In this document: positions 1 to 34,155 of the stretch, piece by piece
Numbering within the stretch: the first letter of the stretch is position 1
How the letters are laid out: each line of letters starts with the position of its first letter
Assembly (NCBI GenBank): GCA_030831125.1
Contig: JAURLQ010000138.1
Location: 1-34,155, forward strand
Source: Gammaproteobacteria bacterium
Lineage (GTDB): Bacteria > Pseudomonadota > Gammaproteobacteria > Pseudomonadales > Pseudohongiellaceae
Direction of reading: 5' to 3'
DNA length: 34,155 nucleotides
Translations under genes and position numbers: made by a program
Notes under the pieces: model-generated
Told to the model about the DNA's origin: nothing
The model's input: only the letters and a program-made list of their open reading frames with translations
Database searches by the model: none

Positions 1-455
1 ATGGTTGTATCACCATTGTAGGGGCAAAAGGTAAAGTTGCCGTTCTGGAAGTTGGTGATGCCTCTGGGAGTGAGCTGAAGATACTGCCGGTTTCTGAATG
101 AGTTGAAGCTGAGCCTGCCATCGGTTGTAACAGGAGGCAGGCGAAACAGCAATCTGTCCCTGCCATTGAGTACATGGTCGGCATTGAAGTCGGTAAAAAT
201 GATGCTGCCTTCGTTCCATGATCCTGTGCAGTTCTCGCCATCGCTGCTGCGACAGAAAGTCACCATTACATTCTCATTGATCGCGCTCATGCGTGCCATC
301 ATGATGGCGTTCTGTATCTGCAGCATCATGTCTTCTATTGCAAGCTTCTGTCGTCGAGCTGCAAAATCAGGTAGTGGCATGTTGACCAGGAGCATGCAAA
401 GCAGCCCCATCACGATTACAAAATCTACAAGCGTAAAGCCATATTTTCCGGACAT
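1..455 (-). CDS. Type IV minor pilin/pseudopilin, FimT/GspH family (3' end outside window)
   Basis: Small inner-membrane pilin-like subunit expected to prime or sit at the tip of type IV pili. The start ATG at 455-453 follows a clear GGAGG at good spacing. The protein opens with MSGKYGFTLVDFVIVMGLL: a short leader ending in Gly, then the Phe-Thr-Leu of the prepilin peptidase/N-methylation motif, then a hydrophobic helix. The usual Glu at mature position 5 is Asp here. The later part has the FimT/GspH signature: a Cys pair near FCRSS and ENC, then RLSFNSF, LTPRGITN and FQNGNFYLCPY. About 151 residues are visible and the frame is open at the window edge. It lies directly downstream of pilR, the same order as pilS-pilR-fimT/fimU in Pseudomonas. 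I cannot separate FimT from FimU. Confidence 0.85.
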   Translation of the reverse strand, partial: MSGKYGFTLVDFVIVMGLLCMLLVNMPLPDFAARRQKLAIEDMMLQIQNAIMMARMSAINENVMVTFCRSSDGENCTGSWNEGSIIFTDFNADHVLNGRDRLLFRLPPVTTDGRLSFNSFRNRQYLQLTPRGITNFQNGNFTFCPYNGDTT

Positions 456-559
456 ACACACCTCCCTGTGTGTTGTATCCAGTAAAGTCGCAATTCCGGG
501 TTCTGTAAAGGCATGTTGCCCTGGTGTTCAGGATACAGATTATCCCTGCAAGGTCCTGG

Positions 560-577
560 GGGCGTGCTTGCGCGCCC
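560..577. other. Small hairpin between pilR and the pilin gene
   Basis: GGGCGTG (560-566) can pair with CGCGCCC (571-577) around the loop CTTG, with one G-T wobble. It lies in the 133-base gap between the pilR stop and the pilin start. On the transcribed minus strand one pair becomes a C-A mismatch, and no T-run follows, so it is at best a weak attenuator or processing site. Confidence 0.25.
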
Positions 578-588
578 ATATTGCCAGG

Positions 589-1923
589 TCAGTCCAGCCC
601 CAGTTTTTTCAGTCGGTAACGCAGTGAGCGGAAACTCATGCCGAGTTTGCGGGCAGCTTCAGTCCGGTTCCACTTCGTTTCCATCAAGGCTTTCTCTATA
701 GCCTTGCGTTCAATGGATTCAAGATGTTTTTCTAGTGAAAAATCGCCGTCAGCCACAGCTTCTTCCTGCACACCGGAAACTGAATCATTACTTCTCCCGC
801 TGCCTGCTAGGTCTGCCAGTTGTATTTGCTGGTTGTCCGCCAGAGCGCAAGCCCGCTGCAACATGTTTTCAAGTTCCCGCACGTTGCCCGGAAAGTTGTA
901 GGCAACCAGTGCCTGCATGGCGTCTTCACTGATACTGGCATCGTCGCCCAGATATTCCAGAATATGTTCAACCAGCAACGGTATGTCATCCTTGCGTTCA
1001 CGCAAGGGGGGAACTTTCAGTTCAATGACATTTATACGGTAATAAAGGTCTTGCCTGAAGTTACCTGCTTCCACTTCCCTGGCAAGATTCTTGTGCGTGG
1101 CACTGATGAGCCTTATATCAACAGGTATCTCTGATTGTGATCCTACAGGCCTTATGGATTTTTCCTGGATGGCCCGCAGCAGTTTAACCTGCATATGCAG
1201 GGGAAGATCTGCTATTTCGTCCAGAAAAAGACTGCCGCCCTGCGCAGCCTGGAACAGCCCTGTCTTGTCCTGGTCTGCTCCGGTAAAGCTGCCTTTTTTG
1301 TGACCGAAAAACTCGCTTTCCATCAATTCGCCGGGAATTGCACCACAGTTGATAGCGACGAAATCCCTGTCCTTGCGCGGTCCTGAGGCATGTATGGCCC
1401 TGGCCACCAGTTCCTTCCCGCTACCGGATTCGCCACTGATGAATACAGGTGCCTGACTGCGTGCCAGTTTGCTGATCTGCTGGCGCAGGAATTCCATGAC
1501 CCGGGACTTGCCGACTATACGCTGGCTGTGGACTGCTGTGTCGGGGTCTGCCGCTGTTTCACTGAGTCTCAGGGCACTGGAAACCATACTGCGCAGTTTC
1601 ATCAGGTCTACCGGTTTGGAGACAAAATCAAATGCGCCGGACTTGAGTGCAGTGATGGCAGTTTCAGTGCTGCCATGGGCAGTAATCACGGCAACAGGAA
1701 TGTGCGGGTAGCTGGTCTGCATTTCTGCAACGAGTTCAAGGCCGTTACCATCAGGCAGGCGCATGTCGGTCAGGCACAACTGGAAATCCTGTTGCTGCAG
1801 GTACTGGCGTGCTTCAGTGAGGTTGCCGGCACTTGTGGTGTCCAGTTTCATACGCCCGAGCGTGATTTCTATCAGTTCCCTGATATCGGGCTCGTCGTCA
1901 ATGATCAGTACACGATGGTTCAT
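589..1923 (-). CDS. pilR: Sigma-54-dependent response regulator PilR
   Basis: NtrC-class transcription activator, 444 aa, that turns on pilin transcription with sigma-54 after phosphorylation by PilS. The receiver domain (1-120) has the acidic pair at D9/D10, phosphoacceptor D53 in LTDMRLPDG and the conserved Lys in FVSKPVD. The AAA+ domain has Walker A GESGSGKE (164-171), the sigma-54 contact loop GSFTGA (211-216) and Walker B SLFLDE (231-236). The C-terminal 30 residues form a Fis-type helix-turn-helix (NRTEAARKLGMSFRSLRYRL). Its ATG overlaps the pilS stop by one base (TGATG), so the two are probably translationally coupled. A pilin-family gene follows. Position next to pilS and the pilin gene favours PilR over other NtrC-type regulators. 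Confidence 0.93.
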   Translation of the reverse strand: MNHRVLIIDDEPDIRELIEITLGRMKLDTTSAGNLTEARQYLQQQDFQLCLTDMRLPDGNGLELVAEMQTSYPHIPVAVITAHGSTETAITALKSGAFDFVSKPVDLMKLRSMVSSALRLSETAADPDTAVHSQRIVGKSRVMEFLRQQISKLARSQAPVFISGESGSGKELVARAIHASGPRKDRDFVAINCGAIPGELMESEFFGHKKGSFTGADQDKTGLFQAAQGGSLFLDEIADLPLHMQVKLLRAIQEKSIRPVGSQSEIPVDIRLISATHKNLAREVEAGNFRQDLYYRINVIELKVPPLRERKDDIPLLVEHILEYLGDDASISEDAMQALVAYNFPGNVRELENMLQRACALADNQQIQLADLAGSGRSNDSVSGVQEEAVADGDFSLEKHLESIERKAIEKALMETKWNRTEAARKLGMSFRSLRYRLKKLGLD

Positions 1924-3557
1924 CAGTGAATCAGTCTGTTATGACTGGAAAAGACAATGCGGAAACAGCTGCGTCCGTCTGTGTTGCGGCGGAAGAATAA
2001 CCTTGCCTGATTGGCTTCGCAAATCTCCTTGCAGATGAACAATCCCAGTCCGGTGCCACTGCTTTCGGTAGTAAAAAAAGGCTCGAAAATCTGCTCGCTG
2101 TCGTTTTCTGCAACGCCAGGCCCCTCATCAATAACATCAAGCAACACCTGCCTTGTCTGTTCATCCAGTCCGACATTGATTTCCAGGTGGTCCTTGCCGG
2201 AGTACTTGCGGCTGTATCTAAGTCCATTGTCACACAGGTTGGTCAGGAGCTGGTCGAGTTGCCCCGGAATGAAACAGATGGATCCTGGATCTTCCAGATA
2301 ATTTATCTGCAGTGTAATTGCCTGTTTGTAACTGTTCAGAAAACGTTTGTGAAATTGTTCCAGCCAGGGCTTCAGTTCTATGCCGGCCGGCAGTTCCTGG
2401 CGGTGGCGGGACAGATCCAGAATATTCTGGATTATCGAATTCACGCGCTGGCTGTGGGTATTGATGATGTCGAGCAGACGATGCTCTTCACTTCCTGCGG
2501 CCTGCGATTCTTCCAGCAACTGGCAGGCATGGGATATGGCGCCGAGCGGATTCCTTATTTCATGGGCAATGCTCGCCGTAAGTCTGCCAAGTGACATCAG
2601 TTTGAGATGCTGGGCTTTGCTGCTCAGCACAGTATTGTCTTCCAGAAATATCAGGATTACTGAGTCCGGCTCTGCATGGAGCTGGGCAAATGAAGCCTGC
2701 AACTGTGGCGTGTTGTCAGACAGCCTGAAAGGTTCTGCCTGCAGAAAGTGGTCTTCCAGCCAGTTGCCCAGTTGCTTTACCAGAATGTCAGGTAGTGCCG
2801 GTTTGGTGTCTGTCGAGCCCAGCAGTCTTCTGGCCGAGGTGTTGCAGTCGAGCACACGGTTCTTGTCGTCAACCACAATGATGCCTGTTTGCATTCGTTC
2901 AATGATCTGCTGGTTGATGGCTTGCAGCGACTCGATGCTGGCAGCCTGCTTGAGGTTGATCAGCTCCTTTTGCCTGATACGGCTTACCAGATAGTGCAGA
3001 GTCAGCGTGGTCATGAACAGGAGCAGGCCGAGCATGCCTGCCGGGAACCAGTTTTCCGGAAAATTGGGAATACTGAGCCACAGATACAGCTCACTGTAAC
3101 CGATGGCAAGCGAGGCCACTGCTGCCAGGAAGGTGCTGAGTCTTATCCTGAACAGCATACTGCCGGCAGCAATCGGCACTACCAGCAGATGCGCCATGCC
3201 GCTGCTGACACCACCGCAGGTATAGCTGAGCATGACCAACAGGATAATGTCTGTTATCAGAATGGCGAAATACTGCCAGCGTGTATACCGCTTGACCATG
3301 CCTGTCAGGGGCAATAGCAGGTTTGCCAGATTGAGCAGGGCATAAGCGATACAAAGTTGCAGAAAGAGTGTGGGGTCGATTATCCCCAGAGGGGAAGTCG
3401 GGGGAGATCGGTAGTAGAAGCTGATCAGCAGTACTAGAGAAAGGACCAGTCGGTAGATTGAATAGACATCGAATATACGCCTGTCCTGCTGTTCGGTATC
3501 GATCGATTCCCTGGAAGAAAAGGTATATTCCGTAAAACTCGGCGCTCGGGCTGGCAT
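1923..3557 (-). CDS. pilS: Membrane sensor histidine kinase PilS
   Basis: Sensor kinase of the PilSR system, 544 aa from the ATG at 3557. About six hydrophobic segments occupy residues 33-190, as in Pseudomonas PilS, where they sense pilin in the membrane. A PAS-like region covers roughly 205-310. The H-box SIAHEIRNPLGAIS puts the phosphorylated His at about 332. The ATPase domain shows the N-box LCDNGLRYS, the G1 box DEGPGV and the G2 box TGLGLFICKEI. The frame stays open upstream to 3665, but that stretch overlaps the preceding gene and encodes no recognisable domain, so I start 16 bases after the upstream stop. No clear Shine-Dalgarno precedes this ATG, which suggests coupling to the upstream gene. 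Confidence 0.92.
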   Translation of the reverse strand: MPARAPSFTEYTFSSRESIDTEQQDRRIFDVYSIYRLVLSLVLLISFYYRSPPTSPLGIIDPTLFLQLCIAYALLNLANLLLPLTGMVKRYTRWQYFAILITDIILLVMLSYTCGGVSSGMAHLLVVPIAAGSMLFRIRLSTFLAAVASLAIGYSELYLWLSIPNFPENWFPAGMLGLLLFMTTLTLHYLVSRIRQKELINLKQAASIESLQAINQQIIERMQTGIIVVDDKNRVLDCNTSARRLLGSTDTKPALPDILVKQLGNWLEDHFLQAEPFRLSDNTPQLQASFAQLHAEPDSVILIFLEDNTVLSSKAQHLKLMSLGRLTASIAHEIRNPLGAISHACQLLEESQAAGSEEHRLLDIINTHSQRVNSIIQNILDLSRHRQELPAGIELKPWLEQFHKRFLNSYKQAITLQINYLEDPGSICFIPGQLDQLLTNLCDNGLRYSRKYSGKDHLEINVGLDEQTRQVLLDVIDEGPGVAENDSEQIFEPFFTTESSGTGLGLFICKEICEANQARLFFRRNTDGRSCFRIVFSSHNRLIH

Positions 3558-3573
3558 CAGGGGTGTCCGGGGG

Positions 3574-3807
3574 TCAGTGCTTTTCCAGCCAGGCCTGCTG
3601 GTGTGCCTTGCAACAGAACCAGGAATCGCCATCCGAAAAGGCTTCCGGCTCTGGCAGATGTACATTGCAATACCGGCATTTGACGAAGTTCTTGTCCGGC
3701 AGCTTGTCCTGACGGGATTTGCTGCCTGTTGCAGCCATATACTTGCGGTACATGGACCAGATGATCCAGCCCACCAGCAGAAAGGTAATCAGTCGAATAA
3801 GACCCAT
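3574..3807 (-). CDS. PP0621-family small zinc-ribbon membrane protein
   Basis: 77-aa protein of the PP0621 family. An N-terminal hydrophobic helix (residues 2-19, MGLIRLITFLLVGWIIW) anchors it. A small cysteine/histidine module follows: CRYC at about 44-47, HLPEPEA, then WFCCKAHQQAW. This pattern of Cys-x2-Cys followed by Cys-Cys-x2-His looks like a compact zinc ribbon. Such genes commonly sit next to pilS in gammaproteobacteria, and here the stop is 16 bases before the pilS start, so they are probably co-transcribed. Biochemical function is not known. The frame extends upstream to 4077 inside nadE, but the ATG at 3807 gives the family's usual N-terminus. Confidence 0.85.
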   Translation of the reverse strand: MGLIRLITFLLVGWIIWSMYRKYMAATGSKSRQDKLPDKNFVKCRYCNVHLPEPEAFSDGDSWFCCKAHQQAWLEKH

Positions 3808-3955
3808 AGTATGAAACGGCTTGTTTTGCCAAGTGAGGAAATATGGCAGACAATACAGCACCTTATGCTCTGATGGAACCATCGCAGTGAGTGTCGGCCC
3901 GACTGCCTCAAATGTCCTTCGGTTTTCCGGGAATCCCACATAGTTCGAGTAGCCT

Positions 3956-5617
3956 GTGTCTTCTGAAAGATCCTCCTCACACAAACTCAATATCGTCATG
4001 GCCCAGATCAACCCGCTGGTGGGTGATATCCATGGCAATACTGCCCTGATTCTGGAAAAGTCCCGCGAAGCCATCACGCGCTTTCAGCCTGATCTTGTGG
4101 TCTTTCCCGAACTTGTGCTCACGGCCTATCCCCCCGAGGATCTGCTGCTCAGGCCCAGTCTGGATGTGCGGATAGAAAAAGCCCTGGCAAAAATCTGTGG
4201 TGCGGTTTTGCCCACGATTCTTGTTGTCGGTTATCCGGGAAGGGAAGAGGGCAAACTCTACAACATGCTGGCCCTCATAGATCATGGCAAGGTGGTGGCC
4301 ACCTATCGCAAACAAAGGCTTCCCAACTATCAGGTTTTTGATGAAAAGCGTTATTTCAAGAAAGGCTTTGCACCGCTGGTTCATGAAATCAGCGGTATCC
4401 AGGTAGCTTTTACCATTTGCGAAGATCTCTGGTCGCCCAAGGCAATGGCAAAAGCCTCTGCAGCAGGTGCCCGGTTGATGATCAATATCAACGGTTCTCC
4501 CTACAGCCTTGGCAAGGTGCATCGCCGGACAGAGGTCATGAGACAGAGGGTTACAGAAGGCAAGATGCCTCTGGTTTATGTCAATCAGGTGGGCGGGCAG
4601 GATGAACTGCTTTTTGATGGCGCCTCCATGGCCATGAATGCCAATGGTACTGTGGCAGTGCAGGCCAGACAGTATGCAGAGGCGCTTGTTCCAGTGAATA
4701 TCAGCAATGAGGGTGACAGCATCTCCATCCTGCAGGGGCAACAGGAAATACTGCTGGAGAAGGAGGCGGAACTCTATCAGGCACTGGTCCTGGGATTGCG
4801 CGATTATGTGAACAAGAACCGTTTCCGCGGGGTAGTGCTGGGGCTATCCGGCGGTATCGATTCGGCATTGACACTCGCCATAGCTGTTGATGCATTGGGG
4901 AGTGACCGCGTGCATGCCGTCATGATGCCTTTCCAGTACACCGCACAGATGAGTATGGATGATGCGCAGGCACAGGCAAGCAATCTGGGGGTGAATTACC
5001 GGGTCATCCCGATAGCGCCAATGTACGAAAGTTTCATGCAGGCTCTGGCTGGAGAGTTTGCCGGTATGGCAACAGATCTGACGGAGCAGAATCTGCAGGC
5101 GAGATGTCGTGGTGTTGCCTTGATGGCCATCTCCAACAAGAAGGGCCTGCTGGTTCTCACCACGGGCAACAAGAGTGAGATGGCTGTGGGCTACTCAACG
5201 CTTTATGGAGACATGGCAGGTGGCTTTGACGCACTGAAAGATGTCCCCAAGATGTTGGTCTATGCCTTGGCAGCGTATCGCAACCGCATCGACAGCAATC
5301 CGCCCGGGCCGATTCCACAAAGGGTCATTGAGCGCCCGCCTTCAGCCGAACTGGCGCCTGGCCAGGTTGATGAAGACAACCTGCCACCCTATCCTGAACT
5401 GGACAGAATCCTGGAACTTTACATTGAACAGGACGAGAGTCTGGAGCAAATTGTCTCCAGAGGACATGACAGGTCTGTGGTTGAAAAAGTGATCAGGCTG
5501 GTTGATCTGAATGAGTACAAACGCAGGCAGGCACCTGTTGGTGTGCGGATAAGCGAAAGGGGATTCGGACGCGACCGGCGATATCCCATTACTTCCGGCT
5601 GGAAACCCGGTGACTGA
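3956..5617 (+). CDS. nadE: Glutamine-dependent NAD+ synthetase
   Basis: Makes NAD+ from nicotinic acid adenine dinucleotide, ATP and glutamine-derived ammonia, the last step of NAD synthesis. 553 aa, two domains. The N-terminal nitrilase-type glutaminase (about 10-265) carries the triad E52 (FPELVLTAYPPEDL), K119 (YRKQRLPNYQVFDE) and C155 (FTICEDLW). The C-terminal synthetase domain has the ATP-pyrophosphatase loop SGGIDS (298-303) and TTGNKSEMAVGYSTLYGDMAG. The start used is a GTG at 3956. The next ATG (3998) would cut the first beta strand of the nitrilase fold, whose usual opening is matched by LNIVMAQINPLVGD. It is divergent from the PP0621-pilS-pilR operon. Confidence 0.95.
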   Translation: MSSERSSSHKLNIVMAQINPLVGDIHGNTALILEKSREAITRFQPDLVVFPELVLTAYPPEDLLLRPSLDVRIEKALAKICGAVLPTILVVGYPGREEGKLYNMLALIDHGKVVATYRKQRLPNYQVFDEKRYFKKGFAPLVHEISGIQVAFTICEDLWSPKAMAKASAAGARLMININGSPYSLGKVHRRTEVMRQRVTEGKMPLVYVNQVGGQDELLFDGASMAMNANGTVAVQARQYAEALVPVNISNEGDSISILQGQQEILLEKEAELYQALVLGLRDYVNKNRFRGVVLGLSGGIDSALTLAIAVDALGSDRVHAVMMPFQYTAQMSMDDAQAQASNLGVNYRVIPIAPMYESFMQALAGEFAGMATDLTEQNLQARCRGVALMAISNKKGLLVLTTGNKSEMAVGYSTLYGDMAGGFDALKDVPKMLVYALAAYRNRIDSNPPGPIPQRVIERPPSAELAPGQVDEDNLPPYPELDRILELYIEQDESLEQIVSRGHDRSVVEKVIRLVDLNEYKRRQAPVGVRISERGFGRDRRYPITSGWKPGD

Positions 5618-5680
5618 GTGAAAACTGTTTGTGAGAAAAAAATAGGGCAATAACAGTCAGGCAAGTATGTATTATCGTAG

Positions 5681-5700
5681 GGGCGCATGGCAGTGCGCCC
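5681..5700. repeat. Dispersed hairpin repeat, copy 1
   Basis: GGGCGCA (5681-5687), loop TGGCAG, TGCGCCC (5694-5700): a perfect 7-bp stem preceded by CGTAG. Three relatives lie at 13494-13513, 23565-23584 and 33198-33218. It sits in the leader between nadE and the symporter genes. An ATG formed inside it (5687) opens a frame into DUF4212 but lacks a ribosome site. Confidence 0.8.
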
Positions 5701-5737
5701 GTTCAGGAAAAACAACATCAATGCAACAGGGGACAAG

Positions 5738-6016
5738 ATGGCCAACAAAAAACAATACTGGCGTGACAACATACGCCTGCTCTGGATATTGCTGGGTCTC
5801 TGGACCTTCGTATCTTTCTTTGTGTCCATCATTTTTGCCGATGGCCTCAATGAAGTGCGCATAGGCGGCTTCAGGCTCGGCTTCTGGTTTGCACAGCAGG
5901 GCGCAATCTATTTCTATGTAGTGCTCATCTTTGTCTACATCTGGTTGATGGACAAACTGGATGCCCGCTATGAAGTGGATGAAGAAAGTCTCCATCGCAG
6001 ACACGAGGAGAACTGA
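5738..6016 (+). CDS. DUF4212 sodium:solute symporter small subunit
   Basis: 92-aa membrane protein of the DUF4212 (TIGR03647-type) family, the small partner of VC_2705-type sodium:solute symporters. Two hydrophobic helices are visible (about residues 13-32 and 50-70), with the family stretch GGFRLGFWFAQQGAIYFYV between and within them. I start at ATG 5738 because GGGGA sits just before it. A longer in-frame start at 5687 lies inside the dispersed hairpin repeat and adds residues unlike the family. The stop is two bases before the start of the large subunit, so the two are co-translated. Substrate is unknown; an organic acid such as acetate is a reasonable guess from the large subunit's relatives. 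Confidence 0.92.
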   Translation: MANKKQYWRDNIRLLWILLGLWTFVSFFVSIIFADGLNEVRIGGFRLGFWFAQQGAIYFYVVLIFVYIWLMDKLDARYEVDEESLHRRHEEN

Positions 6017-6017
6017 A

Positions 6018-7706
6018 ATGAGCCTGCAAACCTGGACCTATCTTACTGTTGGCCTCACTTTTCTCCTCTATATGGTCATCGCGATTCGCTCACGTGCCAC
6101 TTCCACGAGTGAGTTCTATATTGCCGGCGCCCATGTACACCCGCTGGCGAACGGGCTTGCCACTGCAGCCGACTGGATGTCAGCAGCTTCTTTCATTTCC
6201 ATGGCCGGCATTGTGGCCTTCATGGGGCGTGACGGTGCTGTCTACCTGATGGGCTGGACCGGTGGCTATGTGTTGCTGGCATTGATGATTGCACCTTACC
6301 TGCGGGATTTCGGCAAGTTCACGGTGCCGGATTTCATTGGCGACAGGTACTACAGCCAGACTGCCAGACTGGTCGCCGTTGTCTGTGCCCTGTTTGTTTC
6401 CTTCACTTATGTTGCCGGCCAGATGCGGGGTGTAGGAGTTGTTTTTTCCCGTTTTCTGGAAGTGGATATCAATACCGGCGTGGTTATAGGCATGGGAATC
6501 GTGTTTTTCTACGCAGTGCTGGGTGGCATGAAAGGCATTACCTATACGCAGGTGGCTCAGTACTGTGTGCTGATCTTCGCATTCATGGTGCCTGCCATTT
6601 TCATCTCCCTGCTGCTTACGGGTAACCCGATTCCACAGTTGGGTTTTGGCAGTGAAATGAAAGAAAGTTTCGGAGGCGGTTATCTGCTCGACAGACTAGA
6701 CGGACTCAATGAAGAGCTGGGTTTTGCTGCCTATACCGATGGTGTACGCAGTACCCTGGATGTGCTGTGTATCACCGCAGCGCTGATGATGGGTACCGCC
6801 GGATTGCCGCACGTGATCATCCGCTTCTTCACCGTACCCAGTGTGCGTGCTGCCAGAAAATCTGCCGGATATGCGCTGCTGTTCATTGCAATTCTCTACA
6901 CCACCGCTCCTGCAGTGGCAGCCTTTGCCCGTATGAACCTTTTGAACACTGTCAGCAATGCGGCTTACATTGACATGCCTGAATGGTTCAGAACCTGGGA
7001 AGCCACTAATCTGATCGTTTTCGAGGACAAGAATGGTGATGGCCGAATCCAGTATGTAGCCGATGCTGCAGTCAATGAACTGACAGTCGACAGGGATATC
7101 ATGGTGCTGGCCAATCCCGAGATTGCCGGGTTGCCAAACTGGGTTGTTGCGCTGGTGGCAGCTGGTGGACTTGCTGCTGCCCTGTCAACTGCAGCAGGTT
7201 TGTTGCTTGTCATTTCCACCGCAATATCCCACGACCTGCTGAAGCGCAATTTGATGCCGGGCATTTCCGAAAAGCAGGAACTGCGCTGTGCACGCATTGC
7301 CATATTCTTTGCCATCCTTGTTGCGGGATATTTCGGGATCAATCCACCCGGATTTGTGGCCCAGGTAGTGGCATTTGCTTTCGGGCTTGCGGCTTCATCA
7401 TTCTTTCCGGTTATCGTACTGGGAATTTTTTCAGTGAGAATGAACAGGGAAGGGGCCATTGCCGGCATGATTACGGGAATTACCTTTACTGCGCTCTATA
7501 TCCTGTATTTCAGGTTTTACAACCCTGCTGCCGACAATGCAGACAACTGGTGGTTCGGTATTTCACCCGAAGGTATCGGTGCAGTCGGCATGCTCTTCAA
7601 TTTTGCGGTGGCATTGTTGGTGAGCAGGTATACACCAGCGCCGCCTTTGGAAGTGCAGAGTATGGTGGAGGACATCAGGGTGCCGGGCAGCAACAGGCCC
7701 GATTGA
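6018..7706 (+). CDS. Sodium:solute symporter large subunit, VC_2705/ActP-like
   Basis: Multi-spanning permease of the sodium:solute symporter family, 562 aa, closest in layout to the VC_2705 subfamily related to the acetate permease ActP. The family opening is clear: FYIAGAHVHPLANGLATAADWMSAASFI, then GWTGGYVLLALMIAPYLR and GKFTVPDFIGDRYY. Many long hydrophobic segments run to the end. The start at 6018 follows GGAG in the small-subunit stop region; the frame extends upstream to 5961 but only over the DUF4212 gene. A hydrophilic insert around residues 335-375 carries DKNGDGRIQ, which looks like a calcium-binding loop. Together with DUF4212 it should import a carboxylate with sodium. A hairpin ends the unit at 7760-7791. 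Confidence 0.92.
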   Translation: MSLQTWTYLTVGLTFLLYMVIAIRSRATSTSEFYIAGAHVHPLANGLATAADWMSAASFISMAGIVAFMGRDGAVYLMGWTGGYVLLALMIAPYLRDFGKFTVPDFIGDRYYSQTARLVAVVCALFVSFTYVAGQMRGVGVVFSRFLEVDINTGVVIGMGIVFFYAVLGGMKGITYTQVAQYCVLIFAFMVPAIFISLLLTGNPIPQLGFGSEMKESFGGGYLLDRLDGLNEELGFAAYTDGVRSTLDVLCITAALMMGTAGLPHVIIRFFTVPSVRAARKSAGYALLFIAILYTTAPAVAAFARMNLLNTVSNAAYIDMPEWFRTWEATNLIVFEDKNGDGRIQYVADAAVNELTVDRDIMVLANPEIAGLPNWVVALVAAGGLAAALSTAAGLLLVISTAISHDLLKRNLMPGISEKQELRCARIAIFFAILVAGYFGINPPGFVAQVVAFAFGLAASSFFPVIVLGIFSVRMNREGAIAGMITGITFTALYILYFRFYNPAADNADNWWFGISPEGIGAVGMLFNFAVALLVSRYTPAPPLEVQSMVEDIRVPGSNRPD

Positions 7707-7759
7707 TAAAGAACTTATGCCTGTTTGATGATGGCTTCTTAATGTATGGAAAGTTGTCG

Positions 7760-7791
7760 CCGCACTGAAGAGCAGAAATGCTTCAGTGCGG
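7760..7791. terminator. Bidirectional hairpin between convergent genes
   Basis: CCGCACTGAAG (7760-7770) pairs perfectly with CTTCAGTGCGG (7781-7791), an 11-bp stem. An alternative pairing of the top gives AGCA/TGCT closing a GAAA tetraloop with a 2-base bulge. It lies between the symporter stop (7706) and the stop of the minus-strand gene (7804), the right place for a shared terminator. No long T-run follows on either strand. Confidence 0.6.
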
Positions 7792-7803
7792 GACTACAGA
7801 AAA

Positions 7804-8595
7804 CTACTGATCGGTACCCAGCATGCGAATAGGGTCGAGATTGTTTTCCTGACAAAGATAATCGAAAGGCTCGTTGCCATCCCCGAAAGTCAGGAACCAG
7901 CCGCCGGTCCATTGCCGTGAGTAGGCACCGGGATCATCTATGGTCATTTCGTAACGCAGGGTGTCGAAGTCAGGTCTCGAAAAGCGTTCGATGGTATGCA
8001 GCTGTTCAGTGTGCGGATAACCATCCCTTGTGATCCAGAACTTGTCATCACCCAGAAAGCCCACAGTATCAACCACCAGTGTGTCACCTTCCCAGTGGCC
8101 AACAGAATGGCCGTACCAGCCTGGTTCAAGGTCGGCAGGGTGTTCACGGCCATCCATGAAAATCTGCCGCCAGGAATGTGGTGAGCCAACGCCAATAATG
8201 AACACCTGATCACCGGTATCGAGGATTTCCAGACCATAGGGCGTATGGAACATGCGCGCACCACCTGAAGGTTTACAGCGTGTATGCGGGTCACTGGCTC
8301 CGCCTTCAGTCAGGCGCTGGGCGTGCAGTTCCTTTGCCCATGGCAGAAACGGCACCTTATCATAGGGCAGGTTTTCAGGAATATTGCCACGCTGGTTGGG
8401 GTTTCGATTGGCCAGTGATCCGAGCAGTCCGTTCCAGTTGCCGGGATGATCCGGGGTGCCGGCAAAACTGATATGCCCGAACTCGTTACGCGGCACAATG
8501 CGCTCTTCAGCCTCTTCTGCAGCCTGTGCCTGCACAGTACCTGTGCCTGCAACAAGCAGAGTTATAACAAGCGCCAGGCTGTTCAGTTGCTTCAT
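7804..8595 (-). CDS. Exported protein of unknown function, paralogue of the 9141-9947 lipoprotein
   Basis: 263 aa from ATG 8595, which has AAAGGGGACA six bases upstream; a further in-frame ATG at 8613 adds only six residues. The N-terminus (MKQLNSLALVITLLVAGTGTVQAQA) is a signal peptide ending in an AQA-type site. The mature part has a block shared with the gene at 9141-9947: DPHTRCKPSGG-R, W-R-x-I-x-x-DGR, then SVGHWEGDTLVVDTVGF, PHTEQLH, ERFSRPDFDTL, DDPGAYSRQW and a late Cys (YLCQE). I recognise this as an uncharacterised family often found beside DUF6152 genes, without known activity. It is the last gene of a four-gene minus-strand cluster, 23 bases after the DUF6152 gene. Confidence 0.82.
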   Translation of the reverse strand: MKQLNSLALVITLLVAGTGTVQAQAAEEAEERIVPRNEFGHISFAGTPDHPGNWNGLLGSLANRNPNQRGNIPENLPYDKVPFLPWAKELHAQRLTEGGASDPHTRCKPSGGARMFHTPYGLEILDTGDQVFIIGVGSPHSWRQIFMDGREHPADLEPGWYGHSVGHWEGDTLVVDTVGFLGDDKFWITRDGYPHTEQLHTIERFSRPDFDTLRYEMTIDDPGAYSRQWTGGWFLTFGDGNEPFDYLCQENNLDPIRMLGTDQ

Positions 8596-8618
8596 GGCTT
8601 TGTCCCCTTTCATTTGGG

Positions 8619-9047
8619 TTATTCCCTGTTCCTGCCACCACCGGTGAGAGTTTGTTGTTCGCTCGATGCAGCGCCAAGCACTTCACCTGTTTGTGAAAGC
8701 GTTACGCTGCGGGCATTTGCTGTAAGGCTGCCATCACGGGCACGTGTGGCTTCAACCAGCAATTCGTCACCTATCGCCATGGAGTTCTTTTTCCAGCCGC
8801 TGTTCTGCAGCATGTGCGGGGGACCCATTTCTATACCCCAGTTTTCTATGGTGCCGGTTTCCGGATTCTCTACGTCAATGTAGAAATATACATGCGGGTT
8901 GTACCACTCGATCCTGGTAACCCAGCCTTTCAGGTTGACCACCTTGGTGCTGTCGTACTGGGCAGAAAATGAGTGATGGGCAAATACCTGCTGAACCATC
9001 ACCAGCGCACAACATGTTGCAGTCAACAGTTTAATCAAAGTTTTCAT
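8619..9047 (-). CDS. DUF6152 family periplasmic protein
   Basis: 142 aa. A signal peptide (MKTLIKLLTATCCALVMVQQ) ends in VFA, followed directly by HHSFSAQYD; cleavage after VFA would leave His-His at the mature N-terminus. The rest matches the DUF6152 pattern: LKGWVTRIEWYNPHVYFYIDV, NWGIEMGPPHML, GWKKNSMAIGDELLVEA, ANARSVTL. It is probably a small beta-barrel or OB-like fold. AGAGGAAAG precedes the ATG. Function of the family is not established. It sits between two paralogous exported proteins, so the products probably act together in the cell envelope. The N-terminal His and other His residues make metal binding possible, but that is inference. Confidence 0.88.
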   Translation of the reverse strand: MKTLIKLLTATCCALVMVQQVFAHHSFSAQYDSTKVVNLKGWVTRIEWYNPHVYFYIDVENPETGTIENWGIEMGPPHMLQNSGWKKNSMAIGDELLVEATRARDGSLTANARSVTLSQTGEVLGAASSEQQTLTGGGRNRE

Positions 9048-9064
9048 TGCACTTTCCTCTTCAA

Positions 9065-9089
9065 GGAAACGGCTTCTTGGCCCGTTTCC
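9065..9089 (-). other. Intergenic hairpin inside the exported-protein cluster
   Basis: GGAAACGG (9065-9072) and CCGTTTCC (9082-9089) form a perfect 8-bp stem with a 9-base loop. It lies in the 93-base gap between the lipoprotein gene and the DUF6152 gene, just upstream of the DUF6152 ribosome site. No T-run follows on the minus strand, so it may be an RNA processing or stabilising hairpin that sets different levels of the genes on either side. Confidence 0.45.
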
Positions 9090-9140
9090 CGGTTGTTCAT
9101 GTTTTTCCCTTTTGCGGGCAGGGGCCTTGCTTCCGGTCTG

Positions 9141-9947
9141 TTACTGCTCGCAGAACTGCTCTTCAATATCACCCTCTACCCAATGCAGGGACCATTCTGC
9201 CACCCAGGGTCTGGTGTAGGTGCGAGGGTCATCGACAGTGACGTTATATATGAGTGTGTCGTGATCCACTCTGGTAAAACGTTCAGTCAGTTTCAGGGCA
9301 GGTGTATGGGGCAGCCCGCCGTTGCTGAACCAGAAGCGATCATTGAAACCGGTGGATTCCACTACCAGCGTGTCGTCTTCCCAGTGGCCGCGCGAATAGC
9401 CGAAATAGGTACCAACCACTTCATCCAGATCTGGTGCTGGGCGACCATCAAGCTCAATGTGCCGCCAGTTACGATTGCCTCCTCCGAACAGCACATAGAA
9501 TCTGTCGAAATTGCGATCGTGGATCATCCTGAAACCCTTTGGATCCATCAGATGACGCGGACCTGCAGGTGAAATACAGGCATTGACCGGATCATCCCTG
9601 AGCCCGTTTGCCTGTCGGTATTTGTAAAGTGCCACAGACCAGTCCATGAACGGTGCCACTTTGGTGGCATCATCGGGGTTTGCGAGCAAGCCCCGTTCAT
9701 CCATTGGTACATTCACACCCTTTTCGACCAGTGAATGCATGGAGGGGTTTGCCCAGTATCCGCTTTCACCGGGCATGCGGTCGAAGCGCACCAGGCCATC
9801 TTCATAGCGGGGGGTGGGCGTGCTTGCTGATGCGGCCTGTGTGGTGACGGTATTTTCAATAGCTGCCTCGGTACCTGTATCGCCACCGCATCCGGCCAGT
9901 AACATGGCCAGGATCAACAGGGAGCTGTGCTTGACTGCTGCTTTCAT
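9141..9947 (-). CDS. Lipoprotein of unknown function, DUF6152-cluster paralogue
   Basis: 268 aa with a lipoprotein signal: LLAGC at about residues 16-20 followed by Gly-Gly-Asp, so no Asp at +2 and outer-membrane sorting is expected. After a Thr/Ala/Ser-rich linker the mature domain matches the gene at 7804-8595: DDPVNACISPAGPRH, NWRHIELDGRPAPDLDE, YFGYSRGHWEDDTLVVES, GFNDRFWF, LPHTPALKL, ERFTRVDHDTLIYN, DDPRTYTRPW and a C-terminal Cys (EQFCEQ). One copy is therefore lipid-anchored and the other soluble. Its ATG lies 8 bases after the stop of the preceding 127-aa gene, with GGGAG before it. No enzymatic motif that I recognise. Confidence 0.82.
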   Translation of the reverse strand: MKAAVKHSSLLILAMLLAGCGGDTGTEAAIENTVTTQAASASTPTPRYEDGLVRFDRMPGESGYWANPSMHSLVEKGVNVPMDERGLLANPDDATKVAPFMDWSVALYKYRQANGLRDDPVNACISPAGPRHLMDPKGFRMIHDRNFDRFYVLFGGGNRNWRHIELDGRPAPDLDEVVGTYFGYSRGHWEDDTLVVESTGFNDRFWFSNGGLPHTPALKLTERFTRVDHDTLIYNVTVDDPRTYTRPWVAEWSLHWVEGDIEEQFCEQ

Positions 9948-9955
9948 GTTCTTGC

Positions 9956-10339
9956 TTACTCCCTGGTCAGCACAAGTGGGTAGGTCATGCCATTCTGGGT
10001 CCAGGTGCCAGTGAGCGTACGATTGTAGGAGCCCAGCTCACCCAGCACACCATCAATGACAACCGGCTGGCCGTCCCGGGTTTGTGCATCAATATGCACG
10101 CGCCACCCGGCGGCATCCAGCGTTGCATTGGTAAAGCTGATTGTATTGCGGCCGGGATTGATACGGCCATTGATTGTGGTGCCATCCCAGTCCATGACAA
10201 CCACAGCGAGCGTTTGTTCGCCACCAGCCATTCCCCATTCACCACGCCAGGTGCCGTCCAGGGGGTAACCTTCCTGGGCGAATACCGGAAATGCAAAACA
10301 GGCTACAACAATCAACAAGAGTGGTTTGATCAGCTTCAT
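9956..10339 (-). CDS. Small exported beta-rich protein of unknown function
   Basis: 127 aa from ATG 10339 with AAAGG upstream; a TTG at 10357 is in frame but less likely. The signal peptide is MKLIKPLLLIVVACFAFPVFA, cleaved before QEG. The mature part opens with YPLDGTWRGEWG and alternates short beta-like strands with Gly/Asp turns (VVVMDWDGTTINGRINPG, TLTGTWTQNGMTYPL), suggesting a lipocalin- or avidin-sized barrel. No catalytic motif is visible. It is the first gene of the four-gene exported cluster and is separated from the lipoprotein gene by 8 bases. Fold assignment is inference from strand pattern only. Confidence 0.75.
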   Translation of the reverse strand: MKLIKPLLLIVVACFAFPVFAQEGYPLDGTWRGEWGMAGGEQTLAVVVMDWDGTTINGRINPGRNTISFTNATLDAAGWRVHIDAQTRDGQPVVIDGVLGELGSYNRTLTGTWTQNGMTYPLVLTRE

Positions 10340-10666
10340 CAGGAACCTTTCGGTCAATACAGGACTTCAGTTGCTTTTAACCATAGCACTATACTCCATC
10401 TTGCCTGCGCAATTACAGGACCAACAGGTACGGGTAGTGAACCGGTTTGAAATGATAAATATCAATTGGTATTGCGAATTACTGTAGTTGTTTCTTCGAC
10501 ACGCCGTAAACCCATCCATGGGGGCTCGACTGCGGCATCCTTGCCGCAGACGGTCTCAGATCCAACTACAGTAATTAGCTGTTGAATTTCAGTGATATTT
10601 CATGGCGGGTCACTGGGTGTTAATGGATATCAGGTAGCCCCGGCGCGAATAGACGGAGTCAATGGT
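10340..10666. other. Intergenic region upstream of the exported cluster
   Basis: 327 bases with no convincing gene. On the minus strand TATAGT (plus-strand bases 10388-10393) is a possible -10 box about 50 bases before the 127-aa gene; no good -35 is visible. TGATAAATATCA near 10455-10466 is a small dyad. The rest is mostly the 10477-10576 element and a plain spacer to the stop of the drug exporter gene. Confidence 0.5.
10477..10576. repeat. 100-bp multi-hairpin element with 14-bp terminal inverted repeats (MITE-like)
   Basis: AATTACTGTAGTTG (10477-10490) and its exact reverse complement CAACTACAGTAATT (10563-10576) bound a 100-bp unit. Inside are two more dyads: CCCAT/ATGGG around 10511-10522, and CTGCGGCA/TGCCGCAG (10530-10537/10542-10549) with a TCCT loop. 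There is no coding frame. The architecture is that of a non-autonomous miniature element or a REP/BIME-like unit. I recall similar 'GCCGTAAACCCATCC'-type cores between genes in other marine gammaproteobacteria, but could not check this. Confidence 0.7.
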
Positions 10667-11875
10667 TCAATCCGGCAGGTGGCTGGCTGATCGACTTCTG
10701 AGGAACTGGATAAGCACTGTGCAGCTCATGGCAACCAACAGAAGCACCGCAACCGGCAAAGGGGTGCCATCGTAGATCCAGGCCAGCAAAGGGCCCGCCA
10801 GCGCGCCACAGCCGAAACGCAGGGTGCCTGTTACCGCAGAGGCTGAACTGGCCTGTCTGGGAAAGGCAATCAGGATCAGTGAAGCTGTGTTTACCGACGC
10901 AATGCCAAGGCAACCCACAAGCAGGAAAAAGCAGATCACGGTGGGAACCAGTCCCCAATCCAGCATGGTAACCAGTATCAAAAGCCCGGTAACCAGCGTG
11001 CCGAGCAATTGCGCTGTTCTCATCAAACTTCTTGGGCCGAAGCGCGACACGATTCTGACATTGATGAAATTGGCAAGGATCAGGGCCATGGCAGAAATGG
11101 CAAACAGTATGCCGAACATGGTTTCGCTAACACCATAGTAGGTAATGTAGATGAACGATACGGCAGTCAGATAGGTGAAGAAGGCAAAGGAAGAGCAGGC
11201 CTGGGTCAAGAGGTCGGGCCAAACGCTGCGATTGCCAAGAATAAGCCGGTAATTGCCAAGCAGGGTCAGTTTGCTGCGCGATGCCTCCGGATCAGGCTCC
11301 ATTGTTTCCGGCAACAGCTTCCATGTCAGCACAAGCAGGACGAACGGATAAAGTGTCAGAAACAGGAAGATCCCTTGCCATGGGGCAAAGCCCAGTATCG
11401 TTGAGCCAATCAATGGGGCAAGCAGGGGAGCAATCAGCATGATCATGTTGACTGACGACATCCCTCTGGCAGTGTCCTTGCCAAAGCAGTCACGCACGAT
11501 GGCGGGGATGGTAACAGTTGCAGCACTGCCCAGCAGTCCCTGCAGCAGACGGCTGACCAGAAACATTTCTGCGCTGGTGCTCAGTACCAGCAACAGACTG
11601 GCAAAGGCAAAGCCGGCAAGGCCGAAAAGGGCTAACGGGCGCCTGCCATAACGGTCGGACAATGGGCCGAATATCAGCAGGCCTTCCCCGAAGCCGATGA
11701 GGAAGACACTCAGCGAGTTCTGGATAGTACTGATTTCAGTGGCCATCCACTGCGCAATCTGCGGCATTGCTGGCAGATACATATCAACAGCAAGAGGTGT
11801 CAGCGCTGCGATTGCCGCCATCAGGGTCAATGGCAAGGCGTCCCGCAAGGCAGCGCGTGAGTTGTCAGTATGCAT
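10667..11875 (-). CDS. Bcr/CflA family multidrug efflux transporter (MFS)
   Basis: 402-aa inner-membrane proton-driven exporter of the drug:H+ antiporter-1 group, 12 helices expected. Signatures are the first-helix motif LTPLAVDMYLPAMPQI typical of Bcr/CflA, motif A GPLSDRYGRRPL in loop 2-3, the motif B-like LVSRLLQGLLGSA, and an APLLAPLIGS stretch in helix 5. Substrates of relatives include bicyclomycin and chloramphenicol, but substrate cannot be read from sequence. The ATG at 11875 lies 15 bases after the stop of the outer-membrane-like gene, so both are probably one transcript; no strong ribosome site is visible, in keeping with coupling. Confidence 0.92.
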   Translation of the reverse strand: MHTDNSRAALRDALPLTLMAAIAALTPLAVDMYLPAMPQIAQWMATEISTIQNSLSVFLIGFGEGLLIFGPLSDRYGRRPLALFGLAGFAFASLLLVLSTSAEMFLVSRLLQGLLGSAATVTIPAIVRDCFGKDTARGMSSVNMIMLIAPLLAPLIGSTILGFAPWQGIFLFLTLYPFVLLVLTWKLLPETMEPDPEASRSKLTLLGNYRLILGNRSVWPDLLTQACSSFAFFTYLTAVSFIYITYYGVSETMFGILFAISAMALILANFINVRIVSRFGPRSLMRTAQLLGTLVTGLLILVTMLDWGLVPTVICFFLLVGCLGIASVNTASLILIAFPRQASSASAVTGTLRFGCGALAGPLLAWIYDGTPLPVAVLLLVAMSCTVLIQFLRSRSASHLPD

Positions 11876-11890
11876 GATCAGGAAACCGGA

Positions 11891-12838
11891 TTATTGCTGG
11901 CGGCCAATGGCCATTTCGAGTCTGGCTACCAGAAATGCGCTGCCATCGCGTGGCAGATGGGATGCCTGTTTTTCCCAGCTGTAACCCGGGCCCAGTTCCC
12001 AGAACAGCCAGGGACGTGAAAAGTTGCGCCTTATCCGCAAACCGACCTGATACAGGGCGGTATAGTCGTGCTCGGTATTGCCGGCCACCCGGGCGAACAC
12101 GCTGAGACCTCCGGTATCAGAGAAGCGCCAGAGTTGTTGCAGAGAGCTGCTCCATTCCAGACCGTCGAATGATTCTTCAGCCTTGAGTTCGTTTGACCAG
12201 CGCAAAATCTGGTCATTATCGAAACTCTTGTCCAGCTGGTACTGGCTGAAACTGCCAAAACCCTTGCCATCTATGAAATACAGGCTCTGGGTAAACCGGT
12301 TGAAGTATTTTTCGCCCAACGGTTTGGTATAGCGGTATCGCACGCTGCTGCGCAATTTCAGGCTGGATCTCAGGCCTACCCGAAAGTCAATGCGATGGTT
12401 GTCGTTTTCGCCCAGATTCAGTTCCAGATTGAGTCTGGTGCTGCGGGGTTTTTCCAGCAGCTCATTCTGGTTGTAATAACTGGTACCTTCACCCTGGTCT
12501 TCCGAAAAAATCAGGCGAAGTCGTTCTGTAACCCCCGGTAGATGGACAGTGCCCCTCAGCCGAAGCCTGTAGTCCATGCCTTCATTTTCATTCCAGCGTG
12601 ATTCAGTAATCAGTCTGAGCGAAGAATAGGCGGCTTCAACATCGCTGCGGGGAACACCAAAAAAACGGTCGAGACTCTGGGCCATGGCATCAGCACGGTT
12701 GCTGCTGAAGTCCCTCGTCTGGTCGAGCCAGCCCAGCCCGAAAAAAGGCTTGTTATCTTCCTGGGCCTGCACAGGTTTGGCAAGAACCCAAAAAGCCGGG
12801 AGCAGACAGGCGACTGAAAATATTCTGTGCAAGTGCAT
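11891..12838 (-). CDS. Exported outer-membrane-like beta-barrel protein, unknown function
   Basis: 315 aa from ATG 12838; the frame extends to a TTG at 12871 inside the 20-bp palindrome, which is unlikely. The signal peptide is MHLHRIFSVACLLPAFWVLA and on to VQAQ. The mature protein alternates charged and aromatic residues in many short strands (YRLRLRGTVHLPG, RIDFRVGLRSSLKLRSSVRYRY, WLFWELGPGYSWE) and ends in FLVARLEMAIGRQQ, as expected for a transmembrane barrel, though the last residue is not aromatic. I do not recognise a named family. It is upstream of and probably co-transcribed with the Bcr/CflA exporter, and divergent from hsp20. Confidence 0.75.
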   Translation of the reverse strand: MHLHRIFSVACLLPAFWVLAKPVQAQEDNKPFFGLGWLDQTRDFSSNRADAMAQSLDRFFGVPRSDVEAAYSSLRLITESRWNENEGMDYRLRLRGTVHLPGVTERLRLIFSEDQGEGTSYYNQNELLEKPRSTRLNLELNLGENDNHRIDFRVGLRSSLKLRSSVRYRYTKPLGEKYFNRFTQSLYFIDGKGFGSFSQYQLDKSFDNDQILRWSNELKAEESFDGLEWSSSLQQLWRFSDTGGLSVFARVAGNTEHDYTALYQVGLRIRRNFSRPWLFWELGPGYSWEKQASHLPRDGSAFLVARLEMAIGRQQ

Positions 12839-12856
12839 ATTGGAGGTAATGAATAA

Positions 12857-12876
12857 ATGCTTTGACGTCAAAGCAT
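12857..12876. promoter_or_regulatory. Perfect 20-bp palindrome, candidate operator
   Basis: ATGCTTTGACGTCAAAGCAT equals its own reverse complement with no spacer. It lies 18 bases before the outer-membrane-like gene, inside the spacer shared with hsp20. The position and full symmetry suggest a dimeric repressor or activator site controlling the minus-strand gene pair. The TGACGTCA core does not identify a regulator to me, and none is encoded nearby. Confidence 0.6.
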
Positions 12877-12938
12877 CAGGGTTTCATATGGGACTTTGAT
12901 GCAGGTCAAAAGACAGTAACAGCTGGGGGTCATTGTCT

Positions 12939-12966
12939 CTTGAAAGCGCTTTCTGTGCACCAATTT
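12939..12966 (+). promoter_or_regulatory. Candidate sigma-32 heat-shock promoter of hsp20
   Basis: CTTGAAA (12939-12945) matches the sigma-32 -35 box exactly. After 12 bases, CACCAATTT (12958-12966) resembles the CCCCATNT -10 box. It is about 50 bases upstream of the hsp20 start, and the downstream gene type fits heat-shock control. Confidence 0.5.
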
Positions 12967-13018
12967 TACAGTCGCAAGCAGTGTATTTCTTTCAATTGCC
13001 ATGAGGAGGAAACTGAAA

Positions 13019-13441
13019 ATGAACCTTATACCAAGAACATCCCTGCTCGATAGATGGTTTGACCAGGAAATGCCGGCTTTTCGTCTTTTGCCGGAAACAA
13101 GGGCAGAACAGTCCATGTTGGCTGTCGATATACACGAAACTGATAAGGGTTACGCCTTGAAAGCCGATTTCCCGGGCCTGAAAAAAGAAGATATTTCAAT
13201 TACGGTTGACAGCAATGTGCTGACATTGAGCGCAGAGCACAAGGAAGAAAAGGAGCAGAAGGAAAAAGGAAGAGTAATCAGGCAGGAGCGCCGTTACGGA
13301 AAATATACGCGCAGTTTTTCATTGGGCAACGATATTGACGAGGCAAATATCAGCGCGAGTTTCAATGATGGTGTGCTGACCCTTGATATTCCACGTGCAG
13401 CACCGCACGCAATCAAGAGCAAGAGTATTCCGATCAAGTAG
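13019..13441 (+). CDS. Small heat shock protein, Hsp20/alpha-crystallin family
   Basis: 140-aa ATP-independent chaperone that holds unfolding proteins. The start at 13019 follows GAGGAGGAAA; an upstream ATG at 13001 lies inside that ribosome site. The N-terminal arm is short (MNLIPRTSLLDRWFDQEMP). The alpha-crystallin domain runs from about residue 35: VDIHETDKGYALKADFPGLK, KEDISITVDSNVLTLSAE, an EEKEQKEKGR loop, then RRYGKYTRSFSLG, and the strand ASFNDGVLTLDIPR. The C-terminal tail holds the oligomerisation motif I-P-I (SKSIPIK). A sigma-32-like promoter and a divergent palindrome lie upstream; a dispersed hairpin repeat lies downstream and may end the transcript. Confidence 0.95.
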   Translation: MNLIPRTSLLDRWFDQEMPAFRLLPETRAEQSMLAVDIHETDKGYALKADFPGLKKEDISITVDSNVLTLSAEHKEEKEQKEKGRVIRQERRYGKYTRSFSLGNDIDEANISASFNDGVLTLDIPRAAPHAIKSKSIPIK

Positions 13442-13481
13442 CAAATATTGAGTGTCTGACTTCTGCTCTCTGGCATCTGTC

Positions 13482-13530
13482 ATCTGACCGCAGGGGCGCA
13501 CATCAGTGCGCCCATCCTGCAGGGTCAGAT
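13482..13530. repeat. Dispersed hairpin repeat, copy 2, within a longer stem
   Basis: The core GGGCGCA (13494-13500), loop CATCAG, TGCGCCC (13507-13513) matches the repeat at 5681. Around it, ATCTGACC (13482-13489) and GGTCAGAT (13523-13530) add an 8-bp outer stem, and GCAG/CTGC pairs lie between. It separates hsp20 from the convergent exonuclease gene and could act as a bidirectional terminator. Confidence 0.75.
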
Positions 13531-13556
13531 CTGTTTGTATCTTTGACCTGGTTTGT

Positions 13557-14453
13557 TCACAGCTGTCCCAATAGGTTCAGCCAGCGCTGCTGCAGCGCAC
13601 TCCCGTGTGCAAGCCTTTCCATAAGCTCTTCAAACACAGGGTTATCCAGACCTTTCAGGGTGATATCCGGCTGCTGCGAAAATGTCATGTCTGTAACCAC
13701 TGTGGTCAGCTGTTTATTGAGTGGCAGCATATGGGCGTGGCTGTGCAGCAAAGCCTGCACTCTGGCAGCTCCCCTGAATTTCATTGCAGCAATATGCTCG
13801 ATATTCTCCAGCAGGGTTTCAACAGTCTCGAACTTCTGCAGCAGTCTCGCTGCAGTTGTATAACCAACTCCGGGGATGCCGGGGATGTTGTCCACCTTGT
13901 CTCCGGAAAGCGCCAGCATGTCCGCAATCTGGTGGGGATGCACACCAAAATGCTGTTTGACTCCGGTGCGATCCAGCAGATTGCCCCTGGCAAAATCCCA
14001 CCACTGGTCTTCATCACCGGTAATCAGCTGTGCCAGATCCTTGTCGGCACTGACCACTGTTATTGCAAAGCCCTGATTGCGGTAATGTTCGGCAAGTGTG
14101 CCGATAATATCGTCAGCCTCGAACCTGTCACTGCCGAATTCTGCGAGGCCTATGGCACGACAGAATTCCCTGCACAGGGCAAACTGGACCTTGAGTTCGT
14201 CAGGGGCAGGTTCACGGTTTGCCTTGTACTGTGGATAAAGTTCCTTGCGATAGGAAGAAGTCTGGCTGGCATCGAATGCGCAGGCCACATGTGAGGGTTG
14301 TTTCTGCCGGATAAGCTGGTAAAGAAAATCAGCGAAGCCGAATACGGCATTGGCAGGATTGCCATCCCTGTCGATAATGCTTGCGTCGTAAATGTACCAG
14401 GCCCTGAAAATATAGATGCTGGAGTCGATCAGATAAACGCGCGGCAGGCTCAT
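13557..14453 (-). CDS. 5'-3' exonuclease (PolA N-terminal/Xni-like flap nuclease)
   Basis: 298-aa stand-alone homologue of the 5'-nuclease domain of DNA polymerase I, related to exonuclease IX. Metal-binding acidic clusters are visible: YLIDSSIYIFRA at the N-terminus, ACAFDASQTSSYR, RFEADDIIGTLA, VVSADKDLAQLI and LSGDKVDNIPGIPGVG, the last with the helix-3-turn region that binds DNA. It probably removes flaps or processes DNA during repair. Its ATG overlaps the stop of the upstream nitrilase gene by four bases (ATGA-type), so they are translated together, although no functional link is obvious. Length fits stand-alone family members. Confidence 0.92.
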   Translation of the reverse strand: MSLPRVYLIDSSIYIFRAWYIYDASIIDRDGNPANAVFGFADFLYQLIRQKQPSHVACAFDASQTSSYRKELYPQYKANREPAPDELKVQFALCREFCRAIGLAEFGSDRFEADDIIGTLAEHYRNQGFAITVVSADKDLAQLITGDEDQWWDFARGNLLDRTGVKQHFGVHPHQIADMLALSGDKVDNIPGIPGVGYTTAARLLQKFETVETLLENIEHIAAMKFRGAARVQALLHSHAHMLPLNKQLTTVVTDMTFSQQPDITLKGLDNPVFEELMERLAHGSALQQRWLNLLGQL

Positions 14454-15259
14454 TTGCAGTCCAGCAGTTCAAATTCATCTGCATCCATCCACGCTGGAAA
14501 CTGCCTGCGCCATGCAGCCAGTGCAGCAGCAGAGACTGTTGTCGTGAATACTCCCTGTTCATTGCCGGCCTGCAGCTGCTCCTCACCCATAGGAGATATC
14601 ACAGCGCTGTGACCAATGTAGTCCAGATCGTTGCCATCGCGTCCTGTGCGGTTCACGCCAGCAACAAAACCGAGATTCTCAATTGCCCGCGCCTGCAGCA
14701 GGGTTCGCCAGTGGGTATTGCGGGCTGCCGGCCAGTTGGCAACACAGATCATCAGATCCCAGGCTTGTTGTCTTGTAGAGCGACAGAATACCGGAAAGCG
14801 CAGGTCGTAACAGACGATCGGAAATATTTTCCATCCCCTGAAGCTGAGCATCAGACGACTTTTGCCAGCACTGTAGCGTTTGTCTTCTCCCAGCATGCGG
14901 AACAGATGCACCTTGTCATAGGTATGACTGCCACCATCCGGAGTAACAAACAACAGGCGGTTGTATTTTTGGCCATCAACGATCACTGCTATGCTGCCGG
15001 TAATTGCAGCATCCAGACTGCGTGACATCTCAAGCATCCATGCCAGTGTGGTACCGGGATGTGACTCTGCAATTGCACCACTCCCAGTGGCGAAAGCACT
15101 GGTGAACATTTCAGGCAGAATGATGATGTCGCACTTGCCCTGCAGTTTTTGCATCTGCAGCTGTAACAGTTCCCTGTTACGCTCGGCTGCCTGCCACTCA
15201 AGTTCGCTTTGTACCAGAGCCAGGCGCAGGTCGCTTACTGGAGATTGAAGTTCAATCAT
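14450..15259 (-). CDS. Omega-amidase, nitrilase superfamily (YafV-like)
   Basis: 269-aa carbon-nitrogen hydrolase. The Glu-Lys-Cys triad is E50 in ILPEMFTSAFA, K116 in YDKVHLFRM and C150 in PIVCYDLRFPV. Neighbouring stretches (LICVANWPAARNTHW, LLQARAIENLGFVAGVNR, GRDGNDLDYIGHSAVI, QFPAWMDADEFEL) match E. coli YafV, an omega-amidase that hydrolyses 2-oxoglutaramate or 2-oxosuccinamate left by glutamine and asparagine transaminases. The ATG at 15259 lacks a strong ribosome site. It starts a two-gene unit with the exonuclease. Family call is firm; the substrate is inferred from YafV. Confidence 0.9.
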   Translation of the reverse strand: MIELQSPVSDLRLALVQSELEWQAAERNRELLQLQMQKLQGKCDIIILPEMFTSAFATGSGAIAESHPGTTLAWMLEMSRSLDAAITGSIAVIVDGQKYNRLLFVTPDGGSHTYDKVHLFRMLGEDKRYSAGKSRLMLSFRGWKIFPIVCYDLRFPVFCRSTRQQAWDLMICVANWPAARNTHWRTLLQARAIENLGFVAGVNRTGRDGNDLDYIGHSAVISPMGEEQLQAGNEQGVFTTTVSAAALAAWRRQFPAWMDADEFELLDCK

Positions 15260-15350
15260 GGGGCTTTGCTGGTTGCAGGTAGTGTATATGCAGTTAACAG
15301 TAATCTACTGCATGCTTTGGATACAGTAAAATCAGATAATGAGTAGTCAA

Positions 15351-15378
15351 AATGATGGGGAGCTAGCTCCCCATCATT
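15351..15378 (-). terminator. Perfect 28-bp palindromic terminator after fghA
   Basis: AATGATGGGGAGCT is followed at once by its reverse complement, giving a perfect 28-bp palindrome. On the minus strand it starts 15 bases after the fghA stop and is followed by a short T-run (CATTTTGAC), so it is a likely intrinsic terminator for fghA. It also insulates fghA from the nitrilase gene. Confidence 0.8.
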
Positions 15379-15393
15379 CAACCTTGCTGCTGA

Positions 15394-16245
15394 TCAGTCC
15401 CAGAGCGCTTCTGCGTGATGGATAATGTGATCAGCTATGAATGAAGCGATGAAAAAGTAGCTGTGATCATAACCGGCGTGCATGCGCAGGGTCAGCGGAT
15501 GTTTTGCTGCCTGACATGCAGCCTGCAGCAGTTCCGGTTTGAGCTGGCCTGCCAGGAAATTGTCATCCTGACCCTGGTCAACCAGTATATGGAGCCTTTC
15601 TTTCGCGCCGGGAATCAGCGCACAGGTATCATACTGTTCCCAGTCGGCCTTGTTGCTGCCAATGTAATTGCCCAGAGCCTTTTCGCCCCAGGGGCAGTTC
15701 ATGGGTGAGCAGATAGGAGAAAATGCAGAAACAGCCTTGTATACGCCGGGATTCTTCAGCGCAATGGTCAGGGCGCCATGGCCTCCCATAGAGTGACCCA
15801 TTATTGAACAGTTTGCTGTATCAAGCGGCAGGTTGCTGTGTTCCAGTACCTTGGGCAATTCACTCGTGACGTAATCATACATGTGGTAATTCTTTGACCA
15901 GGGATTCTGGGTGGCGTTCACATAGAATCCGGCACCAAGTCCGAAGTCGTAGGCCTTTTCCGGGTCATCAGGCACATCATCACCGCGAGGGCTGGTATCG
16001 GGACATACAATGGCAACACCAGCTTCTGCTGCATACTGCTGAGCGCCGGCTTTCTGCACAAAATTGTCATCCGTGCAGGTGAGGCCAGACAGCCAGTAAA
16101 TTACGGGAACCTTGCTGCCTTCCTTTGCATTGGGAGGCAGGAATACAGAAAAGATCATGTTGCAGCCAAGCACACTGGATGCATGTTTGAATTTGATCTG
16201 TTGTCCGCCAAACATCCTGTTGGCGCTGACTTGTTCAAGACTCAT
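15394..16245 (-). CDS. fghA: S-formylglutathione hydrolase
   Basis: 283-aa cytosolic esterase that splits S-formylglutathione into formate and glutathione, the second step of glutathione-dependent formaldehyde detoxification. It has the alpha/beta-hydrolase fold with nucleophile S152 in MGHSMGGHGAL, the acid at about D227/D228 in DQGQDDNFLAGQLKP and H261 in GYDHSYFF. The N-terminal VIYWLSGLTCTDDNFVQKAG and the DTSPRGDDVPDD loop are typical of the family. AGAGGT precedes the ATG. The preceding enzyme of the pathway is the next gene upstream (16431-17534), but a terminator lies between, so fghA may have its own promoter or depend on read-through. Confidence 0.96.
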   Translation of the reverse strand: MSLEQVSANRMFGGQQIKFKHASSVLGCNMIFSVFLPPNAKEGSKVPVIYWLSGLTCTDDNFVQKAGAQQYAAEAGVAIVCPDTSPRGDDVPDDPEKAYDFGLGAGFYVNATQNPWSKNYHMYDYVTSELPKVLEHSNLPLDTANCSIMGHSMGGHGALTIALKNPGVYKAVSAFSPICSPMNCPWGEKALGNYIGSNKADWEQYDTCALIPGAKERLHILVDQGQDDNFLAGQLKPELLQAACQAAKHPLTLRMHAGYDHSYFFIASFIADHIIHHAEALWD

Positions 16246-16385
16246 GGTAATACCTCTTTGTTGGCAGCTTGCGTTTCACAAGACTGACGTGCAGGTGTCA
16301 GAGTAAACCTGCCGTTAAGTATCGATCAGGGCTGGTGCGGATGAAGGTTCACTCTTGCACCTTCCAGCAGACAGCATCTTCAGAA

Positions 16386-16416
16386 ATAAAAAAGGGGCCA
16401 GGTGACTGACCCCTTC
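16386..16416 (-). terminator. Intrinsic terminator after frmA
   Basis: On the minus strand GGGGTCAG pairs with CTGGCCCC (one G-T wobble) around the loop TCAC, followed by a run of T (plus-strand A-run at about 16384-16393). It sits 15-20 bases after the frmA stop and ahead of fghA. Confidence 0.85.
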
Positions 16417-16430
16417 GGTTACTGCTTTGC

Positions 16431-17534
16431 TCAGTAGATTACTACGGAGCGGATACTTTCGCCTGCATGCATCAGGTGGAAAGCATCGTTGATCTTGTCC
16501 AGTGGCATGGTGTGGGTGATCATTTCGTCGATCTTGATCTTCTTGTCCATGTACCAGTCCACGATTTTCGGTACGTCGGTACGGCCACGGGCACCACCGA
16601 ATGCTGTGCCACGCCAGGAGCGTCCGGTTACCAGTTGGAAGGGGCGAGTGGAAATTTCCTGACCTGCTCCTGCCACACCGATGATGAAGGATTGTCCCCA
16701 GCCCTTGTGGGTACATTCCAGCGCCTGACGCATGACTTTTACATTGCCGATACATTCGAAGCTGTAGTCAACACCACCAGTCATCTGGACGATGTGATCC
16801 ACAACGCTCTCGACATCCTTCGGATTGATGAAGTCGGTCATGCCGAACTGCTTGCCGAGTGCTTCACGTTTCGGGTTCAGGTCGATACCGATTATGCGGC
16901 TGGCGCCGGCCAGTTTTGCACCCTGGATTACGTTGAGGCCAATACCACCCAGACCGAAAACGGCAACAGTGGAGCCTATTTCAACCTTGGCCTGGAAGAC
17001 CACGGCACCTACACCAGTGGTAACACCACAACCGATGTAGCAGATGGTTTCAAAGGGAGCGTCTTCACGAACCTTGGCCAGTGAAATTTCGGGTAGTACG
17101 GTGTAGTTGGAAAAGGTGGAGCAGCCCATGTAATGCAGAATGGGTTTGCCTTCAAAGGAGAAGCGGCTGGTGCCATCAGGCATCAGGCCTTTGCCCTGGG
17201 TTGAACGCACTTTCTGGCACAGGTTGGTACGGGGATGCAGACAGTATTCGCATTCACGACATTCGGCAGTGTAAAGCGGAATCACGTGGTCGCCTTTTTT
17301 CAGACCCTTGACGCCAGGGCCTACATCGACCACAACGCCTGCACCTTCATGACCAAGAATTGCGGGGAAGGCGCCTTCAGGATCGTCTCCGCTAAGGGTG
17401 AAGGCATCGGTATGGCAAACGCCGGTAGCCTTGAGTTCTACAAGGACTTCACCTTCCTTCGGTCCTTCTACATCCACTTCGACAATTTCGAGTGGTTTGC
17501 CGGCCCCGAAGGCAACTGCTGCACGTGATTTCAT
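16431..17534 (-). CDS. frmA: S-(hydroxymethyl)glutathione dehydrogenase / class III alcohol dehydrogenase
   Basis: 367-aa NAD-dependent zinc enzyme that oxidises the spontaneous formaldehyde-glutathione adduct to S-formylglutathione; relatives also reduce S-nitrosoglutathione. Catalytic zinc ligands are C40 ([12 protein letters not shown]), H62 (GHEGAGVV) and C169 (IGCGVTTG). Structural zinc ligands are C92, C95, C98 and C106 ([18 protein letters not shown]). The NAD site is GLGGIG at 194-199. The ATG at 17534 has AAAGGAAA before it; the frame runs further upstream to 17648 without family similarity. No frmR-type regulator is adjacent. A weak TATATT (plus bases 17667-17672) may be its -10 box. 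Works with fghA downstream. Confidence 0.97.
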
Positions 17535-17894
17535 GGAAAATTTCCTTTTGTTTTGGTGAATTGAATTCTTGGCTGCCCGACTAATGCCTGTTGTCTGTGT
17601 CCCTCCTTGTACAGAAGGAACAGCAACACCACCCCTGAAGAGGACCAAGGCAGCTCAGAGCGGGCAAATATAGCGTCTTGAATCAGTGATGGGTAGTCCG
17701 TGAGCAGCAGTGCACAGTAATTTCATGCTGTAAATGTGTGCAGACCGATTACGCACCCCCGAACAGCACCACAATTACCTGTCCAGAATCGGCTATAAAT
17801 GGCGAGACTGCCAACAATCGGTATAATGCCCGGCTTTTGCGGGGCTCAGACAGCAGCCCCAGGTGCCCGGATCAGAATTTGAAGAGGAATATCC
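17535..17894. other. Divergent regulatory spacer between frmA and the ferredoxin gene
   Basis: 360 bases without a convincing gene. It holds the likely ferredoxin promoter (TATAAT, 17822-17827) and, on the minus strand, a weak TATATT for frmA. TCCTT/AAGGA around 17602-17617 is a minor dyad. Short frames across it lack ribosome sites and resemble nothing. Confidence 0.5.
17822..17860 (+). promoter_or_regulatory. Ferredoxin promoter -10 box and leader hairpin
   Basis: TATAAT (17822-17827) is a perfect -10 box; the -35 region about 17 bases upstream is poor, so an activator may be needed. The predicted leader of about 60 bases contains GGGGCT (17841-17846) and AGCCCC (17855-17860), a 6-bp hairpin ahead of the ribosome site GAAGAGGAA. 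Confidence 0.45.
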
Positions 17895-18215
17895 ATGCCC
17901 CAGATCATCTATGTCAACCATGACGGATCAAGTATTGAAGTCGAAGTTCCCGCCGGAACCTCGGTCATGCAGGGTGCCGTGGATAACCTGATCGATGGGA
18001 TCGTTGGCGAGTGTGGCGGTTCCTGCAGTTGTGCCACCTGCCATTGCTATGTGGACGAAGCCTGGCTGGGTAAACTGACCCCACCCGATGGCATGGAAAG
18101 GGATATGCTCGAATGTGTGCTGGAACCCCGCGCGAACAGCAGATTGAGCTGCCAGATTGTTGTAACAGAAGCCCTTGACGGGATGGTAGTGAACCTGCCT
18201 GAGTCCCAGTTTTGA
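17895..18215 (+). CDS. 2Fe-2S ferredoxin, adrenodoxin/putidaredoxin type
   Basis: 106-aa soluble electron carrier. Cluster ligands are C40, C46, C49 and C86, in GECGGSCSCATCHCYV and RLSCQIVV: the Cys-x5-Cys-x2-Cys spacing of the vertebrate-type ferredoxins that serve cytochrome P450s and some Fe-S assembly steps. It has extra cysteines at 44, 51 and 74. GAAGAGGAA precedes the ATG. It stands alone: no P450, reductase or isc gene is adjacent, so its partner is elsewhere. The N-terminal MPQIIYVNHDGSSIEVEVP is normal for the family. An intrinsic terminator follows at 18331. Confidence 0.95.
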   Translation: MPQIIYVNHDGSSIEVEVPAGTSVMQGAVDNLIDGIVGECGGSCSCATCHCYVDEAWLGKLTPPDGMERDMLECVLEPRANSRLSCQIVVTEALDGMVVNLPESQF

Positions 18216-18330
18216 TCGCTTTTCGAAAAAATTTTCATTTTCATGGAACTTTTCGTGAACGGGACACACTAAAGCAGTGTGTGAAGGATTTTCCCCCTGA
18301 ACACTCTCCCCAAATGATGATGATGAGTTC

Positions 18331-18358
18331 AAAGCCCGGCTAAGCCGGGCTTTTTTTT
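18331..18358 (+). terminator. Intrinsic terminator after the ferredoxin gene
   Basis: AAAGCCCGGC (18331-18340), loop TAA, GCCGGGCTTT (18344-18353), then continuing T's to 18358. A textbook hairpin plus T-run, about 115 bases beyond the ferredoxin stop, leaving an unusually long 3' untranslated stretch. Confidence 0.92.
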
Positions 18359-18424
18359 GCTCTGTGTCACATTTATCCGGAATTGCAGCCAATTCATGGA
18401 CTTTTGTGAGTCACTTAACAGTCC

Positions 18425-18694
18425 ATGAAGCCCGGCAGCTGTAAATTCACCCTGCAACAAACGCAATTTCACAGGTGGCAGGCCATGAGCCAGATGATCA
18501 AGCAATGCAGTCCAGCCGAGATGTACTTCCGGGCAACACTCGCACAAGTCAGCCCGCAAGCCGGTAGTGCCAGCACACTCCAGGATCTGGTCGATATCCT
18601 CAGTAGTACCTGCAGTATCAAAGAAGAAGAAAAGGAGCCGGGTTGGTTGTCGCAGCCCAACCGCATGCCTGAAGGAGCAATGCTGGCTGTTTGA
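18425..18694 (+). CDS. Doubtful small open frame, 89 aa
   Basis: The only frame on the plus strand in the 490-base gap between the ferredoxin and MobA-like genes (18216-18705). It would encode 89 aa with a fairly ordinary composition (MSQMIKQCSPAEMYFRATLA, STLQDLVDILSSTC, KEEEKEPGW). There is no clear ribosome site before the ATG, no recognisable domain, and an antisense frame covers the same bases, so I cannot tell whether it is real. It starts just after the ferredoxin terminator and runs convergently into the MobA-like gene. Apart from this frame and the terminator, the gap shows nothing. Confidence 0.25.
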   Translation: MKPGSCKFTLQQTQFHRWQAMSQMIKQCSPAEMYFRATLAQVSPQAGSASTLQDLVDILSSTCSIKEEEKEPGWLSQPNRMPEGAMLAV

Positions 18695-18705
18695 ACTTCC
18701 CATTC

Positions 18706-19266
18706 TCAGAGATCTTGCGGGGTATCTATGTCCCGGAGTATGCCCGGATCATCGACTGCAAGGGTCTTCAGATTCACCGAATCGTCCCTGAACAGAGCTC
18801 TTGCGCCCTGATCACCCTGCGCCTTTGACAGCCTGTCGAAATACTGCCTGCCGATACCAACTGGATTTCCACGTTTACCCTTGTATTGCGGCACCACCAG
18901 ATTATCCGGACCAAGCTGTTGCCTGATGGCTGTATAGGACTCCGCAGTGACCCAGGGCATATCTGCCAGCGCTACCAGGGCAGCATCCCAATCCCGGGCA
19001 ACTGAAAGCCCGGCAGCAAGACTGTATCCCATTCCTTTCCCTGACTCTGGTGCATAGACAATTTGCCAGTCATCACCAATCAGGCTTGAAAGCGATTTAT
19101 CTCCGTCCGACAGCACTACCAGTTTTTCGCAGAAGCCATCAGGGATGTTTGCCAGCACATGCTGCAGCAGAAACTTGTCCCCGAATCCTGAAAGACGTTT
19201 GTCACTGCCAAAGCGTTTGCTGCTTCCGGCAGCCAGTACCAGGCAACCCACATTGGTTCCTGTCAT
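18706..19266 (-). CDS. MobA-like nucleotidyltransferase (MocA-type, molybdenum cofactor)
   Basis: 186-aa NTP transferase. The N-terminal nucleotide loop is CLVLAAGSSKRFGSDKRL, followed by a Rossmann-like core with LVALADMPWVTAES, whose Asp binds the metal, and GKRGNPVGIGRQYFD near the cofactor site. Members of this branch attach CMP or GMP to molybdopterin for xanthine-oxidase-type enzymes. The stop of xdhC lies two bases before its ATG, so both are one unit. No molybdoenzyme structural gene is in the window. Whether it transfers CMP (MocA) or GMP (MobA) cannot be decided here, though XdhC linkage favours MocA. Confidence 0.87.
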   Translation of the reverse strand: MTGTNVGCLVLAAGSSKRFGSDKRLSGFGDKFLLQHVLANIPDGFCEKLVVLSDGDKSLSSLIGDDWQIVYAPESGKGMGYSLAAGLSVARDWDAALVALADMPWVTAESYTAIRQQLGPDNLVVPQYKGKRGNPVGIGRQYFDRLSKAQGDQGARALFRDDSVNLKTLAVDDPGILRDIDTPQDL

Positions 19267-19268
19267 CT

Positions 19269-20225
19269 TCAGGAGCCGTTCTTGCCGGCCCGGAGACTGG
19301 TCAGTTCCGCCAGTATGGCTACGGCGATTTCTGGTGGGGTTTTGCTGCCTATGGACAGGCCCACCGGCGCATGCAGTCTGGCAATCTGCGCTTCATCAAG
19401 GTCCAGGGCAAGCAGTCTTTTGCGTCGATCTGCTGAAGTGCGCATTGATCCCATGGCGCCAACATAGAAAGCGTCGGATGGCAACGCTTCCATCAGGGCC
19501 ATGTCATCTATCCGGGGATCATGGCACAGTGCAACGATTGCAGTTTGCTGATCGAGCTGTTTGCTGCGCAGCCAGTCGTCCGGCAAGCTGGCAACAACGC
19601 GGGCACGGGATTGCGGGGCATTATTGACCAGCTCTTCGCGTGGATCGCAAACTTCTACTTCATAGTCGAGTGTGTGCGCCATTTCGGCGAGATACCAGGC
19701 AACCTGCACTGCACCTATCAGCAGCAGCTGGAATGAGGGGCCGTAGGTATGCACCATCTTGCCCTCATTCACGGCAATGGGTGTGAATTTTTCAACAGGA
19801 ACAAGTGTGGTTTCACCACTGGCGATATCCACATGCCGGGCGATCAGTTCACGCATGGCGACCCTTTCAGAAAGATCCAGGTACAGATCAGCAAGTTTCG
19901 GGCTGACAGGTTCTACAAGGACTTCCAGGCTGCCGCCGCACGGCAGTCCGAGTTTCAGGACATCTTCAACGGCAACCCCGTAACGAATGAGCTGTGGTTT
20001 GTAGCTGGCCAGTTCTCCCTTGAAAATGCTTTCCCTGAGATTGTCTTCCACACAACCTCCGGAAAGTGAGCCGCAATACAGGCCATCTTCATTGCAGGCC
20101 AGCAAAGAACCGGCAGGGCGGGGAGATGAGCCGAAAGTTTCGGTAATGGTACACAGCCAGCATTGTTTTGATGCCTGAAGCCATTGGCTGAGTTGACTGA
20201 GTACCTGTTGATCCAGACTGTTCAT
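19269..20225 (-). CDS. XdhC/CoxI family molybdoenzyme maturation protein
   Basis: 318-aa protein of the XdhC/CoxI family, which binds molybdenum cofactor and helps insert its sulfurated form into xanthine-oxidase-type enzymes. The N-terminal CoxI domain shows CTITETFGSSPRPAGSLLA, GSLSGGCVEDNL and LGLPCGGSLEVLVEP, with the conserved Cys residues in SGGCVE and GLPCGG. The C-terminal Rossmann domain (from about 165) reads LLLIGAVQVAWYLAEMA, then EVEVCDPREELV, AIVALCHDPRIDD and FYVGAMGSMRTSADRRKRL. The usual GAGHV turn is GAVQV here, a variant I believe some XdhC subgroups share. It partners the MobA-like gene two bases downstream. Confidence 0.9.
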   Translation of the reverse strand: MNSLDQQVLSQLSQWLQASKQCWLCTITETFGSSPRPAGSLLACNEDGLYCGSLSGGCVEDNLRESIFKGELASYKPQLIRYGVAVEDVLKLGLPCGGSLEVLVEPVSPKLADLYLDLSERVAMRELIARHVDIASGETTLVPVEKFTPIAVNEGKMVHTYGPSFQLLLIGAVQVAWYLAEMAHTLDYEVEVCDPREELVNNAPQSRARVVASLPDDWLRSKQLDQQTAIVALCHDPRIDDMALMEALPSDAFYVGAMGSMRTSADRRKRLLALDLDEAQIARLHAPVGLSIGSKTPPEIAVAILAELTSLRAGKNGS

Positions 20226-20374
20226 GATGCAGAAATAGTTTCCTGGTGCATTGGAAAGCCGGGTGATTATACGGGAAACAAAAGAGATGGGTGACTGTGG
20301 CAGGTCAATCCATCCTGCCCTCCATCACCGGCGTCCATGCCGGTTCAGCGGAATTGGCAAATATGGTGAGAGTG

Positions 20375-20396
20375 GAACCGGCTGTTAACCCGGTTC
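20375..20396. other. Hairpin overlapping the phoH stop codon
   Basis: GAACCGG (20375-20381) and CCGGTTC (20390-20396) form a 7-bp stem whose loop contains the phoH stop. ACCGGC/GCCGGT lies about 35-50 bases further downstream. No T-run follows on the minus strand, so it is a possible stability hairpin rather than a clear terminator. Confidence 0.35.
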
Positions 20397-21203
20397 GTAA
20401 CGGTCGAGTATGTGACGTACCAGACCACTTCTTACTATGTCGCAGCGCTCGAAAGCATGCACATGCACACCCGGCAGGTCGCGCAGGCGCTCGATTGCAT
20501 CTGCAAGGCCGTTAGGCCCCCGGATATCGCTTTGGCGTATGTCTCCATTGATCACTACCCTGGAATTTTCCCCAATACGGGTAAGAAACATTTTCATCTG
20601 TTCAGGTGTTGTGTTCTGAGCCTCATCAAGAATGACAAAGGTGTTGTTGTTGAAGGTTTTGCCGCGCATGTAGGCCAGAGGAGCGCCAACGATACGACCG
20701 TGTCGCAGACAATAATCCACCACTCCCTGTCCCAGTCTTTCATTGAGGATGTCCCGGAAGGCATCTATATAAACTGCATATTTGTCTTCCAGCTCTCCGG
20801 GCAGAAAACCCAGATGTTCACCGGCTTCAACCGCAGGTCTTGTCAGGATGATACGTTCAATGCGACCAGACTCCAGTGCTTCAGCTGCCAATGCTCCGGC
20901 ACAATAGGATTTGCCGGTGCCGGCCGGTCCTATGCCGAAAGTCAGGCAGTTGTTCTTGATGGCATTGATGTAACTTTGCTGGGCTTCTGTTCGTGCCGTG
21001 AGCGGCGAACGGATTCGATGGGGAGAGTAGGCTGTCGCGAGCTGGTTGCTGCGAGAAGAGATGTCGACGATGTTGCTGTCTTCGTACTGTTTGCTGCGTT
21101 TGCCTTTCGATCTTGAGTCCTTGCGTCTTGTTTCCCGGTAATGTTGGGACTCGTGTTCACCGTTGAATTTGAGCTGACGTTTTGCATGAGCTCTTCTTGC
21201 CAT
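20385..21203 (-). CDS. phoH: PhoH family ATPase
   Basis: 272-aa P-loop ATPase of the PhoH family, resembling E. coli PhoH rather than YbeZ in its N-terminal basic tail and lack of a KH-like module. Residues 1-70 are rich in Arg, Lys and Ser (RRAHAKRQLK, RRKDSRSKGKRSKQ), suggesting RNA contact. The helicase-like core has Walker A GPAGTGKS, TRPAVEAGEHLGFLPG, AYMRGKTFNN, Walker B FVILDEAQN and the VINGDIRQSD motif. GGAGG stands seven bases before the ATG. YbeY is not adjacent. The family's cellular role (RNA metabolism, phosphate stress) is still loosely defined. Confidence 0.9.
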   Translation of the reverse strand: MARRAHAKRQLKFNGEHESQHYRETRRKDSRSKGKRSKQYEDSNIVDISSRSNQLATAYSPHRIRSPLTARTEAQQSYINAIKNNCLTFGIGPAGTGKSYCAGALAAEALESGRIERIILTRPAVEAGEHLGFLPGELEDKYAVYIDAFRDILNERLGQGVVDYCLRHGRIVGAPLAYMRGKTFNNNTFVILDEAQNTTPEQMKMFLTRIGENSRVVINGDIRQSDIRGPNGLADAIERLRDLPGVHVHAFERCDIVRSGLVRHILDRYEPG

Positions 21204-21785
21204 AGTACTGCCTCCGCTGAATTACTGAAAAGTACGGGTTTACTGCATGGCACACACCACAACGCACAATAAGCCGGTTCTGGCCTTGTTGTCGGGGTGG
21301 TAGATGAATTTTAGGCGGTGACGAGTACCCTCCCGGCAGACCTGCTGCCATGTGGCACTCTATAGTGAGGCTGGGCTCTCAAACTGACCACTCATTCATG
21401 GCTGCAGCTCCCTGGGAGATTGCAGACAAAGGCATGAGAGCCCGGTCATTTCGCAACATAACGCTTACGTTTGGTTGCCTTGAGAAGACTCAAGTCTGCC
21501 ACAGGGAAATATGGCAGGCAATTAAATTGAAGCCTTTGCCCCCAATATATTTTTCAATTGATTGTGGTGGAGGATTTGTGTGCCTGCAAAGTACTGCAGG
21601 CAGACAAAATCCATCCTGTATGCACCATATTGGTTCCCTGCTCAAAACCTCCCGGAGCCGGATCCTGGAATTCGATTGCTGGTTGGAGCCAGTTACATCG
21701 GTCAAAAATACATGACTGGTGAAACACGGCCCGATACTGGGGTATGCTTGCAATCCTTGCTTACAGGACTATCCAGGGGGATGCC
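21204..21785. other. Long gene-poor region with nested inverted repeats
   Basis: 582 bases between the divergent phoH and metallo-hydrolase genes. Frames up to 121 aa exist on both strands but overlap each other and lack ribosome sites. The middle is AT-rich and symmetrical: GTCTGCC (21494-21500) matches GGCAGAC (21599-21605); AATTGAA (21525-21531) matches TTCAATT (21553-21559); TGCCTGCA (21581-21588) matches TGCAGGCA (21595-21602) around AAGTAC. This could be an untranslated structured RNA, a remnant of a small element, or a regulatory region. Confidence 0.45.
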
Positions 21786-22691
21786 ATGAAAGTCTTTTCC
21801 AGAATCTTCATTCTGTCTGCAGCAATGACAAGTGCTGCTGCAGTATCAGCACAGCAGGATTTCAGCAATGTGCAGATTGTTCCCCATTCACTGGGTGACG
21901 GACTTTATTTCCTCGAAGGGCAGGGTGGCAATATCGGGGTATCTGTAGGAGACGACGGCGTTTTCCTGATTGATGACCAGTTTGCTCCCCTTACTGAGAA
22001 GATCATTGCCGCAGTTGCTTCGCTAAGCGACCAGCCAATCCGGTTTCTGCTCAATACCCATTACCACGGCGATCATGTAGGTGGTAACCAGAATCTGGGT
22101 CAGGCCGGTGTTGTAATCATTTCGAATGAAAATGTTCGCACCAGACTGCAGGCCGGTTTTACCAATGGTGATCTGCAAAGGGCGTTGACCTCGGAACAAA
22201 AGGCAGGACTGCCCGTGATAACCTATGCAGACAGTATCGATCTGCATCTCAATGGCCATGATATCCATGCCTTCCATGTTGCTCCTGCACATACTGACGG
22301 CGACTCTTTTGTGGTTTTCCGCGATGCGAACCTCATTCACACAGGCGACGTGTTCCGTACTACGGGTTACCCGAGAGCAGATGGCAACGCCAATGGTTCT
22401 TTCTATGGCATCATGGCCGGTTATGAGATACTGCTGGATATATCAGATGAAAACACCAGATTCCTGCCGGGTCATGGGGTGGTCAGTGACAGGAATGAAG
22501 TGGCATCACAGCTGCAGATGTTCACCACGATACGCGATCGGGTAAAGGCAGGTGTCGACGCTGGCATGACCCTGGAGCAGATACAGGCATCCAAACCTAC
22601 CGCAGAATATGATGCACAGTGGTCGGCTGGTGTCGCTACTGCCGGTGATGATCTGGTTGCCGTTATCTACGGCGAACTCCGCTCCATGTAG
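21786..22691 (+). CDS. Exported metallo-beta-lactamase-fold hydrolase
   Basis: 301 aa from ATG 21786, with AGGGGG upstream; the frame extends to 21744. A signal peptide (MKVFSRIFILSAAMTSAAAV, then SAQQ) sends it to the periplasm. The dinuclear metal motif is NTHYHGDHVGG with H92, H94, D96 and H97; further ligands are the His in APAHTDGDS, the Asp in LIHTGDVF and the His in LPGHG. The substrate is unknown; relatives are mixed, including lactonases, thioesterases and rare beta-lactamases, and no beta-lactamase subclass signature is clear. It is 50 bases upstream of the HisA-like gene, so they could share a transcript. Confidence 0.9.
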   Translation: MKVFSRIFILSAAMTSAAAVSAQQDFSNVQIVPHSLGDGLYFLEGQGGNIGVSVGDDGVFLIDDQFAPLTEKIIAAVASLSDQPIRFLLNTHYHGDHVGGNQNLGQAGVVIISNENVRTRLQAGFTNGDLQRALTSEQKAGLPVITYADSIDLHLNGHDIHAFHVAPAHTDGDSFVVFRDANLIHTGDVFRTTGYPRADGNANGSFYGIMAGYEILLDISDENTRFLPGHGVVSDRNEVASQLQMFTTIRDRVKAGVDAGMTLEQIQASKPTAEYDAQWSAGVATAGDDLVAVIYGELRSM

Positions 22692-22741
22692 GCATCGGGG
22701 AGCCGGTAAAAAGGTTCCCTGTCCAGTACGGCTTCAATCAA

Positions 22742-23512
22742 ATGAGATTTCGTCCCTGTATAGATCTGCACGATGGAAAAGTCGTGCAGATAGTCGGTTC
22801 ATCGCTTTACGACGATGATGAAACCCTTTTGCGAACCAATTTTGCTTCAGACAGGGAGCCGGCGGACTATGCGAGGCTGTACCGTGAGTCTGAAATGCCT
22901 GGTGGCCATGTCATTTCCCTGGGCAAAGGTAACCAGCAGGCTGCATTCAATGCTTTGGGGGCATGGCCCGGTGGCATGCAGTACGGAGGAGGGGTAAACC
23001 CCGAAAATGCCGGTTCCTACCTTGATGCAGGTGCCAGCCATGTAATTGTCACTTCCTGTGTTTTTTCAGATGGTTCCATTGATTACGACAAACTGGAAAA
23101 ACTTGTATCTGCCGTAGGCAGTGACAAGCTTGTGCTGGATTTGAGCTGTCGCAGGAAAAAAGACAAATACTACGTGGTCACTGATCGTTGGCAGCGTTTT
23201 ACCAAAGAAGTGGTCAACGCATTTCTGCTCGACAAGCTGGCAAAAAGTTGTGCTGAATTCCTGGTGCATGGTGTGGATGTGGAAGGCAAAAAGCAGGGTA
23301 TCGAAGAAGAGCTTGTCGAATTGCTGGGAGCACACAGTCCCTTGCCGGTAACCTATGCCGGTGGGGTAAACCAGTTGAGTGATCTGAATCTGGTCAGGAA
23401 CATCGGCCGCAGCAGAGTCGATCTGACCATAGGTAGTGCCCTGGATATTTTCGGAGGCGATGTGCGATTTGCCGATGTTGCAAGTTGGCACAAGGCCCAG
23501 CAAAAGGCCTGA
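22742..23512 (+). CDS. hisA: HisA of the eukaryotic type (ProFAR isomerase)
   Basis: 256-aa TIM-barrel protein predicted to isomerise ProFAR to PRFAR in histidine synthesis. It matches the eukaryotic HIS6-type family rather than common bacterial HisA: CIDLHDGKVVQIVG, TNFASDREPADYARLY, GGHVISLGKGN, MQYGGGVN, SHVIVTSCVF, KLVLDLSCRRKKDKYYVVTD, WQRF, EFLVHGVDVEGKKQGIEEEL, VTYAGGVN and VDLTIGSALDIFGG all line up with yeast His6 as I remember it. No other his gene is nearby. No clear ribosome site precedes the ATG. An early 10-bp inverted repeat lies in the coding sequence (22764-22791). It may be the cell's only HisA or a second copy. Confidence 0.88.
   Translation: MRFRPCIDLHDGKVVQIVGSSLYDDDETLLRTNFASDREPADYARLYRESEMPGGHVISLGKGNQQAAFNALGAWPGGMQYGGGVNPENAGSYLDAGASHVIVTSCVFSDGSIDYDKLEKLVSAVGSDKLVLDLSCRRKKDKYYVVTDRWQRFTKEVVNAFLLDKLAKSCAEFLVHGVDVEGKKQGIEEELVELLGAHSPLPVTYAGGVNQLSDLNLVRNIGRSRVDLTIGSALDIFGGDVRFADVASWHKAQQKA
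22764..22791 (+). other. Strong hairpin in the 5' coding region of hisA
   Basis: ATCTGCACGA (22764-22773) and TCGTGCAGAT (22782-22791) form a perfect 10-bp stem with an 8-base loop, at codons 8-17. In mRNA this could slow early translation, or it may be a chance result of the DLHDGKVVQIV codons. Confidence 0.5.
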
Positions 23513-23564
23513 GCTGCAATTGCATTGCAGCAACTGGCCGTAATGTCGCAGAAACATATCGTAG

Positions 23565-23584
23565 GGGCGCACATCGGTGCGCCC
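23565..23584. repeat. Dispersed hairpin repeat, copy 3
   Basis: GGGCGCA (23565-23571), loop CATCGG, TGCGCCC (23578-23584), preceded by CGTAG. It lies between the convergent hisA and FMN-protein genes, about 50 bases after the hisA stop, where it may end transcripts from both sides. Confidence 0.8.
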
Positions 23585-23619
23585 ATCTTCACGTTCCAAT
23601 TGGTTTGGATATCAGGCCA

Positions 23620-25122
23620 TCAGGTTTTGTCGGCGTAATAATCCACCAGCGAGACCGACTGACTCACACTTTTCACAATCCTGGCATGCCGGCGTGAAAG
23701 ATGGCGGGGATTTTTTACGCCACAGGAATGTGCGATGGCATGCAATTCCTTCATCATGTTCTTCTGGTAGTTCGCTACCCTTGTGGCCTTGTCCTTGGCA
23801 ACCAGCCCCCGTTGCAGCTTGGTGTTATGGGTGGTGATTCCCGTGGGGCAGGTGTTTTTGTTGCACTGCATGGCCTGGATACAACCGAGTGAAAACATGA
23901 AGCCGCGCGCATTGTTCACTGCATCGGCCCCCACACACAGCGCCCAGGCTACATCGGACGGATTGATCAGTTTGCCTGAGGCGATAACCCTGATCCTGTC
24001 TCGCAGCTTGTATTGCTCCAGTTTGTTTACCAGCAGCGGCAGCGATTCATGCAGCCCGAGTCCGGAATCATCAATAAGGCTCATCGGTGCCGCACCAGTG
24101 CCACCATCACCACTGTCCAGCGTAATGAAATCCGGCGCCATTCTTTCCCCCAATTGCACGATGGTCTGCATAAGATCTTCCAGCCAACTGACATCTCCCA
24201 GTACCAGTTTGATGCCTGCCGGTTTTCCGGTTATTACCCGTATCCATTCCAGGCGCTCCAGAAGTTCACGATTGTTTGCAATATCGGGGTGACGATTGGG
24301 GCTTATGGATGCCATGCCCTGGGGTATCCCCCTGATTGTGGCAATTTCCTCTGTAACCTTGATTGCCGGCAGGATGCCGCCCTTGCCCGGTTTCGCTCCC
24401 TGACTGAGCTTGAGTTCTATCATTTTTATCTGGTGAATGTGGCCAAGATTACGCAGCTTGTCTTCGGAGTAGTTGCCTTTTGCATCGCGTACGCCGTAGC
24501 GGGCCGTGCCTATCTGGAACACAATGTCGCAGCCACCTTCAAGATGGAAATCGCTGAGTGCGCCTTCTCCGGTGCATAGCCAGCATCCAGCCATGGCGGC
24601 TCCTCTGGAAAGCGCGCGAACCGCAGGTTTGGAAATGGCCCCGTAACTCATGCCTGAAATATTGAACAGAGAGCTTGTTCTGTAGGGCTCTCGGCAATAA
24701 GGCCCGAATTCCAGCGGTTCAATTACGGTACCTTCCTCTTCCAGCAGGGGAAAACCGGCATTGACGAAAATGATGTGACCTTCCTTGTCGTTGTCCCGTG
24801 TTGAACCGAAAGCCTGGGTGTTATCCAGATTCTTGGCAGCCCGGTATACCCAGGAACGCTGGGCCCGGTTGAAAGGCTGTTCCTCACGGTCCTGCGAATA
24901 GAAATACTGGCGGAAGAATTCACCCAGGTGTTCGAAAAGGTAGCGAAAACGACCGATCAGCGGGTAGTTACGTCTGATGGTATGCCTGGTCTGGGTTATA
25001 TCGATGATATACAGCACCACCGCAAAAGCGAAAAGCAGGCTTACCCCGATAACGAATGTGTTCGTCAGCAGACTGGACAATGGCCCCACAAAACTTTCAA
25101 TAAAGGCGATGAAATTATCCAT
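23620..25122 (-). CDS. Membrane-anchored FMN-binding glutamate-synthase-like protein
   Basis: 500 aa from ATG 25122. One hydrophobic helix (about 22-41) anchors it. The rest is the FMN/Fe-S barrel of glutamate synthase without the amidotransferase domain: SGMSYGAISKPAVRALSRGA, GEGALSDFH, GGILPAIKVTEEIA, ITLDSGDGGTGAAP, VIASGKLINPSDVAWALCVGAD. Cysteines 414, 420 and 425 (SLGCIQAMQCNKNTCPTG) fit the 3Fe-4S cluster. Without its own glutaminase it cannot be a classical GOGAT; the natural reaction is unknown. The stop of a 2Fe-2S/FAD/NAD reductase gene is five bases before its start, so that protein is a likely electron donor. The in-frame extension to 25251 overlaps the reductase gene. Confidence 0.88.
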   Translation of the reverse strand: MDNFIAFIESFVGPLSSLLTNTFVIGVSLLFAFAVVLYIIDITQTRHTIRRNYPLIGRFRYLFEHLGEFFRQYFYSQDREEQPFNRAQRSWVYRAAKNLDNTQAFGSTRDNDKEGHIIFVNAGFPLLEEEGTVIEPLEFGPYCREPYRTSSLFNISGMSYGAISKPAVRALSRGAAMAGCWLCTGEGALSDFHLEGGCDIVFQIGTARYGVRDAKGNYSEDKLRNLGHIHQIKMIELKLSQGAKPGKGGILPAIKVTEEIATIRGIPQGMASISPNRHPDIANNRELLERLEWIRVITGKPAGIKLVLGDVSWLEDLMQTIVQLGERMAPDFITLDSGDGGTGAAPMSLIDDSGLGLHESLPLLVNKLEQYKLRDRIRVIASGKLINPSDVAWALCVGADAVNNARGFMFSLGCIQAMQCNKNTCPTGITTHNTKLQRGLVAKDKATRVANYQKNMMKELHAIAHSCGVKNPRHLSRRHARIVKSVSQSVSLVDYYADKT

Positions 25123-25127
25123 GGTTT

Positions 25128-26135
25128 TCAGGGGGCTCCTGTGGTCACGACTGTTCGTTCGGTAAAGGGATCGCAGTGGATATTCTCTGATCGAATACCC
25201 TTGAGATAAATGTGTTTGCGCAGCCTGTGCACCAGTTCTGGTGTGCCGCACAGGTAAGCCCTGGTTCTGGCAGCTCCGGAAAACCTGAATTGTTGGTCGA
25301 GGACATTTTCCAGTTTTCCGGTCTGGTAACCCGACTTGCCATTATTTTCCACGATACAGGGAAAATACGAGAAATTCCGGTATTGCTTTTGTAAAGCGTC
25401 AAGTTGGCCTTGCAGATAAATATGGGCAGCAGTACGGCCTCCATGGAACAGGCTAATGGGACCTTCATGTCCCCGGGCAAGTGCATCCCGCAGTATGCCG
25501 AACAGAGGGGCAAGTCCGGTGCCGTTGCCGGCCAGCAGCATAGGATAGTCATTGCCTTCGCGATCATCGTAGTGACATTCCCCATTGGGGCCTCTCAGAT
25601 GCAGATGCATACCCACAGCGGCTTCCTCAAATACCCAGCGGGTAAAAACGCCATGGCTTGTCCGGCTGACATGCAGCTCCAGCATACCTTCCTCCACAAG
25701 GTCATTGGCAACAGAATAACTGCGGGTAATGCCATGGGGATTGATAAGACTCACATATTGACCAGGGCGACAATTGAACAGGGTTGCAGGATCATCAATT
25801 GTGAGGCGCATGCGCATGACATACGGGCTCAGTGGTGTAAGTTCACAGACAGTTACGGCAATCGAAAAGTCCTCGACTCCCGGCAACTCCCCTTTGACAT
25901 CATCGTCCGGAAACCATTGGCAGGCCAGTGTATAGCCTTTGGCCTGCAGCGCCGGCTTGATCCACTTGCGGGAGTGTGGGGTGGCTTCGCAGTCTACTGC
26001 CTTGATCAGACAAGCCTGACACATGCCCGCCTTGCAGGCATAGGGAATGGCCTGACCATGACGCAGCAGACAGTCCAGTACGGATTCATTGGGCAGCATC
26101 CGGAAGCAGTTGTCTTTGAAATGGAGGTCGGTCAT
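25128..26135 (-). CDS. 2Fe-2S/FAD/NAD(P)H oxidoreductase (oxygenase-reductase type)
   Basis: 335 aa from ATG 26135; the frame extends upstream to 26363 but that part overlaps maf and is unlike the family. Three modules: a plant-type ferredoxin domain with C34, C39, C42 and C72 (YACKAGMCQACLI, LACQWFP); an FAD domain with RSYS at about 138-141; and an NAD(P) domain with LLAGNGTGLAPLFGILRD and a late YLCGTPELV. The layout is that of reductases for aromatic-ring and methane monooxygenases or CDP-deoxyglucoseen reductase. No oxygenase is adjacent; instead the FMN glutamate-synthase-like gene follows after five bases and is probably its partner. No strong ribosome site is visible. Confidence 0.88.
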   Translation of the reverse strand: MTDLHFKDNCFRMLPNESVLDCLLRHGQAIPYACKAGMCQACLIKAVDCEATPHSRKWIKPALQAKGYTLACQWFPDDDVKGELPGVEDFSIAVTVCELTPLSPYVMRMRLTIDDPATLFNCRPGQYVSLINPHGITRSYSVANDLVEEGMLELHVSRTSHGVFTRWVFEEAAVGMHLHLRGPNGECHYDDREGNDYPMLLAGNGTGLAPLFGILRDALARGHEGPISLFHGGRTAAHIYLQGQLDALQKQYRNFSYFPCIVENNGKSGYQTGKLENVLDQQFRFSGAARTRAYLCGTPELVHRLRKHIYLKGIRSENIHCDPFTERTVVTTGAP

Positions 26136-26265
26136 GGTGAGGGCGGAGTATAGTGACTGCCTGCCCCAAAGACCAACCGCAGCTTGCCTTTCTTTCAGCA
26201 TGGTCGACACGGCCGGCATGGGTGATAATGTCTTGTTTTGGCGATCAGGATCTTGTTTGTAGTCA

Positions 26266-26898
26266 ATGTCTGCATATCCGGAAAAATCAGCAATGGCAAT
26301 TTGCCTGGCTTCCGCCTCGCCCAGAAGACAGGAGCTTTTGGGGCAGATTGGCCTGCGTTTCATGCTGTTGCCGCAGGATATAGATGAAACCAGATTGCCG
26401 CGGGAAGCGGCTGCAGACTATGTGCGCCGAATGGCCGGGGAAAAGGCTCTCGCCGGTATACAGGATGTCGGCAGACCTGCAGGATTGCCGGTGCTTGCTG
26501 CAGACACGACCGTGGTATGTAACGAAGCCGTGCTGGAAAAACCTCTATCACAGGATGATGCGGTCAGGATGCTGCAGCTGCTGTCCGGCAGGTCGCACGA
26601 AGTACTGACTGCCGTAGCACTTGCAAGCGAAAACAGCCCCCGGGTGCAGCTTGCTATTAGCAGGACCCATGTCAGTTTCAGAAACATCAGCCTGGCGGAA
26701 GCGAAAGCATACTGGGAAACGGGAGAACCGGCAGACAAGGCAGGAGCCTATGGTATCCAGGGTATGGGAGCCATGTTTGTCAGTCATATTGAAGGCAGTT
26801 ACACAAACGTCGTGGGACTGCCCCTGTTCGAAACACTGCAGTTGTTGGCATCTGTCGGAATTACAGGTCTTTCACTGCTCGAGGGAGCTGCAAAGTGA
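26266..26898 (+). CDS. maf: Maf family nucleoside triphosphate pyrophosphatase
   Basis: 210-aa house-cleaning enzyme that hydrolyses non-canonical or pyrimidine NTPs to NMPs; the YhdE type acts on dTTP and UTP. Signatures: ICLASASPRRQELLGQIGL at the N-terminus, DIDETRLPREAAADYVRR, VLAADTTVVCNEAVLEKP with the catalytic Asp, LSGRSHEVLTAVAL, and DKAGAYGIQGMGAMFVSHIEGSYTNVVGLPL. The start could be ATG 26266 or ATG 26293; neither has a strong ribosome site, and the second would give the shorter N-terminus common in the family. The stop overlaps the GTG start of rng, the usual maf-rng order. Confidence 0.95.
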   Translation: MSAYPEKSAMAICLASASPRRQELLGQIGLRFMLLPQDIDETRLPREAAADYVRRMAGEKALAGIQDVGRPAGLPVLAADTTVVCNEAVLEKPLSQDDAVRMLQLLSGRSHEVLTAVALASENSPRVQLAISRTHVSFRNISLAEAKAYWETGEPADKAGAYGIQGMGAMFVSHIEGSYTNVVGLPLFETLQLLASVGITGLSLLEGAAK

Positions 26899-28373
26899 GT
26901 ATTGAAATCCTGATCAACTCCACACCCAGGGAAACCAGGGTGGCACTTACCGAGCATGGGCTGCTGCAGGAAATCTATATAGAGCGCAACAATCGCCTTG
27001 GACCGGTCGGTAACATCTACATTGGCAAGGTTGTCAGGGTCATGCCAGGTATGCAGGCGGCGTTTGTTGATATAGGGCTCGAGAAAGCCGGGTTTATCCA
27101 CGCAGCAGATATTTGCCAGCTGGAAGCGGATGGGTTCGAAAACCCGGATCCACAGTCACAGAGCATTACCCAGCTGCTGCACGAGGGCAAGTTCATTGTT
27201 GTCCAGGTCGTCAAGGAGCCCATTGCTTCCAAAGGGGCACGGTTGACCACGCAACTTTCCATAGCTTCCCGGTATCTCGTCTACATGCCCCGCAGTCGCC
27301 ATCTTGGCATATCCCAGCGCATAGAGAATGAAGAAGAAAGAAACCGACTGTTGTCAGTGCTTGAATCAAGTGCCGAAAAACAGGGGCTCAAGGACAGGGG
27401 TGGCTTCATCCTGAGAACAGCGGCAGAAGGTGTAAGTGAGACAGAGCTCGAGTCAGATATCAATTTCCTGCGCCGTGTATGGGGTGCTGTAGATCGCAGA
27501 ATGCAGGCTGTCAGTGAAGTCAGGGTTATCTATCGTGATCTTGTACTTTATGTCAGAGCAATGCGAGACCTTCTGAAACCCCAGGTGGAACGTATCCGTG
27601 TGGATGACGCAGGCACCTACAACGAGGTCATGGAATTCGTGCGAGAGTTCATCCCTGAAATAGAACAGCGTGTTGAACTATATGCTGGCGAGCGACCGTT
27701 GTTTGATGTCTATGGTATTGAAGATGAAATACAGAAAGCGCTGGGTCGTACGGTAAAACTCAAATCCGGGGGGAATCTGGTTATTGACCAGAACGAGGCC
27801 ATGACCACCGTTGATGTGAATACCGGTGCCTTCCTTGGCAGCCGCAACCAGGAAGAGACAATCTTCAGAACCAATCTCGAGGCAGCAAAGGCAATTGCGA
27901 GACAGCTCAAGGTGAGGAATCTCGGGGGGATTATCATTATTGATTTCATCGACATGCTTGATGAGGAGCATCAGAGGCAGGTGCTCCGAACCCTTGAGAA
28001 GGCACTGGAAAAGGATCCGGCTCGCACACGGATATCACCACTGTCCGAACTCGGACTTGTTGAAATGACCAGAAAACGTACCCGCGAAAGTCTTCAACAG
28101 ATACTGTGTGAGGAATGTCCGGTTTGTCATGGCCGGGGAAATATAAAATCAGCCGAATCTGTCTGCTATGAAATATTCCGTGAAATCATCCGTGTTGCCC
28201 GCGCATTTGAAAACAATGCCCTGCTGGTGATGGCTTCCCAGGAGGTGGTTGACAGGATGCTTGATGAAGAATCCTCGACAGTGGCAGATCTCGAACAACT
28301 GGTATCGATTGGTATCAGCTTCAGGGTGGAAGCGCTTTATACAACCGAGCAATTCGATGTGGTGATGTACTGA
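26895..28373 (+). CDS. rng: Ribonuclease G
   Basis: 492-aa single-strand endoribonuclease that matures the 5' end of 16S rRNA and degrades some mRNAs. It starts with GTG overlapping the maf stop (GTGA). The S1 domain is near residues 38-120 (GNIYIGKVVRVMPGMQAAFVDIG, KAGFIHAADI). The catalytic core has MTTVDVNTGAFLG and IIIIDFIDM, carrying the two metal-binding Asp residues, and the zinc link CEECPVCHGRGN. No long RNase E-type C-terminal scaffold, so RNase G rather than E. It is followed by yhdP, a conserved order in gammaproteobacteria. Confidence 0.97.
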   Translation: MSIEILINSTPRETRVALTEHGLLQEIYIERNNRLGPVGNIYIGKVVRVMPGMQAAFVDIGLEKAGFIHAADICQLEADGFENPDPQSQSITQLLHEGKFIVVQVVKEPIASKGARLTTQLSIASRYLVYMPRSRHLGISQRIENEEERNRLLSVLESSAEKQGLKDRGGFILRTAAEGVSETELESDINFLRRVWGAVDRRMQAVSEVRVIYRDLVLYVRAMRDLLKPQVERIRVDDAGTYNEVMEFVREFIPEIEQRVELYAGERPLFDVYGIEDEIQKALGRTVKLKSGGNLVIDQNEAMTTVDVNTGAFLGSRNQEETIFRTNLEAAKAIARQLKVRNLGGIIIIDFIDMLDEEHQRQVLRTLEKALEKDPARTRISPLSELGLVEMTRKRTRESLQQILCEECPVCHGRGNIKSAESVCYEIFREIIRVARAFENNALLVMASQEVVDRMLDEESSTVADLEQLVSIGISFRVEALYTTEQFDVVMY

Positions 28374-28419
28374 AGTCCCTATGAAGGACCAGACCCTGCA
28401 GCACTATTAACAGGCAGTG

Positions 28420-31400
28420 ATGACAGAAAACGACAACAGAGAATATATGTCAGACCGGGTTGCCGGTGACGACAGCATCGTGCAGGCGAAAAAACTGCCT
28501 GGTGCCTTTTTCCTGTTCAGTCGTGTGTGTTTCTGGCCAGCTTTTGTCCTGCTGGTTCTGCTTGCGGTTTATACTACTGCCGGCAGACTCTTCATGGGCA
28601 GCATTGCCGGTCAGGTTGCACGCGTTGAATCACAATTGTCCGGTTTGCTGGGTGCCCCGGTCAGCATTGCGGGCATGTCTGGTGGCTGGTTCCGTTTCAG
28701 CCCGGTTCTGCAGGTAAACGGGCTTCAACTGCTGTCGCAGGCAGGCGATGCCAGTCCCCTCAATTTTTCGGAAGTCTATATTGTTATCGATGCACCCTTG
28801 AGTCTGTTGCAGGGCAAACTTGTAATAGATCGCATGAGTGTCAACAGGCTCAGCCTGATCCTTGAACAGACACCACAAGGTGACATAAAACTTGCCGGCT
28901 CACAGAGTGCCGGAGCAGACTATACCGACAACATCATCGATTTTCTTCTCAACACACGCAGCATCGAGTTGAGGGAATCCAGTTTTGTCCTGCAGGATGC
29001 AGCAGACAATACTTATTCTCTCAGCTCCCTGTTTATGCAGATCGAAAATCTGGGTGAGCAGCACGACCTTGAAATCCAGATGCGTATAAACGGTCAGGAC
29101 AACCCCAGTCATGTATCGATGGCTATGACCGGCCAGCCTGATAGCGATTTTGTGCTGGATCTTTGGGCTGAGGTGACACAGCTGGATGTATTGCCTTTGC
29201 TGGGAGAGCGCATTCCACCTGCGTGGGATCTTGCAGAGCTCAATGGAAGCGGCAGTGTCTGGGTGCGTGCAACCAGTGGTGGCCTGTCTGAATTCAAGGG
29301 AAGTCTGGCTGACATCAGGGCCCGGGCTGCAAATACTGAAAATGGTGCACTGGTTGATCTGTCCAATACTTCAATGGATTTCGGCTTGTGGCCGACTGTT
29401 ACATCCGGTTGGCTGCTGAAAATACAGGATATTTCTCTGGACTGGCGTAACAGACCCTGGGAAACATCAATGTTGCGGATAGAAAAGGCATTGCCTGATG
29501 CGCCCGGGTTGAACATCCAGGCAAATGACCTGGAACTGGGCATGGTGACATCCATTGTGCTCGATGCATTGCCTTTGCCAGATGCTGGCAGGGTCGCATT
29601 GGAAACTCTGAATCCACGGGGAAAAATCGATAATCTGCAACTGGATACCGCAATTGATGGCAGCATGCCGGGACTTTTCCGGCTGGAAGGGAACCTTGAC
29701 GGGGTGGCGGTGGATGCCTGGGAAGCAGCACCTGCGGGGAGTGGCATTGAGGGTTACGTTCAGGCAGAAGCCACACGGGGTTTTGTGGAAGTGGATAGCA
29801 GCAACATGACCCTTCACTTGCCAAGAATATTCGATGAAGCCTGGTCCTGGGATCGGGTGAACAGCCGGGTACACTGGCTGGTCCAAGATGGCGACGTACT
29901 TGTGAACAGCTCGATGATTGATGTGGCCAATGCCGATCTGCAGGGCAGCGTGCAGTTCAATCTGCACAACAGCATCGGGATCAATGGCAATCGCAGTTCT
30001 GATTTTTCCTTGTTGGTTGGTGTCAGGGAAATGGATGTCCTTGCCGGAAAGGTTTTTCTGCCAACGCTGGAAAATATCCGTCCCACCATGAGCTGGCTGG
30101 AAGATGCGCTTCAGGGTGGGCAACTGATACACAGTGCCTTTGTGATGCGGCTCTCAAGTGGACCGGGAGGCACCTCTGATACAACGTCATCCTGGTATCA
30201 CGTCAACGATGGCATCCTGCAGTTCCAGCCAGACTGGCAGCGGCTTGAAAGTATCCGTGCCGGCGTAGTGGTGCGGGATGAAAAAGTGGATGTTTATGCC
30301 AGTGAAGCACGGATTGACGGCATCATGCTGGATAGTGGTGTCAGATCGATAACCCGCACGGCACCACAAGGCGGTTCAGTAGTAAAAGTTGTGGGTACTG
30401 CCGATACCGACACGGCTACGGGGCTTGCCTTCCTGAAAAATTCTCCCGTGCGTGAGCAAACCGGTGACTTCATGGACAACTGGGAGGGCAGCGGGAATCT
30501 CAATATTGATATCGGGTTATCGATACCAATTGGTGCAAATACTGCCGATCCGGACGTTTCCGTCGTGGTCAACAGTTCCGGCAGTACATTGTTCCTGCCG
30601 GATTATCAGCTTGGCATCTCTGCTATCAATGGCAATGTCATTTACAACAGCCACGATGGTCTTGGTGCAGAAGCTGTCAGCGCCAGTCTTTTTGATTTTC
30701 CGGTAATACTCGATATCACTACGCAGCAGGACGGCAGTAACAGAACAACCACCATTGCTGGCAGGGGACGCGCATCAATTACTGCGCTGCAGGACTGGCA
30801 GGGGCAAGCGAGTTTTGTGCGCAATCTGCTCGATCGTGTTGAAGGAGAAATTGATTATGATGCTGCTGTGGAAATTTATGGAACACCTGCAGCTGACGGA
30901 GTGGGCACACGTCTGCAATTGACCTCACGTTTGCGTGGCGCACATTTTGATTATCCTCCGCCGTTTGCAAAACAGCGGGAAGAAGATGCGCTCATGCAGC
31001 TTGTTTTGGGTTTTCGCGAAACAGATAAACTGCTTACCTTGCGCTACAGTGATTTTTTCTCAGGCCAGTTGCTGCTGGATGATGAAGGGATAGAGAGAGG
31101 TCAGCTTGATTTTGGTGACCGCAACCGGAATTTCAATGTCAGGCAATCTGACAACAATGTTTCAGGATTGCTGATTACCGGTACCCTGGACATTTTTGAT
31201 TACGATGCCTGGGAAACCATAGCCATGGAACTGGCAGAAAAAGGGGGTGAGGGCAGAACGCTGGAAGAATATCTGCGACTTGCGGATGTCCAGGTGGGTT
31301 CCTTCAATGTTGCCGGTCAGACTTTTGATGATATTTCCCTGCAGGTGCAAAGACAGGGCCCTGCCTGGCATATCCATGGTAATAACCAGATGCTGGCAGG

Positions 31401-32394
31401 AGATCTGGTGCTGTCGGATGACTCAACAATGCCATGGCAGGTGGCACTGGAGTATCTGCGATTTCCACCCAGAGAAGAACCGGCAACGACCTCCGGGGAA
31501 GAGGAAGTCGATCTGCTGGAAGAAGTGAGCCCCGCCACGCTGCCATCTTTCGATTTTCTGACCGCAGAGCTTTCCATAGGAGAGAGTTCACTTGGTGCCG
31601 TCAGTTTCAGATACCGCCCCCGCAGCAATGGTGCAGATATCGACAGCTTCACGCTGGTTTCGAACAACTCCGGCATAGCCGGAGGACAAGGCACAGGTGG
31701 CGCAGATATCACCTGGGATTATCGCAATGGCCAGCACAACAGCAGCTTCAAGGGCCTGTTTACCGCAACAGATCTGAGCGAAGTATTGCCTGCATGGGGG
31801 CATGGGGCTTTCATTGAAAGTGATGCGGCCAGTCTCAACGGAACTCTGGCATGGCCGGGTTCACCCCTGGCATTTTCGGTCAAGAAAGCCACAGGTACTG
31901 TACTGATGGATATCAGGGAGGGCCGTTTTGTGGATATAGACTCGGGCTCAAGTCGTCTGCTGGGGGCCTTCAATTTCGATGCACTGGTGCGCAGGCTCCA
32001 GCTGGATTTCTCAGATCTTTTCCGCAGCGGTTACGCGTATGATGACATTGACGGTAACCTGCAGTTTACAGATGGTGTGGTCAACACAACTGAACCCCTT
32101 GTTATCGACGGTCCTTCCAGTCGCCTGAGTATCAATGGAGAAATCAATCTCTCAGATGAAACCATTGCGGCCGACATGCAGGTCCGTATTCCCCTGAGCC
32201 AGAATATTTCCTTGCTGGCCGGTTTGCTGGGCGCCTGGCCAATCGCACTGAGCACCTATGTTGCCAGCAAGATTTTTGCAGAGCAGGTGGATGAATTTAC
32301 GACCATTGTCTATCGTCTGGATGGGCCATGGGAAAATGTGGATGCCGGTTTCGAGGCACCCAGACAGGCAGCAACACCGGCTCCAGTCGAGTAA
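28420..32394 (+). CDS. yhdP: YhdP, AsmA-like envelope phospholipid transport protein
   Basis: About 1324 aa; a GTG at 28417 directly before the ATG is an alternative start. An N-terminal membrane helix (FWPAFVLLVLLAVYTTAGRLF) is followed by a very long periplasmic part made of repeated beta strands, with the DUF3971-type middle and the AsmA-like C-terminal region (TGTVLMDIREGRFVDIDSG, LLGAFNFDALVRRLQLDFSD, YDDIDGNLQF, DMQVRIPLSQNISLLAGLLG). Members form a bridge that moves phospholipids from the inner to the outer membrane. Length is close to E. coli YhdP (about 1266 aa). It follows rng after 46 bases. In many relatives tldD comes next; here a DUF445 gene does. Confidence 0.94.
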   Translation: MTENDNREYMSDRVAGDDSIVQAKKLPGAFFLFSRVCFWPAFVLLVLLAVYTTAGRLFMGSIAGQVARVESQLSGLLGAPVSIAGMSGGWFRFSPVLQVNGLQLLSQAGDASPLNFSEVYIVIDAPLSLLQGKLVIDRMSVNRLSLILEQTPQGDIKLAGSQSAGADYTDNIIDFLLNTRSIELRESSFVLQDAADNTYSLSSLFMQIENLGEQHDLEIQMRINGQDNPSHVSMAMTGQPDSDFVLDLWAEVTQLDVLPLLGERIPPAWDLAELNGSGSVWVRATSGGLSEFKGSLADIRARAANTENGALVDLSNTSMDFGLWPTVTSGWLLKIQDISLDWRNRPWETSMLRIEKALPDAPGLNIQANDLELGMVTSIVLDALPLPDAGRVALETLNPRGKIDNLQLDTAIDGSMPGLFRLEGNLDGVAVDAWEAAPAGSGIEGYVQAEATRGFVEVDSSNMTLHLPRIFDEAWSWDRVNSRVHWLVQDGDVLVNSSMIDVANADLQGSVQFNLHNSIGINGNRSSDFSLLVGVREMDVLAGKVFLPTLENIRPTMSWLEDALQGGQLIHSAFVMRLSSGPGGTSDTTSSWYHVNDGILQFQPDWQRLESIRAGVVVRDEKVDVYASEARIDGIMLDSGVRSITRTAPQGGSVVKVVGTADTDTATGLAFLKNSPVREQTGDFMDNWEGSGNLNIDIGLSIPIGANTADPDVSVVVNSSGSTLFLPDYQLGISAINGNVIYNSHDGLGAEAVSASLFDFPVILDITTQQDGSNRTTTIAGRGRASITALQDWQGQASFVRNLLDRVEGEIDYDAAVEIYGTPAADGVGTRLQLTSRLRGAHFDYPPPFAKQREEDALMQLVLGFRETDKLLTLRYSDFFSGQLLLDDEGIERGQLDFGDRNRNFNVRQSDNNVSGLLITGTLDIFDYDAWETIAMELAEKGGEGRTLEEYLRLADVQVGSFNVAGQTFDDISLQVQRQGPAWHIHGNNQMLAGDLVLSDDSTMPWQVALEYLRFPPREEPATTSGEEEVDLLEEVSPATLPSFDFLTAELSIGESSLGAVSFRYRPRSNGADIDSFTLVSNNSGIAGGQGTGGADITWDYRNGQHNSSFKGLFTATDLSEVLPAWGHGAFIESDAASLNGTLAWPGSPLAFSVKKATGTVLMDIREGRFVDIDSGSSRLLGAFNFDALVRRLQLDFSDLFRSGYAYDDIDGNLQFTDGVVNTTEPLVIDGPSSRLSINGEINLSDETIAADMQVRIPLSQNISLLAGLLGAWPIALSTYVASKIFAEQVDEFTTIVYRLDGPWENVDAGFEAPRQAATPAPVE

Positions 32395-32410
32395 ATACAG
32401 TAGGTCTTGC

Positions 32411-33115
32411 ATGAACAAAAGTGTAGTAACAAATCTGGTTGCCCTGATTGTCACAATCAGCGGTTTGCTGCTTGCGGGCAGAATCGGTGAGCTTGTGCTC
32501 AGTACCGGGTTGTATGCCCTTTCCGGTGGGATTACCAACTGGCTGGCAATTCATATGCTGTTTGAAAAAGTGCCGGGCTTCTATGGGTCGGGCGTGATCC
32601 CGGCACGGTTTGCCGAATTCAGGGCAGGGATTCGCGATCTGGTCATGCAGCAATTCTTCAACCCGGAAAACCTGCGCAGATTCTTTGCCGGCCCCGGTAA
32701 AGGAGAGGGGGCTGTTTCAGTGCTCGATGGATTGATCGAGAAAGTGAATTTTGACAAGGCCTTCGACGGACTCATTGATGTGATCATGCATTCATCCTTT
32801 GCCGGCATGCTGGGTATGCTCGGCGGCGTGAAAGCCCTGGACCCCTTGCGTGTGCCTTTTGTGGAAAAGATGCAACAGTTCCTGCATCAGGTGAAAAATG
32901 ATCCGGCAGTAGAACAGGAACTGAAAGGATATGGCAGTGAAGAAATGCTGCTGCGCATTGAACAGATTGTTGATCAGCGTCTGGAAGAACTCACACCGGA
33001 ACTGGTCAAGGAAATCATCCAGAACATGATCCACAAGCACCTCGGCTGGCTGGTGGTGTGGGGCGGTGTGGTTGGTGGTCTTATCGGGTTTGGTGTTGCT
33101 TTTTTGCCGAATTGA
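32411..33115 (+). CDS. DUF445 family membrane protein
   Basis: 234 aa from ATG 32411, 16 bases after the yhdP stop; the frame extends upstream inside yhdP to 32258. Hydrophobic helices flank the protein: LVALIVTISGLLLAG at the N-terminus and GWLVVWGGVVGGLIGFGVAF at the C-terminus. The N-terminal GGITNWLAIHMLFEKVPGFYGSGVIP and AEFRAGIRDLVMQQFF fit DUF445, a family of unknown function. The central part is mostly charged helices (VKNDPAVEQELKGY, ELTPELVKEIIQNM). It is probably co-transcribed with yhdP, so an envelope role is plausible but unproven. Confidence 0.88.
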   Translation: MNKSVVTNLVALIVTISGLLLAGRIGELVLSTGLYALSGGITNWLAIHMLFEKVPGFYGSGVIPARFAEFRAGIRDLVMQQFFNPENLRRFFAGPGKGEGAVSVLDGLIEKVNFDKAFDGLIDVIMHSSFAGMLGMLGGVKALDPLRVPFVEKMQQFLHQVKNDPAVEQELKGYGSEEMLLRIEQIVDQRLEELTPELVKEIIQNMIHKHLGWLVVWGGVVGGLIGFGVAFLPN

Positions 33116-33197
33116 GACTGGATAAATGGGTCTGCAAGCCCACCCCTATGCTCACGGATTGATACTGCTGACAACAGTTCTTTTGATTATGGCCGTA

Positions 33198-33218
33198 GGG
33201 ACGCATGCCAGTGCGCCC
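33198..33218. repeat. Dispersed hairpin repeat, copy 4 (diverged)
   Basis: GGGACGCA (33198-33205), loop TGCCAG, TGCGCCC (33212-33218), preceded by CGTA. One base differs from the other copies, leaving an imperfect stem. It lies between the convergent DUF445 and sulfotransferase genes (33116-33331), a spacer that otherwise shows nothing. Confidence 0.75.
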
Positions 33219-33331
33219 GGTTCTCTGCATCAACTCTGATTGAATAATTGACCATCGCCGGGTCGACTGTAATTGCCCCCGATTCCTATGGATTGAAAAC
33301 AGCGAAAGCCGCTCAGGATATGGATTTTCTG

Positions 33332-34155
33332 TCAGGGCATCTGTCCGGTGCGCAGCCAGTCAGCACATTCAGGACTCAGTTGTTCTGATGCAACCCTGTC
33401 GCACTTGTCTATCTCTTCCTTGCTCAATAAATCCTTCCAGCGGCCGTTGGTGCCCTTGTTGATGAAATTGGCACCGCCACCATCAAATACCATGTCCAGC
33501 AGTTCAAAACGGCTGGCAACATCCTTCATATGCTGCAGGGAACAGTTGGCTACAATTTTCGGCCACAGGGCTTCGTCCACTTCAATCCCAAGAAAATCAG
33601 CGAGGCTTCGTCCGACGCCTTCCAGGTCGTCTTTCAGGTTGTTGTAGTGAATCACCTTGATATTCGGCACATGCCGGGCATCGAACCAGCCCTGCACATG
33701 CGACCAGAATTCGTTTTCAGGGCCAAAGCCTGGCAGCGAGCCAGTGTCGAGGAAATGGTGGTAGTAGGTGACCACATCGCAACCCGGTTTAGTGATGGCC
33801 TGACCGACTCGGCCTGGTGAGTTGTTCAGGATGTCCAGCGCCTGGTCGGTGATGATGTTGTGGTGGTGGTACATGCTCCACACCACATCACGCGCATCAC
33901 GGGCCACATAGATGTACTTCATGTCGTCCCTGAACGGGATGGCTTCAATACAGGAATGCGACTTGAGAAAGCGACGGTGGGTTTGCGCCTCGGCCATCGC
34001 AAACGCGTCCTCCTTCGGCAGCATCCTGAATTCTGGCCAGGGTGACATGGCCATGCCATACACATCGGGGTCACCGGGGAAAATGAGTTGTGAAACGAGT
34101 TGCTGGGTCCAGGTGGTCCCGGCCTTGGACCAGGTGTCGATCAGTATGTCTCCGG
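33332..34155 (-). CDS. Sulfotransferase domain protein (5' end outside window)
   Basis: PAPS-dependent sulfotransferase, cytosolic SULT-like type; about 273 residues are visible and the start lies beyond the window edge. The 5'-phosphosulfate loop appears near the edge as DTWSKAGTTWTQQLV. The 3'-phosphate motif is YIYVARDARDVVWSMYHHH, with the conserved Arg and Ser. Then come WSHVQGWFDAR, IKVIHYNNLKDDLEG and the C-terminal cofactor loop FINKGTNGRWKDLLS. The acceptor is unknown; related marine proteins may sulfate alcohols, phenols or sugars. The catalytic His often found after the first Trp-rich motif is plausibly in the KSHSC segment. It is convergent with the DUF445 gene. Confidence 0.92.
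   Translation of the reverse strand, partial: GDILIDTWSKAGTTWTQQLVSQLIFPGDPDVYGMAMSPWPEFRMLPKEDAFAMAEAQTHRRFLKSHSCIEAIPFRDDMKYIYVARDARDVVWSMYHHHNIITDQALDILNNSPGRVGQAITKPGCDVVTYYHHFLDTGSLPGFGPENEFWSHVQGWFDARHVPNIKVIHYNNLKDDLEGVGRSLADFLGIEVDEALWPKIVANCSLQHMKDVASRFELLDMVFDGGGANFINKGTNGRWKDLLSKEEIDKCDRVASEQLSPECADWLRTGQMP

Follow-up and report, generated by a model that had tools for sequence, protein, structure and literature searches.

DUF6152 and a predicted barrel family: a genetically coupled and amplified pair of exported proteins with a putative N-terminal histidine metal site

Described systems closest to the cluster

N-terminal-His metal proteins have been described via signal-strapping (PMC12537917). 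They include DUF4198 (Ni) and DUF6702 (Ni/Co/Cu, modelled with three His). Ang-1 and Ang-2, from the same work, are Cu proteins fused to HupE/UreJ permeases. His was the first mature residue in 2.6% of the signal-peptide proteins in the training set of that study, and the four N-terminal-His families tested bind Ni or Cu. The oxidase/peroxidase activity of N-terminal-His proteins was weak or not significant, which favours binding or traffic over catalysis for DUF6152. DUF6152 is not mentioned in the main text of that paper. An N-terminal His together with an internal His is also found in the histidine-brace copper proteins LPMO and CopC (PMC10952591, PMC7529816). GxW at the first strand is a signature of the calycins. 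PF19649 (DUF6152) and PF20349 (DUF6644) are Pfam families of unknown function, and no paper on DUF6152, DUF6644 or PF19649 was found in the literature searched. Term look-ups in a Solibacter duplication paper (PMC3174227) and a tomatine Sphingobium paper (PMC10653915) gave nothing on the family.

The window (the whole stretch of DNA analysed, 34,155 nucleotides) carries a DUF6152 gene belonging to PF19649. It is flanked by two genes of a family labelled GH here; neither Pfam nor NCBIfam yielded a model for this family. DUF6152 is similar to the proteins of PMC12537917 in having a conserved His straight after the signal peptide and further conserved likely ligands. Its HHGW branch is also similar to Ang-1 and Ang-2 in having an adjoining membrane partner. 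DUF4198, DUF6702 and Ang-1 are beta-sandwich proteins, whereas DUF6152 models as an OB fold with His-His. It differs further in its dozens of copies and its calycin-like partner; no barrel partner is described for the PMC12537917 proteins in the sections considered. In sequence, the N-terminal and internal His are shared with LPMO and CopC, while the predicted fold differs and the only Pfam match is PF19649; an unlisted fold is not excluded. GH resembles the calycins (lipocalins, FABP/iLBP) in its GxW near the N-terminus and its predicted barrel with a helical lid. It also resembles the BcnA-LcoA system (PMC9113575), where a barrel protein is coupled to a predicted metal or redox partner. The partner of GH is a predicted N-terminal-His OB protein, whereas that of BcnA is a cytochrome b561.

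The four genes and their products

Four co-directional minus-strand ORFs were confirmed at 7804-10339. B127 (9956..10339) encodes 127 aa with a signal peptide followed by QEGYPLDGTWRGEWG and a lipocalin-like GxW at its start. GHa (9141..9947) encodes a 268 aa lipoprotein of the GH barrel family with the lipobox LLAGC at residues 16-20 (Cys20). The DUF6152 gene (8619..9047) encodes a secreted protein of 142 aa, which matched PF19649 with an E value of 1.6e-27 and 95.9 bits against a curated cut-off of 27. GHb (7804..8613) encodes a soluble secreted GH protein of 269 aa. No Pfam family was found above cut-off for GHa, GHb or B127, and NCBIfam likewise gave nothing for the GH and B127 proteins. 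The gaps from B127 to GHb are 8, 93 and 5 bases.

A preliminary description had claimed four consecutive exported genes around DUF6152, and this held. Its lipoprotein assignment for one paralogue also held, as did the motifs common to the paralogues, all of which were located in GHa / GHb: GHWE-x-DTLVV at 172 / 187, PHT at 200 / 213, ERF-x-R at 209 / 222 and DDP-x-x-Y at 226 / 239. The claim of paired late cysteines held in part. One common cysteine lies mid-chain (C113 / C124) and one is late (C254 / C266); these columns were Cys in 99/99 and 96/97 sequences of GH alignment A5, which comprised the window GH protein and 98 of the 101 listed external GH. The spacing had been described as tight, and the 93-base gap falls between the lipoprotein gene and DUF6152.

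An 11-bp perfect inverted repeat, CCGCACTGAAG ... CTTCAGTGCGG, with a 10-base loop is located on the minus strand directly past the last stop (7760..7791) and is a possible end of the unit. No T run follows it. The terminator scan, with a loop limit of 8, did not report this repeat. The promoter/terminator scan was uninformative, with four promoter-like sites (2.5 in shuffles) and one terminator-like site (2.9 in shuffles).

The codons of His24-His25 (8973..8978, minus strand) encode the predicted residues 1-2 of mature DUF6152, after VFA. The codon of the third conserved His, His52 of an NPH motif, is at 8892..8894 on the same strand. HH directly past the signal peptide plus the third His were present in 184 of the 187 DUF6152 with an intact N-terminus, after two truncated sequences of 189 were set aside. 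The counted sequences are related, and 184/187 therefore does not represent 184 independent events. The cleavage site was judged by eye using the -3/-1 rule; the residue preceding HH was A, G or S in 183 of the 185 sequences with HH. By column, His24 and His25 were each conserved in 185/188 and H52 in 187/189. Further conserved potential ligands were E73 (169/187) and D32 (156/188). Three DUF6152 lacked HH and two of these also lacked the third His, a correlated loss resting on just three sequences.

A metal site with the conserved His as first mature residue is strongly predicted. It is inferred from sequence alone; no metal data are available and convergence of the His in space was not shown. 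The DUF6152 domain was modelled with AlphaFold in a natural fusion from another genome and gave an OB fold, with PriB as structure match (Z 9.8, 80 aligned, 2.3 A). This DUF6152-GH fusion gave a single confident model (pTM 0.83). A profile search of PDB sequences with DUF6152 returned only weak, unlikely matches. Against Pfam at E up to 10 the window DUF6152 matched PF19649 alone, and the LPMO and CopC models were unmatched. The His-His start yields a sharp prediction, metal at residue 1, on a predicted fold unlike those of the known N-terminal-His proteins considered.

The AlphaFold model of GHb (pLDDT 88.9, pTM 0.83) had retinol-binding protein (VIA) as its best structure match (Z 8.8, 124 aligned, 3.5 A). 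In this search 29 of 998 chains reached Z >= 8, and iLBP/FABP-type rows and NanoLuc were among the top 50 rows. The best Foldseek E value was 0.034, a moderate match. In A5 the GxW residues were conserved as G58 (99/99) and W60 (97/99). None of the 99 A5 sequences matched Pfam or NCBIfam at E <= 0.01, lipocalin and FABP families included, and the GH profile found no relative among PDB sequences at E <= 1. A barrel of the calycin/FABP type closed by a helical lid is the probable fold of GH, as predicted by the model; the fold matches are moderate and do not decide it.

B127 has nine members in the window's genome including the window copy, and a GH domain lies no more than 1.6 kb from every one of them. 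Thirty-four were found in the external loci, 32 of them within 1 kb of GH/DUF6152. A PDB sequence search by profile gave only weak, unlikely matches for B127. When the B127 and GH profiles were compared, they matched in the signal peptide only, so kinship was not shown. An ATCUN-type site on B127 was rejected: the eight relatives have His at a position that is Tyr in the window copy.

Coupling and amplification of DUF6152 and GH

The window's genome contains 57 DUF6152 domains and 67 GH ORFs in 3.16 Mb. A tblastn search with the 269-aa GHb matched 69 places in this genome, and the observation is therefore more than chance. The adjacency analysis was based on 69 GH domain matches, among which the protein L068 appears twice, once for each of its two pieces. 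Eighteen natural DUF6152-GH fusions were present, and 34 of the 39 unfused DUF6152 lay within 1 kb of a GH, 32 on the same strand, where chance predicts about 2 (2.4 within 1.5 kb). The external loci (80) contained 33 further fusions. Partner tree distances were correlated for 30 adjacent pairs (r 0.50; 30 of the 39 unfused DUF6152 taken in) and for the 18 fusions (r 0.76), and 0 of 2000 permutations reached either value. DUF6152 and GH are genetically coupled on the basis of fusions, adjacency and correlated trees. The natural fusions, L102:6353-7480 being an example, and the correlated trees are coupling evidence exceeding mere spacing. Alignment A1 held 36 of the 49 own-genome GH-alone ORFs, A2 37 of 39 single DUF6152 (two truncated omitted), and A6 28 of 30 listed fusions with 22 of 61 single DUF6152.

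That the genes act as one envelope unit, another claim of the preliminary description, was supported: 52 of the 57 DUF6152 domains in the window's genome are fused to GH or within 1 kb of it, and the existence of a DUF6152-GH unit has good support. The neighbourhood survey suggested in that description was run and found DUF6152 mostly with GH in the own genome and in non-HHGW loci, and without it in the HHGW branch. In a sample of the phylum for which DUF6152 served as seed, GH was present within the 3.3 kb examined in 11 of 12 non-HHGW loci (6 genomes). It did not adjoin in any of the 15 HHGW-type loci, so DUF6152 without GH is common in this sample (16/27 loci). All five DUF6152 of four genomes poor in the domain, from three sister genera, adjoin GH. 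GH without DUF6152 accounted for 12 of the 69 domain matches in the window's genome. In sister genera, 40 stretches surrounding GH copies were examined and DUF6152 was absent from 36.

The lipid-anchored and soluble copies had been presented as the defining arrangement, and this failed. The exact order B127-GH-DUF6152-GH is a local variant found in 2 of 80 external loci (L088 and L089), both from gammaproteobacterial MAGs. An order variant with a DUF6152-GH fusion second was found in Acidobacteriota and Gammaproteobacteria loci. The commonest co-oriented run in the 80 loci was a lone GH (26), followed by DUF6152-GH (24), B127-fusion-DUF6152-GH (8, plus 2 longer), GH-DUF6152 (7), B127-DUF6152-GH (6) and others. 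GHa grouped with 37 other GH domains in one clade (support 0.993), 34 of whose 38 members were DUF6152-GH fusions; 17 of the 51 fusions in the tree fell outside this clade. GHa itself has no DUF6152 domain, and its place among fusion-type GHs as though that domain were lost is one possible interpretation.

DUF6152 and GH have multiplied to dozens of copies in a single genome. Within the family, sixteen sampled genomes from three genera, among them the window's genome, had 18-75 DUF6152 each, and eight from five other genera had 1-2. At most 72 candidates per genome were scored in one candidate-scoring step. The unannotated unit makes up 115 ORFs of the 3.16-Mb genome, and of its partners GH yielded no family model and DUF6152 no paper in the literature searched.

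Neighbouring ORFs were scanned in part (109 of 455 in the own genome, 108 of 535 in external loci). The families found were diverse and included LigB, tannase, PQQ dehydrogenase and luciferase-like monooxygenases. Enrichment was tested genome-wide for four families at two distances, uncorrected, with rows merged by hand (PQQ 47 to 30, cytochrome c 40 to 33). Within 6 kb of units there were 13/33 cytochrome c (expected 5.6), 10/30 PQQ dehydrogenase (5.1), 2/5 LigB (0.9) and 4/37 TonB receptors (6.3). Within 3 kb the counts were 8/33 (3.5), 6/30 (3.1), 2/5 (0.5) and 2/37 (3.9), respectively. No substrate is named, since the neighbours are diverse and enrichment is weak, with none for TonB.

HHGW-type DUF6152 adjoined a gene for a DUF6644-like membrane protein in 15/15 loci. 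The DUF6644 profile was built on 10 sequences, six of them from the same 15 HHGW loci later scored. All 10 aligned DUF6644-like sequences have a His in common within their first predicted membrane segment, as judged by eye. Two DUF6644-like genes were near the cluster in three of four sphingomonad plasmid stretches, and two of these four stretches have an annotated TonB receptor nearby. The cluster occurs in Croceibacterium atlanticum, with the DUF6152 proteins WP_053833713.1 and WP_046903031.1, and in Novosphingobium sp. PP1Y. The window's genome had six DUF6644 matches, three over cut-off, with two near one unit.

Proposed unit and alternative explanations

The best explanation is a periplasmic two-component unit that has undergone massive amplification and of which the cluster represents one copy: a metal module plus a small-molecule barrel whose docking is inferred. 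This is put forward tentatively, and the odds are slightly against it. In this view signal peptidase would cut DUF6152 to leave a His1-His2 N-terminus. His1-His2 and the NPH His, perhaps with Glu73 or Asp32, would bind a transition-metal ion on the OB-fold module. The GH barrel would hold a small, probably hydrophobic organic ligand under its helical lid, and the metal module would dock onto this barrel, an association made covalent in the fusions. The constant metal centre would then act on, or bridge to, the ligand picked by the variable barrel, so that each ligand or substrate would have its own copy of the unit. GHa would anchor the unit to a membrane and GHb would work with DUF6152 in the periplasm. 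The frequent occurrence of GH without DUF6152 is a point against the two-component reading. The pairing of the HHGW branch with a membrane protein fits metal traffic better than this reading.

It is undecided whether the unit chemically transforms its ligand or captures it and hands it over. Chemistry is favoured by a small margin, in the absence of metal, ligand or activity data. If the unit is enzymatic, extracellular chemistry of many uncultured bacteria would be revealed; if it serves metal or ligand capture, a large share of the hypothetical secretome of these genomes would be explained. A bolder and less probable reading is possible, in which the unit would be a new periplasmic metalloenzyme class with a constant His-His OB subunit and interchangeable calycin substrate barrels. 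It would number more than 50 isoenzymes in a 3.2-Mb genome and be common to Gammaproteobacteria, sphingomonads and Acidobacteriota, each isoenzyme oxidising or cleaving its own small organic substrate in a compartment beyond the cytoplasm.

Metal traffic remains a possible alternative. DUF6152 would be a periplasmic metal catcher, comparable to Ang-1/Ang-2 and CopC; GH would bind metallophores or metal-loaded natural ligands and hand the metal over, and DUF6152 would pass it on, in some lineages to DUF6644. In favour are the DUF6644-like gene beside HHGW-type DUF6152 in all 15 loci, the two such genes near three of four plasmid clusters and the TonB receptor annotated near two. The N-terminal His domains fused to permeases also bind Cu with little enzyme activity (PMC12537917). 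Against it, the six DUF6644 matches in the window's genome compare with 57 DUF6152, the units show no enrichment of TonB receptors nearby, and 57 copies are many for metal uptake.

Ligand capture without metal chemistry is unlikely. GH would be periplasmic binding proteins and the DUF6152 His would serve docking or structure. The FABP-like fold, the frequency of GH without DUF6152 and the diverse catabolic neighbours support it; docking alone poorly explains why two branches that differ in their partners both conserve HH exactly at the start of the predicted mature protein. The ligand-capture reading likens the GH barrels to other amplified solute-binding families.

Envelope redox protection is very unlikely. 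The pair would detoxify oxidised hydrophobic molecules, like BcnA with the cytochrome b561 LcoA (PMC9113575). This analogy, the modest enrichment of cytochrome c near units and the His common to the first predicted membrane segment of DUF6644-like sequences (10/10) are in its favour. It leaves the dozens of diverged copies per genome unexplained, and GH has no Pfam kinship to lipocalins.

Coincidental neighbourhood of four unrelated exported genes has the 93-base gap between the lipoprotein gene and DUF6152 in its favour and is all but excluded by the fusions, the gene order kept across two phyla, adjacency at rates well beyond chance and the correlated trees.

The four-gene cluster and its predicted folds

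The cluster is encoded on the minus strand, from 10339 down to 7804. The first ORF encodes B127, a secreted protein of 127 aa (9956-10339). It is followed by ORFs for a lipoprotein of 268 aa (9141-9947), a DUF6152 protein of 142 aa (8619-9047) and, last, a secreted protein of 269 aa (7804-8613), with successive intergenic gaps of 8, 93 and 5 bases. The DUF6152 assignment is secure (Pfam PF19649, E 1.6e-27). No Pfam family scored above its cut-off for the other three proteins, and NCBIfam returned nothing over a cut-off for the cluster. The 268- and 269-aa proteins are here called GH, our own label taken from their GHWE motif and unrelated to glycoside hydrolases. The preliminary description had claimed motifs common to these two proteins and this held, the listed motifs being present in both. 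Its paired late cysteines held only in part, the conserved cysteines being one mid-chain and one late.

The window GH was aligned with 98 relatives and modeled using AlphaFold (pLDDT 88.9, pTM 0.83). The model matched calycin barrels, cellular retinol-binding protein best (Z 8.8, 124 residues, 3.5 A). FABP/CRABP-type proteins and NanoLuc also matched, and the best Foldseek E was 0.034. Helices at 91-123 follow strand one and precede strand two, the position that the lid has in FABPs. The barrel opens with a GxW motif (G58 in 99/99, W60 in 97/99). On the model, GH is likely to be a calycin-type barrel. With a threshold of E 1 no PDB chain was related to GH by sequence, and with a threshold of E 0.01 neither Pfam nor NCBIfam matched any of the 99 GH proteins. 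In the model of L102, a natural DUF6152-GH fusion (pLDDT 86.3, pTM 0.83, AlphaFold), the DUF6152 part has an OB fold closest to PriB (Z 9.8, 80 residues, 2.3 A). The OB-fold prediction rests on this fusion and not on the window's own DUF6152.

Amplification and coupling of DUF6152 and GH

The window sits on contig C103 of a 3.16 Mb genome that is 99.9% complete. By tblastn the 269-aa protein matched 69 places in this genome. PF19649 exceeded its cut-off 57 times, compared to none in 14 control genomes. A profile census of 47 stretches around GH or DUF6152 places, plus the window, gave 115 ORFs, of which 67 contained GH: 49 were GH only (two with two matches), 18 were natural fusions, 39 were DUF6152 only and nine were B127 members.

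Eighteen of the 57 DUF6152 domains were fused. Among the 39 unfused, 34 had a GH domain no more than 1 kb away, on the same strand in 32 cases; two of the five exceptions were at contig ends. Random placement would put approximately 2.4 DUF6152 within 1.5 kb of GH. Twelve of 69 GH domain matches had no DUF6152 inside 1.5 kb. Each of the nine B127 copies had a GH domain at a distance of 1.6 kb or less. Tree distances of the partners were correlated, both for adjacent pairs (r 0.50, 30 pairs) and inside fusions (r 0.76, n = 18), and neither value was equaled in 2000 permutations, indicating that the partners evolve together in this genome. The DUF6152-GH unit and its amplification are shown, while a joint mechanism is an inference. 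No paper on DUF6152, DUF6644 or PF19649 was found in the open-access literature searched.

Overlapping or double GH reading frames were seen at L084:7416-9714 (655-aa ORF) and L047:7594-9192 (532-aa ORF). These point to tandemly fused GH domains or to breaks of frame in the draft genome.

Distribution, gene order and a second partner

In the relatives set 24 of 37 genomes carried DUF6152, the window's included: 24/24 of the same family and 0/13 of the rest of the order. GH was detected in 25, the extra genome being from outside the family and having only one weak match. Within this one family, copy number leaps between genera, from 1-2 DUF6152 per genome in five (8 genomes) to 18-75 in three, the window's own included (16 genomes, some incomplete).

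When a subset of GH was searched against GTDB species genomes, the best 80 of at least 564 were taken as loci. Sources included gammaproteobacterial, Nevskiaceae and acidobacterial MAGs, the last from Bryobacterales, Terriglobia, Sulfopaludibacter and Luteitalea. In this GH-seeded set 66/80 loci contained DUF6152, and 33 further fusions were found. Locus L146, a GH with a fusion, is in a MAG titled Klebsiella pneumoniae, very probably a misnamed record. Co-oriented runs were lone GH (26), DUF6152-GH (24), B127-fusion-DUF6152-GH (8, plus two longer versions), GH-DUF6152 (7), B127-DUF6152-GH (6) and rarer others. The window order, B127-GH-DUF6152-GH, occurred in two (L088 and L089).

A FastTree phylogeny of 223 GH domains, rooted at the midpoint, placed the window lipoprotein in a clade of 38 domains, 34 of them fusions (support 0.993); 17 of 51 fusions lay outside it. 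Closest to the lipoprotein were the unfused L088 and L089 copies, followed by fusions L091, L166, L139, L154, L092 and L149. The His-His motif of DUF6152 is lost in L139, L149 and L154. Since the lipoprotein groups with fusion-type GHs, the two window GHs belong to two old classes; the paralogues of the preliminary description did not originate by local duplication. The simplest reading, inferred from this midpoint-rooted tree, is that a fusion-type GH lost its DUF6152 domain and became the lipoprotein.

In four sister-genus genomes (three genera) DUF6152 adjoined GH in 5/5 cases; stretches around GH copies contained DUF6152 in only 4/40. Many of these GH copies stand alone and are longer, at about 350 aa. 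This subclass (L200-L239) is multicopy, has IIDP and YACHEGNY-like motifs (by eye), and showed no DUF6152 and no clearly recurrent neighbors.

In a DUF6152-seeded phylum sample 22 of 249 genomes were carriers, the window's included. The other carriers gave 27 loci. Twelve (6 genomes) were not of the divergent HHGW type, and 11 of these had GH inside the 3.3 kb examined. The 15 HHGW loci (L174-L188) had no GH, and all adjoined a small DUF6644-like membrane protein. The DUF6644-like profile was built partly from six of these 15 loci. Six of these membrane proteins were compared with PF20349: all matched, with E no higher than 5e-5, but only one exceeded the curated cut-off. DUF6644-like genes were rare elsewhere (1/46 own, 3/45 sister-genus and 1/80 external loci). 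The window's genome had six DUF6644 matches, three over the cut-off and two close to one unit. Given pairing with GH and with DUF6644-like proteins, DUF6152 appears to be a portable module that can take either of two different partners.

Nine plasmid records contained GH; eight, all sphingomonad, also contained DUF6152. Three of four sphingomonad plasmid stretches (L240-L242) carried a GH-DUF6152 cluster with two DUF6644-like neighbors, the three genes co-occurring; both neighbors in L242 exceeded the PF20349 curated cut-off. One HHGW-type DUF6152 of the window's genome (L042:7395-7766) has a SnoaL-like gene (L042:6757-7209) approximately 185 bases downstream, and neither GH nor DUF6644 was present in the stretch examined.

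Conserved histidines and neighboring genes

The DUF6152 collection comprised 189 sequences (57 own, 103 external, 29 phylum), of which two were N-terminally cut and 187 were used. The window protein has four histidines, at 24, 25, 52 and 78. His24-His25 and the NPH His52 were present together in 184/187; both were missing in two and the pair alone in one. By column the three were conserved in 185/188, 185/188 and 187/189. Glu73, Asp32, Trp70 and several Gly were also well conserved. Ala, Gly or Ser immediately preceded the pair in 183/185. Mature DUF6152 most likely begins His-His because an A-x-A-like site directly precedes the pair, an inference from sequence with the cleavage rule applied by eye. 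A study that used this signature to discover metalloproteins (PMC12537917) reported His at the first mature position in only 2.6% of the signal-peptide proteins in a training set. It showed that four N-terminal-His families bind Ni or Cu, with oxidase or peroxidase activity weak or not significant. The main text of that paper does not mention DUF6152. From sequence alone, a metal site at these histidines is strongly predicted.

Neighbors of the own-genome units were varied: cytochrome c, PQQ dehydrogenases, esterases, tannases, LigB dioxygenases and DUF1592-type proteins. External loci had PQQ dehydrogenases and outer-membrane receptor-type barrels; RraA-like and amidohydrolase genes were also noted there by eye. 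Compared with genome-wide counts, enrichment within 6 kb of units was modest for cytochrome c (13/33 compared to 5.6 expected) and PQQ dehydrogenase (10/30 compared to 5.1). LigB gave 2/5 (0.9 expected), and TonB receptors were not enriched (4/37 compared to 6.3). This context is consistent with the handling of diverse organic compounds by the units, but no substrate is identified.

Elsewhere in the window, a predicted secreted protein of 326 aa (11891-12871), which matched no Pfam family even with a threshold of E 10, is encoded beside an MFS transporter gene. We take 18706-20225, by eye, to encode a MobA-like nucleotidyltransferase and an XdhC-like protein of molybdenum enzyme maturation. 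The genes at 15394-17648, which we take by eye to be S-formylglutathione hydrolase and glutathione-dependent formaldehyde dehydrogenase, form a putative pair for detoxifying formaldehyde, which would be in keeping with degradation of methoxylated compounds.
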